This document shows, piece after piece, positions 1 through 64,000 of a stretch of DNA of 64,000 nt (positions are counted from its first letter, which is position 1; every line of letters starts with the position of its first letter). The stretch covers positions 186,001-250,000 of the forward strand of contig NZ_VNHY01000001.1 of NCBI RefSeq assembly GCF_008124865.1. Reading direction: 5' to 3'. Position numbers and translations under genes: made by a program. The DNA is from Fodinibius salinus. Lineage in GTDB: Bacteria; Bacteroidota; Rhodothermia; Balneolales; Balneolaceae. A model generated the notes under the pieces. That model did no database searches, was not told the origin of the DNA, and saw only the letters and a list, made by a program, of their open reading frames with translations.

Positions 1-115
1 TAGTAAGATCGGCTGAATCCTCATCTTTGCTACTACAGCCTGTGAATAAAGCCAAAGCCAATATCAGCTTTATCGTAAATTTGAGGTAATTCTTATTTGA
101 TAAGAATATATTCAT
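1..115 (-). CDS. Partial lipoprotein, N-terminus only (unknown function)
   Basis: Only the first 38 codons are inside the window; the gene runs off the left edge. The frame starts at ATG (115 downward) and gives a classical lipoprotein signal: a short lysine-bearing n-region, the hydrophobic run LILALALFTG, then Cys27, followed at once by a polar acidic stretch (SSKDEDSAD). The -3 position of the lipobox is Phe, looser than the enterobacterial rule but common in Bacteroidota. A Ser/Asp/Glu-rich tail right after the cysteine is typical of exported Bacteroidota lipoproteins. No strong ribosome site is visible upstream. Function cannot be named from this fragment. Confidence 0.7.
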   Translation of the reverse strand, partial: MNIFLSNKNYLKFTIKLILALALFTGCSSKDEDSADLT

Positions 116-568
116 AAGGTTTTTGCTGTACCCTTAAATAGTTTTTATAAATCCAGCAACTCTTAGTGTTTAACCTTAGGTTGAACGAACCATTTGCAAA
201 GGCGTTCTGTAACAATATTTCGAAATAGTACGATAAATTAAAAACGCATTTAAATAAAGACATCCTTTCTGCTATCACTGCTGAAACGCTATATCCCTTT
301 TGCAACCAAAGAAGAAGCACTGGCTGCAGAGTCAAAGGTAAAGAGCTGGAAAGTATGAAGATGAGATCCGCCTTTTGGTTGAAGGAGAGATTACTGATAT
401 CGCCCGAATCCATTTTTTTTGAGACCATTTCACGGTGAGATAGGAGGGGTAAGATCAGCAGGGGAGAGGGTAATGCATTTAATAAGTCCTTACCTAAAAC
501 CCATCGGGCACCAAATCTAATTGATTTGTATGCTTGTTTTCAATACTGCTGATATTTTAACGCGTTGT
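116..568. other. Gene-poor stretch between CPBP protease and lipoprotein
   Basis: No intact gene is convincing here. A 111-codon minus-strand frame crosses it (93-428) but overlaps the start of the lipoprotein and has an unprotein-like composition. The region near 215-235 holds a perfect 12-bp palindrome TATTTCGAAATA, and the near-palindrome AACCTTAGGTT lies close by, so this is probably the leader and promoter of the lipoprotein gene. A frame-broken plus-strand remnant is listed separately (254-422). Confidence 0.4.
254..422 (+). pseudogene. Possible frameshifted gene fragment
   Basis: Two adjoining plus-strand frames look coding and would join through a single +1 shift near 350. The first (254-358) reads a helix-like, Ala/Glu/Lys-rich peptide including KRYIPFATKEEALAAESKVK, then meets a stop. 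The second (from about 351 to the TGA at 420-422) continues with KYEDEIRLLVEGEITDIARI. Neither half has a good start codon with a ribosome site. Together they would make a charged peptide of about 55 residues. I do not recognise a family. It may be a decayed gene or coincidence. Confidence 0.22.
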
Positions 569-1327
569 TTAAGTTGGACGGAGCGATTGTGGCAGGATAC
601 TATACTGATTTTTAATTATTTGGGGATAGTAATTTTGTATCAGCTTAGAAGTAACGACAATTAATACAAGTACTAATAATCGGGCTATAATTCCAATAAT
701 ACTTCCTTCTAGTCCATACTCACCACCGCTTAAATATTTTGTACCCACCGGATTAAGGTGTACAAAAATATCTGAATACCATGTTAATCCACTGACATTA
801 AAACCCCAGAATGATTGTGCAAAATTCCAAAATACGTGAAGCGAAAAGGGCATCCATATTCGACCGGTATAAATTAATGCAATTGAATACATCAGACCTC
901 CAATGGCATTGCTAAAAGCTGTTAACAGGGTAGCGCTTGGATTAGTAATGTGAAGCACACCAAATAGTATGATCTGCAATAAGATAGCCACCCAGATATT
1001 TTTTAATAAATAGATAAGTAATAGAAGCAGCCCAACTCTAAAAATGATCTCTTCAGCAGCTGCACCTATTGCATATGTACCAAGACCTTTAAAGAACTTT
1101 GGAGTATCGAGAGCAATGGATTTAATTTCTATAAAACCACCAATCTTAAGAGCAAGGAAGGCCAAAGTTACAGAAACAAATGCGATGGATATTCCCAATA
1201 TCAGCTCCCCGGGAGCCCATTTATCAAATGAGAAACCAAGCTTAATCTTATTTTGATACCTTAGGTATAAAATTGACAGCAAGGCTATAAGCCCGGATAG
1301 GCTAATAATTGTATTTAATATCTCCAT
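569..1327 (-). CDS. CPBP family intramembrane glutamic protease
   Basis: A 252-residue polytopic membrane protein. It carries the CPBP (Abi/Rce1-like) signature: motif 1 EEIIFR at residues 92-97 with the paired catalytic glutamates, motif 2 FGVLH at 122-126, and motif 3 around His164/Asn168 (SLHVFWNF). At least six hydrophobic segments surround these. The family cleaves membrane substrates or processes prenylated or bacteriocin-type peptides, but the substrate here is not indicated by its neighbours. It starts at an ATG with no other good choice upstream. It is probably transcribed alone, since 450 bp separate it from the lipoprotein downstream on the same strand. Confidence 0.88.
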   Translation of the reverse strand: MEILNTIISLSGLIALLSILYLRYQNKIKLGFSFDKWAPGELILGISIAFVSVTLAFLALKIGGFIEIKSIALDTPKFFKGLGTYAIGAAAEEIIFRVGLLLLLIYLLKNIWVAILLQIILFGVLHITNPSATLLTAFSNAIGGLMYSIALIYTGRIWMPFSLHVFWNFAQSFWGFNVSGLTWYSDIFVHLNPVGTKYLSGGEYGLEGSIIGIIARLLVLVLIVVTSKLIQNYYPQIIKNQYSILPQSLRPT

Positions 1328-1475
1328 GGATGCACGAATTGAATTTCAATTTATAGTGATCCTACTTTACGAAAGATGAGTATAATTGTTACTTATTTGT
1401 TGTTGCTAGAAATGATAAATATTAGCGTTGATAGCTTGTAAACTATCTATCGAAATCACTTAGCTCATTATATCC

Positions 1476-1589
1476 TTAGTATTTAGTAATATGCTCTTGG
1501 CGCTCAGACCAATCCTCTTGAAACCGGTCGGGATTGACAGTTTCTTCTTGGTAGTTCTTGATGTTTTTTTGAAGGAGGTCTTTATTCAT
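1476..1589 (-). CDS. Small hydrophilic protein, 37 aa (hypothetical)
   Basis: An ATG-to-TAA frame of 37 codons encodes a highly charged peptide beginning MNKDLLQKNIKNYQ and ending QEHITKY, with several Gln, Glu, Asn and Arg residues and a central NPDRFQEDW. Its codon choice resembles the neighbouring genes and it has no rare-codon runs. There is no clear Shine-Dalgarno site, which is not unusual for this genome. No signal peptide or membrane segment. I do not recognise a family. Conservation of the reading frame in related genomes would be needed to accept it. Confidence 0.38.
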   Translation of the reverse strand: MNKDLLQKNIKNYQEETVNPDRFQEDWSERQEHITKY

Positions 1590-1631
1590 TTGGATAAAAA
1601 TTAATTGTAATTATTCTTCTATTTCCGAAAC

Positions 1632-1714
1632 TGTCATGGTGAAGGAGGCGTGGCCATACCCTAATGAGGATGTGGTCGTTACGGCGTTGTGGGGATCGCA
1701 GCGTCGCGATGACA
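1632..1714. repeat. Short interspersed inverted-repeat element (MITE/REP-like)
   Basis: The block begins TGTCATGGTGA and ends TCGCGATGACA; the reverse complement of the end is TGTCATCGCGA, matching 9 of 11 positions. The interior is GC-rich compared with the flanks and contains further partial complementarity. The ends resemble the GTCATxGCGA ends of interspersed repeats found between genes in many Bacteroidota and other genomes. There is no ORF inside. A weaker related palindrome occurs at about 15268-15312. Confidence 0.5.
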
Positions 1715-1837
1715 CTATCCATTCAAACACGTTAAAGAAATAAATACCAATGAATAAGGGGGGGATATTTCGATGTTGAGAGATTGCAATAAAAAACTGA
1801 TGTTTGGAGTCAGCTAATTAGTTCATAACTTCGGGTC

Positions 1838-3691
1838 ATGAAATTTTCTAACGATTGGAAACAAAAGTGGATTAGGCTGCTTCGGTGGTGGCAAAGTTTT
1901 AAAAAGGATGTGAGTCTAAACTTTCACTACCTGCAAGATGATATTTATGAAATTGACAAGGTAGCGCACCCGTATCTCCGGGCATTTACTGTATTGCTTA
2001 GCTTGCTTGTGGTCGTAAGCATCCTTATCCCCATTGGCTTTGAACTTACTCCCGATTTGTTGTTTCTGAATCGTCAGATCGAGGAATGGATTCTGTTTGG
2101 CTTTGTTGCCAACTTTTTTGTCCGTTTAATTTTGACCAGCGATCGAAAAACATACCTCAAAAAACGTTGGTTTGAGGGAGTAATGTCGATTTTTTCAATA
2201 TTTTTGCTCATCGATATTGGGATGTTCTCCATTGGTATTATTGACTATCTATTTGGGAGTGCTCCCAACCCCGAAGTGATGTTCCTGAAGTTTCTAAAAG
2301 GTTACCTGCTGTTTGTGGTAGCTGTAAAGTTTCTGCAGTATCTGCCCGAGCTGTTAGGGCAACAAGAGAATACCGGCCGGTTTTTAGTTTATAGCTTCTT
2401 GTCGCTGATCGCCGGTGGCACCTTTCTGCTTATGCTGCCCGGTGCAACACAGAATGGACAGGGGCTGCTGTTTATCGATGCTTTGTTTACGTCAACCAGT
2501 GCCGTTTGTGTGACAGGACTTATAGTTGTTGATACGGCCACCCACTTTACCCTGTTTGGTGAGATGGTGATTCTCACTTTAATTCAGCTGGGCGGTATTG
2601 GGATTGTTACTTTTGCAACCTTCCTGTTTCTTTTCATCAGCGGAGGCTTGGGGGTGGGGCAGATGAATACCCTAAAAGATGTTGTTGGAGAAAGTAATTC
2701 CAGTTTGGTAACCGCTACGTTAAAACGAGTGGTTGGATTTACATTTGTTGTTGAGGCGATAGGGGCCGTGGGATATTATCTGAGCTGGGAGGTTTCTTTT
2801 CCGAGCCATGGACAACGAATCCTATTCTCCATATTTCATGCGATATCGGCTTTTTGTAATGCAGGGTTTTCGCTGTTTACCAACAGCCTGGCTGACCCGG
2901 CGAATGCCACCAACCTGGGTATCAATATGACTACTATGATACTCATTGTATTGGGAGGTCTGGGCTTTACCGTTATTTGGGAGATGATCAGAACCCAAAC
3001 AGATCACTCGCGGTGGAGAAGGCGTCTTTCAATCCATACACGAACGGTGCTCGTTTCTACAGCTGTACTTATTGCAGCTGGAACTGTTTTTATTTTAGCC
3101 ATGGAATGGGACGGAACATTGGCAAGCTATAGCTGGGGAAATAAGATTATGGCTTCTCTTTTTCAGAGCATAACTACGCGTACTGCGGGCTTTAACACCA
3201 TTGACACCGGAGCTATAGGCATCTCTGCTACTTTGATAATGCTCACTCTCATGTTTATTGGGGGATCGCCGGCCTCTACTGCCGGAGGGATAAAAACGAC
3301 AACTTTTGCGGTGGTCATGCGGTCTATTGTGATGACTGTACGCGGATATAATAAGATGGAACTGTTTAAAAGAACGGTACCCAATCATGTTATCTTTCGG
3401 GCAATGACCGTTATTTTATTAGCTGCCTCTTGTATTAGCATTAGTACAATTTTATTATCATTGGTAGAAGATCATGCATTTATGGATCTGTTCTTTGAAG
3501 AAGTCTCGGCCTTTGCCACGGTGGGGTTGTCTCGGGGTATTACTGGGGACCTAACATCGTGGGGAAAATTTATTATTGTAGTCTCTATGTTTTTAGGCAG
3601 GGTGGGAATCCTCACCTTTATGGCTGCTTTTGCAAGTAAAGTGGATACCAATAAGTATAAGTATCCCGAAGAAGATATTATGGTATCATAA
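1838..3691 (+). CDS. trkH: TrkH/KtrB family potassium uptake membrane subunit with extra N-terminal domain
   Basis: A 617-residue ion-conducting subunit of a Trk/Ktr potassium (or sodium) uptake system. The core carries the four pore loops of the superfamily: TSTSAVCVTG near residue 217, AFCNAGFS near 337, TTRTAGFNT near 445 and ATVGLSRG near 559. Typical KtrB/TrkH proteins start almost at the core (about 450-480 residues). Here about 180 residues precede it, with four more hydrophobic segments (about 48-69, 86-101, 114-139, 150-166). The part FVRLILT...KKRW between the second and third resembles the S2-S3 region of voltage-sensor-like domains, which is my inference. The gene for the regulatory RCK subunit follows 24 bp downstream, so the two should form one complex. 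Confidence 0.92.
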   Translation: MKFSNDWKQKWIRLLRWWQSFKKDVSLNFHYLQDDIYEIDKVAHPYLRAFTVLLSLLVVVSILIPIGFELTPDLLFLNRQIEEWILFGFVANFFVRLILTSDRKTYLKKRWFEGVMSIFSIFLLIDIGMFSIGIIDYLFGSAPNPEVMFLKFLKGYLLFVVAVKFLQYLPELLGQQENTGRFLVYSFLSLIAGGTFLLMLPGATQNGQGLLFIDALFTSTSAVCVTGLIVVDTATHFTLFGEMVILTLIQLGGIGIVTFATFLFLFISGGLGVGQMNTLKDVVGESNSSLVTATLKRVVGFTFVVEAIGAVGYYLSWEVSFPSHGQRILFSIFHAISAFCNAGFSLFTNSLADPANATNLGINMTTMILIVLGGLGFTVIWEMIRTQTDHSRWRRRLSIHTRTVLVSTAVLIAAGTVFILAMEWDGTLASYSWGNKIMASLFQSITTRTAGFNTIDTGAIGISATLIMLTLMFIGGSPASTAGGIKTTTFAVVMRSIVMTVRGYNKMELFKRTVPNHVIFRAMTVILLAASCISISTILLSLVEDHAFMDLFFEEVSAFATVGLSRGITGDLTSWGKFIIVVSMFLGRVGILTFMAAFASKVDTNKYKYPEEDIMVS

Positions 3692-3715
3692 TTCAAATGA
3701 ATAACGATTTCTACT

Positions 3716-4417
3716 ATGGAAAGACGAAGTGACCTGCATTTTGCAATTATCGGTATCGGGGCTTTTGGCAGTGCTCTTGCTAAAAAGCTTTCCGAGGAGG
3801 GAGCGTATGTCATCGCTATTGATAATGACATGGATCATATCAACCAGGTGAAAGAATATGTCTCTGATGCTATTTGTTTTGATGCTACTGAGCCTGAACT
3901 GCTGGAAAGCCACGGTATTACCAATGTAGATGTGGCGATTATCGCTATTGGGGAACGGTTTGAACCGGTGGCTCTCATCGCTATGCACCTGCTCAACTCT
4001 GGGGTGGAAGAGGTCTATGGCCGGGCAGGAACCTTGATTCAGGAGCAAATTTTGAAACAGATTGGTATTACGGATGTCATCCACCCCGAACGGCAGGTGG
4101 CTGAACGCATGGGGGTGTCGCTGGTGCGCCGGGGTATGTCTGACGTATTTGATATCGGGGAAGGACTGGCTATGTTTGAAGTTGAAGTCCCGGATTCAAT
4201 GGTGGGCTATACCCTGGAAGAGCTTGAAATAAGGAAACGCTATGAGCTGAACCTAATTACGATTAAGCGCCTGCAATCGTTGGAAAGTGAAGTCGGTCCT
4301 GATGAGCAGTATGAACCGATAGGCATTCTTCGCGGATCAACAAAGGTGAAAGAGGGTGACCGATTTTTACTGGTAGGGCGTAAAGAAGATGTTGATAAAT
4401 TACTCGAAACAAATTAA
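3716..4417 (+). CDS. trkA: KtrA/TrkA family regulatory RCK subunit of potassium uptake
   Basis: A 233-residue cytosolic protein with one RCK_N and one RCK_C domain, the KtrA size class (TrkA of enterobacteria has a doubled domain set). The nucleotide-binding Rossmann motif GIGAFG is at residues 13-18, and an acidic residue at the end of the second strand (Asp36) fits NAD(H)/ADP/ATP-type binding. RCK_C begins around residue 145 (FEVEVPDSMVGYTLEEL). The family forms an octameric ring gating the membrane subunit in answer to ATP/ADP or c-di-AMP. Its gene lies 24 bp after the pore subunit and surely shares its transcript. Confidence 0.93.
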   Translation: MERRSDLHFAIIGIGAFGSALAKKLSEEGAYVIAIDNDMDHINQVKEYVSDAICFDATEPELLESHGITNVDVAIIAIGERFEPVALIAMHLLNSGVEEVYGRAGTLIQEQILKQIGITDVIHPERQVAERMGVSLVRRGMSDVFDIGEGLAMFEVEVPDSMVGYTLEELEIRKRYELNLITIKRLQSLESEVGPDEQYEPIGILRGSTKVKEGDRFLLVGRKEDVDKLLETN

Positions 4418-4538
4418 GAGAGCGAATAGTGATAACGGAGTTTCTGTAGCTTAAAACAGATTTTTAACTCAATGTTATTTTGGTCAAATTTAGTGATGTG
4501 TTTTTACGAAGCAAAAATTAGCAAATAATTTAATTTTT

Positions 4539-4853
4539 ATGACACAAGAAGAAATCAATAAGGGAAGCAGGCTGATTGAAAACATTATGGGCAGTACCAT
4601 TAAAATTGAGCAGGATGATGTGAAAGATATTCCGCTGGCGTTTTTGCAGCCCGAGGATATGAAATTTCACCAATCCTGGAAGTGGCTGATGCCGGTAGTA
4701 CTCAAGATTGAAGAAGAGATGGGGCATACCGTCGTTATTGAAGAAAAGTCATGTAAAGTAATAACTGATGAGGATACCTATGCTGCTGAGGGGGATACGA
4801 AGCTGAAGGCTATATGGCAGGCAATTGTCGATTTTCTAGAATCAGAAGGATAG
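4539..4853 (+). CDS. Conserved small protein of a phage-associated type, 104 aa
   Basis: A soluble 104-residue protein with the core pattern FHQSWKWLMPVVLKIEE at about residues 42-58 and a C-terminal IWQAIVDFLES helix. I recall similar small proteins, with a YHxSWDWLMPVVxKIE core and a C-terminal xxVWxxVVxFI, in Bacteroidota phages and conjugative regions, where they have no known function. No signal peptide, membrane segment or catalytic motif is visible. A good rho-independent terminator follows (4881-4911). It stands alone here with no other phage gene nearby. Confidence 0.7.
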   Translation: MTQEEINKGSRLIENIMGSTIKIEQDDVKDIPLAFLQPEDMKFHQSWKWLMPVVLKIEEEMGHTVVIEEKSCKVITDEDTYAAEGDTKLKAIWQAIVDFLESEG

Positions 4854-4880
4854 TAAAGTAATACAAGTTACTTGTTGACG

Positions 4881-4911
4881 GGCGACTTGGATAGTTCCGA
4901 GTCGCCTTTTT
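4881..4911 (+). terminator. Rho-independent terminator after the 104-aa gene
   Basis: A 10-bp stem, GGCGACTTGG with CCGAGTCGCC (one G-T wobble), a six-base loop ATAGTT, and a T5 tract directly after it. Confidence 0.85.
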
Positions 4912-4953
4912 AAAATATTGATTTACGCTATACCGGGTTATTGTAGAAAATAG

Positions 4954-4983
4954 AAAAGGTCGCTTTTTAAAAAGCGACCTTTT
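4954..4983. terminator. Perfect 30-bp palindrome; terminator of the histone H1-like gene
   Basis: The arms AAAAGGTCGCTTTTT and AAAAAGCGACCTTTT are exact complements, giving a 15-bp stem with no spare loop bases (4954-4983). It lies 30 bp past the stop of the minus-strand histone-like gene. In the minus direction a GC-bearing stem is followed by TTTT. Because it is symmetrical it can also stop read-through from the plus strand, backing up the terminator at 4881-4911. Confidence 0.85.
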
Positions 4984-5012
4984 AAAAATAGATAATCGTG
5001 GATTAAGAGAAA

Positions 5013-5204
5013 TTAAATTTCGTCAACTTTTCCCGTATTTTTCCACTCTTGAATTTCCATTCGGATTTCTTGTGCTTTTTTCTTCATTGCCTGAAGAGTT
5101 TTTCGCGCACGAGTTCCGGCAGCTTTGTTGCCTTTATTGTAAAATTTATTGATATCTGGTTCCAGCTGATCTACTAATTCAGTTACTTCGTCATATCGGC
5201 TCAT
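5013..5204 (-). CDS. Histone H1-like DNA-binding protein, 63 aa
   Basis: A short lysine-rich basic protein, MSRYDEVTELVDQL at the start, then NKGNKAAGTRARKTLQAMK and a helical KKAQEIRMEIQEWKN tail. This matches the Hc1/histone H1-like family widespread in Bacteroidota, nucleoid-associated proteins that bind DNA without a defined sequence. The family pattern FYxKGNKAAGTRxRKxxQxxK is intact. A good ribosome site (GGAG) lies seven bases before ATG, unusual in this window and consistent with high expression. A likely promoter is at 5276-5306 and a strong palindromic terminator follows at 4954-4983, so it is a single-gene transcript. Confidence 0.88.
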   Translation of the reverse strand: MSRYDEVTELVDQLEPDINKFYNKGNKAAGTRARKTLQAMKKKAQEIRMEIQEWKNTGKVDEI

Positions 5205-5275
5205 TGTAAACTCCGTTTGATTTTTTGTTAATAATTAAAACTCTTCCGATGTATTTTGTGTTTACATCGAATACT

Positions 5276-5306
5276 CGAATCTAGGTATATGGAACTGCCG
5301 TGTCAA
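5276..5306 (-). promoter_or_regulatory. Likely Bacteroidota-type promoter of the histone H1-like gene
   Basis: On the minus strand, TTGACA (5306-5301) is followed after 17 bases by TAGATTCG (5283-5276). Counted from TTG, that is TTG-N20-TAnnTTcG, one base off the Bacteroidota consensus TTG-N19-21-TAnnTTTG. It leaves a leader of about 65 bases before the start codon. Confidence 0.55.
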
Positions 5307-5389
5307 GTAAAAAATGCCTTTTTAGTAAAATAAATGGGCTTTTTATGATTTAAATTGCTTTCCGGTAACTAAAACTGTCATCATAACCC

Positions 5390-6046
5390 TTATTCAATAA
5401 GTGTGCTGTGGTCCAGTTTGGGCAGTTGGGAAAAATCACGCGCACTGCTCAAACGTACAGATCTGTTATATTCGGTAAACTCATTTGGGATTTGCCGGTC
5501 GCGAAAAGTCTCATCCATGTTTTGCCATTGCAGATGTTGCATTTCTTTGGACTTGGTAAACACCTCGGACTCATCCGACTTTGTGAAAATAAATCGTTCA
5601 TCTACACTAAGTTCATCAGATATAAAATTCATCAGTCGTGGCAGTTCCAGGATGGTTGGTTCACCGGTGTCTAAATCCTGTATAAGGGTAGAGAGTAGCA
5701 GTACTGACCGTTTGGGCAGGGTATCCAAAAACGACTGGTCAAGGTTGAGCTCCCCATCGCTGTGGGTAATAACATTACGCTTGTTGGGATTAATGCCTAC
5801 CGTTGATACCCCCTCATCGGCAAGCAGTGCCACAAGTCGTTTGTTTAAATCTTTAACGCTTCGGATACGGGCTTGTTCACGCATAACCCCGGTTTGTATG
5901 ACCCGTTCGGTGTATTCGCTGTCGCTGTGGATGAGAATAGAGCGCACCTCTTGTTCGTCTTGCTGCTGAGATAAGGACTGTGCAAGTGAGGTAAGAAAAA
6001 CACCATTATCAAGGTGTTCGTAATCAATAGCTGCTATATAGTTCAT
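5390..6046 (-). CDS. Amino-acid-kinase-fold-like protein of unknown role
   Basis: About 218 residues if started at the ATG at 6046, 16 bp after the cytidine deaminase; the frame is open further upstream, but that part lies inside the deaminase gene and reads unlike protein. The segment LNKRLVALLADEGVSTVGIN (about residues 67-86) recalls the acetylglutamate kinase/amino acid kinase family, where a similar stretch precedes the substrate-binding part, and the later VLLLSTLIQDLDTGEPTIL fits the same fold. The usual lysine/glycine-rich nucleotide motifs are not obvious, so it may be an inactive or divergent member. It belongs to the nagZ-cdd operon. Function unknown; confidence in the gene is high, in the fold low. 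Confidence 0.7.
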   Translation of the reverse strand: MNYIAAIDYEHLDNGVFLTSLAQSLSQQQDEQEVRSILIHSDSEYTERVIQTGVMREQARIRSVKDLNKRLVALLADEGVSTVGINPNKRNVITHSDGELNLDQSFLDTLPKRSVLLLSTLIQDLDTGEPTILELPRLMNFISDELSVDERFIFTKSDESEVFTKSKEMQHLQWQNMDETFRDRQIPNEFTEYNRSVRLSSARDFSQLPKLDHSTLIE

Positions 6047-6062
6047 GTTTTGGGTAAAGAGT

Positions 6063-6773
6063 CTAATTATTTTTAAGTGATGATGATTGGAAACTGTGCG
6101 GCAGCAGATCGGTACTAAAATGCACGGATGTGGAATGGTCGGCGTGGTATAGATGAATTTGCCGGTCGGGCATGTGCTCGATAATAACTTGCCGGCATGC
6201 TCCACAGGGACTGCTAAAATCGCCGCTGCGTGTATGAATGTATAGCTCTTCTAATTGTTTGCTGCCGTATGTCAGTGCTTTTGCGATAGCTACCCGTTCG
6301 GCACAAAGTCCCATATCCCATGCACTGCATTCAATATTGACGCCGCTGAAAATTCCCTGATCGGTTTTAAGAAGGGCGGCCACCGGGAAATCTGATTCTT
6401 TAACAACGGCATCATCAAGGAGTGATACAAGCTTATCTTTCAGATTGATATTTGGATCCAGTATCAGATCAGCAAACTCAATGTCCCCGGGCTCATCGTT
6501 GCTCCATTCTTTACATGTTATTTCCAGTTCAGATTCCCAAAATTTCTTGTGCGGTAACTCCGTTGCTGTCGTCCAGGCTATATCGGGAGTACTCCCCTCG
6601 CTTAGACAAGAAAATAATGCATTTTGAATAGCACTTATGCTTAGCGGATAAGCGATACTTTCTATGCGACAACCCGGAAAATATGTTCCTTCTTTGCTGC
6701 GTACGACTGCCAGGGAATCCGTATTGGAATAGGGTACATAGCAATGGTTTTGCAAGTCAGTAATATCCATCAT
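6063..6773 (-). CDS. cdd: Cytidine deaminase, two-domain form with C-terminal catalytic domain
   Basis: A 236-residue protein with two deaminase-fold halves. The C-terminal half is catalytic: CAER at 157-160 (zinc Cys157 and proton-shuttle Glu159) and PCGAC at 189-193 (zinc Cys190 and Cys193). The N-terminal half keeps the PYS start (residues 14-16) and the G-x-x-I-E-x-x-x-Y strand, but the CAE position reads ISA, so it cannot bind zinc. In the long E. coli enzyme the order is the reverse, with the active domain first. The reaction is cytidine/deoxycytidine to uridine/deoxyuridine. The start ATG overlaps the stop of the NagZ fusion by one base (TAATG), so translation is coupled. Confidence 0.86.
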   Translation of the reverse strand: MMDITDLQNHCYVPYSNTDSLAVVRSKEGTYFPGCRIESIAYPLSISAIQNALFSCLSEGSTPDIAWTTATELPHKKFWESELEITCKEWSNDEPGDIEFADLILDPNINLKDKLVSLLDDAVVKESDFPVAALLKTDQGIFSGVNIECSAWDMGLCAERVAIAKALTYGSKQLEELYIHTRSGDFSSPCGACRQVIIEHMPDRQIHLYHADHSTSVHFSTDLLPHSFQSSSLKNN

Positions 6774-9751
6774 TATTCTATTATTGATGACATAACCGCA
6801 TCGGCTATTCGGGCACGGATGGTGCTGATGTTTTGTCCATAGGAACGATGCGGAAATGTCCGGTTCGTTAAAATTATGATCGCTATATCATGATTGGGGT
6901 CAATCCAAAAGCTGGTGCCGGTAAATCCGGTATGACCAAACGTTTTGTCACTGGTCAGCGATCCCGCGGTGCTAAAACCGCTGCTCTTTCGATCAAAGCC
7001 ATAGCCACGATTGATCAGCTCAGATTGCCTTTGGCTAAACTTGTTGACGGTGGAGGGATCCAAATACTGCTGGCCGGCATAGGAGCCGCCGCTCAAAAGC
7101 ATCTGGCAATAAATAGCAAGATCATCGACGGTTGAAAACAATCCCGCGTGCCCCGCAACACCGTTGAGGTAATAGGCTCGTTCATCATGTACTTGCCCTT
7201 TGATTGTTTTCATTCGGATAGAGGTATCAATTTCGGTAGGGGAGATACGTTTAAAAATCCATTTGTTGGATCGGTTGGGAGTAAAAAAAGTATCATTCAT
7301 GCCCAGTGGATAATAAAATGTTTTGTGAACATATTGATCCAGCGGCAGACCGGTAACCTGTTCAATAATTTCGCCTAGTAAAATAAACCCCAGATCACTG
7401 TACTTATATTTTGTGCCGGGTTTGTACGTTAGTGGCTCATTTTTAATGGCTTTGATTAGTTTTGCTTCGGTCTTGATGGAATCCACATAAATGCGATAGG
7501 GCGGTAACCCTGAGTTGTGCAGCAGCAGGTTACGAATAGTGATATTCTTTTTTGGACCGGAGGTAAACTCGGCAATATATTTGCCTACGCGGTCATCGAG
7601 GCTCAATTTCCCTTCATCAACCAGTTTCATCACTGCGGGAGTAGTGGCCGTCACTTTTGTAAGTGAGGCCAGATCATAGATCGTATTTTTGCGTATGGGA
7701 TTCAGCTTTTTGTAGGTTTGGTAGCCAAATCCTTTTTGGTAAGCCATAACTCCATTTTTTACAACGGCTACTGCACCACCCGGGAAAGTAGAATCGAGCA
7801 CGGCCTGATTCATAATTTTTTCTACTTTTTTGAGCGAGTCCCGCGAAAGACCAGCCACTTCGGGGGCGTCGGATCGTATAGTCGTTTGCGGCAGCGTAAT
7901 ACCGTGGTTAAAATCATACATACCGGGTATTTCAATTGGCAGCCGCCCGCTTATACTTGCACCGCCAAAAAGAGCAGGGACCACACTTTTTACTTGCTGG
8001 TCAGTGGCTGACCATGCCATAAGTTGCGCATCTGTTTTGGGCAAATCCTGTACTACATAGGGATTTCCGAATGCGACAAGTGCCGCGGGCGTATCCTTAT
8101 GTAGTTTTTGCAGCAGTCGCAGATCATCTTGGTTGAGCTGTACTTTTTGACCGGAACGCACATAAATGAATGATCCGATGATGACTAAATCAGCATCACG
8201 GGCATCGGCTAACATTTGTTTCTTTTCTTTGGGACCGGTGCGCTTATCAAGCACGTGCGATGTTATATTGGGATGATGATCTTTGATACAAGAAACAAAA
8301 CCATTGCCCGCGCGTCCGGAGCTTCCGTCTGATACCGAAACGACGGTAATATTGGGATATTGATAGGGTTTGATGGGCAGGATATCGCCCTTGTTTTTAA
8401 CAAGGGTAAGGGATTTTTGGCTTATTTCTTGCGCAATGAGCTCGTGCTTACGCGTACTTATTTTGTTGCTGAGCGTATTGATATCGATGTGTTCTTTTTG
8501 GAATAGGCCCTGCTTTTTTTTCCACTTTAACAATTTACGTACGGACTGATCGATACGCTGTTCAGTAATACGTTTATTTTTAATTGCTGCTTCTATTTCA
8601 TTAATAGCTGTTAGCTCATCAGGACTCAAAAGTATGAGATCAACACCGGCTTGCAGTGCTTTGATAACTGCATCACCGGGTGAATAGTTAGACGAAATTC
8701 CTTTCATTTCCAGGCCGTCACTCACTACTAGGCCATTGAATCCCAGGCTGTCTGCCAGAATATTGTTTATGATGGTAGAATCCATGGTAGCTGGCAGATT
8801 CTGGCGCGAACTGATTTGGGGGAATGCAATGTGGGCACTCATTATGCTGCTAACGCCATCGCCAACGGCAGAGCGGAAGGGGAGAAGTTCTACTGAGTCT
8901 AGTCGTGTATAATTATAATTGATAACTGGCAACGACAGGTGAGAGTCGGTATCCGTGTCGCCGTGGCCGGGAAAGTGCTTGGCGGTTGCAAGAATATCCT
9001 CTGATTGTACGCCGTCAATAAATCGTTTGCCATAGGCAGCAACGGTATCGGGATTACCCGAAAATGAACGCACATTAATAACCGGATTTCGAGGATTGTT
9101 GTTCACATCCAGAACGGGACCGAAAATTTGATTAACGCCCAGGGCGTTAGCCTCTTTGGCCGTAACCTTACCCATCCAATAGGCATAATCGGGATTTTGG
9201 GTAGCTGCTACGGCCATGGCCGGTGGGAATCGGGTTGCTCCATCAACGCGCATGGCGGCGCCGTACTCCATATCCTGGGTAATCCACAGGGGGATCTTAC
9301 TGGCTTGCTGAAGCTTATTAGTAAGTATGGTTTGCCCATAAATGGTACCGTTAAAAAAGGTAATACCCCCGATATGGAAGTCCTTAATCTTCTGGAGTAA
9401 CTGCTGATATGATGCCTCGTCATAACTTTTAAAATGGCCGTAAGCACGGACAAAGAAGAGCTGCCCAATTTTTTCTTTCAGCGTCATCCGGTTAAGCAGC
9501 GAATCAATATTTATAGAATCAGCTTCAGCAAGGGTGTCTGAAGGTCCTTCAAATGGAATTGAATCGGAGACGTCAATGTTTGTGGAGTCAACCTTGGTAA
9601 GTATGCTCTCCTGCTTAATGTCTGGGGATGATTCCTCTGAATCTGAAAACATATTTTCGAGCACCGAGCAGGCACCAACAGTAAAACCAACCGTTAGCGT
9701 GAGAAATATCAGGGTGAAAGAACGTAAATGACTTTGAAAAAAAGTGCTCAT
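6773..9751 (-). CDS. Lipoprotein fusion: GH3 beta-N-acetylhexosaminidase (NagZ-like) plus serine beta-lactamase-like domain
   Basis: 992 residues. A lipoprotein-type signal ends at Cys28 (TVGAC). The glycoside hydrolase family 3 domain (about 80-420) has the NagZ signature KHFPGHGDT at 258-266 and the nucleophile Asp345 in VVSDGLEMKG. An alpha/beta sandwich follows (about 430-610). The C-terminal domain (about 635-990) is of the serine beta-lactamase/esterase type (AmpC, EstB or PBP-like): SLTK at 696-699 with Ser696/Lys699, YSD at 784-786 in place of YxN, and HTG at 940-942 in place of KTG. In the family, NagZ removes GlcNAc from muropeptides; the second domain is likely a D-amino-acid hydrolase or esterase, so one polypeptide could take wall fragments apart at two bonds. 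It is predicted to be membrane-anchored and exported, unlike cytosolic enterobacterial NagZ. Confidence 0.9.
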   Translation of the reverse strand: MSTFFQSHLRSFTLIFLTLTVGFTVGACSVLENMFSDSEESSPDIKQESILTKVDSTNIDVSDSIPFEGPSDTLAEADSINIDSLLNRMTLKEKIGQLFFVRAYGHFKSYDEASYQQLLQKIKDFHIGGITFFNGTIYGQTILTNKLQQASKIPLWITQDMEYGAAMRVDGATRFPPAMAVAATQNPDYAYWMGKVTAKEANALGVNQIFGPVLDVNNNPRNPVINVRSFSGNPDTVAAYGKRFIDGVQSEDILATAKHFPGHGDTDTDSHLSLPVINYNYTRLDSVELLPFRSAVGDGVSSIMSAHIAFPQISSRQNLPATMDSTIINNILADSLGFNGLVVSDGLEMKGISSNYSPGDAVIKALQAGVDLILLSPDELTAINEIEAAIKNKRITEQRIDQSVRKLLKWKKKQGLFQKEHIDINTLSNKISTRKHELIAQEISQKSLTLVKNKGDILPIKPYQYPNITVVSVSDGSSGRAGNGFVSCIKDHHPNITSHVLDKRTGPKEKKQMLADARDADLVIIGSFIYVRSGQKVQLNQDDLRLLQKLHKDTPAALVAFGNPYVVQDLPKTDAQLMAWSATDQQVKSVVPALFGGASISGRLPIEIPGMYDFNHGITLPQTTIRSDAPEVAGLSRDSLKKVEKIMNQAVLDSTFPGGAVAVVKNGVMAYQKGFGYQTYKKLNPIRKNTIYDLASLTKVTATTPAVMKLVDEGKLSLDDRVGKYIAEFTSGPKKNITIRNLLLHNSGLPPYRIYVDSIKTEAKLIKAIKNEPLTYKPGTKYKYSDLGFILLGEIIEQVTGLPLDQYVHKTFYYPLGMNDTFFTPNRSNKWIFKRISPTEIDTSIRMKTIKGQVHDERAYYLNGVAGHAGLFSTVDDLAIYCQMLLSGGSYAGQQYLDPSTVNKFSQRQSELINRGYGFDRKSSGFSTAGSLTSDKTFGHTGFTGTSFWIDPNHDIAIIILTNRTFPHRSYGQNISTIRARIADAVMSSIIE

Positions 9752-9855
9752 TTAAAAGTTAAGACCAATTGTTGATGAAAATTTGAGCTTATATTAATTA
9801 ACGATTCCGTTACCACCATGTTTTAATGTGGTGACAATAAGGTGCCAGGAATGTA

Positions 9856-12300
9856 CTATTCTTCCGGAAGTAAGGTAGTGGTTTGATAGGGAATTTCGTT
9901 GAAAAAGCTACTGTCCTGATATACAAACTTATACTGTCCGTTGAGCCAGCTTTCGGTTTGGTCACCGTAAAATTGCGAAAGGGGATTCCCGGATTGCCCC
10001 GTTGGCATAATAGATCTTGTTCGACTGAGGTCCGAAAAGTCAACGACACGTCGTATTGATGGTCCAAGTATCATCTGGTAGGGATCGTTCCAATTATATT
10101 CTCCATTGTTGATACTTAGTCCGTGTCCTTCGGTTGGGTAGGGTCCTTTGCTAAGTAGATTATTGACAACCAACTGTAGTGTTTCAGAGGCATCTTCTTT
10201 TTCGGCTGCGCGTCCCAACAGAGGTGGTTTAAGGGATATGGTATGTAGTTGTCCCCACCGCCATTCGAAGGGTTCTGAGCCCAGTCTCTGTGTCAAAAAT
10301 GTTGTTGTTTCTTGCATGCTCTGGATAATAAGATCAGCGTGATCTTCTATCTTATTTTCGGTCTGTTTATTCTCGATAAAAGAGTTTTGGTTGCGTAATG
10401 CTCGCATTAGCGTGCGTTCGGGAAGGGCTGAGAATTGGACAAAATTATTATACACCGCGGGTCCTAAGTCATCCTCAAAAATATTTTTTGAAAGCTTGAG
10501 CATGAAAACGTCCATAATGGAAGCAGCAGTTTCTGAGGGGTCATAGGAGTAATCCCAATTTTCGAGATATGAGATAACGGTATCAAAACTGTCGGCTTTG
10601 CTTTTTTTCAAGACCGGCAAAATAAGCTTGGTAAGATCACGGGCATAAAGGGAGTACGAGTCGTTTTGCATCTCTTGAAATGTTGTGGGCGAAAAGGGGA
10701 TGTCACGTTTCAGATACTGTTTAATACGTTCATATCGTGCATCCGGTTCCCAGTAGATCGACAGGTAGTGTTCGTAGTTTTGGCCTCCAACGGGATTGTT
10801 GGCATTGGCGACCCATCCGCGATCGGGATTTACGGTCGAAGGCAATTCATCAAAAGGTACAGTTTCCTGCCAATTTTGGGATGAATCCCATCCATCACGT
10901 AAAAGAATAGGATTGCCGCTCCTCTTTGGAACTTTGCCAAGCGTAAGTCGGGCTATGTTGCCTGCCGTATCTGCATAAACAACATTTTGCGCAGGGGCTT
11001 TGAATTTGCTTGCTTCCTGGCGAAATTCACTAAATGATGTGGCCCAGTTCATGCCCAGTAGTGCTTCAATTTCATGGCTTACTTCGTGGCCAGTCCACCG
11101 CATAGTAATAACACGATTATCGATATAGTTTTGCTCAGTGAAAATATCAGATATTACAGGACCGTGATTGGTTACTTTTCTTGTAAAAACGGTATCGTCG
11201 GCATTTTTTATTTTCAGTACTTCTTGCTGATACTCAAATTTTTCATAGATGGCATTGCCATCCAACGAATCTACGGCATAGCGGTTCTTATTTTGGGGAT
11301 CTACGGCCTCTTGGTAAAAATCAGTATCGTCTAGCATGACGTTGGTCAACGACCACCCCAGCTGTTCATTTTGGCCGAGCACTACAATGGGAGCACCGGC
11401 CAGTGTGGCTCCTGATAGATTGCGTCCATTTAAATTTAGATGTGCCTCGTACCACTTACCGGGTATGTTGATTCCCAAGTGTGGGTCGCCCGCTAATAAG
11501 GGAGCGCTATCAGCCGATTTTTGACCGCTTACGGCCCAGGCATTGCTTCCAAGGTGTGAGCCCTGCTTGCCCAGCATCTTGTTCAGTTGTTCATCCTTTT
11601 GGATAATTGGCATTAAACTTTGTGCCCATCTGTCGGAATGGGATGGTACGGAATGGCCAGCAACAAAATTGGTATCAGGTAAAAGATCAGAAAACTTGTT
11701 GCGAGACAATTGTTCTGAAAGGTACGCATAGGTTAATTCTGATTTCCAGGCTAGGTTGAGGTCCCAAGCCATCAGGCGTGTCAGGGCTATGGAGTGGGTG
11801 ATCGTCCATTGGATAGGCTCCATACCAGTAAGAGAAAACTGTATGGGCAGGCTCTTGGGATTTTTTTGAATGTACGAGTTGACGCCGTCAGTATAGGCTT
11901 GTAGCTGTCGCCGGGTAGAATCAGAAAGTGTCTTTTCTATTTTTTTGGCCGTACGCCAGAATCCAATGGTCCGCTGTAGCTTGTCATACGGTACCATCTT
12001 TTTACCAAGAAATTCAGCAAAACGCCCTTCGATAGCCATCTGGCTAAGTGTCATTTGCCAAAGACGATCTTGTGCATGTACATATCCTAGGCTGTAGTAA
12101 AGATCGTGCTTGCTTTCAGCATAGATATGGGGTACGCCGCGCGAATCCCAGTGGATGTTAACTTTTTGCTGGAGTTGAGGTTGCGTAGTGGTGGCGTTGT
12201 AGTCGGGGAGGGGACGATAAAACGTCCAGTAAATACCGAGGATAGCAATACCCAACACCAAAATACCTATAAAAAGAAGACCTCGAGAGATTGATTTCAT
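9856..12300 (-). CDS. Penicillin acylase family (Ntn hydrolase) amidase
   Basis: 814 residues with one N-terminal membrane anchor (about 7-27), no clear cleavage site. The family makes a single precursor that cuts itself before a catalytic serine; the diagnostic GSNAWAVSG is at 251-259, with Ser252 as the expected new N-terminus and nucleophile. The stretch before it is the alpha chain plus spacer (WDSRGVPHIYAES and YVHAQDRLWQM are family hallmarks), the stretch after is the beta chain, including NPVGGQNYEHYLS. Relatives hydrolyse penicillins, cyclic imides or acyl-homoserine lactones. The true substrate here is unknown; location on the periplasmic face is inferred. The gene precedes the nagZ fusion by 104 bp on the same strand. 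Confidence 0.92.
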   Translation of the reverse strand: MKSISRGLLFIGILVLGIAILGIYWTFYRPLPDYNATTTQPQLQQKVNIHWDSRGVPHIYAESKHDLYYSLGYVHAQDRLWQMTLSQMAIEGRFAEFLGKKMVPYDKLQRTIGFWRTAKKIEKTLSDSTRRQLQAYTDGVNSYIQKNPKSLPIQFSLTGMEPIQWTITHSIALTRLMAWDLNLAWKSELTYAYLSEQLSRNKFSDLLPDTNFVAGHSVPSHSDRWAQSLMPIIQKDEQLNKMLGKQGSHLGSNAWAVSGQKSADSAPLLAGDPHLGINIPGKWYEAHLNLNGRNLSGATLAGAPIVVLGQNEQLGWSLTNVMLDDTDFYQEAVDPQNKNRYAVDSLDGNAIYEKFEYQQEVLKIKNADDTVFTRKVTNHGPVISDIFTEQNYIDNRVITMRWTGHEVSHEIEALLGMNWATSFSEFRQEASKFKAPAQNVVYADTAGNIARLTLGKVPKRSGNPILLRDGWDSSQNWQETVPFDELPSTVNPDRGWVANANNPVGGQNYEHYLSIYWEPDARYERIKQYLKRDIPFSPTTFQEMQNDSYSLYARDLTKLILPVLKKSKADSFDTVISYLENWDYSYDPSETAASIMDVFMLKLSKNIFEDDLGPAVYNNFVQFSALPERTLMRALRNQNSFIENKQTENKIEDHADLIIQSMQETTTFLTQRLGSEPFEWRWGQLHTISLKPPLLGRAAEKEDASETLQLVVNNLLSKGPYPTEGHGLSINNGEYNWNDPYQMILGPSIRRVVDFSDLSRTRSIMPTGQSGNPLSQFYGDQTESWLNGQYKFVYQDSSFFNEIPYQTTTLLPEE

Positions 12301-12803
12301 CAGCTACTATATTGATAGAGGGTTTTGAAGGCATCATGTTATCCCCTTCCGAATTTTCGGTAGGGCACAAAATGACATAGTAATTTAGCTCTGAAACTAC
12401 TGTTAATAGTAAGTCAAGAATGTAGCAAACATAGTGATTAATAAATAACGGGTAAAATAGGATGACTCAACTGCTTTATTCAGTTATCTCCAAATAAGAA
12501 GTTAAAAGTCACCGTCCTAAAAACGATCTGTCGTTCTGGTGACAGGATAAAAGATTTTGATGATTCTTCGACTCATATTTAAAGATTATAATCAGTACTA
12601 ATTATCCATGCTCGCGCTTTCAATATTTACACTATGAGTCCTTATGATTGGTAGTTTTAGTCTTAACTTAGGAGAAGGGCAAATTTAGCCAAAAAATAGA
12701 AATTAGGAGTCATAATAACATTGGCTAAAATTGATAATGCTTCAAAATTTCGATACTCTCTGCCATGAAATGAAGAAAACTAATCGTAATAAATTTTAGA
12801 TCT
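12301..12803. other. Divergent intergenic region
   Basis: About 500 bp between the penicillin-acylase-like gene (leftward) and the hydroxyacyl-CoA dehydrogenase gene (rightward). No convincing ORF. It holds a nested inverted repeat at 12508-12543 (listed separately) and presumably the promoters of both genes. Confidence 0.5.
12508..12543. repeat. Nested inverted repeat in the divergent promoter region
   Basis: Outer arms GTCACC and GGTGAC enclose a smaller hairpin AACGA-TCTG-TCGTT. No T-tract follows, so it is less like a terminator than like an operator or a small RNA stem. Confidence 0.3.
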
Positions 12804-13655
12804 ATGGATATTAAACAAGTAGCAGTTATCGGCGGCGGCACTATGGGTAATGGAATTTGCCATGTATTTGCCATGAATGGAATTCCTGTAAACCTGGTAG
12901 AAATGGAGCAGGAACTGGCGGATAAAGCGGTGGAGACCATCGACAAGAATTTGGAGCGGATGGTCAACAAAGAAAAGATTGACGCTGAACAGAAAGTACA
13001 GACGCTCGAAAATATCACCACTTTCACCAATACTATTGAAGCTGTCAAAGATGCGGATTTAGTGATCGAAGCCGTGCCCGAGAATTTTGAAATTAAAAAG
13101 CAGGTATTTGCGGACGTGGATAAAGCAGCTCCGGAAGATAGTATCCTGGCAACGAACACTTCTTCGATTTCTATTACGAAACTGGCAGCTACGACATCCC
13201 GTCCCGAGCAGGTTGTTGGCATGCACTTCTTTAATCCAGTGCCTGTTATGAAGTTGGTAGAGGTTGTACGTGGACTTGATACCAGCGACGATGTAGTGGA
13301 AACGGTAGATGAAACGGCGCGGCTGCTCAATAAAAACCCTGTTGAAGTAGCAGACTACCCGGGTTTTGTATCCAACCGTGTACTCATGCCAATGATTAAT
13401 GAGGCTATCTGTTGTGTGCATGAAGGAGTGGCTGATCCCGAAGATATTGATGACGTTATGAAGCTGGGTATGGCACATCCAATGGGCCCGCTTCGGTTGG
13501 CCGATTTTATTGGCTTGGATGTATGTCTCGATATTTTAAATGTATTGCACGAGGGGTTTAAAGATCCTAAATACCGTCCCTCTCCGCTTTTGGTAAAGAT
13601 GGTGGATGCCGGCAAGCTGGGGGATAAGACGGGTGAAGGATTTTATGAGCACTAA
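12804..13655 (+). CDS. hbd: 3-hydroxybutyryl-CoA dehydrogenase (3-hydroxyacyl-CoA dehydrogenase)
   Basis: 283 residues, the usual length of the single-function enzyme. The N-terminal Rossmann motif GGGTMG is at residues 10-15, the NTSSISITKLA stretch at about 118-128, and the catalytic histidine (His141) sits in GMHFFNPVP. The C-terminal domain (about 190-283) contains NRVLMPMINEA and the LDVCLDIL dimer helix. It oxidises (S)-3-hydroxyacyl-CoA with NAD(P) in short-chain fatty acid or polyhydroxybutyrate-type metabolism. It is alone, with a strong terminator 60 bp downstream. Confidence 0.95.
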   Translation: MDIKQVAVIGGGTMGNGICHVFAMNGIPVNLVEMEQELADKAVETIDKNLERMVNKEKIDAEQKVQTLENITTFTNTIEAVKDADLVIEAVPENFEIKKQVFADVDKAAPEDSILATNTSSISITKLAATTSRPEQVVGMHFFNPVPVMKLVEVVRGLDTSDDVVETVDETARLLNKNPVEVADYPGFVSNRVLMPMINEAICCVHEGVADPEDIDDVMKLGMAHPMGPLRLADFIGLDVCLDILNVLHEGFKDPKYRPSPLLVKMVDAGKLGDKTGEGFYEH

Positions 13656-13716
13656 TCCTTTGCTGAAAAGATCTAGGTTCACCATTTAGTAAGGATTTGT
13701 AAATATAGAATGGTAA

Positions 13717-13746
13717 GGGCAAAGGTATTTCCTTTGCCCTTTTTTA
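13717..13746 (+). terminator. Rho-independent terminator after hbd
   Basis: Nine-base-pair stem GGGCAAAGG / CCTTTGCCC, loop TATTT, then a T6 tract. Confidence 0.9.
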
Positions 13747-13766
13747 ATTGTGATACCTTATATTTT

Positions 13767-14090
13767 TCACCAAAATTTCCAGTAGCTGAGGTAGGTCTTC
13801 AGCCGATCAATAAAATATTGACCTCGGAACCACCCATAGATAAAACAGATTGCTAACAAAGCAATAACGGCTATGTTAACTATATCGCTGATAAAGGCCA
13901 CCGTATGGTGTGCTGAAGAAAACATATACAGCCCAAAAATTCCGGGTCCGGGAAACATCCAAAATCCAATAATATTGATAAGGATAAATCCTAAAAAAAG
14001 TGCAAAAAGAGCATGCTTCAGGCGTTCGGTGGCAGATAATACCCGAGAGTGGGTGCGCTCATCTATTTTTAGCTCATTGTTGCTCATCAT
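13767..14090 (-). CDS. Small membrane protein with two transmembrane helices (unknown)
   Basis: 107 residues. A charged N-terminal cytosolic part (about 1-25), two hydrophobic helices (about 27-56, with MFPGPGIFG at the turn, and about 66-90), and a basic, aromatic C-terminus ending RLKTYLSYWKFW. The topology would put both ends in the cytosol. Two methionines open the frame; either can start. I do not recognise a named family. It lies between hbd and the threonine dehydratase, read against both. Confidence 0.65.
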   Translation of the reverse strand: MMSNNELKIDERTHSRVLSATERLKHALFALFLGFILINIIGFWMFPGPGIFGLYMFSSAHHTVAFISDIVNIAVIALLAICFIYGWFRGQYFIDRLKTYLSYWKFW

Positions 14091-14273
14091 TCAGATGGAT
14101 TTTGATGAAATGATTTAAGATAAACTAAAAAGTTTGAGCGGAAATAGCATATCAGTTGAGATAACTTTTCCATTATCAATACAGCTGAAAAATGTTTTAG
14201 ACAGTTTCTATTTCTATTATATTCTTGTTATTTCTTATATCAATGAGATTTTAGGATTAAAATCAGGGTATAT

Positions 14274-15260
14274 ATGGAAAGTATTCAAGTTCCTACGCCA
14301 AGACAGATTGAACAAGCCCGAGAAAGGTTGGGCAACAAGGTTCGCCGAACCCCGGTTTGGGAATGGAAAAGTGAGATATCTAAGGAATTAACCAGCCCGG
14401 ATACCAATCTTTTTTTGAAGCTGGAGCTCTTGCAATATGCCGGCAGTTTCAAGCCGCGCGGTGCGCTGATGAATATGTTGGAGCTCTCTGATGAGCAGCT
14501 TGAAAATGGTGTTACAGCTGTCAGCGCCGGTAATCATGCTATTGCGGTAGCCTATGCGGCAAAATCACTGAATACAACGGCCAAGGTAGTTATGCCGAAG
14601 ACAGCCAACCAATTTCGAGTAAAAAAATGTGAGTATCACGGAGCCAATGTTGAACTGGTGGATGATGTGCATATTGCTTTTGAGCGAGTAAAAGAGATTG
14701 AAGAACAGGAAAACCGGGCATTTATCCATCCGTTTGAAGGTGAACAAACCGCGATTGGTACCGCTACTGTAGGACTTGAGCTGATGCAGGATACTCGGCA
14801 CTTGGATGCCGTTATTGTTCCTATTGGCGGCGGGGGCCTTTGTGCTGGTATAGCAACGGCAGTAAAGCAAATAAATCCCGATTGTAAAGTATATGGCGTG
14901 GAGCCTACCGGGGCCGACAGCATGAGCAAGAGCAGAGCAGCAGGCGAACCGGTTGAGATTGAAAAGGTTGATACTATTGCTGATAGCCTGGGCGCTCCGC
15001 ACGCTGCTCCGTATAGTTTTGGCCTTTGCCAGCGGTTTGTGGATGACGTGGTAACGATTACCGATCTGCAGATGGCACAGATGATGAAAGTGATGTTCGA
15101 AGAGCTGAAGCTGGCTGTTGAACCGGCGGGTGCTTCGGCAATGGCAGGAGCTGTAGGTCCGTTAGCGGATCGTATTGAAGGAAAATCGGTGGGTATTATT
15201 GTATGCGGTACCAACATTGATACCAAAAGTTTTCACACTATTTTAGATGAGACAAAGTGA
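14274..15260 (+). CDS. Threonine/serine dehydratase (PLP fold type II), short catabolic form
   Basis: 328 residues. The PLP-binding lysine is Lys60 in AGSFKPRGA, the phosphate-binding glycine loop is GGGGLCAG (about residues 184-191), and SAGNHA at about 85-90 is the substrate-binding loop. There is no C-terminal ACT-like regulatory domain, so this is the catabolic TdcB/serine racemase-like size, not biosynthetic IlvA (about 510). It deaminates threonine to 2-oxobutyrate or serine to pyruvate. It is followed after 67 bp by a threonine aldolase gene on the same strand, making a small threonine-breakdown cluster. Confidence 0.9.
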   Translation: MESIQVPTPRQIEQARERLGNKVRRTPVWEWKSEISKELTSPDTNLFLKLELLQYAGSFKPRGALMNMLELSDEQLENGVTAVSAGNHAIAVAYAAKSLNTTAKVVMPKTANQFRVKKCEYHGANVELVDDVHIAFERVKEIEEQENRAFIHPFEGEQTAIGTATVGLELMQDTRHLDAVIVPIGGGGLCAGIATAVKQINPDCKVYGVEPTGADSMSKSRAAGEPVEIEKVDTIADSLGAPHAAPYSFGLCQRFVDDVVTITDLQMAQMMKVMFEELKLAVEPAGASAMAGAVGPLADRIEGKSVGIIVCGTNIDTKSFHTILDETK

Positions 15261-15267
15261 TTACAAA

Positions 15268-15312
15268 CTATAATGAAATGTCATCCTGTCTCGATTAATC
15301 GGGATCTGCATT
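15268..15312. repeat. Short palindromic sequence between two threonine-degrading genes
   Basis: The 67-bp gap contains TCTCGATTAATCGGGA, an almost perfect 16-bp palindrome, next to TGTCAT, a start shared with the inverted-repeat element at 1632-1714. It may be a decayed relative or a processing stem in the joint transcript. Confidence 0.3.
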
Positions 15313-15327
15313 CGTAAACTAATTATC

Positions 15328-16347
15328 ATGATTGATCTGCGAAGTGATACGGTAACTAAGCCCACCCCTCAAATGCGTCAGGCTATGGTTGAGGCCAAAG
15401 TAGGGGACGATGTGTTTGGTGAGGATCCTACAGTAAATGCGTTGGAAAAGAAGATAGCTCGTAAGTTTGGATTCGAAGCAGGCTTGTTTGTGCCCAGCGG
15501 TACCATGGCTAATCAGCTGAGTATCAATACGCTAACCGAACAGGGAGAGGAAGTGCTCATCGAAGAAACGGGCCATATTGCTAATTATGAATCCACAGCA
15601 GCGGCTCATCTTTCATCCGTTCATCTAAAGACGCTGCCGGGTCAACAGGGTAAATTATCGGCAGAATTACTTACAGATACTGTCCGCGGCAGTCGCGACT
15701 GGGAACCACAAACTTCTGTAATTGCACTGGAAAATACTACAAACAAGGGGGGCGGATGTTGCTACAGTGAAGAGGAGCTTTCTGCTATTCGTGCATTTTC
15801 CGATAATCATAACTTGGCTGTTCATTTAGATGGAGCGCGGATCTGGAATGCGATGACGGCTACTGGTACCGAGCCTAAGTTCTACAGTTCCATTGCTGAT
15901 ACGCTATCCGTTTGTTTTAGCAAGGGGTTGGGTGCACCCGTTGGATCCATGGTGTTGTCATCGAAACAGCAAATTGCCGAAATGCGGCGTATGCGTAAAA
16001 TGTGGGGTGGAGGCATGCGACAAGTCGGGATACTGGCTGCAGCTGCCGACTATGCTGTGGAGAATCACTATCAGCTGCTGAAAGAAGATCACCGCCGGGC
16101 GAAGGAACTGGCAGAAGTTATTGAGCAGTGTAGCGGACTTGCAATTAAACGGGATCTGGTAGAGACGAATATCCTTATTTTTGATGTTTTGAATATGTCA
16201 GCGCCTACGGCCGTGGAAAAATTAGAAGAGCAGGGCGTTCGTCTGGTGCCATTTGGACCAAATACGCTGCGAGCAACTTTTTATTTTCATATCACAGATG
16301 AAGATTTGCAACAGGCAAAGCAAATATTTAGAAGCCTTTACGATTAG
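15328..16347 (+). CDS. ltaE: Low-specificity L-threonine aldolase
   Basis: 339 residues, the normal length. The opening MIDLRSDTVTKPTPQMR is the hallmark of the family, GDDVFGEDP follows, and the PLP lysine is Lys199 in CFSKGLGAPVGS. It is a fold-type I PLP enzyme that splits threonine or allo-threonine to glycine and acetaldehyde. Its neighbour upstream deaminates threonine, so the pair offers two exits for the same amino acid. Confidence 0.95.
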   Translation: MIDLRSDTVTKPTPQMRQAMVEAKVGDDVFGEDPTVNALEKKIARKFGFEAGLFVPSGTMANQLSINTLTEQGEEVLIEETGHIANYESTAAAHLSSVHLKTLPGQQGKLSAELLTDTVRGSRDWEPQTSVIALENTTNKGGGCCYSEEELSAIRAFSDNHNLAVHLDGARIWNAMTATGTEPKFYSSIADTLSVCFSKGLGAPVGSMVLSSKQQIAEMRRMRKMWGGGMRQVGILAAAADYAVENHYQLLKEDHRRAKELAEVIEQCSGLAIKRDLVETNILIFDVLNMSAPTAVEKLEEQGVRLVPFGPNTLRATFYFHITDEDLQQAKQIFRSLYD

Positions 16348-16349
16348 TT

Positions 16350-16799
16350 TTATTGCTTCTTTTTATCACTGGTGTAGTTTTGCCAAAGCGGATTCCCCCG
16401 GTCAGGGTAAGACAATTCGGAAGACTGTGATGGTCCGAACTGGAGATTAATAAACGAGTTTGCGACCCACATCAGAGATGACCAGTTTTCTCCAAACTCT
16501 TCTTTCATTTGTTCACGATATGCTTTCATAGCCCTGTCCAGGTGTTTTTGACCCATAAAAGGACGTTCATAATGGTATGGGTTCGGTTCTGGTACATCGT
16601 ACGTTCCCATTTCAGACATCGCGCCCAGTGAGACAGAACGGTCTTGCGGAGTGTCTAAATTAAGCGAACGGTTGGCTTTTGGGTTACGCTCGATATCCCT
16701 CTTTGTGGTATCTTGTTCTTGTGACAGTGAACAAAGGGGCATGACAAGGAAGGTTACAAAAAAGAAAAACCTGAAATAAATTTTGTCGTTCAGTGGCAC
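16350..16799 (-). CDS. Secreted or periplasmic protein of unknown function, 149 aa
   Basis: A signal peptide spans about residues 1-26, with a Phe-rich hydrophobic core (FRFFFFVTFLVMPL) and a likely cut after CSLSQ. The mature part is polar, with a disordered Asn/Arg/Asp-rich start, then a helix around HLDRAMKAYREQMKEEFG and a final aromatic segment. No known domain is seen. Its stop lies two bases from that of ltaE, tail to tail. Its coding strand matches argD, which lies upstream on the same strand with a 49-bp gap, so it may sit at the end of that transcript. Confidence 0.6.
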   Translation of the reverse strand: MPLNDKIYFRFFFFVTFLVMPLCSLSQEQDTTKRDIERNPKANRSLNLDTPQDRSVSLGAMSEMGTYDVPEPNPYHYERPFMGQKHLDRAMKAYREQMKEEFGENWSSLMWVANSFINLQFGPSQSSELSYPDRGNPLWQNYTSDKKKQ

Positions 16800-16848
16800 G
16801 TTACGCAGTTTATTTTGGAGTGGGATGCATACTATAACAAAAATGCGA

Positions 16849-18042
16849 TCATTTTGTTTTATCTATCCCGATATTTTTTCTGATTGCCTGTATTAGCACG
16901 TCAGCTAATCGAGTCAACTCTTCGTTGTTAATGACAAGCGGCGGCACCAGGCGAATTACGTTGCCTTGTGTACAGTTAGAAAGCACTCCCATGGCCATCA
17001 TATCCTCAACCACCTTGCGGCCGTTAAAGTCCAGTTCAACACCGAGCATCAATCCTCGTCCGCGAATGTCTGTGATTTCGGGAATAGTTGAACTCATTTC
17101 GCGAAGTTTATTTTCCAAAAACTGTCCCTTTTCATCAGCTTGTTGGATTAAATCTTCATCCTTTATCGTATTCAAGGCGGCCACAGAAGCGGCACAAGCT
17201 AGCGGATTGCCACCGTACGTGCTTCCGTGGTCGCCGTAACTCATGGTTTTAGCTACTTTATCGGTACACACCATGGCTCCAATAGGGAACCCGCCGCCCA
17301 TAGCTTTAGCGATGGCAATAATATCAGGCTGCACGTTATAGTGTTCAAATCCGAACATTGCTCCCGTTCGTCCAATGCCAGTTTGTACCTCATCAACGAT
17401 AAACAGAGCATCATGAGTATCACAGAGGCTTTGAATCCTTTCTATAAAATCTTGTGAAGCTACATGGAGTCCGCCGGATCCCTGTATGGTTTCAATAACG
17501 ACGCCAAGCGTTTGATCATTAAATGTGGCTTCGAGTGCTTCTGTGTCGTTCATTGGCACTTCATTAAATCCTTTCATCAGTGGGTCGTAGCCTTTGGAAT
17601 ATTTTTTCATCCCCATGGATATGGTTCCCATCGTTCGTCCGTGAAAGGCATTACTGACGGTTATAAGTGAAGGCTGCTTGTCATAAGCCTGCCCATATTT
17701 CCGAGCCGCTTTTACAGCTGCCTCCATGGCTTCGCCACCACTATTGCAGATGAATCCTTTGTCTAATCCTGAGATTTCAGCAAGTAATTCTAAAAGCTGT
17801 GCCTGTGGTTTGCTGTAATAAAAGTTGGAGATATGCATCAGCTGCTCTACTTGTTGCTGAACAGCTTCTACAACATTTGGATGGCAGTGTCCAAGGCTGT
17901 TAACTGCTATACCTGCAAGAGCATCCAAGTATTTATTGCCGTTTTCATCCCAGACATGAGTTCCTTGGCCTTTGGTGATGGTAATGGGAAATCGATTGTA
18001 AACAGGGAGATGGTATTGTTCGGTAAGCTGCTGAAAATTCAT
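16849..18042 (-). CDS. argD: Acetylornithine/succinyldiaminopimelate aminotransferase-type class III transaminase
   Basis: 397 residues. The PLP lysine is Lys246 in AIAKAMGGGFPIGA, the PLP-binding aspartate is Asp217 in IVDEVQTGIGRTG, and NSGGEAMEAAVKAAR and NAFHGRTMGT are the usual phosphate and substrate parts. The length and the HVWDENGNKYLDALAGIAVNSLGH opening fit ArgD rather than the longer GABA or DAPA transaminases. No other arginine gene is nearby, so a role as ornithine or acyl-ornithine aminotransferase is equally possible. Confidence 0.87.
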   Translation of the reverse strand: MNFQQLTEQYHLPVYNRFPITITKGQGTHVWDENGNKYLDALAGIAVNSLGHCHPNVVEAVQQQVEQLMHISNFYYSKPQAQLLELLAEISGLDKGFICNSGGEAMEAAVKAARKYGQAYDKQPSLITVSNAFHGRTMGTISMGMKKYSKGYDPLMKGFNEVPMNDTEALEATFNDQTLGVVIETIQGSGGLHVASQDFIERIQSLCDTHDALFIVDEVQTGIGRTGAMFGFEHYNVQPDIIAIAKAMGGGFPIGAMVCTDKVAKTMSYGDHGSTYGGNPLACAASVAALNTIKDEDLIQQADEKGQFLENKLREMSSTIPEITDIRGRGLMLGVELDFNGRKVVEDMMAMGVLSNCTQGNVIRLVPPLVINNEELTRLADVLIQAIRKNIGIDKTK

Positions 18043-18377
18043 CGGCTGCGGATTAGAAAAATTGTAAAATAGGATTTTAAATTATCGCTCAACAAGGTAT
18101 TCAATAGTAACAAAAATTTGAGGCAACTATGAAAATTAAGCAGCCTCTCAATGGAATTGTTTCATCTGTGAACGCATGTTATTAGAACATAGGATGGAGC
18201 AGAGTCTGAGGCCTCCCAAAGAAGTGTGGAAGCCAATCAATATCTGACAAAATAAAAAGGTATCAAATGGAGAAGGGCAGTGGTCCCGTCGGCAGATCAG
18301 GGGAATTACTATGGTAGATTCTATCATTTTTTTCTGGTTTTATTTGACAACTTTGAGGATAAGCAAGACTTATTACT

Positions 18378-18536
18378 TCAGGTTGGGAAAGAAGGTCCGT
18401 TATGGGAACGTGATGTGCCGATTTTGACTCCCTGTGCATCGACAAAGAATAGACCTACAATGTAGCCGAAGTATGATAAATAACTTATGCAAAAAGCTCT
18501 CAATTCTGCAGATAATACTGGCTTGTTTTGTCTCAT
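18378..18536 (-). CDS. Short ORF, 52 aa (uncertain)
   Basis: An ATG-to-TGA frame beginning MRQNKPVLSAELRAF, with a hydrophobic middle (YLSYFGYIVGLFF) and a polar end (GTSRSHNGPSFPT). Composition is protein-like and the hydrophobic block could be a membrane segment, but no ribosome site is seen and an overlapping plus-strand frame is also open. It may be the 3' remnant of a decayed gene. Confidence 0.22.
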   Translation of the reverse strand: MRQNKPVLSAELRAFCISYLSYFGYIVGLFFVDAQGVKIGTSRSHNGPSFPT

Positions 18537-18545
18537 CGGTAAGGG

Positions 18546-18716
18546 GTGACGTCGGTCATTATTAGGGCCAAAAAATGTCGTATTAATGGATTAATGTTAG
18601 AGGCGGAAGAGATGAGATTAACAGGCGAAGAAATTGCTCGAATTCTAGAAGTTACCAAGTCTCGAAAGGTCTACCCCAACTGGATGATTGAACGCATGAA
18701 AAGGGAGTGGAGATAG
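18546..18716 (+). pseudogene. Possible helix-turn-helix gene remnant
   Basis: The frame is open from 18543 to a TAG at 18714-18716 and could start at GTG 18546 or ATG 18594. It reads ...MRLTGEEIARILEVTKSRK, then VYPNWMIERMKREWR. The LTGEEIARILEVTKS part resembles the helix-turn-helix of transposases or small regulators. It is short (40-56 codons) and lies in decayed-looking DNA, so I take it as a remnant. No ribosome site is visible. Confidence 0.3.
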
Positions 18717-19446
18717 ACTGATACTTTTTGACCAATCAACTTGTAAATGGTTTTTAAGAATTAATCATTTTGGTCGGTCATCTGTCATTACAGAGGACTG
18801 TTTTTGTAGCTGGCAAACCAAAGCAGAAGTATGATTGTGAAAGGGAAAAGGGTATATAACGTGGAGTATGTTATTATGGCATAGCATAATGGAGTTATTG
18901 GGTCTGGTACAGAGATGAGGCTATAGTATATTGCTTCCCAATAAGTTACAGTGATTATTTTTTAGGAAATTGATGTATGTATTCATAACAGCGAAAAGAC
19001 ATGATTATAGTTTTAGTCAAGTTTTTAATATCGTATGGTATAACACAGGTTAAACTCATGCTTACCAGTGGATTACAGAACTTATTATAACTAATATATT
19101 GTATGTATAATAGGATCAGTATGTGCGGAGCTTAAATTATTTAGGCGTGCATGAAATAAAATTACAACGGGGTTGTTAAATTGTATTTTTTATAACACGT
19201 AAGTATATAAATTTCAGTAATTTACGACTATTATTATCCTCATAGATGAGAAGGATTTAGGGGCTTTATGTTTGCCTTAATTATTTAGGGTTTTGGGTTG
19301 ATAACAACAATCAGACAATTTATCATATAATTTATATACATGATAAAATATTACTCAACATATAGTTACAAAATATATCTATAATTTACTTTAAGTATAA
19401 TACTAGTATTTATTGTGTTTTGGGTCTTGCTGGTCCAGAATTTGTC

Positions 19447-19486
19447 AAAAAAAAGGAAAGGCTGCCGATTTCAGATCGACAGCCTT
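19447..19486 (-). terminator. Rho-independent terminator of tex
   Basis: On the minus strand the stem AAGGCTGTCGAT pairs with ATCGGCAGCCTT (one G-T type pair) around a small loop, followed by TCC and a T8 tract. It lies about 60 bp past the tex stop. Confidence 0.88.
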
Positions 19487-19547
19487 GATAGTTTAAGGAA
19501 GAGAAAATTAGGTTGGTAATAAGTTTCTAAAAGAGAGAGTTGTTTAG

Positions 19548-21731
19548 TTAATCTTTTTGGTTAATGAGGGATAATCCGATGCGTCCTCGTTCCAGATCAA
19601 GCGACACAATTTTAAGTTTTATGATGTCGCCAACGGATACAATATCGTGCGGATCATCTACCTTGCGATCGGCCATTTCTGAGATGTGCAAAAGGCCGTC
19701 TTGCTTGACGCCGATATCGACAAAAGCGCCGAAGTCAACGACGTTGCGAACAGTTCCTTCGACCCCCTGTCCAACACTTAGATCTTCCATCTTCATAATG
19801 TCTTCTCGGAGCACCGGTTTTGGTAGTGATTCCCTCGGGTCGCGGCCGGGTTTTTGAAGGTTCTCGATGATCAGTTCAAGGGTCGGAATTCCGACCTCGA
19901 TTTGGTCGGAGACTTGTTCCTTGTCAATGTTCTCAAACTTCTTGGCGATAGCCTCTGTTTGGTCGTGCAAATTTTTGAGATTGATGTCGAAGAGGTTACA
20001 TAATTTTTCGGTGGCTTCGTAGCTTTCCGGGTGGATGGCTGTGTTGTCCAGTGGATTTTCGGATTCCGGAATTCGCATAAATCCAGCCGCCTGCTGGAAG
20101 CGAAATTCACCAATACCTTTTATTTCTTTGATTTGCTCGCGATCTGAAATGATACCTTCGGTCTCCCTGCGTTGTACTATGTTTTTGGCAACGCGGCTGC
20201 TTAAGCCGGAAATATGAGCCAATAGCGGGGCGCTTGCTGTATTTAGGTTTACGCCCACTTGGTTTACGCAGCTTTCTACTACATCATCGAGTGATTGTGC
20301 CAGCTGATTTTGATTTACATCATGTTGGTATAATCCCACACCAATCGACTTTGGATCGATTTTGACCAGCTCGGCCAGGGGATCCTGCACGCGGCGAGCA
20401 ATGGAGATGTTACCGCGTTGGGGAGCGTCAAGGTCCGGGAATTCTTCGGCTGCTATTTTTGATGCCGAGTAAACCGAAGCTCCTGCCTCATTAACAATCA
20501 TGTAACTGAGTTCTTCATCGGGATGTTTCTCTTTTCGCTTCTGAATAAAATTGGCGATAATCTGCTCGGTCTCTCGGCTGGCTGTCCCGTTGCCAATAGC
20601 GATCAGGTTAACATCGTATTTGTCAATTAAGTCGCTGTACACTTTTTCCGCTTTAGCTACTTTGTTCTGCGGCGGGGTAGGATAAGTTGTTGTACCCTCC
20701 AGGTATTTACCGGTTTCATCAACAACAGCGACCTTACAACCTGATTTATAGGCCGGGTCGATACCCATCACCACTTTGTGATCCAGCGGCGGCTGCATAA
20801 GCAAATTAGATAAGTTCGTGGCGAAGGTCTCGATGGCATGCCGGTCAGCTCTTTCAGTAAGCTGATTACGAAGCTCGCGTTTCAGGGAAGGAAATAGCAG
20901 ACGCTTGTAGGCATCCTCCACGGCATCCTGCAACTTGGGGACAAAAATACTTATATCGTTATCAATCACCACATCGTCAATATTTTCAAGGGTGATATCA
21001 TCCCAGAGTTCTACATTTACGAAAAGTACACTTTCGCGCTCTCCGCGATTAATAGCCAAGATTTGATAAGGTTTAAGATGCTTTGCCTTCTGTGAAAATT
21101 CGTAATAGTCCTCAAAGTTGGTGCGCTCATCCACAGCCGGATTTTTCTCTGTTTTGATGACTGCATGCTCCTGAAAGATATCTCTCAGTTTTTCACGCAC
21201 CTTGGCCGACTCGTTAATCCACTCGGCGACAATGTTCAGGGCACCGTCCATGGCTTCTTCGGCAGATTCTAATTCATTTTCTTCATCGATATATTCAGCG
21301 GCGTAATCCATGGGATCTCCCTGTTCAATCTCCTGATCCCAAATGAGCTCGGCCAACGGTTCCAGGCCTTTCTCCTTGGCCATATCGCCCTTGGTACGGC
21401 GCTTGGGCTTGTAGGGAAGGTAGAGATCCTCTAGTGTATTCAGGTCGGTGCAGTTTTTGATCTCTTCCTCAAGTTCCTCGGTCAGTTTATCCTGCTCGTC
21501 AATTGTCTTGAGGATGGTTTTCTTGCGATCTTCGAGCGTGCGGTGAAATTCCAGCTTGTCGCGCACTGCCCGAATCTGCTCTTCATCAAGTCCGCCGGTG
21601 GCCTCCTGTCGGTAGCGGGCCAAAAAGGGAACGGTGGCCCCGTCATCTAGAAAATCAGCTACAGTGCTGATCTGTTTGGATCGTAATTCTAGTTCCTGTG
21701 CAATACTTTTATACATCTGGGGTTCGGTCAT
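19548..21731 (-). CDS. tex: Tex family transcription accessory / RNA-binding protein
   Basis: 727 residues. Domains in order: N-terminal helical part with FLARYRQEATGGLDEEQ (about 34-50), a YqgF/RNase H-like domain opening GIDPAYKSGCKVAVVDETG (from about 328), helix-hairpin-helix region with NTASAPLLAHISGLS and KEIKGIGEFRFQQAAGF (about 505-570), and a C-terminal S1 domain (about 650-722) with VVDFGAFVDIG and DGLLHISEM. The family binds RNA and affects transcription and stress survival. Full-length; divergent from the hisN-like gene, 85 bp away. Confidence 0.96.
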   Translation of the reverse strand: MTEPQMYKSIAQELELRSKQISTVADFLDDGATVPFLARYRQEATGGLDEEQIRAVRDKLEFHRTLEDRKKTILKTIDEQDKLTEELEEEIKNCTDLNTLEDLYLPYKPKRRTKGDMAKEKGLEPLAELIWDQEIEQGDPMDYAAEYIDEENELESAEEAMDGALNIVAEWINESAKVREKLRDIFQEHAVIKTEKNPAVDERTNFEDYYEFSQKAKHLKPYQILAINRGERESVLFVNVELWDDITLENIDDVVIDNDISIFVPKLQDAVEDAYKRLLFPSLKRELRNQLTERADRHAIETFATNLSNLLMQPPLDHKVVMGIDPAYKSGCKVAVVDETGKYLEGTTTYPTPPQNKVAKAEKVYSDLIDKYDVNLIAIGNGTASRETEQIIANFIQKRKEKHPDEELSYMIVNEAGASVYSASKIAAEEFPDLDAPQRGNISIARRVQDPLAELVKIDPKSIGVGLYQHDVNQNQLAQSLDDVVESCVNQVGVNLNTASAPLLAHISGLSSRVAKNIVQRRETEGIISDREQIKEIKGIGEFRFQQAAGFMRIPESENPLDNTAIHPESYEATEKLCNLFDINLKNLHDQTEAIAKKFENIDKEQVSDQIEVGIPTLELIIENLQKPGRDPRESLPKPVLREDIMKMEDLSVGQGVEGTVRNVVDFGAFVDIGVKQDGLLHISEMADRKVDDPHDIVSVGDIIKLKIVSLDLERGRIGLSLINQKD

Positions 21732-21816
21732 GTTCGTGGTTATAAATTCTGACTTCTAATTTCTGAGTCCTATATTTGGATGCCGGAAAATAATCACCCT
21801 AAAGCATTTTATACAC

Positions 21817-22590
21817 ATGAATTTTGATTTGGATACCGTTCATCAATCAGCGATTAAAATAGCCAAACAGGGAGGGGCGCATACCCTGGAATACTTCAAC
21901 AAATCATTTAAAGTCGAACGAAAATCTGATGATTCGCCGGTGACTGTTGCAGATCGCGAAGTGGAATCTATGATGCGCGAAGCTATCACTGACCAATTCC
22001 CCGAGCACGGCATTGTCGGTGAGGAATACGATGATGTGAATCCTGAGAGCCCGGTGCAGTGGATTATTGACCCCATTGACGGGACGAAATCCTTTATACA
22101 CGGCGTACCGTTGTACACTACGCTTATCGGTGTGGTGGTGGATGGAGTGCCGCAGGTCGGAATTATTTATGCACCGGCACTCGACGAACTTTGTGATGCA
22201 GCCAAGGGGAAGGGGGCGCGACTCAACGGCGTATCTTGCAGCGTGCGTTCCTGTGATGACCTTGCGCAAGCAAGCTTTATGAGCACAGACTGTTATACGT
22301 CTGCCAACTTTAATTACGGAAAGGCTTTTGATGTGCTTGTTGACCAAACGTCTATCCATCGTACCTGGGGTGATGCTTATGGGCACATGTTGGTGGCAAC
22401 CGGTCGGGCTGACCTTATGTTTGATCCTGTGTTAAATATTTGGGATGCAGCCCCGTTACTGACTGTCTTGCAAGAGGCAGGGGGTGTATTTTGTGATACG
22501 GATGGTAAGGAAACAATTGAGTCGGGCAATGGTTTTTCCTGCAGCCGTGAGTTGTTGCCGGAGGTCCTTGAAGTGTTTGACAATAATTAA
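21817..22590 (+). CDS. hisN: Inositol-monophosphatase family phosphatase, probably histidinol-phosphatase
   Basis: 257 residues. Motif 1 is WIIDPIDGTKSF (about 84-95) with the metal-binding aspartates, the upstream VGEE (about 67-70) supplies the metal-binding glutamate, SPVTVADREVE fits the N-terminal lysine/threonine part, and the C-terminal motif 2 is NIWDAAPLLTVLQEAGG. The GTKSFIHGVPLYTTLIG stretch is closer to HisN-type histidinol-phosphatases than to SuhB or CysQ; that assignment is inference. It dephosphorylates histidinol-phosphate in histidine synthesis if so. No other his gene lies nearby. Confidence 0.82.
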   Translation: MNFDLDTVHQSAIKIAKQGGAHTLEYFNKSFKVERKSDDSPVTVADREVESMMREAITDQFPEHGIVGEEYDDVNPESPVQWIIDPIDGTKSFIHGVPLYTTLIGVVVDGVPQVGIIYAPALDELCDAAKGKGARLNGVSCSVRSCDDLAQASFMSTDCYTSANFNYGKAFDVLVDQTSIHRTWGDAYGHMLVATGRADLMFDPVLNIWDAAPLLTVLQEAGGVFCDTDGKETIESGNGFSCSRELLPEVLEVFDNN

Positions 22591-22726
22591 AACTTCTATG
22601 CCAAGTACCAATATGGTATACAGCTGAAGTAGTTGCCGTAAGGGGCACGATTTTGGTCAAGCTGGCTTAATCTAATAAAAGTGTGGACGCTTCTATCAGC
22701 AAAGCCCCCGGGTTTGTGTTTGAAAT

Positions 22727-22762
22727 AAAAAAGGTGTAGCACACATGAAAGTGTACTACACC
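22727..22762 (-). terminator. Rho-independent terminator after the alcohol dehydrogenase gene
   Basis: Twelve-base-pair stem GGTGTAGCACAC / GTGTACTACACC (one mismatch), six-base loop ATGAAA; read on the minus strand it is followed by a T6 tract at 22732-22727. Confidence 0.82.
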
Positions 22763-22793
22763 AGGGAAAGATTGTTACTTGTACGATTTCAGG

Positions 22794-23798
22794 TCACATC
22801 TCGAGTACAACCCGGAAACGTGCCTCATTGTTAATCATTCGATCGTAAGCTTCATTGGCTTCTTCGAGTGGGAATGTTTCAATTTTAGGACTCACATTAT
22901 TCAGAGCACTAAAGTCAAGAGTATCCTCCGAATCTTTCGCATCGCCGCTTGGCCATCCGGCTACCGACTTACGCCCCATTATTAGTTGAAAAGGAGAAAC
23001 CTCAATAGGATCGTTGGTAGCAGCAACGATCATAAGATTGCCATTGCGCCCCAGCCCGTCGATAACTGAAGTGATCGCTTCGCTGCTGGGAGCTGTTGCC
23101 AGGAGAACATCAGCACCGCCCATATTCTGCAGGCGTTCAACGGCATTTTCTGCTTCTGTGTTGATGTACACATCTGCCCCGAGCCCCAATGCCAGTTCTT
23201 TTTTGTCCATGCCGCGAGACAGCGCTGCCACTTTGCATCCCATTTTATGTGCATACTGTACGCCTAAGTGACCCAAGCCGCCAATACCTTGTACGGCAAC
23301 AAGATCACCGGGTTTTAGATCACTATTACGGAGAGCATTAAAAGTGGTGATACCGGCACACAGCAGCGGAGCTGCTTCGGTGGAATTGAGCCCATCGGGA
23401 ATACTAGCCAGCGCATTTTGAGGGGCGGTCATGTACTCGGCGTATCCGCCGTCAAAATGAAGGCCAGTAATCTTGGCGTTTTCGCAGTTTATAAAATCAC
23501 CGTTTCGGCAGGCTTCACATTCATAACAGTGTCCGCCGTGCCAGCCTACGCCAACTCGTTGTCCTTCATCCCAGGCAGAAACATTATTTCCAACTTCCTC
23601 AACCGTACCAATAACTTCGTGGCCCGGCACCCGCGGGTATTCAATACCGGGCATTAATCCATCTTTGACAAAAGCATCACTGTGACAAATTCCACAAGCT
23701 TGTACTTTAATGAGAACTTCATCATCAGCCGGGGAGGGAATGTCTTTGTCGACCAGTTCAAAATCTGCTCCCGGTTCATTTATTTGCATTGTTTTCAT
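22794..23798 (-). CDS. Zinc-dependent alcohol dehydrogenase (MDR superfamily)
   Basis: 334 residues. The catalytic zinc ligand Cys38 is in CGICHSD, with GHE at 59-61. The structural zinc cysteines are 91, 94, 97 and 105 (CYECEACRNGDFINC). The coenzyme loop GIGGLGHLG begins near residue 167. The family oxidises primary alcohols or reduces aldehydes with NAD(P). The SRGMDKKELALGLGAD segment after the Rossmann motif places Ser-Arg near the ribose phosphate position, hinting at NADPH use as in cinnamyl-alcohol-type members; this is inference. A single gene with its own terminator. Confidence 0.93.
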   Translation of the reverse strand: MKTMQINEPGADFELVDKDIPSPADDEVLIKVQACGICHSDAFVKDGLMPGIEYPRVPGHEVIGTVEEVGNNVSAWDEGQRVGVGWHGGHCYECEACRNGDFINCENAKITGLHFDGGYAEYMTAPQNALASIPDGLNSTEAAPLLCAGITTFNALRNSDLKPGDLVAVQGIGGLGHLGVQYAHKMGCKVAALSRGMDKKELALGLGADVYINTEAENAVERLQNMGGADVLLATAPSSEAITSVIDGLGRNGNLMIVAATNDPIEVSPFQLIMGRKSVAGWPSGDAKDSEDTLDFSALNNVSPKIETFPLEEANEAYDRMINNEARFRVVLEM

Positions 23799-23987
23799 AG
23801 CAAGAATAATATTTTTGATTAACGTGTCGTCTTCTAGGTTAACAGAAAAATCAGATTAATCATTTGCTGATGTATGAAACAAATACGATGCGTGCGACTT
23901 ATATTTATTCGTAAGGCGAAGAGTTCTTATATTCTTCAATTCAGCTGATTAATTACAAAACAGTTATTATTTAATTTCACAATTGTA

Positions 23988-26345
23988 TTGTCCATGAGCA
24001 GATCTATCCATTCATATCAACGGTACTATCTTGTTGGTATAGTTTTGTTGGTTACACTTTTAGGATTTCAATCTTTACAAGCGCAGTCCTTTGATTACAA
24101 ATCTCATCCTAAACTGGATTTTGATTTTAGAAGTCTGAACCTAGAGCTGGGGATACAACCCCAAAATCTGCGGATCGACGGTTCGGTTACTTACAGTGTA
24201 GAAGCTAATGTCAGCGGTGCCGATACGCTTACCCTTTTTGCTTCTCATATTGATGTACGAAATGTTACAGTGGGTGATGAGGCCGTAGAATACAGCCTGC
24301 AGAATGATTCGTTGCTGATTCCCGTAACCGATTCCACAGAAATTGGAAATCGTTATCAAATTGCTATCCGTTATTCAGGCCGGCCGCAGTTTGGGCTTTT
24401 AAAAAATAGCAGTGGCACTGTGTGGACTTCAATGCTTCCCAAAACCCAACGCCACTGGGTGCCAATTATTGATAATCCACAGGTGGACATGAAAACAGAG
24501 ATGACCTTTTCTGTTCCCGGTGATCGGCAGGTATGGGCAACAGGACAAAAGATGACAGAGAAGACGGGATCAGAATCAGAAGGAGTAAAGCAGTATAAAT
24601 TTACATCACAGAAACAAGTGCCAGCCAGTAGTCTTTCATTTGCGATAGGCAGTTTTGAAGAGCAGTCCACTACTTACGGTATCAAGCGTATTAATGTGGC
24701 TGTTGAGCAGTCTCTGAGTGATTCTGTGGATACTAAAAATTTGTTGGAGAAGGCCTACAATTATTTGGAAAAAGCTGAGCGAAAGTTACAGCACGAGTTT
24801 CCCTACAGCCGGTTGAATGTTATTGTGACCGGAGATCACAGTTGGGAGACGAAATCATGGGGAGCGTCAACGGTATTTTTATATGCCGACCAGCAGAGTA
24901 TCGATACCCAGCTAATGCGGGGCATTGTAGGACAGTGGTTTGGCGTTTTGCAGCGCGAAGGGCAGTGGAGCCAGGCTGATGCAATATCGTTGTATCAAAC
25001 TATTATTGCCGATGAGCTTTTGAATGATTCGTCTCTTAAACTGGATAGCCAAACCAGCCCTGATCTGTCATTTAGAACCGTTTACGAAAAGTTTGGGGGC
25101 AAACGGTGGAATCAATGGCAGCAGAATATAAATACTTGGCAAGAGCCCTCTGTGCGTTCTGTGATTTTTGAGGCTTCGACGAAGTTGCTTAATGCTTTGC
25201 CGCCGGTTATCAGTTGGGATGATTATGCTGACTACTGGTATCAGCAAACGGGCCAGCCGCTTTTTGATCTGCCGAGGTTGAGGGAGATGAATGATATAAA
25301 TAAAAAAAGCACGGCGGGCGATACAACGTATAATGTATTTTATGATCTGAATGAGGCTGAAGGAGAGCTGAAGCTGCGGTTTGAGTCCACTGGTAACTCA
25401 TATTCTACATTGGTCTCTGTTGAGGCCCATGAAGTTTATAGCGATAAAATTGAAGCTACTACCGTAACTTTTACCGGAGTGCAGGATTCGGTGATTATTA
25501 AAGTTGATCCCCTTATTAACACTCTGCGACTGAAAACTCCGAAACACCCTGAGTTGAAACTAAACAGTATGAAGCCTGCTCCTTTTTTGATTTATGATTT
25601 TCGTAACGGGGAAACAGCAAACGCGCGTGCAGAGGCGGCCCGGAAACTAGGTTATCACAGGGAGAATGCAGACTTACAGCTGGCCATTCGTGATTTTATG
25701 AATCAGGAGTTGAAGCCTAAGGTACGAGCGGCATTGCTAAGTTCATTTGCAAATATTACGAATGGAGCAGAGGGTACTCAACAGGTATTTTTAGATGCTT
25801 TGAATACGGACCAAAAGGTTTTACAAGAGGCTGGATTTAAAGGTCTTCAAAACTTTAGCGGGAATGCTGAAATTTCGGCTCGTGTACAGTCAATTGCTAA
25901 AAAGACAAGCAATTTTGCTCTTTTTGAAAGTGCTGCTAAAACTCTTCGGGCAATGACATCCGGTGATAAATTTGGGCGATTTGCAGCGTCGATTACCAGT
26001 CAAGACACGACAGGTGCTAAATCAATATTCATACTTCAGCAGCTGGCAGATATGGGCAATACCGAACAAGCAGTACGGCAGGCAAACAAATTTACGAACA
26101 GTACATATGATTACTCAGTTCGTAAAAGTGCAATTGAACTTCTTGCTGCCTACGATCAGTCCGTTGAGTCTTGGATGAGCCGAGCAGAGAAGCTCCTGGA
26201 TGCTCCCGACCCGCGCATTCGATTTTTGACTGTTCAAGCTCTTCAAAAATATTCTAACGACGAAGTTAGGACATTTTTAAGCGAGCGAATTGCGGACGAA
26301 TACGATGCCCGTGTATATAAAAAGATCCGACAGGTGCTGCAATAG
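23988..26345 (+). CDS. M1-aminopeptidase-like secreted protein lacking the zinc site, with C-terminal helical repeats
   Basis: 785 residues with a signal peptide (about 1-33, cut after LQAQ). The N-terminal beta domain and the following gluzincin-like domain match the M1 peptidase layout: GLLKNSSGTVWTSMLP and RHWVPIIDNPQVDMKTEMTFSVP are typical. But the GxMEN position reads GAST (292-295) and the HExxH-x-W-F/W-G position reads RGIVGQWFG (311-319), so both histidines and the glutamate are gone. It is predicted to be catalytically inactive. The C-terminal third (about 555-785) is HEAT-repeat-like, as in the M1 family's C-terminal part. Likely a periplasmic or secreted binding or scaffold protein. 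Its end touches, tail to tail, the DinB-like gene. Confidence 0.82.
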   Translation: MSMSRSIHSYQRYYLVGIVLLVTLLGFQSLQAQSFDYKSHPKLDFDFRSLNLELGIQPQNLRIDGSVTYSVEANVSGADTLTLFASHIDVRNVTVGDEAVEYSLQNDSLLIPVTDSTEIGNRYQIAIRYSGRPQFGLLKNSSGTVWTSMLPKTQRHWVPIIDNPQVDMKTEMTFSVPGDRQVWATGQKMTEKTGSESEGVKQYKFTSQKQVPASSLSFAIGSFEEQSTTYGIKRINVAVEQSLSDSVDTKNLLEKAYNYLEKAERKLQHEFPYSRLNVIVTGDHSWETKSWGASTVFLYADQQSIDTQLMRGIVGQWFGVLQREGQWSQADAISLYQTIIADELLNDSSLKLDSQTSPDLSFRTVYEKFGGKRWNQWQQNINTWQEPSVRSVIFEASTKLLNALPPVISWDDYADYWYQQTGQPLFDLPRLREMNDINKKSTAGDTTYNVFYDLNEAEGELKLRFESTGNSYSTLVSVEAHEVYSDKIEATTVTFTGVQDSVIIKVDPLINTLRLKTPKHPELKLNSMKPAPFLIYDFRNGETANARAEAARKLGYHRENADLQLAIRDFMNQELKPKVRAALLSSFANITNGAEGTQQVFLDALNTDQKVLQEAGFKGLQNFSGNAEISARVQSIAKKTSNFALFESAAKTLRAMTSGDKFGRFAASITSQDTTGAKSIFILQQLADMGNTEQAVRQANKFTNSTYDYSVRKSAIELLAAYDQSVESWMSRAEKLLDAPDPRIRFLTVQALQKYSNDEVRTFLSERIADEYDARVYKKIRQVLQ

Positions 26346-26852
26346 TTATTCTGTTTCTTCGATGAGACCAAACTGCAGCAGGTGGTGGAAACAGTGTTTA
26401 AAATGAAACCGCTGCCACTGTTCATTATCTAACAATCCAAAAGTTGGATTGGTGTGCTCAGCATCAGGGTGATCTTGATAGTACTGCCAGTATTCTTTGA
26501 CTGCTTTTTTTAATTCTTTTTGTGCAGTTTCAAAGTCTGACAACTTTAATTCTGGTAGTTCATCTTCCGAAAGGGGATTAGTAAATCCTTTTGGCATGGG
26601 ACGATTAGTGCGCAAAAACATTTGTAGCTGTCTTTGTTTCTTCTCGGAATTATGACACTCTACCTCCATCTTTCCCGTCGAAATCCAGTATGTCCCCGTG
26701 AGGTGTTCAACCATATGCTGGGCACTCATTCGTCCCCATTGTGGTGCAGTATCTTCTGATAAAGAAGATACTGCTTGAGGCACTATTTGGGTTATAAAAT
26801 GTTGTCGTAACTCCTCGTCATCAGCATTATATGTGACTGTAATTTGTTCCAT
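26346..26852 (-). CDS. DinB-like / DUF1569 family protein
   Basis: 168 residues, all helical, no signal. The helix starts WGRMSAQHMVEHLTG (about 39-53) and ends FHFKHCFHHLLQFGL (about 149-163), which carry the spaced histidines of the DinB/YfiT-type metal-binding four-helix bundle. The family is of unknown reaction; some members act on thiols or on small metabolites. It follows the ABC permease gene by 25 bp on the same strand and could share its transcript. Confidence 0.75.
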   Translation of the reverse strand: MEQITVTYNADDEELRQHFITQIVPQAVSSLSEDTAPQWGRMSAQHMVEHLTGTYWISTGKMEVECHNSEKKQRQLQMFLRTNRPMPKGFTNPLSEDELPELKLSDFETAQKELKKAVKEYWQYYQDHPDAEHTNPTFGLLDNEQWQRFHFKHCFHHLLQFGLIEETE

Positions 26853-26877
26853 GATATTGTGTATTCTGTAACATGAT

Positions 26878-28179
26878 TTATTCCCGAATCCACTTGAGAA
26901 GTTCTTTTAGATTGGCCGTTTTCCCATAGCTTAAAATTCCTACACTGTAAATTTTAGCACTTAGCCACATGGTGCCGGCAAAGGTGCCAACCATCAGCAG
27001 GATGGAAAGACCAATTTGCCAAAATGGAACATCGGTGATGGCGATACGGGTAATCATCACAATAGGAGTACAAAAGGGAATGAGCGATCCAACTACTGAT
27101 AACATTCCGTCGGGGTTTTCCATTGTACGAAACATGATGAAATAAGCAATCATGATAGGAATCATAATGGGAAACATGTATTGCTGTGTGTCGGCTTCAG
27201 AATCGACAGCGGAACCAATAGCAGCAAATAGTGAGCTGTAGATCAGGTATCCCAGTACAAAGAAAATAACAAAGTAAACGAAAATTGAAGTCTCGATGGT
27301 AGGCAGGGTTAGGGTAGAGGGATCGAAACCCTGTGGGGCTTGGGTTGCCTGTGCGGCTTCGGGCATTTGTTCCATCTGTGTGCTTAGAAACATACTTGCG
27401 ATGGGACCTGCGGCGGCGCCTAACCCAAACAAAAAGATTATCCAGATAGTCATTTGGGTGAGTGCCAGTGACCCGATGCCGGCCAGTTTGCCACATAACA
27501 GTTCGATGGGTTTTACTGATGAAGCAATGACTTCAATAATACGGTTGGTCTTTTCTTCGATCACACTGCGGGTAATAAGTCCCCCGTACCCACTAATGGC
27601 ACCAAAGATGATAACACCCATGGCAATGCCTAAGATGGTCAGGAAGCCGGTATCATCATCGGTTTCCTTACCTGCCTTGGTAAGTTTTCGGGTTTCAAAA
27701 GCCACATCACTGGCATAAATATCTTTGATGTTCTCTGAGACCTCGGCGCGGTTGAGCCGCTCGTTGCGAATTACTTCGCGCAGGTCTGATCGAATATTGG
27801 ATTGTAAACTGAGTCCACCGGATCCGCTGGAAATGAATTCCAGGCTCTTGTCATTATCGATATGTTCTTCCTGCAGCACAAGGTATCCATCAATGTCTTC
27901 GCTTTGTATCATTGAGCGAACAGAATCTTCCGACAGATCAGAAAAGTCTTTGTACCGCTGGGGAGCGATTTTCTCCAGCCGTGGATAGAGCACCTCTGTC
28001 TGATCCATAATACCAATAGTACGTTGTGTTTCGGAGTCGAAGACGGATATGCCAACGACAATACCCACAAATGCAACCATTCCCAGGGGAATTAAAATAG
28101 TAGCTAAAATAAAGGCTTTGGATCGTATGCGGGTCATATATTCCCGCTTTAGAACAAGAAAAATTTGCTTCAAACTCAT
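26878..28179 (-). CDS. ABC-2 type exporter permease (NatB/YhaP-like)
   Basis: 433 residues. One N-terminal helix (about 22-43) is followed by a long extracytoplasmic domain (about 45-180), then a cluster of about five helices (185-425). The conserved YGGLITRSVIEEKTNRIIEVIASSVKPIELLCGK stretch (about 198-231, quoted in part: EEKTNRIIEVIASSVKP) is the hallmark of the NatB-type permeases. The ATPase gene ends four bases before its start, so the two form one exporter; family members extrude sodium or amphiphilic drugs, but the substrate cannot be told from sequence. Confidence 0.92.
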   Translation of the reverse strand: MSLKQIFLVLKREYMTRIRSKAFILATILIPLGMVAFVGIVVGISVFDSETQRTIGIMDQTEVLYPRLEKIAPQRYKDFSDLSEDSVRSMIQSEDIDGYLVLQEEHIDNDKSLEFISSGSGGLSLQSNIRSDLREVIRNERLNRAEVSENIKDIYASDVAFETRKLTKAGKETDDDTGFLTILGIAMGVIIFGAISGYGGLITRSVIEEKTNRIIEVIASSVKPIELLCGKLAGIGSLALTQMTIWIIFLFGLGAAAGPIASMFLSTQMEQMPEAAQATQAPQGFDPSTLTLPTIETSIFVYFVIFFVLGYLIYSSLFAAIGSAVDSEADTQQYMFPIMIPIMIAYFIMFRTMENPDGMLSVVGSLIPFCTPIVMITRIAITDVPFWQIGLSILLMVGTFAGTMWLSAKIYSVGILSYGKTANLKELLKWIRE

Positions 28180-28183
28180 AAAA

Positions 28184-29104
28184 TCAGGCTAATTCGTTTG
28201 GGTTAACATTATCTTCGCCAACAGTAGAAATAAAGATCTCAGTTAGTGACGGTTCCACACGCTCAAACTTGTAAACTTCGGCGTGACTGATGGCTGTCTT
28301 AAGGATGTTTTGCATGTCCTGTCCATCAAGTACTCGGATTTCGGCAAAACCAGTTGAACGATTATTGATTCGCACATTTTTGAGCTTATCCAGGAAATTG
28401 TGGTCCCCCTCAAATTCAATTTCAACGGTATTTTTGCCGAATTTTTGTTTGATATCTCGAAGATTCCCTTTGAGCACTGCTTTGCCGTTATTGAATAAGC
28501 ATATTTCATCACACATCTGCTCAACTTGTTCCATGCGATGGGTCGAAAAGAGTACTGTTTTCCCCTCGTCGCGGAGCTCGATGACAATCTCTTTCAGCAT
28601 CTCACTGTTTATGGGATCAAGTCCGCTGAACGGCTCGTCAAAAATATATAGATCCGGATCATGGGCTATGGTGGCAATAAACTGGATCTTCTGTGACATC
28701 CCCTTGGATAGTTCTCCAATCTCTTTGTTGTACCAGTCGGTAGCGTTAAAACGGTCGAGCCAATATTTCGTTGTTTCTTTGGCTTGGGCATGGCTCAGTC
28801 CTTTAAGTTGTGCCAGGTAAATGAGCTGTTCGCCGACTTTCATCTTTTTATACAGCCCACGCTCTTCAGGCATATAGCCGATCATATTTTGTGTTTCGGA
28901 GCTTACTTCTATTCCATTAATGGTAACCGATCCGCTGTCGGCAATTAAAATATGATTGATAATGCGAATAGCGGTCGTTTTACCTGCTCCATTAGGACCA
29001 AGCAAACCAAAAATGCGTCCTTTAGGAACCTCAAAACTTACATCTTGTACCGCTTGGGTATCGCCAAATGATTTATTGATATTATTAACTTCAATGACTG
29101 CCAT
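28184..29104 (-). CDS. ABC transporter ATP-binding protein (NatA-like)
   Basis: 306 residues. Walker [10 protein letters not shown] at about 36-44, the signature ELSKGMSQK near 133-141, Walker [15 protein letters not shown] near 151-164, and the switch histidine in [10 protein letters not shown]-terminal domain (about 225-306, DUF4162-like) follows, as in NatA and bacteriocin/antibiotic exporters. First gene of the exporter operon, followed by the permease and a DinB-like gene. It starts about 155 bp from glgA, which is divergent. Confidence 0.94.
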
Positions 29105-29260
29105 ATATAGTAATCTTATTTATTAAGAATGGGATAAAGTACAGAAAGCTTTTGATAAAAAAGTAAAGGTTTAATTAAGCCATTCTAATCTATTGATTTT
29201 AACTTATGGTCTCAAAACAAATTGCCGGTACGTAAAAACAGTTAAGGTGTTACAGCAAAT

Positions 29261-30697
29261 ATGAATATTCTACATCTCAGTGCCGAGTGTTATCCGGCAG
29301 CAAAAGTTGGTGGACTGGCGGATGTCGTGGGTGCATTGCCAAAGTACTTGAATAAGCGGAAAGTTAACGCTTCTGTGCTTATGCCCAAATACGGTAATGA
29401 ATGGATGAAAAACCATTCTTTTGAGACGGTTTATGAAGGTAATGCTCCGCTGGGAGAAAATAAGTTTAAATTCAAGATCCAGAAAGGAGAGAATATTGCT
29501 CTTGGCTATCCACTCTATGTGATTGATATACCAGGCCGTTTTGATCGTCCCGGTATTTACAGTGAAACTGAAACGGGTTGTTCCTTTGATGATACGTTCG
29601 AACGTTTTCTAAGTTTCCAAATTGCTGCTCTCGATTGGGTAAAATCAATGTCCGATCAGCCCGATATCATTCATTGCCACGATCACCATATGGCGTTGCT
29701 GCCATTTATGATCAGCCGAAGTAACCGGTACCAGTTGATTGCGCAAATTCCTACTGTACTAACAGTTCACCATGCACAATACCACGGACGTTTTGAGTTG
29801 CAGAAAACGGCACTGCTACCTGATTTTGACAGCAAACACCGCGGTCTGCTGGAATGGGATAGGCAGCTCAACTGTCTGGCGGCGGGACTGAAATGCTGCT
29901 GGCAAATTTCAACAGTTTCTCCATCGTATATGCAACAGCTTAGTGAACAAAGCAATGGCCTGGAATGGTTGTTTGAAAACGAGCAGCAGAAATCGCGCGG
30001 TATTCTCAACGGCATTGATACGGCTGTATGGGATCCCGACAGTGATTCACTGATTGCTCAACAATTTAATGATGATACCATTGCTGAAGGGAAGTTAGCG
30101 AACAAAAAAGCATTAAGCCGGCGAGCAGGTTTCGATCTGCAATATCCCCTTATTTCGTATATCGGCCGGTTAGCTCATGAAAAGGGGGCTGATTTACTTC
30201 CTGATCTTTTTGCTCTTTTTCTGTCTGCTAAACAACCGGTAAATATTTTGCTGTTGGGTACGGGAGATCGTGAACTGCACAATCAATTTGAGAAGTTGAA
30301 CAGGCAGTATCCGGACTATTTTCATGCCGAATTGGACTACAACGAGACACTGGCTCATCAGATTTATGCCGGTAGTGATTTCTTAGTTATGCCTTCACGC
30401 GTCGAGCCGTGTGGCCTCAACCAGATGTATGCTATGCAGTACGGAACGGTGCCTATTGTGCGTAATACCGGTGGATTGAAAGATACGGTTATAGATTTGA
30501 ATCAGCCTGACGGTTATGGCATTACTTTCGATGAATTTACGTTGGAGGCTGCCGAGCAGGCCCTCTGGCGGGCTTTAGATTTATATCAGAAAGATGAACA
30601 AATAGCCAATCTGAGGCCGCGGATTATGGGCTTGGATTTTTCTTGGAATGCTTCGGCCAACGACTATATTAAAATGTATAGTGCACTGATTGAATGA
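29261..30697 (+). CDS. glgA: Glycogen synthase (ADP-glucose type, GT5)
   Basis: 478 residues, full length. KVGGLADVVGALP at about 15-27 contains the ADP-glucose-binding lysine, HDHHMALLPF matches the usual HDW region, and SRVEPCGLNQMYAMQYG (about 375-391) holds the catalytic glutamate of the GT-B fold. It transfers glucose from ADP-glucose to the non-reducing end of glycogen. The gene for the enzyme making ADP-glucose follows 19 bp later, forming a compact glgAC operon without glgB or glgP here. Confidence 0.96.
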   Translation: MNILHLSAECYPAAKVGGLADVVGALPKYLNKRKVNASVLMPKYGNEWMKNHSFETVYEGNAPLGENKFKFKIQKGENIALGYPLYVIDIPGRFDRPGIYSETETGCSFDDTFERFLSFQIAALDWVKSMSDQPDIIHCHDHHMALLPFMISRSNRYQLIAQIPTVLTVHHAQYHGRFELQKTALLPDFDSKHRGLLEWDRQLNCLAAGLKCCWQISTVSPSYMQQLSEQSNGLEWLFENEQQKSRGILNGIDTAVWDPDSDSLIAQQFNDDTIAEGKLANKKALSRRAGFDLQYPLISYIGRLAHEKGADLLPDLFALFLSAKQPVNILLLGTGDRELHNQFEKLNRQYPDYFHAELDYNETLAHQIYAGSDFLVMPSRVEPCGLNQMYAMQYGTVPIVRNTGGLKDTVIDLNQPDGYGITFDEFTLEAAEQALWRALDLYQKDEQIANLRPRIMGLDFSWNASANDYIKMYSALIE

Positions 30698-30716
30698 TAG
30701 AAAACTGAATATTTTT

Positions 30717-31988
30717 ATGCGAAACAAAGCAATTGCGGTTATTTTGGGCGGGGGACAGGGTACCCGCTTATTTCCATTAACGAAATTACGGTCGAAGCCG
30801 GCGGTACCCATTGCCGGTAAATATCGGCTGGTTGATATTCCCATTTCGAACTGTCTGAATTCCGATATCCGCCGGATTTATGTGCTTACGCAATTTAATT
30901 CCGCTTCCCTGAACCGACATATTAAAAACACCTACAATTTTGATGTGTTTAGCAGTGGCTTCGTGGATATTCTTGCTGCTGAACAGACGCCCCAAAGCGA
31001 TACTTGGTATCAGGGCACGGCCGACGCTGTCCGGCAGTCAATTCATCACATGGAAAATCATCCCCACGAACATGTATTTGTTCTTTCTGGTGATCAGCTT
31101 TACCAGATGGATTACCGCAAGATGATGGCTAAGCACGAGGCAAGCAATGCTGATCTTACGGTTGCAACAATACCGGTTGTAGCTAAACATGCTCCGCAAT
31201 TTGGAATTATGAAAACAAATAATTCCGGCGTCATTGAAGGTTTTACAGAAAAACCGGATCCTGCTGAGCTTGACCAATGGAAATCTGACACGCAGGAACG
31301 GTTTCAAAAAGACGGCCGCGTGTATCTTGCTTCAATGGGTATCTATATTTTTCAAAAAGAAGTGCTTACCCAAATGCTTGATCAATATGCTGATTCCACT
31401 GATTTTGGCAAAGAGATTATTCCCAGTGCTATAGCGGATGATTTTAATATACACAGCTATGAGTTTGATGGCTACTGGCGGGACATTGGGACTGTAAAAT
31501 CATTTTTTGAAGCTAACCTTGCACTTACCGATGATCTGCCAAAATTTAATCTCTATGATAACGACGACTTTATCTATACTCACGCGCGGATGTTGCCGGC
31601 TTCGAAGCTTTCCGGTACTACTTTTGCCAACTCTATTTTGGCTGAAGGTTGTATCATAGAAGCAAATAAAATTGAACACTCGGTGGTGGGAATTCGATCG
31701 CGTATTGGTCAAGGAACAACTATCGAAGATGCTATTATCATGGGGAATGACTTTTTCCCTTCAGATGAAATGCCACAAGATACCAAAGCTGCTAAACCAC
31801 AGGTTTCCATCGGGGAGCGGTGTTTTATAAGCAATGCAATCATTGATAAGAATTGTATAATCGGGGACGATGTGCGCATTATCGGGGGCGACCATCTTGA
31901 AGATGGGGAATACGAAAATTACCACGTGGTTGACGGTATTGTTATTGTACCTAAAAACTCAGTAATCGAAGATGGGACTGAGATTTAG
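30717..31988 (+). CDS. glgC: Glucose-1-phosphate adenylyltransferase (ADP-glucose pyrophosphorylase)
   Basis: About 423 residues from the ATG at 30717; an in-frame TTG at 30690 overlaps the end of glgA and is less likely. The nucleotide loop GGGQGTRLFPLT follows the first strand, then RSKPAVPIAGKYRLVDIP (regulator/ATP contacts), QGTADAVRQ and FSGD-type LSGDQLYQMDY. A left-handed beta-helix C-terminal domain from about 300 carries the hexapeptide-like repeats. It makes ADP-glucose for GlgA; allosteric control by sugar phosphates is usual in the family. Confidence 0.95.
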   Translation: MRNKAIAVILGGGQGTRLFPLTKLRSKPAVPIAGKYRLVDIPISNCLNSDIRRIYVLTQFNSASLNRHIKNTYNFDVFSSGFVDILAAEQTPQSDTWYQGTADAVRQSIHHMENHPHEHVFVLSGDQLYQMDYRKMMAKHEASNADLTVATIPVVAKHAPQFGIMKTNNSGVIEGFTEKPDPAELDQWKSDTQERFQKDGRVYLASMGIYIFQKEVLTQMLDQYADSTDFGKEIIPSAIADDFNIHSYEFDGYWRDIGTVKSFFEANLALTDDLPKFNLYDNDDFIYTHARMLPASKLSGTTFANSILAEGCIIEANKIEHSVVGIRSRIGQGTTIEDAIIMGNDFFPSDEMPQDTKAAKPQVSIGERCFISNAIIDKNCIIGDDVRIIGGDHLEDGEYENYHVVDGIVIVPKNSVIEDGTEI

Positions 31989-32085
31989 AAAAAATAATCT
32001 TTTGTGCTGCGTATTGCGTAAGAAATAGATTTGCTAGTCAAGTTCTTTTGAGTGTTGATAGTAACAATGCCCCAATACTTACTTG

Positions 32086-32796
32086 TTACTCATTGTTCTG
32101 TATTTCCTCAAGCTTACTCATCGCCCGATCATTCAGATTGTCGAAAAGCTCTTTATCAATATCACCAACGGTATATTTTAGATGTAGCCATACCACATAG
32201 GTACCCATCACATCTTCGTAGCAGTAATGCTCAATTTGGGGTAGTTGTTCATCTCGATACATTGCAAGTACTTCATGGCCTTCGCCGGTCTGTTTAAAGG
32301 GAATGTCGATCAGGTGTCCCAAGTGTTTAAGCTTGGGCCATGAGCTGGCACCATAATTACTGAATTCGTCAATAAGATCTACATTATCGTTGCTGTAACG
32401 GTAATTAATATCGTAATGATTGAGCCGTTTAGGCATTTGTAGCCCGTGTTTTAAGGCTCGGTACGTAAGTAAGGGCAGATCAAAGCCGCGCCCATTGTGG
32501 TGAACAAGCCCAAAATCTTTGTAGGTGTTAAGGCTATCGAATATTTTTTGGAGTCCTTCTTTTTCGTCTTCCCCGTGCCAGCCTACTTTCTGTTTGGGAA
32601 CACCATTATTTTCAATCCAGAGTCCTACCCACGAGACCATTCGGTGATACATGGGGGGCAGAAATCCTGAGGAGTTACGTGCCAGCTCTTCACTTGCTTG
32701 AATCAGCAGTTCATCTTCATCTGCTTCGGGATTTTTGATGACCTTTCGAACGAACTTAAAATCGGGAATAGTCTCGATATCAAATACAAAAAACAT
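32086..32796 (-). CDS. Predicted 3'-5' exonuclease (PolB-exonuclease-like)
   Basis: 236 residues. Exo I DIETIPD at about 6-12 has the metal-binding Asp and Glu, Exo II HNGRGFDLPLL (about 100-110) supplies the next aspartate, and Exo III YCYEDVMGTY (about 191-200) the last. This pattern is that of the DnaQ-like superfamily, in the branch annotated as related to the PolB exonuclease domain. No polymerase domain is attached. It is two bases downstream of the asparaginase gene and may be the last gene of that run. The substrate, DNA or RNA, is unknown. Confidence 0.85.
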   Translation of the reverse strand: MFFVFDIETIPDFKFVRKVIKNPEADEDELLIQASEELARNSSGFLPPMYHRMVSWVGLWIENNGVPKQKVGWHGEDEKEGLQKIFDSLNTYKDFGLVHHNGRGFDLPLLTYRALKHGLQMPKRLNHYDINYRYSNDNVDLIDEFSNYGASSWPKLKHLGHLIDIPFKQTGEGHEVLAMYRDEQLPQIEHYCYEDVMGTYVVWLHLKYTVGDIDKELFDNLNDRAMSKLEEIQNNE

Positions 32797-32798
32797 GA

Positions 32799-33797
32799 TT
32801 ACTCCGTTATTTCTCCAGCTATATTGTGGTTAAAGGCATTGATGATATTTTGTGTCTTGTCGTATTTGCCCAAAAGATACATGATTTTTGTGAGTGTTGC
32901 TTCGGTGGTCATATCTTTTGCGCTCAGGGCGCCCAGTTCAATAGCTTTGCGACCGCTTTCATAATTATTAAGCTCTACGGCGTCATAGTCTGCTTGAGAA
33001 GTGATGATGAGCAGTGTGTCCTCATCAACGCAGCGTTTAAAGAAGGGCAGAAGGCTTTGTTCGCCGTGAATGGGGAAGTTTCCACTTCCAAAGGCTTCGA
33101 TAATAAGAGCGCGAATATTACTGAAATCAATTTGTTGCAGGTATTTCGGGTTTAGATTGGGATGAATCTTTTGCAAAAACACTTGGTCGTTAAACTCTGT
33201 AGATACCTGCAGCTTTTGTGCCGGTGATAGGATATGATCACTAATTTCAATATTTAGTCCAATTTCGGCCAGTGGAGAATAGTTCGGAGAGCTGAATGCA
33301 TCAAAATCGCCGATACTCATTTTGGTGGCGCGATTACCCCGATAGACAAAGTCGTTAAAACAGATAGCCACTTCGGGCAGTGGCATAGTGGCCATTTCTA
33401 TAGCATTGATAAGGTTTCGTCGCGCATCGCTACGGATATTGCGCATGGGGACTTGACTTCCGGTAAAAATGATGGGCTTGTCCAAGTTTTGCAGTGCAAA
33501 AGAAAGGGCAGAGGCCGTATAAGCCATAGTATCAGTACCGTGCAAAACTACAAATCCGTTATAATCCCTATAATGTTCATGAATGAACGTTGCCAGCTTT
33601 GACCAATGTTTTTTGTTGATATCCGAGCTGTCTTCGGAAAAGAGCTGCTTGCTTTGGATATCAGCAATTTTTGAGAGTTCGGGAATTGCTTCATATAGCA
33701 GCTGGGTCCATCGGTCGGTATCAAGCGTGGGATTGTTATCATCACCGATATCCATAGCAATAGTGCCGCCGGTTTGTATGAGGAGGATTTTCTTCAT
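32799..33797 (-). CDS. ansA: L-asparaginase, type I (cytosolic)
   Basis: 332 residues, no signal peptide. TGGTIAM at 9-15 holds the catalytic Thr12, and the second motif VVLHGTDTMAYTASAL (about 84-99) the second threonine-aspartate pair. The length and lack of signal place it in the type I group. It hydrolyses asparagine to aspartate and ammonia. It sits in a close run after lptA (49 bp) and before the exonuclease (2 bp). Confidence 0.93.
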   Translation of the reverse strand: MKKILLIQTGGTIAMDIGDDNNPTLDTDRWTQLLYEAIPELSKIADIQSKQLFSEDSSDINKKHWSKLATFIHEHYRDYNGFVVLHGTDTMAYTASALSFALQNLDKPIIFTGSQVPMRNIRSDARRNLINAIEMATMPLPEVAICFNDFVYRGNRATKMSIGDFDAFSSPNYSPLAEIGLNIEISDHILSPAQKLQVSTEFNDQVFLQKIHPNLNPKYLQQIDFSNIRALIIEAFGSGNFPIHGEQSLLPFFKRCVDEDTLLIITSQADYDAVELNNYESGRKAIELGALSAKDMTTEATLTKIMYLLGKYDKTQNIINAFNHNIAGEITE

Positions 33798-33846
33798 CTA
33801 CTGGTTGGTAAAAAGCGAATTAAAACTATTTATGTAACTTATCTCA

Positions 33847-35379
33847 CTAATTACTTTTTTGTATCGATTTAGAGGTTGAAATTGGTAGCCATTTGCTTTC
33901 AGGATGCTCTTCTTTTAAATGCTCTATGTATCGCTGGGGAAGAGGGAAAAAGATATCGTCTGATATAGGCGGAAAACGTCGTTTCATTTTTTTCTTGGGA
34001 CGCTCGGGACGTAGGTCGGGATTCCAGCTAAAACCGTTTAAACGGCGATTAGCCGTTTGTTCACTTTCTGGTAAATATGATCCATCGACAGTTCCAATTG
34101 CATTCATCTTTTTAAGCTGACCGTTTTTAAAAAAGATGCGAATATCGGGAGCTGTCAGGTCAATAGCTCCATCCGGTTGCCCCTTTTTATTTTTGGTGTA
34201 ACGGAGTAATTTGGCATTGCCAAAAACATAAATCTGTCTGAGTGTCCCTTCATTAAAATTAGCATGTAACGTATCTCCGGTAATCTGGTTAAGCCGGTTA
34301 AGGGAGGTATCCTGCTGCACCGAAAATGGTCTGGGATATGATTTTAGGCTGTCAATATCACCATTTTTAATCTTAGCCAGGATATACGGACCTGTAAGTT
34401 GCACCTGTTCGTGCCATGATTTGGCATTCGACCAAATTTCGAAGGTATTGGTACTGTCGGTATAGGTGGTAGTGTCGCCTACGGCGGAAAATGAGGAGGA
34501 CCAGATACGTACGTTTTCAAATCCCCGCACCGTGGTAGAAGTGTCTGTTTGGGATTGGTGTTTAATCGAGCGAATAATATTAGCTTGAATGTGCGTGGTG
34601 TCGGCCTGTGTGGTATCGGTGGTATCAGATTCGAAATTTTGAAGCCAGGCATTGCCCTCAAGCAGTTTGCGACCAGTGGAGTCAGACTCCAAATAATCAC
34701 CTTGAATCATACTCTCATTTTTTTGGTCATTGCCGTAAACTTTACCGTATAGTTCGTAATATTTTGTGTCTCTGTTGCTGAAAAGCGAATCCCCTTCTAG
34801 ATACTGTAGGGAATCTGCAATTTGTACGTGACCCCGAAATTTTGCACTGTCGGCTCGGCGATAATAGTAGCCGGAGTCTGCCAGTAACGTTCCCCGCTGA
34901 TCTTCAAGTCTAATCTTGTCAATAAAGTGAGCAATTCTAGTTGAAAAGCGGTAATCCACACTGTTTCCAAATAGGGTAGTACTGTCGGCTTCAATGATCA
35001 CGCGTCCCCGCAGCTCGCTGAAATCCACGTCCGTAAAATATGTGAGGCTGTCTGCCCAAATCTTTTCAGATTCAGTGTTGATTTGAATATTACCGAATGC
35101 ACGAATTTTACTTTTGTTGGTGAACTGGTAGGCACTATCGCAATACATTTCCATATTTTGCCCTTGCAGATGTACATTCCCAATAATTTTCTGAATGCGT
35201 TGACCCTGAAAATTACCGCCGCGAATACTATCAGCTTTTAGGATCGTAACTTTGCGTTGGGCTTGGGAGGATTGAGGTAATAAACTGATCAACAGTATGG
35301 GGATTACTAAGACGAGTGTCCATACCGGTATAGTTTGCAAGGTGTTTTTTATTTTGGAGTGAGAGTAGCGTAAATCCAT
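33847..35379 (-). CDS. OstA-like LPS transport protein (periplasmic LptA-type, long form)
   Basis: 510 residues with an N-terminal membrane/signal segment (about 20-41, ending SSQAQ). The rest is beta-rich with repeating phrases such as GNVHLQGQNMEMYCDSA, GNIQINTESEKIWADSL and GRVIIEADSTTLFGNS, the beta-jellyroll repeats of the OstA/LptA superfamily. At 510 residues it is much longer than E. coli LptA (about 185) but normal for the Bacteroidota OstA-like group. It should carry LPS or a similar glycolipid across the periplasm. The start abuts the lptC stop with no gap. Confidence 0.84.
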   Translation of the reverse strand: MDLRYSHSKIKNTLQTIPVWTLVLVIPILLISLLPQSSQAQRKVTILKADSIRGGNFQGQRIQKIIGNVHLQGQNMEMYCDSAYQFTNKSKIRAFGNIQINTESEKIWADSLTYFTDVDFSELRGRVIIEADSTTLFGNSVDYRFSTRIAHFIDKIRLEDQRGTLLADSGYYYRRADSAKFRGHVQIADSLQYLEGDSLFSNRDTKYYELYGKVYGNDQKNESMIQGDYLESDSTGRKLLEGNAWLQNFESDTTDTTQADTTHIQANIIRSIKHQSQTDTSTTVRGFENVRIWSSSFSAVGDTTTYTDSTNTFEIWSNAKSWHEQVQLTGPYILAKIKNGDIDSLKSYPRPFSVQQDTSLNRLNQITGDTLHANFNEGTLRQIYVFGNAKLLRYTKNKKGQPDGAIDLTAPDIRIFFKNGQLKKMNAIGTVDGSYLPESEQTANRRLNGFSWNPDLRPERPKKKMKRRFPPISDDIFFPLPQRYIEHLKEEHPESKWLPISTSKSIQKSN

Positions 35380-36006
35380 TTAATTTACGATAACACGCCC
35401 TTTAGGTTCTTTTATGGTATAATTTGTTAGTTTAGTGGTACCTTCAAATCCCGTGCCGGCAATACTGTCACTGGGTGTTGTAATGATCACAAATTTTGGA
35501 GTACTGATGAGGTCTTCGCCTTGCTTCCACTTGAGATATTCAGATTTTAGATGGCGGTTATCAGAAGTGTTAACGCGCACATTTCCATATAGTTCAAAAA
35601 TGGCTTCTTTAGCTTTGTAAATAGCTCGGTCTGAATATACGGTGGTTTCTATAGCACCGCCGGTTTTATACACGTAAATCGTTACCGGACCTTTAATGCG
35701 TGTTTCGTTGAGTTTTTTAGTGTTATATGTTGCGGCATAGGAACCTAATACACGCACTTTTTTAAAACCGTCTTCGGTAATTTCCATATCCACTCCCCAA
35801 GTCTCGGTTGTAGATGTAAGGGAGTCTTTAAGTGCATCATTTACCTTTTGGGCTTGCTCTTGCGAAAGTTCGGTGCAGGAGGATACGGTTGTAACCACTA
35901 GAATACTTATTAATAATATGGAGAGTGTGTCAGACTGTGCCGAAATAGCGGTCACCTGCATCACCCAGTCCCGGAACGATAAAAGCATCGTCATTAAGTT
36001 TTTCAT
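35380..36006 (-). CDS. lptC: LptC-type LPS export lipoprotein
   Basis: About 208 residues if begun at 36006, which overlaps upp by 77 bp; an internal ATG at 35961 would shorten the overlap but leaves a signal without basic residues. The signal is LLISILVVTTVSSC (lipobox cysteine about 44 in the long form, 29 in the short). After it come beta-rich segments TWGVDMEITEDGFKKVRVLG, KGPVTIYVYKTGGAIETTVY and FELYGNVRVNTSDNRHLKSE, matching LptC. It should join the inner-membrane LptBFG exporter to LptA. The next gene begins at the very next base. The exact start is uncertain. Confidence 0.8.
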   Translation of the reverse strand: MKNLMTMLLSFRDWVMQVTAISAQSDTLSILLISILVVTTVSSCTELSQEQAQKVNDALKDSLTSTTETWGVDMEITEDGFKKVRVLGSYAATYNTKKLNETRIKGPVTIYVYKTGGAIETTVYSDRAIYKAKEAIFELYGNVRVNTSDNRHLKSEYLKWKQGEDLISTPKFVIITTPSDSIAGTGFEGTTKLTNYTIKEPKGRVIVN

Positions 36007-36571
36007 CTATAGCAGCTGTTATGATATGCACGTCGGGATGTTCCTGTTCCATCTTTTTTAACCCTTCTGGTGCACAAACTAACGAAACAAATCGCAAATG
36101 TTGTGCTCCTTGTTTCTTTAAGAAGGAAAGGGCATCGTTTGCACTGCCACCGGTGGCAAGCATAGGGTCAACAACCAGTACCATAGCATCCTCAACGCCT
36201 TTTGGAATGTTAGAATAATAGTCCTCCGGCTCGTGTGTTGTTTCGTTACGCTCCATACCCAGATGCCCAACTTTGGCATCAGGGATAAACTGCAATAGAG
36301 CATCAGAAAGTCCTAGCCCCGCCCGTAAAATAGGGACGACCATCACATCTTGATCAATATCATACCCTGTAGTTTTTTGAATAGGTGTTTCTATTTCAAA
36401 AGTGCGCAGGGGCAATTCTTTAAGTGCATGGTAAGCCAAGATTATGGCAATCCGTTTCAGAGCTGCTCTAAACTGAGCAGTATCCGATGAAGCATCCCGC
36501 AGGATTGTCAAATCCTTACTTATAACGGGATGCTCAATAAGCGAAACCTGCTTAAAATTTTGCGAAGCCAT
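35930..36571 (-). CDS. upp: Uracil phosphoribosyltransferase
   Basis: 213 residues. The PRPP loop VDPMLATGGSANDAL is at about 130-144 and the uracil-binding end reads LGDAGDRYFGT. It makes UMP from uracil and PRPP, a salvage step that fits the cytidine deaminase elsewhere in the window. The gene begins 12 bp after the AGCS symporter and overlaps lptC at its end. Confidence 0.95.
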   Translation of the reverse strand: MASQNFKQVSLIEHPVISKDLTILRDASSDTAQFRAALKRIAIILAYHALKELPLRTFEIETPIQKTTGYDIDQDVMVVPILRAGLGLSDALLQFIPDAKVGHLGMERNETTHEPEDYYSNIPKGVEDAMVLVVDPMLATGGSANDALSFLKKQGAQHLRFVSLVCAPEGLKKMEQEHPDVHIITAAIDEKLNDDAFIVPGLGDAGDRYFGTV

Positions 36572-36583
36572 TAGACCGTAAAA

Positions 36584-38248
36584 TTAAGATTCTGGCGTTT
36601 CGTGTTCGGTGCTAAAGTATTGTTTAGTTGTCTTGTAGACTACTCCGGATAGGGCAAAGAGGGCGATTATGTTGAAGAAAGCCATCAGGCCGAGCATGAC
36701 ATCGCCAAAAGCCCAAATAGTAGCCAGTGATGCAACAGCACCAAAAAAGTGCATGCCTACAAAGGCCGTTCGATAGATCATAATAGATTCAAACCCGAAA
36801 AGGTATTGCGCAGCTCGATCTCCGTAGTAGCTCCAACTGATGGAGGTAGAGATAGCAAACAGCAGTACGGCAAAAGTTACCAGATATCCACCACCGGGTA
36901 TTATCGGAGACAATCCCTTTTCAAAAGCCGCTGTAGTTAGTGGGGCTCCTGTTCTGACAACACCTCCATAGAGGGTTGATACTTGGTCTCCATTTTGCTG
37001 ATAGGCGATATCACCATTCTCTTTGGAGACTTCTATCCGTCCGGTAAATGGTTTTGAATAATTAGCATCCACAAACATAGTATCCACGGGAGCACTATTA
37101 TGCAGCATAGTACCATTTTCGGCGACGCCGTTGCTAAAGTAAAGAATTTCACCTTCAGTATCTTGTGGTTGGTTGGCTGCCTGAGCGGTTACTTCATAAC
37201 TAACCTGGCTGGCAGAGGGACTAAATCCAGAGGGATGTTGCATGTCCCAGGCTCCGGTAGAGACGATCACCAATCCAGTCATGGTACAAATGATAAGAGT
37301 GTCAATAAATGGTTCCAGCAATGCAACCACACCCTCGCGCACAGGTTCATCTGTTCGGGCTGCCGAGTGGGCAATAGGCGCTGATCCCTGGCCGGCTTCA
37401 TTGGAAAAAATACCGCGTTGTACACCATAGCTCAGGGTAACAATAACAGCTCCTGATCCAACTCCAAGTGCTCCCGCTACAGGATTGAAGGCTGTGCTAA
37501 TGATTGTAGCAAGGGAAGGAATAATGGCATCATAATTAATTATAAGAATTGCCAAAGCGCCAAGCACGTACAAAATGCCCATAAAGGGGACAAGCTTGGA
37601 TGTTACTTTCCCAATACGCTTAATTCCACCAAGTATAACAGCTCCCACAATACTTGCTGTTATAAGACCTGTTATCCAGAGCGGAATTTGGAAATCTGTT
37701 TGCATTACATCAGCAACAGTATTGGCCTGTACAGCATTACCCGTGAGGAAAGCACATATTGCTGCCGATATAGCGAAAGCTACCGCTAGCCATTTCCAAT
37801 TATCCCCCAGGCCTTCTTCGATATAATACATGGGGCCGCCGGAGACAGTGCCATCAGGATTCGTTTTTCGAAATTTTTGTGCAAGCGTGACCTCAGTGTA
37901 TTTAATGGCCATTCCAAAAAGCGCTGTAATCCACATCCAGAAAAGGGCACCGGGGCCTCCAATGTGGATAGCCAATGCAACGCCGGCAATGTTACCAATA
38001 CCGACTGTGGCCGAAAGCGCTGTTGTTAATGCTTGGAAGTGATTAATGTCTCCTTCGTCTTCCGGATCATCATAATAACCGGTTACTACTTTTAGGCCGT
38101 GTTTAAATCCTTTAAACTGTATAAAGCCTAATCGTATAGTTATATAGATTCCAAAGGCGAGAAGAATAACCACCATGGCCGGAAGCGCTTCAGGGGTATT
38201 CCAAACAAGGTTTTCGAGCCAGGTAATAATTTGATCAAATGTCTCCAT
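36584..38248 (-). CDS. AGCS family sodium:alanine/glycine symporter with a long external loop
   Basis: 554 residues, against about 450-480 for most family members. The hallmarks GVALAIHIGGPGALFWMW (about 85-102), GGPMYYIEEGLG and the SNEAGQGSAPIAHSAA region are all present. About 80-100 extra residues lie between helices near residues 340-440 (polar, with DTEGEILYFSNG and STLYGGVVRTG), predicted to face the periplasm. The family couples sodium or proton entry to alanine or glycine uptake. First gene of a six-gene minus-strand run. Confidence 0.9.
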   Translation of the reverse strand: METFDQIITWLENLVWNTPEALPAMVVILLAFGIYITIRLGFIQFKGFKHGLKVVTGYYDDPEDEGDINHFQALTTALSATVGIGNIAGVALAIHIGGPGALFWMWITALFGMAIKYTEVTLAQKFRKTNPDGTVSGGPMYYIEEGLGDNWKWLAVAFAISAAICAFLTGNAVQANTVADVMQTDFQIPLWITGLITASIVGAVILGGIKRIGKVTSKLVPFMGILYVLGALAILIINYDAIIPSLATIISTAFNPVAGALGVGSGAVIVTLSYGVQRGIFSNEAGQGSAPIAHSAARTDEPVREGVVALLEPFIDTLIICTMTGLVIVSTGAWDMQHPSGFSPSASQVSYEVTAQAANQPQDTEGEILYFSNGVAENGTMLHNSAPVDTMFVDANYSKPFTGRIEVSKENGDIAYQQNGDQVSTLYGGVVRTGAPLTTAAFEKGLSPIIPGGGYLVTFAVLLFAISTSISWSYYGDRAAQYLFGFESIMIYRTAFVGMHFFGAVASLATIWAFGDVMLGLMAFFNIIALFALSGVVYKTTKQYFSTEHETPES

Positions 38249-38439
38249 GGAGTATGTACTTAGCTTTGTGTTAAAAAAGAATCAGGCTGAAAGTATAAAA
38301 AGTTTTTTGAATTTTTTAGATTTAATTCGGAAAGAACTATGAGTACCCATTAAAAAACGTTAAAATTAGGGTATAATAAAGTAGTGACGCAATATTAAGA
38401 GATAAATAAAATAATATTAAACAGATAAGGTGGCTATCT

Positions 38440-38739
38440 ATGACGAAAGCAGATATGGTAGATGTGATTTCATCATCGACGGGTCTTACAAAAGTAGAAA
38501 CAGAAGCAGTGGTTAATGGTTTTATGGAAACCGTTATTGATGCTATGAAGCGAGGTGAACATATTGAGCTTCGGGGATTTGGCACGTTTAAGGTAGTAAA
38601 GCGTGCACAGCGTGTTGCTCGTAATCCCAAAACTAACGAAGAGGTGATTGTGCCCGAGAAGTTTGCCCCGGTTCTTAAAATGTCCAAATCGTTCAAAGAA
38701 GAGGTCAACGAATCGGTATCAGAGAAAAGAGAGTCGTAA
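38440..38739 (+). CDS. HU/IHF family DNA-bending protein
   Basis: 99 residues. A helical dimerisation half (1-45) is followed by the strand pair and arm IELRGFGTFKVVKRAQRVARNPKTNEEV, with the RNPKT turn typical of HU. C-terminal residues past 90 are charged and probably disordered. A site AAGGTGG eight bases before the ATG serves as ribosome site. A second nucleoid protein of the window after the histone H1-like one. No neighbour shares its strand closely, so it is monocistronic. Confidence 0.94.
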   Translation: MTKADMVDVISSSTGLTKVETEAVVNGFMETVIDAMKRGEHIELRGFGTFKVVKRAQRVARNPKTNEEVIVPEKFAPVLKMSKSFKEEVNESVSEKRES

Positions 38740-38813
38740 GTTTATAGTTTTTCTCTTTAAGGAGCAGCAATTCTATGATAAAAAACAGGCAGAGCTATGT
38801 TGAGAGTTATCGA

Positions 38814-39464
38814 TCAAGCAGCTTGAGACTCGAGCGTTTGATCGGCAATGGTGATCACACGCTTTGACTTACCAAGCAGTTCTTCTAGCCGGTCAATGAC
38901 AAAATTGTGGACTTCGTTGAGACTCTTCAAGTCAATGAGACTATATTGGAAGTAAGAGATCAGGTTAACGGCCGATAGGTATTTATGGTCATTAGAGCCC
39001 TCCACTTCAAGATGCCAACGGGTGATGATGTCATCATCAGCCAGCAATTCATTAACTTGCTGAGTAATTTCTTCCATCCATTCGCTAGCAGCATTTAGAC
39101 TGTGGTTGCCGTTTTGAGCAGCCATCTGTGGGTGTGGTGCTTTTTCATCAAAAAGCCAAGAAACCTCAATATCAATGATTGGGGCAATGCCTGTTGATGT
39201 GTTATCTTCGTCTTGTAGACATGGATGCTTTTGCATGCCATCAAGTTGCTTGGCCAAGACGGTTTCGCGAAAACGATCCCAGTCAAGGTTAATACTCAAT
39301 CCTTTTAGAAAATTGGTTTGAGGCTGCAAGTCAATTTCTATTTCCAGTCCCGTTGCATTTATTCTATCTTCGTTCCAGGTACGGAATGAATTAAGTGATA
39401 TATTTCTCTTATTTAGGTCAGACTCGATTCGGTTCACGACCGAATTAAATATCGGATATGTCAT
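38814..39464 (-). CDS. Conserved protein of unknown function, 216 aa
   Basis: No signal peptide or membrane segment. The protein looks alpha/beta: a beta-rich part around GLEIEIDLQPQTNFLKGLSI, then an acidic surface (WMEEITQQVNELLADDDIIT), a helical stretch about LISYFQYSLIDLKSLNEVH, and a last helix with VIDRLEELLGKSKRVI. It starts 44 bp from rqcH, divergently. I see no catalytic motif and no family I can name. The codon use matches its neighbours. Confidence 0.6.
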   Translation of the reverse strand: MTYPIFNSVVNRIESDLNKRNISLNSFRTWNEDRINATGLEIEIDLQPQTNFLKGLSINLDWDRFRETVLAKQLDGMQKHPCLQDEDNTSTGIAPIIDIEVSWLFDEKAPHPQMAAQNGNHSLNAASEWMEEITQQVNELLADDDIITRWHLEVEGSNDHKYLSAVNLISYFQYSLIDLKSLNEVHNFVIDRLEELLGKSKRVITIADQTLESQAA

Positions 39465-39508
39465 TCGTCAACCTCGCTGATTTTAATTTAGAACGTCTCT
39501 GTTAATCA

Positions 39509-41098
39509 ATGAATAATTATTACACGCTAATATATTTAAACCGTGAGATAAAAGAAAAAATTACGGGTGGGTTTTTCCGTTTTTCAATCAGTCCGCACAA
39601 AGATGTGCTACACATATATATAGAAAAAGAGGATGAAATATCACGCCTTATTTTTAGTGCAAACTTCAGAGAAACGGCTCTGTTTTGTGATTTTTATCGC
39701 CCTCCCAAGAAAAGTAATGTCATCAATTTTTTTGAGGGATTGGAAGATCGAAAAATTGTTGATGTGGCTTTGGCCGATCAGGATCGGTTAGTATCGGTAC
39801 ATTTTGATAACGGTCAGCATCTGGTGTTCAAACTTTTTAGCGGATCTCCCAACGTTTTTTTTGTAGAGGATGATACTATTATTGATGCTTTTAAAAACCC
39901 CGAAGACCGAAAGGGAGATGCACCGCCGAGTCCGCAAGCCCCTAACTTTCAAGATGAGGTAAGTCCCAGACGCAATGCTAAAAACCAGATGACAGAAATT
40001 AATCCCCTGCTCCCGCGCAACTTGTTACCCCACATTATTGAACAGCACGATGTTGATGAGATGCCTCCCGATCAAGTTAAAGAATTTACAAACGCACTCA
40101 CCATGCCGTTGCTTGAAGATCCGCATCCGCGCGTACTTAAAACGGGTGATTTTTGTTTGTGGTCCCGAGAGTGGTTAGATATCCCCAGTGAAAAAGAGTG
40201 TGAGTCGGTAAATGATTGTGTAGCATTTGCTTATAAAAATGCAGTTCATCTGCGTCGTCTGCATAATAAAAGAAAGGATGTGGCTGAATTTTTGGAGCGA
40301 AGCAAGCATCAAAAAGAGCAATTGATTGACCAGTTGGAGCAGGCAGACAAAAGTTTAGAACGGTCGGATAAGTATGAAAAATATGGTCACCTGTTGATGG
40401 CGCACGCTCACGAAGACTTACCCCCCGGCACCGAAGAAATAGAGCTTGAGGATTTTTATGAGGAGGGGGCAGCAATTACCATCCCACTAAAAGGAGATAA
40501 AGATGTGGCTGAGAATGCAGAGTACTATTATGAGAAAGCCAAAGATGCAGAAAAATCGTATAAAAAGGCAATGCAGCGCTTACCCAAAGCAAAAGAAGAT
40601 CTCCAAAAACTTGAGGATCTTCTAAATGAAATACGAAGTATTGAACATTTGCCCGATTTAAATAGCTGGATAAAAGATCACAAAGAGGTACTGAACAGTT
40701 TTGGTTTTGGCAGCAGTGATGATAAACAGGCTACATCGCCGTTTCGCAAATTCAAGGAGGGTAAATTTGAAATTTGGATTGGGAAAAACGCAAAAAGCAA
40801 CGACCAGCTTACCAGTCATGCACATAAAGAAGATATTTGGATGCACGCACGGGGCGTCAGCGGTTCGCATACGGTTATCAGGATGGGAAACAGGAAAGAT
40901 TACCCTCCACAGAAAGTAATTCTAAAGGCTGCTAGTTATGCTGCTTATTACTCAAAGGCCAGGGGTATGAAATCGGCGCCGGTTATGTACACCAAGCGTA
41001 AATATGTGCATAAACCTAAGGGAGCGGCCCCGGGAGCGGTAGTGGTGCGGCGCGAGCAAGTACAGATGGTGCCGCCAATGAAACCCGAAAGTAGCTAA
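39509..41098 (+). CDS. rqcH: RqcH/NFACT family ribosome quality control protein
   Basis: 529 residues. NFACT-N begins at residue 1 (YYTLIYLNREIKEKI), long coiled-coil helices follow (about 250-395, with AEFLERSKHQKEQLIDQLEQ and KAKDAEKSYKKAMQRLPKAK), and the NFACT-R domain has KEDIWMHARGVSGSHTVIR at about 442-460 with the invariant Asp-x-Trp-x-His-x-Arg motif. The family binds the 50S-peptidyl-tRNA complex and tags stalled chains with alanine. RNase R, also a translation-rescue enzyme, is 6.5 kb downstream on the same strand. Confidence 0.88.
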   Translation: MNNYYTLIYLNREIKEKITGGFFRFSISPHKDVLHIYIEKEDEISRLIFSANFRETALFCDFYRPPKKSNVINFFEGLEDRKIVDVALADQDRLVSVHFDNGQHLVFKLFSGSPNVFFVEDDTIIDAFKNPEDRKGDAPPSPQAPNFQDEVSPRRNAKNQMTEINPLLPRNLLPHIIEQHDVDEMPPDQVKEFTNALTMPLLEDPHPRVLKTGDFCLWSREWLDIPSEKECESVNDCVAFAYKNAVHLRRLHNKRKDVAEFLERSKHQKEQLIDQLEQADKSLERSDKYEKYGHLLMAHAHEDLPPGTEEIELEDFYEEGAAITIPLKGDKDVAENAEYYYEKAKDAEKSYKKAMQRLPKAKEDLQKLEDLLNEIRSIEHLPDLNSWIKDHKEVLNSFGFGSSDDKQATSPFRKFKEGKFEIWIGKNAKSNDQLTSHAHKEDIWMHARGVSGSHTVIRMGNRKDYPPQKVILKAASYAAYYSKARGMKSAPVMYTKRKYVHKPKGAAPGAVVVRREQVQMVPPMKPESS

Positions 41099-41221
41099 CG
41101 AGAATAAAAATTTAATACCTTCGGCTATAAGATATATCATATGGCAAATATTCTTGTTGAATTTCGAGATAAATTTAATAGGAATAAAAGTTTTTTTAAT
41201 CCGAGATATTAATTTTAAGCA

Positions 41222-41779
41222 ATGATTCCGAACGTACCAGATCGTATTTTTCTCAGTGGATTTATGGGAGCTGGCAAATCCACGGTGGGACGCCTGCTGG
41301 CTGAGGAGCTGGAGCAGTCATTTGTAGATCTCGATGACAAGATTGAAGAACAGGATGGCCGTACTATTCCCGCTATTTTTGAAGAGTCGAGAGAAGCGGC
41401 TTTTCGTAGAATAGAGCGGGGTGCACTGATGGAAGTTGTTCGTAATTTCGAGGGCATTGTTGCACTAGGAGGCGGTAGCCTGCAGAATCAACATATAGTA
41501 GATCACCTTAAATTAAATGGGCTACTTATCTTTATTAAAACGCCAATTTCTGTTATATTACGGCGCATTTCTGATGACGAACACCGCCCGTTGTTAACGG
41601 ATGATGACGGTCGTCCCAAGGACAAGAAAACACTTCGCGAAGAACTGCAGAAAAAATATGACCAGAGAGCCCCCTTATATAAGCAGGCGGTGATCACTAT
41701 AGAAGATAACGGTAATTGCACGCCACAGGTATTAGCAAAAAAGCTTGTGAAAAAGATTAGAAATCATGTCGAATATTAA
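41222..41779 (+). CDS. aroK: Shikimate kinase
   Basis: 185 residues. Walker A is SGFMGAGKSTVGRLLA (about 12-27), the DxD-like DLDDKIEEQDG is the shikimate-binding part, GGGSLQN matches the GGG loop, and RPLLT carries the lid-side arginine. It phosphorylates shikimate at the 3-hydroxyl. Its stop lies inside the start of aroB (14-base overlap), the usual pairing of aroK and aroB. Confidence 0.95.
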   Translation: MIPNVPDRIFLSGFMGAGKSTVGRLLAEELEQSFVDLDDKIEEQDGRTIPAIFEESREAAFRRIERGALMEVVRNFEGIVALGGGSLQNQHIVDHLKLNGLLIFIKTPISVILRRISDDEHRPLLTDDDGRPKDKKTLREELQKKYDQRAPLYKQAVITIEDNGNCTPQVLAKKLVKKIRNHVEY

Positions 41780-42863
41780 CTTAGATATTACTACCCGTAA
41801 AGAGTATCCGATTGAAGTTGGGAAAGGACTCGGCAATACAGTTTCAGCGTGGTTGGGCGAACACTATTCCACTGATAGTGTTTTTGTAGTAATTGATGAA
41901 AATGTAAACAACCTCCACCGCGAACGACTAGAAAAATGGTGTCAGCCGCAGTTTAAGCATGTTTACTATATTGAAATTCCTGAGGGAGAAAGGTCAAAGT
42001 CAATACAACAGTGGAAAGAGGTTGCTGATGAAATTCTTTCAATTGGTGTGGAGCGTTCTACCCCATTGATGGCTGTAGGTGGAGGTGTAACTGGCGATCT
42101 CGGTGGCTTTGTAGCTTCGACAGTGCTGCGCGGTCTTCCGCTTATCCATGTACCGACCACATTGTTGGCCATGGTTGATAGTTCCATTGGAGGCAAGACC
42201 GGTATTAATCATAACACCGGCAAAAACCTGATTGGTGCTTTTTATCAGCCGGATGCCGTTTTTGCTGATGTCCATTTTTTGGATACACTGGATGACAAAG
42301 AGTGGGTCACAGGTATTGCTGAAATTTTAAAGTATGGAGCAATTCGCAATCCTGATCTTTTTAAAGATTTCGAATCTTTAGTTAATAAATCGTTTACAGC
42401 TAATGAGCAATGGGTAAGTGTAATTGCCGAAAGTGCAGGTATTAAAGCAGATATTGTGCAAGAAGATGCACTTGAGTCTGGTATCCGTGCCTATCTTAAT
42501 TTTGGTCATACTTTTGGACATGCGCTTGAAAAAGTGGCAGGCTATGGTACGATAACACATGGAGAGGCTGTTTTTGTGGGTATGCTTGCGGCGTGTAACT
42601 TTTCGGCGCAATTGGGCCATTCGGTAGATATAACGCCTTTTAAATCTTTTTTACCGTTGTATCAGCGTCAAATGTCGCCCTTGCCCGATGATGTAGATGA
42701 GCTTATAGAAGCGATGAAGTCAGATAAAAAAGTAAAAAATAATATGCTACGCTTAGTGTTATTGAATAGTTGGGCATCACCTTATGTTCACGATTGTACC
42801 GATTATTCGGCATTGCGTGAAGCGTGGGAGTTTGCCTTGTCACAATTTAATAAAAGTATTTAG
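41766..42863 (+). CDS. aroB: 3-dehydroquinate synthase
   Basis: 365 residues. The NAD-binding strand has AVGGGVTGDLGGFVAS, the PTTLLAMVDSSIGGKTGIN stretch (about 136-154) holds the catalytic residues, and the metal histidines appear in FGHTFGHALE and THGEA. It makes dehydroquinate from DAHP in the shikimate pathway. Starts within aroK; the tamB gene follows after eight bases. Confidence 0.96.
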   Translation: MSNINLDITTRKEYPIEVGKGLGNTVSAWLGEHYSTDSVFVVIDENVNNLHRERLEKWCQPQFKHVYYIEIPEGERSKSIQQWKEVADEILSIGVERSTPLMAVGGGVTGDLGGFVASTVLRGLPLIHVPTTLLAMVDSSIGGKTGINHNTGKNLIGAFYQPDAVFADVHFLDTLDDKEWVTGIAEILKYGAIRNPDLFKDFESLVNKSFTANEQWVSVIAESAGIKADIVQEDALESGIRAYLNFGHTFGHALEKVAGYGTITHGEAVFVGMLAACNFSAQLGHSVDITPFKSFLPLYQRQMSPLPDDVDELIEAMKSDKKVKNNMLRLVLLNSWASPYVHDCTDYSALREAWEFALSQFNKSI

Positions 42864-42871
42864 GTTTATCG

Positions 42872-45800
42872 TTGTTTGTCCGCTGGTTACATAACGCTTG
42901 GAAGTATTTTTGGCGTGTCGTCATGGCTTTGCTGTTAGTTATTTTAATTGTCGGCGGATGCCTGATCGGAGTTCTTCAATTGGATGTGACTCAAAACTAT
43001 CTGGTTGATAATATTGAACAGCGAGTAGAACAGAACTTCCATGCCAAATTGGAAATTGGTGATGTCGGCGGTTTTCTCCCTTTTAATATTTCGATGCAAG
43101 ATGTTGTTTTGGTAAACACATATTCAGCATCTGAAGATACTGTGGCTTCGGTTCAGAATTTGACCAGTCAAATTGCTGTTTGGGGATTACTGCAAAATGA
43201 ACTGGCTATCACTGGTTTTAGACTTGATAAACCTCGTTTATGGATACGTTCTGATGAGGAAGGACGCCGTCGCTTGTTAATTCCTAAAAAGGATAACTTG
43301 GCCGAAGATTCAAAATCAGCAGAAGAGGGTTGGTTTAGTAGTGTAGAGATTGTAGCGCCGGCATTGGAAATTACAGACGGTACGCTACATTTAACTGCCG
43401 CAACAAAAAAGAACAAAATTGGGAATTTACCTCAATCCTTTGCACTTACAGATATTGAAGCTAGTTTTTTCCTGGAGTGGGGTGGTCCGGAACGATATTT
43501 TGATGTTAGTTCTTTTTCGGCCAACACAAAAAATTTAGGAATAGATAAATTTTCGTTATCCGGCCAGTTGTACAGTGATCAAAATGCATTAGAGTTCAAT
43601 TCTTTTTATGTGAATCTTGCCGATTCACGATTTATCCTGAATGGACAGGTGCAGGGGGTGGATATAACACAACCTGATCTGACAGGCCAGTTAGCGGAAG
43701 CCCGCTATAATATAAGTGTGGAGTCTGAACGTTTTGAGCTAAATGATTTGCGGGATATTATTCCGAACACACCTTCTTGGGATCCACAGTTTTCATTACA
43801 AGTTGAGGCTGATGGTACTACTGATTCACTTGCTGTAACGCAAGCTTCCATAGGTACGGGAGAAAGTTTTATTCGATTTAAAGGATTTTTTAAACACCTG
43901 AAGCAGCAAAATTTTTCTTATGATGTAACACTTGATTCAGTGAACCTTCGCAAGCCGGATGTTTATAAATTTGCTGATACGCTTTCAACTTCGCAATATC
44001 GTGCGCTTCAAGATCTGTCAGCCAGCGGTGAGGCGTCTGGTTCTGCCAATTCGGTGGATGTTGACTTGCAGTTACAAAATCCCATGGGGAGGTTGACCGT
44101 TAATGGTCAAAGCCAGTTACGCGCACCATATAATTATTCGGGTACAATAAGCGCTAAAAAGCTCAATATTGCTCCGCTCATAACCACTTGGGATACAACT
44201 TCTTTGAATATTAATAGTCGTTTTGAAGGGCAAGGTATTTCATTGGAAGAAGCATCCGGCAATTTTGAAGTGTCTTTGGCAGACAGTTATATCAATAATA
44301 TTGGTATTGACACATTATGGACGACAGCTGAATTGTCAGACGGATTGTTTTCACACCATTATGAGTATTCCAGTGGTGATGAGCATTTATCTGGATCGGG
44401 AACCGTTGACGTTACAGCAGATAAATCGTTATCGTTAGAGGGGGATGGGCAGAATTTTAATATTAAAAAATACCTTGAATCTGCTGCCGTAGTATCAACG
44501 AGTCTCAATTTTGATTACAACGTTGAGTTCCAAAATTTTAAGCTTGACGATATTTATGGACGGGTAAATGTCGATATTCATCCATCTATCGTTGGAGAGG
44601 ATTCTGTCAAGTCTCATCAATTTTATGCCGATCTAAACGCCCCCGGCAATGACAATCGTTCATTGCGGCTTACAAGTTCCGTATTTGATATGAACATCAG
44701 CGGTGATATCCTTCCATCTGATATTGTTGAACAGTATCAGTTTTGGATGCCTTATTTACGCAGTCAATTTAGGACGGAGTTGTTGCTGGATACCGAACCA
44801 GCAGCGCAGCCATCTGCTTCTGCTTTGCCTGATGATCCAGTGGTTGTTGAAGGTAATATCACAGCAAAAAATTTGAGCCTTATTAAAAAATATATTCCCG
44901 ACTTTCCGTCAATATACTCGAATGCAGAGCTGACCTTTAGTACGAATACCAGTGCCCAGCGATTTTTACTTTCAGCAAATATGCAGGCCGATTCTCTAAA
45001 TTTTAATAACTGGACGTTTACCGACAGCCAAACACAGTTTACGGCTAGTGCTCGCAGCGATCAATCACTCAAAGAATTTACAACTGTTGATTGGGAAACC
45101 TCCGTTGGGACGCTCGATACCCCCAGGCTCACAGCCGATTCACTTGTATTTGATTTTGCCCTAAATCAGGATTCAGTATACTACAGCCAAACAACTGGAA
45201 GCATTGCGAAAAATACGCAGTTCCAAATGGATGTAGAGGCAGCACTTACTGATACGGCTATTTCAGTTACAGTTCCTAATTTTTATTTGGGAAATCAGGA
45301 GTATGCATGGCAGCAAGTTCAAACCCCCTCTTTTACTTACAATCAAAAGGGACAAATTCAATTTAACGATTTTCGATTTCAGAACAGGGACGAATATCTG
45401 CGATTGCAGGGAACATTTAGCAAAAATCGGAGCGATTCGCTTACCTATATCCTTGAGGATATTCACCTGAATCGTATTTCTGATCTTATTAAGGGCCAAA
45501 TTAATTTCAACGGCGTGCTTAACGGTACATTTGTTACCCGTTCTCTTACGCGTCAACCGACCGTGCAGGGCAAATTTGATATCAACAGTTTTAAGCTTAA
45601 TAACCGGCTAATTGGTGATGTCGATTTTAATAGCGAATATAATCCTGATAAAAAACGGTTTGATACGCAAATTGATATCCAGACGGACAGTACTAAGTAT
45701 CAGGATTATCTTGCTTCTAATGACGGAATTGGTCAGGATATACAGCTGGATGGCTATGTATTACAGCCGGATGCAAATACTGAAAGTGACTCACTCTATT

Positions 45801-47602
45801 ATTTTGATGCCAGCTTCAAGCAAATTGATATGTGGGTGCTTCCGCTTTTCTTGGATAATATATTCCAAAATATGGAGGGTCAAGCTACGGGCGACGGTTA
45901 TATCACCGGTAATTTTGATGATATAGATTTCCACGCCAATTTTGAGACAAAAAATGTATTTGCCAAACCGCAATTTGTGAATACTAATTATTTCTTAACC
46001 GGTCCGGTAATATTAGATAGGGATGAGGGAGTAACGCTGGATTCATTAAATGTGATCGATACCAAGGGGGGTAGTGGTACGGTATGGGGCAATATTGATT
46101 TTAATGATTTTAGTCCTATCACATATATTGATCTTACGATGGATATGAACCGGCTGCAGTTCTTGAACAATAAGAGAGATCCCGATGTACCCTTTTTCGG
46201 GAATGCATCCGGTTCCGGAATTTTACGGCTAACTGGTTCAAATCAGGATATGTATATGCGTACCCCTGGTACCTTGCAATTAAGCAGTAGTTCTGAAATG
46301 TCAATTCCTTTGCTCGAAGAAACAGAACTTCAGGAGACCGGAAAGTTTATACAATTTGTGGAAACCTTTGAGCCCGAATCCACGTCACAAACTGAGGAAG
46401 CGGAAGAGCAAGCTAAAGAAGCGACTGTAGATGAAGAAGCACTGCGAGAAGAAATTTCAGACATGACGTTTACCGAGCGTTTTGACTTGGACCTACAGTT
46501 CGAGGCTAACGAAAATGTTACGGTGAATTTACTTTTTGATCCCGTTACAGGAGAAGTACTTACGGCGGGAGGAACTGGTCAGCTCAATATTACTATGCAG
46601 GATCAAGACCTGCAGATGTTTGGTCGATATACCATTAACAATGGGAATTACCAGTTTGTGACCGGAGAAATTATTAGTCGCAATTTTCAACTGCAGCCCG
46701 GCGGAACTATTATCTGGGAAGGCCCCGCCGATAATGCCCGGCTTGATATCAGTGCTGTGTATAACGCACGGCCTAATATTGCCACGCTGACATCCCAAAC
46801 AGCTTTTGATGCCGAAAATGAGAATACTAGTCAACAGGTACCAATCGAGCTTGTGCTGGAAATTACTGGGACTCTTAACAGCGTAGAAAATAACTTTTTC
46901 TTTCGGCTGCCGTCTTCCATTGATTTGTCATCAAACTCTACGCTTCAATATACGATCAACCAGATTAATCGTGACGACCAACAAAAGCTGTTACAGGCTA
47001 CGAGTATTCTGTTCTCGGGCCAGTTTATACCATCTCGGGGGGCAAGTAATTCTACGGCTTCGCTGAGTCAGAACTTAACACGGGGTTCTACTGTTATAAA
47101 TCCGTTGCTTTCTAACCAAGTGATAAGTCCGTTATTATCTAATCAAATAAATGCCTTACTTAACAGTGATGTAAGTGAACTTGAAGTAGACTTTAATTTG
47201 AATGCCAATAATGAAGTGGATCTTGGAATTGCATTGCGATTGTATAATGACCGTCTGATTTTACGGCGCGAAGGTCAATTAACCGGTCAAGGTTCCGAAA
47301 GTTCTTTTGGAGATCGCATTGGCGATCTTAATGCCACTTATCGCATCAATCGTGGTTTATCACTTACAGCTTTTCACCGGCAGGATCAGGTATTAAACAG
47401 TTATTCTGCTAGTGGATCCCAAGCCGGCGATGTGACGCCCAGCGTAGATGGTATTGGTATTGAAACGCAAGTCCAATATAATACTTGGGGTGAGCTGATG
47501 CGTAAGATTAGGAATATTTTTGGAAATAATGAGAACGAAAATAAGAATAAGAAATCCGGAGAGCGTAATGAGACTGCTCAAAAACCGGAAGAAGGAAATT
47601 AA
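42872..47602 (+). CDS. tamB: TamB-like translocation and assembly module protein
   Basis: 1576 residues, started at a TTG at 42872 because it gives the expected basic, one-helix N-terminus (RWLHNAWKYFWRVV, then MALLLVILIVGG); the next methionine would lose the basic part. The long middle is repetitive beta-sheet, the AsmA/TamB taco-shaped groove, and the C-terminal DUF490 domain (from about 1150) contains the typical LQFEANENVTVNLLFDP and GTGQLNITMQDQDLQMFGRYTI. It bridges inner and outer membranes and helps lipid or outer membrane protein insertion. A barrel protein gene sits two genes downstream in the same run. The terminal 25 residues are Asn/Lys/Glu-rich. Confidence 0.88.
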   Translation: MFVRWLHNAWKYFWRVVMALLLVILIVGGCLIGVLQLDVTQNYLVDNIEQRVEQNFHAKLEIGDVGGFLPFNISMQDVVLVNTYSASEDTVASVQNLTSQIAVWGLLQNELAITGFRLDKPRLWIRSDEEGRRRLLIPKKDNLAEDSKSAEEGWFSSVEIVAPALEITDGTLHLTAATKKNKIGNLPQSFALTDIEASFFLEWGGPERYFDVSSFSANTKNLGIDKFSLSGQLYSDQNALEFNSFYVNLADSRFILNGQVQGVDITQPDLTGQLAEARYNISVESERFELNDLRDIIPNTPSWDPQFSLQVEADGTTDSLAVTQASIGTGESFIRFKGFFKHLKQQNFSYDVTLDSVNLRKPDVYKFADTLSTSQYRALQDLSASGEASGSANSVDVDLQLQNPMGRLTVNGQSQLRAPYNYSGTISAKKLNIAPLITTWDTTSLNINSRFEGQGISLEEASGNFEVSLADSYINNIGIDTLWTTAELSDGLFSHHYEYSSGDEHLSGSGTVDVTADKSLSLEGDGQNFNIKKYLESAAVVSTSLNFDYNVEFQNFKLDDIYGRVNVDIHPSIVGEDSVKSHQFYADLNAPGNDNRSLRLTSSVFDMNISGDILPSDIVEQYQFWMPYLRSQFRTELLLDTEPAAQPSASALPDDPVVVEGNITAKNLSLIKKYIPDFPSIYSNAELTFSTNTSAQRFLLSANMQADSLNFNNWTFTDSQTQFTASARSDQSLKEFTTVDWETSVGTLDTPRLTADSLVFDFALNQDSVYYSQTTGSIAKNTQFQMDVEAALTDTAISVTVPNFYLGNQEYAWQQVQTPSFTYNQKGQIQFNDFRFQNRDEYLRLQGTFSKNRSDSLTYILEDIHLNRISDLIKGQINFNGVLNGTFVTRSLTRQPTVQGKFDINSFKLNNRLIGDVDFNSEYNPDKKRFDTQIDIQTDSTKYQDYLASNDGIGQDIQLDGYVLQPDANTESDSLYYFDASFKQIDMWVLPLFLDNIFQNMEGQATGDGYITGNFDDIDFHANFETKNVFAKPQFVNTNYFLTGPVILDRDEGVTLDSLNVIDTKGGSGTVWGNIDFNDFSPITYIDLTMDMNRLQFLNNKRDPDVPFFGNASGSGILRLTGSNQDMYMRTPGTLQLSSSSEMSIPLLEETELQETGKFIQFVETFEPESTSQTEEAEEQAKEATVDEEALREEISDMTFTERFDLDLQFEANENVTVNLLFDPVTGEVLTAGGTGQLNITMQDQDLQMFGRYTINNGNYQFVTGEIISRNFQLQPGGTIIWEGPADNARLDISAVYNARPNIATLTSQTAFDAENENTSQQVPIELVLEITGTLNSVENNFFFRLPSSIDLSSNSTLQYTINQINRDDQQKLLQATSILFSGQFIPSRGASNSTASLSQNLTRGSTVINPLLSNQVISPLLSNQINALLNSDVSELEVDFNLNANNEVDLGIALRLYNDRLILRREGQLTGQGSESSFGDRIGDLNATYRINRGLSLTAFHRQDQVLNSYSASGSQAGDVTPSVDGIGIETQVQYNTWGELMRKIRNIFGNNENENKNKKSGERNETAQKPEEGN

Positions 47603-47629
47603 GAATTTTAATGTTTTATAATTTAATCA

Positions 47630-49786
47630 ATGAATAGAAGTAAAAAAGAAACCTTTGAGGATATTATCCTCGATATTTTACAAAAGAATCCCAATGCACA
47701 ACTGCCGTTTAATGTGTTGCAGAATATTCTGCAAGTCAATGGCAAACAAGATAATAATCGACTTAAGAGTGTCATTAATAGCCTTTTTGATCGTAATCTT
47801 ATCGTAAAACGAAAAGGTGGAGCTATACAACTGGCCGACAATAAAAGTAAGCGCGGACAGCGTACCGTAACCGGTAAAATTGACATAAGTCGGCGCGGGA
47901 CAGGCTATCTTATTACTGATGCTTTTGAGGAAGACGTACAAGTGTCTTCCAAGCATTTGGGAACGGCTCTGCAGGATGACAAGGTTAGCGTTGAATTGTT
48001 TGATAAGAACAATGGTCGCCGCAAGGGTAAAGTAGTTGAAGTTTTAGAACGCGGTAAAAGCATTTTTGTGGGCACTCTAAACAAGCAGGGCAAACAAAAT
48101 TATTTGATTGAGCCTGATGAAAAATCAGCACATACTAACTTTTTTATACTTCCGGATAATATTGGGAAAGCACAGCCTGGCGATAAAGTGGTTTTTGAGC
48201 TGGTTGACTGGGTACATCCCCGATCGCTGCCTGAAGCTTCCATCGTTGAAATTCTCGGTAAGGAGGGGTCTAATGATGCCAATGTGCTTTCGATTTTAGC
48301 TGAGAATGATATTAAACCCGGATTCCCGGACCAGGTAAAAGTCTTTGCCGATAATATTGATAGCAGTATTCCCAAACAGGAAATTGCCCGCCGACGTGAT
48401 ATTCGCGACGAGACGGTCTTTACCATTGACCCGGATACGGCCAAAGATTTTGATGATGCTTTGAGTATTAAGGTATTGGATAATGGTAACTTTTATTTGG
48501 GTGTGCACATTGCGGATGTTACGCACTATATGCCCAGAAATAATGTACTGGATGAGGAGGCTTATAAGCGTGGAACCAGTGTATACTTGGTTGACCGTGT
48601 AATTCCTATGCTTCCAGAAAAGCTCAGTAATGGTGTGTGCAGTTTAAGTCCGCATGAAGACAAGCTGGCCTACAGCTGTTTTATGGAAATATCGCCTAAT
48701 GGTAAACTAGTTGATCATTCTATTGAAGAAACCGTCATCCACTCCGATCATCGCTTTACTTATGAAGAGGCTCAAGAAGTGATCGACGGAGCAGACAGTG
48801 ACTACGCTGCAAAAATACAAACTGCAGCTAAATTAGCACAGACGCTTTTGGATAAACGATTTGAGGAAGGAAGTATCAACTTTGAAACCAAAGAACCAAA
48901 GTTTATTCTGGATGATGATGGCACTCCCCTTGATGTAAAGCTAAAAGAACGCCTGTTTGCCCATCGCCTCATTGAAGAATGCATGCTCATGGCCAACAAA
49001 ACGGTAGCAAAACATGTCGATGGACTGCGTAAAAAATCGAATAAACAAGATAATGAAGATCTGTTTCCGTTTTTATATCGTATTCATGACCAGCCGGATC
49101 TTGATAAGTTGAAGAATATCGAAGAAAACGTGAAACCTATCGGTATTAATTTTCATATCGACAGCCCAACGGTAAGTTCGAAAGCTATTAATGTACTTCT
49201 CGACCAAATTAAAGACACTCCGCTTGAGTTAACGGTCAATGATCTGATGCTTCGGGCTATGTCGAAGGCCGAATACAGCCCCGATAATATTGGGCACTTT
49301 GGCTTGGGTTTTGAAGATTATGCACACTTTACCAGTCCTATTCGTCGCTATCCGGATGTGCTTGTACATCGGTTGCTTAAAGCTTACGGTGCTGGCAAAC
49401 CCGGGTATTCCTACAACGAACTTAAAACGTTGGGAGCACATTGCAGCGAGCAGGAACGATCGGCTATTGATGCTGAACGAGACTCTGTAAAGCTGAAACA
49501 AGTAGAGTTTTTAAGTCAGCATCTTGGTGAAGATTTTGATGGCGTAATAAGTGGAGTAATGGGTAGCGGTATTTTTGTTGATTTGGAAGATATCCACTGC
49601 GAAGGAATGGTCCGGGTTAGTGATCTTAACGATGATTATTATGAATATAACGAAAGCCAGCACTGCCTGATTGGACGAAATCACGGCAAAAAATATCAGC
49701 TGGGGAAAGAAATCCGCGTAAAAGTTGTTAACACTGACATAAAAGCACGGCAGATAGATCTGAAATTAGTCGATGACGGCGAATAA
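47630..49786 (+). CDS. rnr: Ribonuclease R
   Basis: 718 residues. Domain order: winged helix (about 10-70), cold-shock domains CSD1 and CSD2 (about 75-240), the catalytic RNB domain with TIDPDTAKDFDDALSI (about 267-282, its aspartates bind magnesium), and a C-terminal S1 domain (about 630-715, VISGVMGSGIFVDL). It degrades structured RNA 3' to 5' and helps clear stalled messages. Follows tamB by 27 bp and precedes the barrel protein by 27 bp. Confidence 0.96.
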   Translation: MNRSKKETFEDIILDILQKNPNAQLPFNVLQNILQVNGKQDNNRLKSVINSLFDRNLIVKRKGGAIQLADNKSKRGQRTVTGKIDISRRGTGYLITDAFEEDVQVSSKHLGTALQDDKVSVELFDKNNGRRKGKVVEVLERGKSIFVGTLNKQGKQNYLIEPDEKSAHTNFFILPDNIGKAQPGDKVVFELVDWVHPRSLPEASIVEILGKEGSNDANVLSILAENDIKPGFPDQVKVFADNIDSSIPKQEIARRRDIRDETVFTIDPDTAKDFDDALSIKVLDNGNFYLGVHIADVTHYMPRNNVLDEEAYKRGTSVYLVDRVIPMLPEKLSNGVCSLSPHEDKLAYSCFMEISPNGKLVDHSIEETVIHSDHRFTYEEAQEVIDGADSDYAAKIQTAAKLAQTLLDKRFEEGSINFETKEPKFILDDDGTPLDVKLKERLFAHRLIEECMLMANKTVAKHVDGLRKKSNKQDNEDLFPFLYRIHDQPDLDKLKNIEENVKPIGINFHIDSPTVSSKAINVLLDQIKDTPLELTVNDLMLRAMSKAEYSPDNIGHFGLGFEDYAHFTSPIRRYPDVLVHRLLKAYGAGKPGYSYNELKTLGAHCSEQERSAIDAERDSVKLKQVEFLSQHLGEDFDGVISGVMGSGIFVDLEDIHCEGMVRVSDLNDDYYEYNESQHCLIGRNHGKKYQLGKEIRVKVVNTDIKARQIDLKLVDDGE

Positions 49787-49813
49787 TCTACATATATAAA
49801 TCCTAATGTCACT

Positions 49814-52800
49814 ATGAAAATCTTTCGATACCTACGGCGATTGTTGGTACTGCTTTTTGTGATTGTCTTTGTTGGGGGACTGTTGCAAGAATCTCATGCC
49901 CAGTACTTTTCATTTGGCAAAAATAGGGTTCAATACAAGAATTTTGATTGGAAATATATACAGTCCGAGCATTTTGATATATATTATTACCAGTCGAAAA
50001 ATTATGACTTGGCTAATTTTGCAGCCTACAATTTAGAAGCCTCGTTGCAACAGCTTAATGAGGATTTCGACCATCAGATTGCTGATCGTATTCAGGTAAT
50101 CCTTTACGATTCTCACAACGACTTCTCGCAGACAAACGTGGTGCCACTACCGGTTGATGCAGAGGGAATTGGTGGTGTTACTGATCCTTACAAGAATCGA
50201 ATTACCATGCCGTTCGACGGTAATTATACCAAATTTAGAAGTACGTTACAGCACGAGCTTGAACACGCTGTCATCAACGATATGTTTTATGGGGGCACCG
50301 TACAATCTCGGTTAAGCGGTAATGCACTGCAGATTCCGAATTGGTTTAATGAAGGCATGGCCGAGTATACTTCGCTGGGGTGGGATACGGAGACTGATAT
50401 GTATATGCGGGATGCTATTATTAATGATTACATTCCTCCCATACCTCGGTTAGGGGGATTTTTTGCTTACAGGGGGGGAGAGGCCGTATGGAATTATATT
50501 GCCGAAGAATATGGACGCCAAAAGATTACGGAAATTATGCAGACCCTGAAAAGTACGCGTAGTTTAGAAGTTGCTTTTCGGCGGTCGCTGGGTCTAAGTA
50601 TCGAAGAGCTATCCAAACGTTGGAAAGATTATTACCGGGAGCGATATTTGCCGGAGGTGGCTAATCGCGAAGATGTAACTAATTTTGGTGAACAATTAAC
50701 TAATCAGGGTAAGAACGCAACTTATAACACTAGTCCCGCTATTTCACCGCAGGGTGATAAAATTGCGATGATTACCAATGCACGCGGTTATTTTGATGTG
50801 GTGGTCATTAGCGCGGTAACCGGGAAAAAAATAAAGACGCTAATAAAGGGAGAAGATAACGTCAATTTTGAAGAGCTGAACATTTTAAATCCTAATTTAA
50901 CGTGGTCGCCGGATGGACAAAAAATAGCGCTCTCTACAAAGTCGAAGGGAGAAGATAAGCTGGCCATTGTAGATTATGAAACTGGCGATGTACGTCTTAT
51001 TTCATTTCCTAAATTGGATGCTATTGGTTCTGTAGCTTGGTCTCCAAACGGCAATAAAATTGCCTTTGACGGTAATATTGGACCCTACCAGGATATTTAT
51101 GTTTATAATCTTAAAAATGAAGAGTTTATAAATGTTACGAATGATGTGATCTCTGATTATACACCTGCTTGGGGCAGTGACTCAAAAACTATTTATTTTG
51201 TCTCATCGCGTGGAGATGAAACCAGATTAAATGCTGTTAAAAATACATCAAGGTTGTTACTGGACGATGATTTATACAGTTCAGATATTTATTCAGTGAC
51301 TATCGGAGATTCCAAGGCAACACAGCTTACGAAAACGCCCCTATGGAATGAAACGCAGCCTATTACCTCGCCTAATGGTTCGCTGTTTTATATTTCTGAT
51401 GAAAATGGTATTCCTAATGTATATCAAATGGATCTGGAAGATCGCACAACAGTGCCACTTACCAACCTACAGACTGGAGTGCGTCAAATGTCAATTAGTG
51501 CAGATGCAAGCCGGCTGGCAGTTAATTCCATCAACAAGGGGGCATTAGATATTTTTATGATAAATGCACCTCTTAGTCGAAAGAAAGATGGTCCCCTGAA
51601 ACCCAATCACTGGGCCCAGCGGCGTGCTAAGGAGACGGAGGCCGAACGGGTACCTGCAACCGGCTACGTTCGTGATATGTTAACGAACAATGCACTGGCC
51701 ACAACAAGTTTAACAGATGCCGTAGCTGATAAAGTGGATCCTGAGCCAAAAGAAGCGGCAGTCGATACGTTGGCAGGAGATGCTAAGTCGGCAAAAAGTG
51801 ATACTACGGTAGCCCAAGCACAAACAGATACCACAGCTAAAGAGGGTTCGGATAATATTGATTTTCGAAACTATGTATTTGACTCCTCAGTGTCAGAAGA
51901 CTCTACTTTCGAGAAAAAATATTTAGATGCTTCAAAGTTTGAGGTTAAAAAGAATAAAACAGAAGACGGCCGCTATATTCCCAATGAATATCGCCTAAAG
52001 TTTAGCACTGACCTTGTATATGCAGGAGGTAATTTTTCAACGATGTATGGGGCTTATGGAATTACTCAGATACAATTCAGTGATCTTTTGGGTAACCATC
52101 AGATCTCTTTTGGGACCAATCTCAATTTAGATTTGCGCAACAGCACCTATTTTTTGCAGTACGGTTACCTTAAACAACGAACTGACTGGATTTTTAACTT
52201 CTTCCATCAATCCAGAAACTTCCAGGATTTTAGTGGCAATTTATTTCGGTTCCGTACCTTTGGCGGTGGGATAAATATGCGGTATCCCATTGACAAATTC
52301 CGTCGGGTTGATGTAAGTCTCTCAGCTATTGGTCTTGCACAGGACTTTTCAGTTGCGTATGAAGATACGGCAAGCAATCAAAAAGCTACTTTTTTATACC
52401 CTCAGGTAATTTATACCAGTGACAAAACACTCGGAGGATTTTTGGCACCAAGAGGAGGGCATCGGTATTCGGTAAGTGTCAGTGGTAGCCCGCCCATTAG
52501 TAGTAGCACATCCCAATTTGTTTCCGCACTGGGCGATTTCCGAAAATATTTTCACTTAGGTAGCAGATATTCGTTTGCCGTTAGGGGATCTGGCGGAGCT
52601 TCTTTTGGCCGTGACTCACAGACTTTCTTTTTGGGGGGGACACTGGGATGGATTAATCAGCAGTATTCGGGTCGTGGTATTCCGTTAGATCGTCTTGGAG
52701 ACACCTTCTTTACCCAGCCGGCACTGCCACTTCGCGGTCATCCGTATAATGCTACTTACGGAAATAAGTTTTCATTAGTCAACGCAGAATTCCGGTTTCC

Positions 52801-53191
52801 GTTGTTTGCAGCTATTTTGCCCGGTCCAATACCGGTACTCCCGTTATATAACTTAACTGGTGTAGCATTTTTGGATGCCGGGATGGCTTGGGGACAGAAT
52901 GTAAAATTCGAGTTTCGGAACCAAAACAACCCGCAAAATACACAAGAAATTATTTTAAATGATAAAGAACTGGATTTTGCTGTAGCCCAGCAAACACGTC
53001 AGACGGTTGTTACACCGGGTGGGCAGACTTCGGTACCTGTCACTGAGGGAGATATCTTGATGGGCGCCGGATTTGGCCTGCGTACTGTCCTTTTTGGATT
53101 TCCCTTGCGTTATGATGTGGGGTGGCCCTATTTTCGCGATGGTTTTGATAGCGATCCTATCCACTACATATCGATTGGGATAGATTTTTAG
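49814..53191 (+). CDS. Metallopeptidase-like + TolB beta-propeller + outer-membrane beta-barrel protein
   Basis: 1125 residues with a signal peptide (about 1-29, ESHAQ). First domain: a gluzincin-like peptidase with HELEH at 147-151 and the downstream FNEGMAEY at 178-185, whose Glu184 is the likely third zinc ligand (Glu180 is the alternative). Second: a TolB-like propeller (about 300-600) with repeated ...WSPDGQKIA, AWSPNGNKIAF and WGSDSKTIYF blades. A charged low-complexity linker rich in Ala, Asp and Thr spans about 620-690. Last: a beta-barrel of the surface-antigen/BamA C-terminal type (about 720-1125) ending ISIGIDF, with terminal Phe, the usual BAM recognition end. It is probably an outer-membrane protein with periplasmic domains. 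Function unknown; assembly help or quality control of outer-membrane proteins is my inference from its neighbours. Confidence 0.86.
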   Translation: MKIFRYLRRLLVLLFVIVFVGGLLQESHAQYFSFGKNRVQYKNFDWKYIQSEHFDIYYYQSKNYDLANFAAYNLEASLQQLNEDFDHQIADRIQVILYDSHNDFSQTNVVPLPVDAEGIGGVTDPYKNRITMPFDGNYTKFRSTLQHELEHAVINDMFYGGTVQSRLSGNALQIPNWFNEGMAEYTSLGWDTETDMYMRDAIINDYIPPIPRLGGFFAYRGGEAVWNYIAEEYGRQKITEIMQTLKSTRSLEVAFRRSLGLSIEELSKRWKDYYRERYLPEVANREDVTNFGEQLTNQGKNATYNTSPAISPQGDKIAMITNARGYFDVVVISAVTGKKIKTLIKGEDNVNFEELNILNPNLTWSPDGQKIALSTKSKGEDKLAIVDYETGDVRLISFPKLDAIGSVAWSPNGNKIAFDGNIGPYQDIYVYNLKNEEFINVTNDVISDYTPAWGSDSKTIYFVSSRGDETRLNAVKNTSRLLLDDDLYSSDIYSVTIGDSKATQLTKTPLWNETQPITSPNGSLFYISDENGIPNVYQMDLEDRTTVPLTNLQTGVRQMSISADASRLAVNSINKGALDIFMINAPLSRKKDGPLKPNHWAQRRAKETEAERVPATGYVRDMLTNNALATTSLTDAVADKVDPEPKEAAVDTLAGDAKSAKSDTTVAQAQTDTTAKEGSDNIDFRNYVFDSSVSEDSTFEKKYLDASKFEVKKNKTEDGRYIPNEYRLKFSTDLVYAGGNFSTMYGAYGITQIQFSDLLGNHQISFGTNLNLDLRNSTYFLQYGYLKQRTDWIFNFFHQSRNFQDFSGNLFRFRTFGGGINMRYPIDKFRRVDVSLSAIGLAQDFSVAYEDTASNQKATFLYPQVIYTSDKTLGGFLAPRGGHRYSVSVSGSPPISSSTSQFVSALGDFRKYFHLGSRYSFAVRGSGGASFGRDSQTFFLGGTLGWINQQYSGRGIPLDRLGDTFFTQPALPLRGHPYNATYGNKFSLVNAEFRFPLFAAILPGPIPVLPLYNLTGVAFLDAGMAWGQNVKFEFRNQNNPQNTQEIILNDKELDFAVAQQTRQTVVTPGGQTSVPVTEGDILMGAGFGLRTVLFGFPLRYDVGWPYFRDGFDSDPIHYISIGIDF

Positions 53192-53217
53192 AGCATTTCG
53201 CAGAAATAGTTATAATC

Positions 53218-53249
53218 AATATCTGTAGTTTGTTATAGATATTTCTTTT
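53218..53249. terminator. Weak bidirectional terminator between convergent genes
   Basis: Stem AATATCT / AGATATT with a 12-base loop, followed by TCTTTT. It is AT-only, hence weak, but it is the only such structure in the 64-bp gap between two convergent genes. Confidence 0.3.
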
Positions 53250-53255
53250 AGCAAC

Positions 53256-54566
53256 TTACTGTTTCATAGTGCGATCTACTTTTAACAGCCGGTCAAAATT
53301 TTTATCAGGATCTTTATAATAGATAAAGGTAAAATATTCTTGGGCTGAAGATACAAAGAGTTGGTCGAGTGCCAGGTCGTTTATATTGTTATTGCTGACT
53401 GTTACGTACTTATAAGCATATTGCCCTTCCTTGATGATTGCATTTCCTTTCCAGAGCTTTCTTTCGCTATCATATTCCATCTGATGGAAGTCATTTACAA
53501 TCCAGTTGTTAAAATCACCGATCACAAAGATATTGGTATTGGGAGAGACTGATGAGTCTGTTGTCAGCGAAAACTGCACCCGGGCATAGTTTCCGCTCCG
53601 GCCCTTGCTTGGCATTCCCAGATTAGAAAGAGGAAAGGGGCTAGGCGTTACCCCAAACCGTTGGATATCACGGCGTAAAACAACTTTAGGTGGCGTTAGG
53701 CCTGGAAAATACTCTACAATTTGCTGTCCATCTGCTTCAAAATTTTGCAGGTTTAATGTTTTAAATTCATAATTACCCACAAAGCTATTGTTTATTTGCA
53801 ACCGGCCGTTTAGCTTATTTTGAGTAATGGTATCAAGAAAATCAGCTTTGCGCATTCGCCCCCAAAACTGGTTTTGAGCAAAAGACATCGACAAATCAAA
53901 CTGTGGGTATTCAACGAATTTGGGATATTGGTACTTACTGGAAGGCTGATCAAGAGGTCGCCCGTCATTCCTTTTTGCAAATAATCGGTCAATTTGAGTA
54001 CTTATTTGCCCTTCGTTTTCGGTAACAAAAAAAGGCAGCTTAAAAAGCAATGTCCCATCGTTGTCGTCATAAACTTCAATTAAGTAATTTCCACTTACAG
54101 CAGGACGTAACTGATCATTTGGAAACGAGTATTCGACATGCCGATAAGATGGATTGTTAGTAAAACTGGCCTTTGCATTTTGGATAAAGGCATAAGAAAA
54201 ACTGTCGAGATAGGTAGAGGCAGTAATAGAACTTTGTTTCCAATTTTGAGTACGATGAGAAATTTCAATTCGAAATTGGCGGCTTTGTGTACTCAGATAA
54301 TCAAATGACAATACAAGTTTTTGTGAAGTCTTGAGGCTAATAATAGGGGCTTTAGCAGGGGCATTTTGGGGATGTACGTGAATACTCTGGATATCCTTGG
54401 GCGGAACTTGCTGCCCTGGGAGTGCAAATCCTGATGTTAAAAGAGGTCGATCAGAGTGAGTGAGATTAGCATTTCTATTTTGGTTAGAGGCTGCACAACC
54501 AATCCCCAAATACAATAAAAATGTGACAAAAAGGAGATTACTGTAGAAAGTTGCCTTGAAAAACAA
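53256..54566 (-). CDS. DUF5103 lipoprotein (type IX secretion plug family) with a C-terminal glycogen-binding-like domain
   Basis: 436 residues. The start is a TTG at 54566 inside the end of dapF (29-base overlap); it gives a good lipoprotein signal (LLFVTFLLYLGIGC, Cys24) and no ATG is available. The N-terminal two thirds match DUF5103, whose members include the plug protein of the type IX secretion translocon. The last part (about 330-415) reads FVIGDFNNW...LWKGNAIIKEGQYAYKYV, an early-set AMPK/CBM48-like beta-sandwich. No other T9SS gene lies in the window, so the role in T9SS is inference from the family alone. Last gene of the ccmB-holB-dapF run. Confidence 0.82.
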   Translation of the reverse strand: MFFKATFYSNLLFVTFLLYLGIGCAASNQNRNANLTHSDRPLLTSGFALPGQQVPPKDIQSIHVHPQNAPAKAPIISLKTSQKLVLSFDYLSTQSRQFRIEISHRTQNWKQSSITASTYLDSFSYAFIQNAKASFTNNPSYRHVEYSFPNDQLRPAVSGNYLIEVYDDNDGTLLFKLPFFVTENEGQISTQIDRLFAKRNDGRPLDQPSSKYQYPKFVEYPQFDLSMSFAQNQFWGRMRKADFLDTITQNKLNGRLQINNSFVGNYEFKTLNLQNFEADGQQIVEYFPGLTPPKVVLRRDIQRFGVTPSPFPLSNLGMPSKGRSGNYARVQFSLTTDSSVSPNTNIFVIGDFNNWIVNDFHQMEYDSERKLWKGNAIIKEGQYAYKYVTVSNNNINDLALDQLFVSSAQEYFTFIYYKDPDKNFDRLLKVDRTMKQ

Positions 54567-55374
54567 AATGGGCGGGTCCTTTGAGTGTTATATTTGAGTA
54601 TTTTTTTTCATCCGGATAATATGAAAAACCAACATCCAGTTTTCCCCCTTTCGTTTCGACGGAAAATATGTTAGAAGTAGCAGTCATCTCCTGTATATGG
54701 TGCCAGGCTAGTGCCGAAGCAATAGCTCCTGTTCCACAGGCAAGGGTGAGATCTTCGACCCCACGTTCATAGGTTTGCAGCTCAAGACTTGAGGTATCAT
54801 TGCCACAGATAAAGTTTACGTTAGTGCCTTCGGGAGCAAAGTCCTGATGGTATCGAAGTTTGCGTCCCTCACTGACTAGCTGGTCTTTGTTTTCTAGTTG
54901 TTCTTCGTTGACTTGTTTTACGATATGTTCCGTTCCGGTAAAGGTTTCAAAAAGTTCTTGATCAGCAACGCTTCGTTCTTGTACCGAAGTTTCCATGGGG
55001 AAACCAATAGAGGCTGTATTCGAGTTGGTAATAGAGGCCTCATAAATTTGTTCATGCACATTAAAACGATGTTGTTTGTCAAAGCCCAGAGAATGTGCAA
55101 ATAAAGCTATGCAGCGGGCTCCATTACCGCACATGCCAGCTGGACTACCATCAGGATTGCGGTAGAGCATGGTGTAATCGACAGCTTCCAATTGGGGGCT
55201 TGAAAGTCCCAGTATACCATCAGCTCCAACACCAAACTTACGTTCGCAGATGGCAGGAGCAAGCTCGGCAATGTCTTCTTCGGAAAGGTTGAGATTGCGA
55301 TTATCGAGCAACACAAAGTCGTTGCCGGCGCCCTGCATTTTTGTAAAGGGGATATGTGATGTAGTATTTGTCAT
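54538..55374 (-). CDS. dapF: Diaminopimelate epimerase
   Basis: 278 residues. The two catalytic cysteines are in MCGNGARC (about residues 80-87) and ACGTGAIA (about 225-232). It turns LL-DAP into meso-DAP for lysine and peptidoglycan. Its stop lies inside the start of the DUF5103 gene; it follows holB by three bases. Confidence 0.96.
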   Translation of the reverse strand: MTNTTSHIPFTKMQGAGNDFVLLDNRNLNLSEEDIAELAPAICERKFGVGADGILGLSSPQLEAVDYTMLYRNPDGSPAGMCGNGARCIALFAHSLGFDKQHRFNVHEQIYEASITNSNTASIGFPMETSVQERSVADQELFETFTGTEHIVKQVNEEQLENKDQLVSEGRKLRYHQDFAPEGTNVNFICGNDTSSLELQTYERGVEDLTLACGTGAIASALAWHHIQEMTATSNIFSVETKGGKLDVGFSYYPDEKKYSNITLKGPAHFVFQGNFLQ

Positions 55375-55377
55375 AGG

Positions 55378-56580
55378 TCAGTTCGTATATGCTGGTAAGT
55401 GTTCCCAGGGATTGTCATCAGCAATAAATGGATCGTTTCCGCGCATCAGGCTTGAAAAACGAAGGGCCAGGCTGGTGAATACTAATTTACCCTGTACATT
55501 CTGATAGATAAATGGCTTGCAGTTATTTACTTGGGCTATCATATCTTCTAGCCGTGCATCGCTGAGTGTAGAACAAAAATTTTTAATTACGTCAATTTTG
55601 TTGGCATTGGTAATCAGCGATTTCTGTTGTGTAGAGCGATAAACCAACAAATCACGAAGAAAAACTTCCATCATATTTAGCACAGCAATTTGGCCCTCAA
55701 TATTTTTTTGGCTCTGCCAATCTTGTGCAGTTTCCGTGATATTTACCGCATCCTGGACATAAGAATACCGGAGAAATTCAATGATCTCTTGTCGTGTCTC
55801 TTTAAGGGTTTCAGCATCAAAAAAGCGTGTCATAGCATAATTACCGCCAGAAACGCGAGCAAGGTAGGCGGCGTCTTCTTCCGGTAGTCCATCTCGCTGG
55901 ATTAATGCCTGTTCAATCTTATCAGTACCTAGAGCTGATAACTGAATATGTTGACAGCGCGAGATTATAGTAGGCAGTAGTGATTCTGAGTGGTTTGTTG
56001 TAAGTAAAAAAATCAGATTTTCGGAAGGCTCTTCAAGCAGTTTCAAAAATGCATTGGCTGCTTCTTTACGCATGTGTTCAATGCCCGTCAGAATAACTAT
56101 GGTCTTTTTACCTTCATTTGGTTTCAAAAAGGCAGTGGGACGAATTTCTTCTCGGAAGTAATCAATAGGATAAAATGCCTGCTTGTTGCTGGTGCTGTCT
56201 TCGTTGGTAAGCGAAGGCCGTAGGCTGAAATCCACTACTTCATAGGGATCTTTTTTTAGCAGTTCTAGTCTATTGCGTAATTCCTCAACCGAAACTGAAG
56301 TGGGTACAGGCAAAAATACATGAATATCTGGATGCGTAAACCAAGATGATTTTTTTGAAAATGCCTGTTCTCCAAGATCCGTAATATTGTCAACACCGTT
56401 TAGTAGCTCGGCAAAGGCTAGGGCAAAAGCTGTTTTCCCAGACCCTGGGGGTCCAGAAAATAGATAGGCATGGCCGATGCGTCCTGATTTGATTGTTCGC
56501 TTAATTTGTTCACGAGCAAATTGTTGGCCAACGAGACGTCGATTTCCAAATTCAAATGTAAGATTCTTATATGATGTCAT
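55378..56580 (-). CDS. holB: DNA polymerase III delta' subunit (clamp loader)
   Basis: 400 residues. Walker A GPPGSGKTAFALA at about 44-56, then the sensor 1 area LLTTNHSESLLPTIISRCQ with the SRC arginine-finger motif. The usual four-cysteine zinc module between Walker A and Walker B is missing; the corresponding part reads NITDLGEQAFSKKSSWFTHPD. Walker A looks intact, so nucleotide binding is possible, unlike E. coli delta'. Length is above the usual 330, mainly in the C-terminal half. Named from context and motifs; the gamma/tau gene is not in the window. Confidence 0.85.
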   Translation of the reverse strand: MTSYKNLTFEFGNRRLVGQQFAREQIKRTIKSGRIGHAYLFSGPPGSGKTAFALAFAELLNGVDNITDLGEQAFSKKSSWFTHPDIHVFLPVPTSVSVEELRNRLELLKKDPYEVVDFSLRPSLTNEDSTSNKQAFYPIDYFREEIRPTAFLKPNEGKKTIVILTGIEHMRKEAANAFLKLLEEPSENLIFLLTTNHSESLLPTIISRCQHIQLSALGTDKIEQALIQRDGLPEEDAAYLARVSGGNYAMTRFFDAETLKETRQEIIEFLRYSYVQDAVNITETAQDWQSQKNIEGQIAVLNMMEVFLRDLLVYRSTQQKSLITNANKIDVIKNFCSTLSDARLEDMIAQVNNCKPFIYQNVQGKLVFTSLALRFSSLMRGNDPFIADDNPWEHLPAYTN

Positions 56581-56586
56581 GAGTAA

Positions 56587-57255
56587 TTATTCGTCCCAGA
56601 TGTAGTCAAAAAGTAATATACCAGCTGTAATTGTGGCCCCGGCATAACCGAAGAGTGCCCAAAAGTCATTGGCATAATTTTGTATAACTCCTTCAATAAG
56701 TGCCGCTTTTGTGGTGCGTACGAGTATTAAAATGAGCGGGAACATAAGTGGGATACTTAGTACTGAAAAAATAGCACCTTTACGGTCGGCCTGCGAAACG
56801 ATAGCACCAAGTAGGGTGGCTACGCCCGAAAGTCCTGCGGTTCCCAGAATAAGCAACAGAACAAATGCACCGCTGTCTGCAATGGGCATTCCTAATAAGA
56901 AAATATACAACAAAAAGGTGGTGGTATTAACTGACAAGCAAAAAAGATAATTGTAGCACAACTTTCCAACAAATACTTCTTCTGAGCGGGCATGTAGCCG
57001 AAGAAGGTTGTATGTTTTATGTTCCGTTTCCATCACAAATGATCGGGATAAGCTGGATAGTGCGGCAAAAAGGATAACGATCCAGACAAGCGCACTTTGG
57101 GGAGTGGGGGAAAGTTGTTCGGCATTGAGTGCGAATAATATGAGCAACAAAGCGCCGCCAACAAATGCCAACACAGTATTGATGGCATACCGAGATCGAA
57201 ATTCGGTTTGCAGATCTTTGGTGAGAACAGCCGTTACTCCTTTAAAAAACTTCAT
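56587..57255 (-). CDS. ccmB: Heme exporter membrane protein CcmB
   Basis: 222 residues with six hydrophobic helices. The cytosolic N-terminus LTKDLQTEFRSRYAINTVL is the mark of CcmB, and RSFVMETEHKTYNLLRLHA (about 70-88) is the conserved loop that contacts the CcmA ATPase. It belongs to the system I cytochrome c maturation exporter. ccmA, ccmC and the other partners are not in the window. First gene of the ccmB-holB-dapF run. Confidence 0.9.
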   Translation of the reverse strand: MKFFKGVTAVLTKDLQTEFRSRYAINTVLAFVGGALLLILFALNAEQLSPTPQSALVWIVILFAALSSLSRSFVMETEHKTYNLLRLHARSEEVFVGKLCYNYLFCLSVNTTTFLLYIFLLGMPIADSGAFVLLLILGTAGLSGVATLLGAIVSQADRKGAIFSVLSIPLMFPLILILVRTTKAALIEGVIQNYANDFWALFGYAGATITAGILLFDYIWDE

Positions 57256-57344
57256 TTTTGTGGTTTAGAAAAAATTGTGAAAAACGATTAAAAATGGTTT
57301 TATGATAGCAATCATTCTGGTGTGCTCTTATTTACCAATATTAG

Positions 57345-57376
57345 TTGTATCACACCGTTAACGATGAGTATATTTA
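57345..57376 (+). promoter_or_regulatory. Likely Bacteroidota-type promoter for the PTS IIA-dacB run
   Basis: TTG at 57345-57347, 21 bases, then TATATTTA at 57369-57376, one base off TAnnTTTG, about 37 bases before the first start codon. Confidence 0.4.
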
Positions 57377-57412
57377 ACATCCATTGGAATTAATAATATA
57401 GTTTTTCGCCGA

Positions 57413-57883
57413 ATGAATATTTTCAGCTTGCTCGATTCCCAAACTGTTTTTCCTGCTCTTCATGCCAAGGATAAAGCTGAAATTTTAGATAAATTAATAT
57501 CGTCACTGCAAAATAATGTTTCGAACGGGGAGGTCGAAAAAATTAGGGAAGCGGTTATGGAGCGCGAAAATATTATGTCAACAGGCGTGGGGAAAGGGCT
57601 GGCGATTCCTCATGGAAAAGCACCTGGTATCCAGGAAACGTATGCGGCTTTTGCAATGCTGGATGAACCGGTAGATTATGAATCGATTGACGATGAACCG
57701 GTCAACATGGTGTTTTTGCTTGTGGGTCCGCAATCTAGTAATAGTCTGCACATAAAGTTGCTGAGTCGTATTTCACGCCTTATGAATAACTCCTCATTTC
57801 GGGAGCAGCTGCGTGGTTGTTCATCTGCGGATGAAATTATAGATCTCTTTAAAGAACAAGAGCACGTATCTTTTCATGGGTAA
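57413..57883 (+). CDS. PTS EIIA type 2 domain protein (fructose/mannitol or nitrogen-PTS like)
   Basis: 156 residues. GVGKGLAIPHGKAPG (about 57-71) holds the phosphorylatable histidine (His67), and VFLLVGPQSSNSLHIKLLSRISRL follows as in EIIA type 2. No IIB/IIC or HPr gene lies nearby, so a regulatory PtsN-like role is more likely than sugar transport. The gene is followed by dacB after 29 bp. Confidence 0.86.
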   Translation: MNIFSLLDSQTVFPALHAKDKAEILDKLISSLQNNVSNGEVEKIREAVMERENIMSTGVGKGLAIPHGKAPGIQETYAAFAMLDEPVDYESIDDEPVNMVFLLVGPQSSNSLHIKLLSRISRLMNNSSFREQLRGCSSADEIIDLFKEQEHVSFHG

Positions 57884-57912
57884 CCGAATCTAATTATTTA
57901 CAACAGGGACGT

Positions 57913-59376
57913 ATGGGAAAAAAGACTCTTCTTTGGTTTGTAGTGATATCTTTTTCTTTTGGCGGATTTTCATTCCCGGTAAGCGGTCAGGATATCAACG
58001 AACAATCCGCCTATCAGTATATCAAAAAAAGCCGTGCAAATGATGCTTTTTGGTCGATAACTGTTTGTGATAGCACTGGTACTATTCTTGAAAGTTATAA
58101 TAGTCGTAAACTAATGCGTCCGGCATCAAACCTTAAATTGCTTACCTCGGCTGCTATTCTGGACCAGCTTGGACCTGACTTTACATTTACAACTACTGTT
58201 TATGGTATTGGTCACAAATCAGGAAATACCTGGAAAGGAGATATCATTATTCGAGGATCTGGCGACCCCTCTATCAGCGGTACTTTTTATAACGAAGACC
58301 GGTTTCACGTTTTTGATAAATTTTATACCGCGCTCGATTCTATGGGTATTCGCAAAATTGAGGGAAACCTGATTGGCAATGATGCATTTTTCGATCAGCA
58401 ACCATATCCCAAGAACTGGAGCTGGCAAGATCTTTCTTTTTATTATGGCGTTGAGATAAGTGCTTTGTCTTTTAATAACAATGCCGTTGATCTGCGCGTA
58501 TATGCCGATGGTGAGATAGGGAGTACTCCAAGAATTGAGTGGTTTCCTTTTGATACCGACTATGTAACCTTTGAAAATGAACAGGTTATTACGCCGCCTG
58601 GTACTGAATATGATGAATTTTATAGGCGTGTACTGGGCACAAATACGATTCTATTGCGTAGTAAACTCCCCCAGAATTATGTAGAAAAAGAATCTCTTTC
58701 GATTAAAAATGCTCCTCGTTTTTTTCTGGATACTTTTAAACAGTATTTGGAAGATGGTGGTATTGAAGTTGCCGGGGGCATTATTGTAGATAGCCAAAAT
58801 ACCGATTGGAAGTCTGATAAATATCAGCCGCTGGTAAAACATCAGTCGGTTCCGTTGAAAAAAATGATAACACAGATAAATAAGGAAAGCAGTAATTTTT
58901 ATACTGAAATGCTGCTTAAAACGATGGCAGCCGTTGAGTTTGATGCTCCTGGAAGTACAGATCTGGGCTTACATCTGGTAGAAGATTTTGCAGCATCCAT
59001 GAAAATGGACACCACAAAAATTGAGTTAACTGATGGGTCGGGTATGGCAGCATCTACGCTGTTAAAGCCTCTTGATTTAAGCCAGATGATGGTTGCTATG
59101 AGTGATCATCCGCATTTTGATGTATATAAAAACAGTTTATCCCTCGCTGGTATTGATGGATCACTTAAAAAACGATTTTCCGACTCACCTGTTCAGGGTA
59201 AATTGTATGGCAAAACTGGATATTTGTCGGGGGTTCGTTCGCTGAGTGGGTATTTGGATACCTCCTCCGGACAAACGGTCGCGTTTACCATAGCCACAAA
59301 TAATTATACCCAAAAGACTTCATACATTGATACCGTACAACAGCAAATTGTGCAGCACATTTATCAAAAATATTAG
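57913..59376 (+). CDS. dacB: D-alanyl-D-alanine carboxypeptidase/endopeptidase (PBP4, S13)
   Basis: 487 residues with a signal peptide (about 1-26). The catalytic set is SNLK at 72-75 (Ser72, Lys75), SSN at 326-328 and KTG at 434-436. An inserted domain between the first two motifs (about 90-280) is typical of PBP4. It trims or opens peptide cross-links in the wall; the NagZ fusion and DapF elsewhere in the window act on the same polymer. Followed six bases later by the NtrC-type gene. Confidence 0.95.
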   Translation: MGKKTLLWFVVISFSFGGFSFPVSGQDINEQSAYQYIKKSRANDAFWSITVCDSTGTILESYNSRKLMRPASNLKLLTSAAILDQLGPDFTFTTTVYGIGHKSGNTWKGDIIIRGSGDPSISGTFYNEDRFHVFDKFYTALDSMGIRKIEGNLIGNDAFFDQQPYPKNWSWQDLSFYYGVEISALSFNNNAVDLRVYADGEIGSTPRIEWFPFDTDYVTFENEQVITPPGTEYDEFYRRVLGTNTILLRSKLPQNYVEKESLSIKNAPRFFLDTFKQYLEDGGIEVAGGIIVDSQNTDWKSDKYQPLVKHQSVPLKKMITQINKESSNFYTEMLLKTMAAVEFDAPGSTDLGLHLVEDFAASMKMDTTKIELTDGSGMAASTLLKPLDLSQMMVAMSDHPHFDVYKNSLSLAGIDGSLKKRFSDSPVQGKLYGKTGYLSGVRSLSGYLDTSSGQTVAFTIATNNYTQKTSYIDTVQQQIVQHIYQKY

Positions 59377-59382
59377 GATTTA

Positions 59383-60759
59383 ATGTCAGACGTTACGCCC
59401 ACAATTTTAGTTGTTGATGATGAAAAAAGCATCCGTAACTCTCTGCGTGATATTTTGGAGTTTGAAGACTATAGTGTAGTTGAAGCCTCCAATGGGCAGA
59501 AGGTATTTGAGTTGCTGGAAGATAGTATTGATGTGGACTTAATGCTCTTGGATATCAAGATGAAGGGCATGGACGGGATGGAGATTCTTACTAAACTGCG
59601 GGAGCAGAAGTACAGTTTCCCGGTGATTATGATTTCCGGGCATGGTAATATTGAAATTGCCGTTAAAGCCACGAAGAAGGGGGCGTTCGATTTTATTGAA
59701 AAGCCGCCGGATTTAAATCGCTTGCTGGTGAGTGTACGCAATGCTCTAGATCAGCACCGCCTGTCCAAAGAAAACCAATCGATGAAATCGCGCCTGCCAG
59801 AAGTGCCCGAGATTATTGGTGAAAGTAAGGCCATTCAACAGATTAAATCGGCGATCGAAAAGGTGGCAAAGACCAGTTCTCGTGTAATGGTAACGGGTGA
59901 AAATGGGACGGGAAAAGAGCTTGTAGCCCGTTGGATTCATAAAAAAAGCAGCCGCTACAGTAATCCGTTTGTAGAAGTCAATTGCGCTGCTATTCCTGCC
60001 GATTTGCTTGAGAGTGAGCTTTTTGGTCACGAAGAAGGTGCTTTTACGGGAGCTAGCAGTCAACGTATAGGTAAGTTTGAACAGGCTGATGGCGGTACGC
60101 TCTTTTTGGATGAGGTAGGTGATATGAGTATGGATGCACAGGCAAAAGTGCTGCGTGCACTGGAGGAAAATGCTATTATACGTGTTGGAGGCACACAAAA
60201 AATTTCAGTGGATGTCCGCGTTATTTCTGCAACAAACAAAAAATTGCTTGAGGAGATTGAAGAAGGCAATTTTAGGGAAGATTTGTACCATCGCCTAAAT
60301 GTAATCCCTATCGAGGTGCCGCCATTGAGAGAGCGGCGCGAAGATATTTCGTTACTGGCAGATTCTTGGCTGGACCATCTTGCTCAAAAAGATATTGTGT
60401 TTTCAGGAATTTCTTTCACCGAAGAAGCTCTTAACGAGCTTAAAACGAAGCAATGGTCGGGCAATGTGAGAGAATTACAAAATGCGATAGAGCGATTGGG
60501 ATTGCTGGTCGATGGTTCGAAAATCACCAAAAAAGATGTGCAAGATTTAACGTTTACTGGTAACCGAGGTGACGAAGGAATTGACAATTTGGTTAATGAA
60601 ATTAGTGAATTCAAAGATTTTAAAGAATCAGCGGAACGTTTATTTTTGATCCAAAAATTGGAAGATCACGATTGGAATATTTCCAAAACAGCCAAGGCTA
60701 TTGATATCCAGCGTAGTCACATGTACACCAAGATGAAAAAGTACGATATCAACAGATAG
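59383..60759 (+). CDS. NtrC-family sigma-54-dependent response regulator
   Basis: 458 residues. Receiver domain 1-120 with the acidic pair at 12-13 and the phosphate acceptor Asp57 (LLDIKMKG). The AAA+ domain (about 145-380) has Walker A GENGTGKE from residue 172, GAFTGA at 219-224 for sigma-54 contact, and FLDEVGDM. A Fis-type helix-turn-helix closes the protein (WNISKTAKAIDIQRSHMYTKMK). It activates sigma-54 promoters when phosphorylated; its kinase is not in the window. Confidence 0.95.
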   Translation: MSDVTPTILVVDDEKSIRNSLRDILEFEDYSVVEASNGQKVFELLEDSIDVDLMLLDIKMKGMDGMEILTKLREQKYSFPVIMISGHGNIEIAVKATKKGAFDFIEKPPDLNRLLVSVRNALDQHRLSKENQSMKSRLPEVPEIIGESKAIQQIKSAIEKVAKTSSRVMVTGENGTGKELVARWIHKKSSRYSNPFVEVNCAAIPADLLESELFGHEEGAFTGASSQRIGKFEQADGGTLFLDEVGDMSMDAQAKVLRALEENAIIRVGGTQKISVDVRVISATNKKLLEEIEEGNFREDLYHRLNVIPIEVPPLRERREDISLLADSWLDHLAQKDIVFSGISFTEEALNELKTKQWSGNVRELQNAIERLGLLVDGSKITKKDVQDLTFTGNRGDEGIDNLVNEISEFKDFKESAERLFLIQKLEDHDWNISKTAKAIDIQRSHMYTKMKKYDINR

Positions 60760-60794
60760 ACGCGGATATTTTATAGCAGACCAACAGAAGTACA

Positions 60795-60844
60795 CATTAC
60801 GAAATATGTTATTTAAAATTGAAATTATCGCGTATTTCGTAATG
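60795..60844. repeat. Perfect 12-bp inverted repeat upstream of folD
   Basis: The arms CATTACGAAATA (60795-60806) and TATTTCGTAATG (60833-60844) are exact complements, 26 AT-rich bases apart. It lies between the NtrC-type gene and folD and may form a stem at the end of one message or act as an operator. A similar GCGTATTGCGTAAG string occurs past glgC near 32007. Confidence 0.5.
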
Positions 60845-60880
60845 CGTAATTCTAAACTCTTTTAAATTTACCCTTTATCA

Positions 60881-61774
60881 ATGTCCGCAAAAATTATTGA
60901 CGGTAAAAAAGTAGCGAAATTAACTCGTAAAGAAGTCCGCCAAGATGTTGATGACTGGATGGATGACGGCCATCGTGCTCCGTTCCTGCAGGTTGTGTTG
61001 GTGGGTACAAATCCAGCTTCTGATGTGTATGTGGGAGCGAAGACACGAGCTTGCAAAGATGTGGGGATCGAGACGGACACGATGCGTCTGCCTGATACAA
61101 TTTCGGCAAAAGAGCTGAAAGCTACAATCCAAGAACTCAATGAGGATGATACCGTTGATGGCATTCTTGTGCAGTTGCCATTGCCCAACCATTTGTCAGC
61201 TCATGATGTGATTGAATCCATAGATTATCGTAAAGATGTTGACGGGTTTCATCCTATGAATGTGGGTCGACTAACCGTTGGTCAACCTAGTTTTCGATCA
61301 TGCACTCCGGCGGGTATCATTGAATTGTTTAAGCATTACAGTATTCCCACAAAGGGGAAACATGCCGTAGTAGTTGGCGCCAGTAATATTGTAGGACGCC
61401 CTATATCTATCCTTCTCAATAAAGAAAGCGGAGAGTATGGCAAAGCCACAACCACCGTTTGCCACAAATATACCAAAGATCTGACTCAGCACACCATTTC
61501 TGCTGATATCTTGGTTGTTGCAGCAGGGCAGCCTAATCTAATTAAACCGGAGATGGTTAAAGAAGGAGTTGTTGTAATTGATGTAGGCATTAATCGAGTG
61601 GCTGACGAAACAAAAGACAAAGGGTATACCCTGATGGGTGACTGTCATTTTGAGAGCGTCAAAGAAAAAGCCAGCTGGATTACACCCGTTCCCGGAGGTG
61701 TGGGGCCAATGACGGTAGCAATGTTGATGAAAAACACGCTGTTAGCTGCAAAAAATTCTATTTATCCGCAATAG
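60881..61774 (+). CDS. folD: Bifunctional methylenetetrahydrofolate dehydrogenase/cyclohydrolase
   Basis: 297 residues. YVGAKTRACKDVGI (about 47-60) holds the catalytic lysine/tyrosine pair, VDGILVQLPLP is the family stretch, VVGASNIVGRPIS (about 164-176) the NADP-binding loop, and PGGVGPMTVAMLM the C-terminal signature. It interconverts methylene-, methenyl- and formyl-THF. Probably a single gene. Confidence 0.96.
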   Translation: MSAKIIDGKKVAKLTRKEVRQDVDDWMDDGHRAPFLQVVLVGTNPASDVYVGAKTRACKDVGIETDTMRLPDTISAKELKATIQELNEDDTVDGILVQLPLPNHLSAHDVIESIDYRKDVDGFHPMNVGRLTVGQPSFRSCTPAGIIELFKHYSIPTKGKHAVVVGASNIVGRPISILLNKESGEYGKATTTVCHKYTKDLTQHTISADILVVAAGQPNLIKPEMVKEGVVVIDVGINRVADETKDKGYTLMGDCHFESVKEKASWITPVPGGVGPMTVAMLMKNTLLAAKNSIYPQ

Positions 61775-61779
61775 AGAGA

Positions 61780-61938
61780 CTACAGGCAACGATCGCGATA
61801 ATCAGGATGGATGTGACAGGTATCGGGCTGTAGGGTGCGATTTAAGTTAAATTCTTCATTTGGATTATCTAAATAGGCTTTAATCTGTTCCTGCTTCTTC
61901 CAAATTTGATGCGTATCGCTAAGTACCGAAAAGCTCAT
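61780..61938 (-). CDS. Small protein, 52 aa (hypothetical)
   Basis: ATG-to-TAG, beginning MSFSVLSDTHQIWKKQEQ, with AYLDNPNEEFNLN in the middle and a Cys/His-bearing tail (PDTCHIHPDYRDRCL). Codon use and composition look coding. The start codon overlaps the stop of another short frame (ATGA), as in coupled genes. The Cys-x-His-x-His and final Cys could bind a metal, but this is only a guess. It ends six bases past the folD stop, tail to tail. Confidence 0.42.
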   Translation of the reverse strand: MSFSVLSDTHQIWKKQEQIKAYLDNPNEEFNLNRTLQPDTCHIHPDYRDRCL

Positions 61939-62184
61939 TCATCTGTATCTTTTGGGTAGTGATCCTGGATCAGATACGGGCAGGATTCTATAGGCACAAA
62001 AACCCATCTCTTGTAGCCTTTTGCTCAATCCGTGTAGTGAATAAATTATCGTAATTCCTGTAAAATTTTAACATGCCTGTCTGTTACCTAGTTAGGTTGA
62101 TTAATATTTAAAAATAGTCCTTCATTCCGTTTAAGCATGATTATCGTTATTTCCTGAACGGCTCCGAAGTTTTTGTAAATAGGG

Positions 62185-62202
62185 GTGACATAACGGTGTC
62201 AC
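62185..62202. promoter_or_regulatory. Operator-like palindrome before the 109-aa gene
   Basis: GTGACA-TAACGG-TGTCAC, perfect six-base arms with a six-base gap, a spacing like that of Crp/Fnr-type sites. It lies 51 bases before the 109-aa gene, just upstream of a TATGATTG string (62218-62225) that is one base off TAnnTTTG. Confidence 0.42.
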
Positions 62203-62253
62203 ATCGGCTAATTATATTATGATTGAACAATAATTAACCGACAAACATCAATT

Positions 62254-62583
62254 ATGAATACTGCAAAGACGTTTTCTCCTCAACAACAGACAAAAAACTT
62301 AGAACCTGTCCTTCGTAAAGTATTAAAAGAGGCAAAACAAGAACATCAGGAACTGCAAGAGATGTTTGAACTTATGGGATGGAGTGAATTGCCGGACGCA
62401 CTAAAAATAGAAATTAAAGACGATGTTTCGGCTATGGCTGATGAACTTAAAGGGCAGTATTCCAGTTGCGATCCGCATATAGCCCGCCGCCGGGAGCGCG
62501 TTGTACATTGGGTGAACAGTTATTTGGATGGAATTTGCTCACTGGAAACGGCTATTGAGGTGCTTCGGGTAAACAAGTTGTAA
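62254..62583 (+). CDS. Small helical protein of unknown function, 109 aa
   Basis: No signal or membrane segment. Mainly helical: KNLEPVLRKVLKEAKQEHQE, ELMGWSELPDALKIEIKDDV, and a basic ARRRERVVHWVNSYLDG. I do not recognise a family. A perfect palindrome sits 51 bp upstream, and guaB follows about 200 bp later. The ORF has normal codon use and looks real. Confidence 0.6.
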   Translation: MNTAKTFSPQQQTKNLEPVLRKVLKEAKQEHQELQEMFELMGWSELPDALKIEIKDDVSAMADELKGQYSSCDPHIARRRERVVHWVNSYLDGICSLETAIEVLRVNKL

Positions 62584-62735
62584 TAGTTTTAGTGCTACTT
62601 TAGTTGGTATCTGTATATGTTTAAAGTCGTTATTTCAATTTGGCAATAGGTAAGAATGTTGTAGAATAGCAGAAAGGCGTAAGAAAAATAGCCTTATTTT
62701 AACAAAATATGCTACATAGTTCGCTTACATTTTTT

Positions 62736-62743
62736 TATCTTTG
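62736..62743 (+). promoter_or_regulatory. Possible -7 box of the guaB promoter
   Basis: TATCTTTG is an exact match to the Bacteroidota -7 consensus TAnnTTTG, 38 bases before the guaB start. No good TTG box is visible at the -33 distance. Confidence 0.4.
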
Positions 62744-62781
62744 CCCAAATCAGAAAAAGAAAACGTGCAGACTTTTTTACC

Positions 62782-64000
62782 ATGTCAGATTCCTCTCCTT
62801 TTGATCGAGTTACGCGCCAAGGCTTAACTTATGATGATGTACTACTTGTACCGGCCCATTCCGAAACTCTTCCCCGTAATGCTAATACAAGTGTACAGCT
62901 GACACCTAACTTACAGCTCAATACACCGGTGATGAGTGCAGCAATGGATACGGTCTCGGAATATCGACTAGCTATTGCTTTGGCCCGGGAGGGAGGTATT
63001 GCTATGCTACATAAAAATATGTCTATCGAAGATCAGGCTGACCAAGTGCGTATGGTAAAGCGCAGTGAAAGCGGCATGATTGTAGATCCGGTGACATTGG
63101 ATAAAGATGCAACCGTTCTTAAGGCCCGTGGCCTTATGAAAAAGCATAAAATTGGTGGTATTCCCATTGTTGAAGAGGACAATACGCTTGTCGGGATTGT
63201 TACGAATCGTGACTTGCGTTTTGAGCACTCTGTGGATAAAAAGCTGAGCACTATTATGACGACAGAGAATTTGGTAACGGCACGGGAAGGCACCACTCTT
63301 GATGAAGCTGAGAAAATTCTTCAGGAACATAAAATTGAAAAGCTACCTATCGTAGATGATGGTATGCAGCTGGTGGGACTCATTACCGTTAAGGATATTG
63401 AAAAGAGGAAGAATTTTCCCAATGCCTGCAAAGATGAGATGGGACGTTTGCGTGTTGGAGCTGCGGTGGGTATTACATCAAATACCCTTGATCGAGTTGA
63501 GGCATTGGTTAATTCTGGAGTAGATATTATTACTGTTGATACTGCTCACGGACATTCATCGGGTGTGCTGGATATGATTAAGGATATCCGAAACGAGTAT
63601 CCCGAATTGGATATTATTGCAGGAAATATAGCTACAAAATCTGCTGCAAAAGCGCTGGTTGATGCTGGAGCTGATGTATTGAAAGTAGGGGTAGGACCGG
63701 GATCTATTTGTACCACACGGATAGTGACCGGCGTAGGTGTTCCTCAGCTAAGTGCTGTTATGGAAGTCGCAAATTATACCAAAGAGGCTAATGTGGGGCT
63801 TATTGCTGATGGCGGTATCAAACAAACGGGAGATATACCGAAAGCCATAGCTGGTGGGGCGGATGCAGTAATGATGGGGTCGATGTTTGCGGGTGTTGAT
63901 GAAAGTCCTGGTGAAACTATTATTTACGAGTCACGGAAGTATAAATCGTACCGTGGTATGGGCAGTTTAAGTGCCATGGAGCAGGGGTCCAAAGATCGTT
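62782..64000 (+). CDS. guaB: IMP dehydrogenase (partial, cut by window end)
   Basis: The first 406 residues are present; about 80-90 more would be expected. The opening [17 protein letters not shown] is the family start, a CBS pair occupies about 95-205 ([21 protein letters not shown] and [20 protein letters not shown]), and the active cysteine is Cys310 in [39 protein letters not shown] and the start of the flap ([10 protein letters not shown]) follow. It makes XMP from IMP with NAD, the committed step to GMP. Confidence 0.96.

Follow-up and report, generated by a model that had tools for sequence, protein, structure and literature searches.

A single chain of a predicted zinc peptidase, a TolB-like propeller and an Omp85 barrel in Fodinibius salinus, and its relatives with and without the zinc site

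A gene of Fodinibius salinus encodes a zinc-peptidase domain, a TolB-like propeller and an Omp85/BamA-type barrel in one chain. It lies in the window, the whole 64,000-nucleotide stretch of DNA analysed here. The protein is best read as an Omp85 protein in outer-membrane biogenesis, probably acting with TamB, whose predicted protease would trim or clear clients; the probability of this reading is put at about 0.5. Roughly two thirds of the genomes sampled from its phylum have a match to it, and the literature found assigns it no function. With live and dead enzyme forms on one scaffold, the family offers a natural experiment. It also bears on which barrel serves TamB where a lineage has no TamA-TamB operon.

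Gene structure and domain organization

The gene is one intact open reading frame which starts with ATG, codes for 1125 amino acids and has zero internal stops. The signal peptide is followed by the zinc-peptidase domain, the TolB-like propeller, a charged linker and the Omp85/BamA-type barrel. A sequence-only reading had proposed such a three-domain fusion, and the Pfam matches and the predicted folds agree on it. The features of the gene are as follows.

49814..53191, + strand: whole gene, peptidase-propeller-Omp85 protein, 1125 aa (ORF, Pfam, predicted structure, genome search)
49814..49900, + strand: Sec-type signal peptide, residues ~1-29 (read from the sequence by eye)
49910..49951, + strand: conserved segment at the mature N-terminus, residues 33-46, SFGKNRVQYKNFDW (identity among clades)
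49952..50668, + strand: zinc peptidase domain of gluzincin fold, residues 47-285 (PF13485, fold match)
50252..50266, + strand: HELEH, residues 147-151, two zinc ligands and catalytic Glu148 (family alignment)
50348..50368, + strand: NEGMAEY, residues 179-185, third ligand E180 and invariant E184 (family alignment)
50468..50470, + strand: Tyr219, candidate catalytic tyrosine, 71 residues past Glu148 (clade conservation)
50669..51589, + strand: TolB-like propeller, residues 286-592 (Pfam, NCBIfam, fold match)
51611..51979, + strand: charged linker, predicted disordered, residues 600-722 (pLDDT, variability)
51995..53188, + strand: Omp85/BamA-type barrel, residues 728-1125 (fold match, PF01103 genome search)
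52730..52738, + strand: LRG motif, residues 973-975, Omp85 loop-6 signature (row conservation)
52868..52882, + strand: FLDAG motif, residues 1019-1023 (family alignment)

The whole protein was modelled with AlphaFold2 from a 23-row alignment at moderate confidence (mean pLDDT 68.3, pTM 0.64), and the folds of the propeller and barrel regions were compared with VIA-align. The charged linker noticed in the sequence-only reading was located at residues 600-722, where disorder is predicted; its sequence is variable and pLDDT falls below 50 over residues 607-709. Cysteine is absent at the signal junction as read by eye, and the protein is therefore not a lipoprotein. A PDB search with the single 1125-aa protein returned propeller proteins only, namely TolB and, weakly, Atu1656 and an acyl-peptide hydrolase, with no match for the peptidase or the barrel. 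In the NCBIfam scan no cut-off was reached by the window protein or by the 5 relatives scanned.

Peptidase domain

Pfam Peptidase_MA_2 (PF13485) matched residues 77-273 above its cut-off (E 4e-12). The zinc motifs and the Glu148 numbering of the sequence-only reading are correct, with HELEH at residues 147-151 and FNEGMAEY giving E180 and E184. The domain was also folded separately (mean pLDDT 77.8). This model fits M9 collagenases, M30 lugdulysin and M1 aminopeptidases, with Z 11.8-15.8 over 195-231 residues among the 50 matches listed and a best Foldseek E of 7e-5. Identity to gluzincin structures is 10-16% among the matches listed. The peptidase profile found no credible sequence match in PDB, its best hit being an armadillo protein at E 0.037. 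M9 collagenase is the nearest fold by structural likeness, without a credible sequence match to solved structures. The PDB title of a lugdulysin mutant names E242Q Y315F. The spacing of that pair, 73 residues, is close to the 71 residues between E148 and Y219, which makes Y219 the likely catalytic tyrosine.

Propeller and Omp85 barrel

PD40 repeats were matched by Pfam, and NCBIfam gave a partial TolB propeller match (E 3e-32) far below the equivalog cut-off. In the AlphaFold2 model residues 289-590 fit TolB with Z 28.5, rmsd 2.3 and 246 aligned residues; this top match is itself a model, with crystal structures at 28.4 and lower. The TolB_N domain was not found in the 1125-aa protein by Pfam nor in the host genome by genome search. 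The close fit to TolB and the lack of TolB_N in the host would suit a protein whose propeller replaces TolB in linking the outer membrane to peptidoglycan in a Tol-Pal-like manner. Such a substitution is quite improbable. TolB_N was present in 3/65 sampled genomes, two of which (G135 and G341) carry the peptidase-Omp85 protein while the third (G010) does not. As TolB_N is rare with or without the gene, its absence does not track the gene.

The barrel region, residues 731-1125, fits BamA in the same model (Z 24.1, rmsd 3.9, 312 aligned). Omp85 (PF01103) had no match in the Pfam scan of the single window protein; it was above cut-off at the 49814-53191 locus in the genome search (E 3e-10) and matched 4 of the 23 aligned family members (E <= 0.01). 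A BamA-type barrel, as the sequence-only reading had it, is therefore predicted. The further idea that it forms a pore found no support beyond the barrel type. By hand count of DSSP elements in the model, the barrel has 16 strands plus an extra hairpin. In the model, LRG 973-975 lies in the loop which joins strands 11 and 12, the place of L6 in BamA, and FLDAG 1019-1023 corresponds to the Omp85 FxDxG signature. R974 is kept in all rows of four groups of the family alignment described below (67/67 intact-site, 30/30 site-lost, 3/3 f51 and 17/17 paralogue rows), and G975 in 66/67, 30/30, 3/3 and 17/17 respectively. The protein has an OMP-like C-terminal end, G1122..F1125. No POTRA domain was matched by Pfam at E <= 1 in the 1125-aa protein; the propeller and the disordered linker precede the barrel instead. 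BamA-type barrels have their N-terminal domains in the periplasm. The Sec-type signal, the BamA-type barrel and the OMP-like end together place the chain, by analogy with its family, probably in the outer membrane with the N-terminal domains periplasmic. An LRG-type Omp85 signature is also described in the part of PMC12611786 available to us.

Distribution of the family and state of the zinc site

Among 392 genomes drawn evenly from the phylum, 264 matched the window protein at E <= 1e-20. A family profile was also run against 71 hand-picked genomes, of which 68 matched at 1e-10. Five of these 68 (G010, G020, G029, G053 and G057) gave a short weak propeller match only, with best E from 2e-17 to 7e-11. 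In the other 63/71 genomes the best match, to the peptidase-Omp85 protein or to its paralogue, had E <= 3e-94. The set of relatives comprises 34 loci out of 49 candidate stretches, and its named members include those from Fodinibius, an Ignavibacteria draft, Cloacimonadota, WOR-3, Pontibacter and Spirosomataceae.

The zinc-site alignment has 165 rows, 4 of them duplicates, and 164 are readable at the site. The remaining row (L004) is a C-terminal piece, and its separate N-terminal piece has the site. H147, E148, H151 and E180 are all present in 109/165 rows, and 52/164 readable rows keep at most one of them. The three rows of family f51 keep both glutamates and neither histidine. A tree of 119 rows was built with the site columns removed (LG+G4, SH-aLRT only, midpoint root). 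It carries make-up warnings for 35 rows, and a quick tree of this kind cannot tell gain from loss. The state of the zinc site changes twice on it, at a 30-row clade (SH-aLRT 100) which takes in Pontibacter, other Cytophagales and unnamed families, and at the 3-row f51 clade (SH-aLRT 100). Gain of the site was weighed against loss. The two changes are best read as losses, since intact sites occur in Cloacimonadota, WOR-3 and the paralogue clade and six residues are involved.

H147, E148, H151, E180, E184 and Y219 are each present in 67/67 distinct rows of the intact clade and in 17/17 paralogue rows. In the 30 rows of the site-lost clade H147 is kept in 1, E148 in 1, H151 in 0, E180 in 4, E184 in 2 and Y219 in 0. 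The intact metal site claimed in the sequence-only reading thus holds for the window protein and its own clade (67/67) and fails family-wide, being lost in an orthologue clade (52/164). As that whole clade lacks the site, the family is not defined by proteolysis. Conservation in the intact clade is 52% for the peptidase, 41% for the propeller and 43% for the barrel; in the site-lost clade it is 35%, 29% and 37%. The peptidase is the best-conserved large domain in the first and not in the second. This, with the invariance of the six residues, indicates that the zinc site is under selection for its chemistry where it is kept. The site-lost clades retain the whole chain, which suggests that the scaffold matters beyond proteolysis.

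The segment of residues 33-46 at the mature N-terminus has low pLDDT in the AlphaFold2 model. Its mean identity is 63% within the intact clade, 62% within the site-lost clade and 57% between the two. Conservation on both sides suggests an interface which is independent of catalysis. The protein could be an assembly or tethering factor throughout, with a peptidase that is minor or vestigial even where its ligands are present. An entire clade that retains the chain without the site, and a segment conserved either way, are as expected for such a factor. The six catalytic-type residues at 67/67 and the rank of the peptidase as best-conserved large domain of the intact clade argue against it, and we consider it unlikely.

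It is very improbable that the barrel delivers the peptidase to the cell surface to digest nutrients, an idea first put forward for PlpD. Such a role would agree with a fold nearest to collagenases, which digest external protein. It fits poorly with the wide spread of the family (264/392), the envelope-gene neighbour described below, the BamA-type barrel and a mature N-terminus that is conserved even with a dead enzyme.

Neighbouring genes

Two genes upstream on the same strand, with 27-base gaps between genes, complete the cluster.

42872..47602, + strand: TamB-like (AsmA superfamily) protein, 1576 aa, two genes upstream (PF04357 matches of relatives, profile)
47630..49786, + strand: RNase R, 718 aa, directly upstream (RNB domain, E 4e-111)

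The TamB-like protein of the window alone had no Pfam match, and PF04357 was silent on its gene in the genome search. In the alignment of its family 7/14 members match PF04357 (best E 7e-38) and 8/14 match DUF748, and a profile of the 14 members also finds the canonical TamB of the host genome. A promoter and terminator scan of the operon gave counts close to shuffles (29 against a shuffle mean of 27.1; 12 against a mean of 8.9, sd 2.8) and was not used.

The order TamB-like gene, RNase R, peptidase-Omp85 gene on one strand was found at 24/63 intact-site loci, a lower bound as some loci end at contig ends. These 24 represent 12 family codes, that of the window included, and three named Fodinibius loci. 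The order was found at 0/52 site-lost, 0/3 f51 and 0/17 paralogue loci. The sequence-only reading had missed it. It must be old, since 10/13 TamB-like proteins in the alignment share just 14-17% identity with the copy in the window. RNase R stands between the two envelope genes, and the link to TamB could for that reason be an old housekeeping cluster.

Of the four closest genes on either side, only those for the TamB-like protein and RNase R recur across many families. This bears on the possibility of a processing translocon, whose barrel exports or inserts specific clients while the peptidase removes a propeptide or a targeting segment from them in passage. The site-lost lineage would then use a separate protease or have uncut clients. 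That the enzyme site is conserved and attached to an Omp85 barrel suits such a device, and other Omp85 proteins translocate proteins, as described in the part of PMC4104836 available to us. With no client-like gene recurring across many families in that range, we regard a processing translocon as somewhat unlikely.

Around the site-lost genes, genes for a metallo-beta-lactamase fold, an FAD oxidoreductase, a CDP-alcohol transferase, a C25 peptidase, a serine beta-lactamase family member and YicC were seen. One member of each was scanned, and no clear functional story emerged.

Proposed function

In the preferred reading, that of an Omp85 protein in outer-membrane biogenesis, the TolB-like propeller and the gluzincin-type peptidase would stand where an Omp85 protein has its POTRA domains. 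The barrel would sit in the outer membrane, with the peptidase and the propeller hanging in the periplasm on the flexible linker. Partners or clients would dock on the propeller and on the conserved mature N-terminus, and the TamB-like bridge protein of the cluster would probably be one of them. The intact peptidase would trim or degrade clients which are docked or stalled, in the manner of BepA but within one chain. The clearing of failed outer-membrane proteins, suggested earlier from the sequence, is a candidate role and a fair hypothesis. This reading is favoured by the three predicted folds, the Omp85 motifs, the C-terminal end and the 67/67 catalytic set. Against it, the TamB gene order is absent at 39/63 intact-site loci and at all 52 site-lost loci.

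Gene order makes TamB the best candidate partner, and the known Omp85 proteins TamA and TamL do partner TamB according to the available parts of PMC4494059 and PMC12045153. In five genomes (G014, G240, G263, G267 and G298) the sole TamB match is the copy in this cluster. These are just 5 of the 26 genomes with a single TamB match (E <= 1e-5), which counts against the partnership; the remaining 21 have TamB elsewhere or without a peptidase-Omp85 protein. The silence of PF04357 on the TamB-like gene of the window also counts against it. So does the separate canonical pair of Omp85 (650 aa) and TamB (1481 aa) in the host genome, which has 6 Omp85 matches altogether, since TamB is there already paired with an Omp85 protein. 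It is conceivable, and offered tentatively, that the protein is a third type of Omp85 protein to work with TamB. It would form a bridge terminus with a propeller and a built-in protease as its periplasmic face, the protease clearing the exit, and the lineage containing Cytophagales would later have turned the protease into a pure scaffold.

Comparison with known systems

Fusions of a propeller to Omp85 are already published as the WD40-Omp85 subfamily (Heinz and Lithgow 2014, PMC4104836). As in that description, a TolB-like propeller lies N-terminal to the Omp85 barrel without POTRA domains, and by domain layout the window protein is best assigned to this known subfamily. The subfamily is uncharacterised and is likened there to a BamA-BamB fusion. 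The word peptidase is absent from the main text of PMC4104836, and its 'Metallo' Omp85 group has a different domain, PF00149. Apart from this 2014 description, neither a peptidase-propeller-Omp85 chain nor its linkage to TamB was found in the open-access literature. With respect to the literature searched, the peptidase domain, its two losses and the TamB linkage are new.

The 2025 papers on the Bacteroidota BAM complex, in the parts available, describe other subunits (PMC12611786, PMC12578637). BamP and BamI are likewise accessory parts at an outer-membrane Omp85, and BamI has a six-bladed propeller; BamI differs in being a separate, extracellular subunit (PMC12578637). BamP of F. johnsoniae was considered and dropped, and the words peptidase and propeller are absent from the main text of its paper (PMC12611786).

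Among peptidases, the predicted fold and the HExxH motif with a downstream Glu ligand are shared with the gluzincins of clan MA, represented by M9 (collagenase), M30 (lugdulysin) and M1. BepA, the M48 metalloprotease of E. coli, is soluble, carries TPR repeats and is encoded as a protein of its own. It is described, in the source as available, as a periplasmic zinc metallopeptidase which either assists LptD or degrades it during the BAM stage. The window protein resembles it as a predicted zinc metallopeptidase of proposed periplasmic location and differs in that peptidase, propeller and barrel are joined in a single chain.

TamA and TamL act with TamB in outer-membrane biogenesis, and in the available parts of these papers on TamB partners the words propeller and WD40 are not used (PMC4494059, PMC12045153). 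The locus in the window likewise has an Omp85 barrel gene near a tamB-type gene, with RNase R between the two, an arrangement kept at 24/63 intact-site loci and at 0/52 site-lost loci. TamA and TamL are described there with three POTRA domains, and TamL with a lipid anchor; the window protein has neither, and carries a propeller and a predicted peptidase before its barrel.

Zinc site in paralogues and in family f51

An intact zinc site was also found in the paralogous copies, where it is mostly of the HELVHAFQY or HELVHSFQY type. The paralogue set comprises the compared loci L115-L120, L122, L123, L125-L127, L129, L131, L167 and L169-L171, and accounts for 17 rows of the tree. Genomes G162, G037 and G064 (family f32) each possess a paralogue with the intact site together with a site-lost copy. 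In family f51 (L102, L106 and L110) the site is partly decayed: H147 is replaced by arginine and H151 by leucine or arginine, the two site glutamates and E184 are retained, and Y219 is gone.

In a draft Ignavibacteria genome, the ORF is broken by a frameshift close to the end of the peptidase domain, which is possibly a sequencing error. The two ORF pieces of this one peptidase-propeller-barrel gene are as follows:
L004 7821-8606, first piece
L004 8431-11037, second piece

Gene neighbourhood

The next gene in the window is convergent and encodes a type 9 secretion plug domain; its family (cluster 24) was found in 7 of the 135 compared loci, counting the window.
53256-54566, minus strand, type 9 secretion plug domain (PF17116, E 9e-30)

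At loci of the site-lost lineage, the first or second upstream gene usually encodes a metallo-beta-lactamase fold and runs on the opposite strand (cluster 1, with 41 loci). In family f47, the peptidase-propeller-barrel gene is followed by a gene for an SdrD_B-repeat protein, and similar long ORFs were observed in L077, L079 and L034.
L007 6193-6858 and equivalents, strand opposite to the site-lost gene, metallo-beta-lactamase fold
L076 10663-17001, SdrD_B-repeat protein, about 15 repeats, at least 2113 aa (ORF cut by the locus end)

Second Omp85-TamB pair

The genome of F. salinus possesses two TamB-type genes, each with an Omp85 gene close by. One of these is a separate pair:
G000:C4:203587-208995 (L179), Omp85 (650 aa) and TamB (1481 aa)
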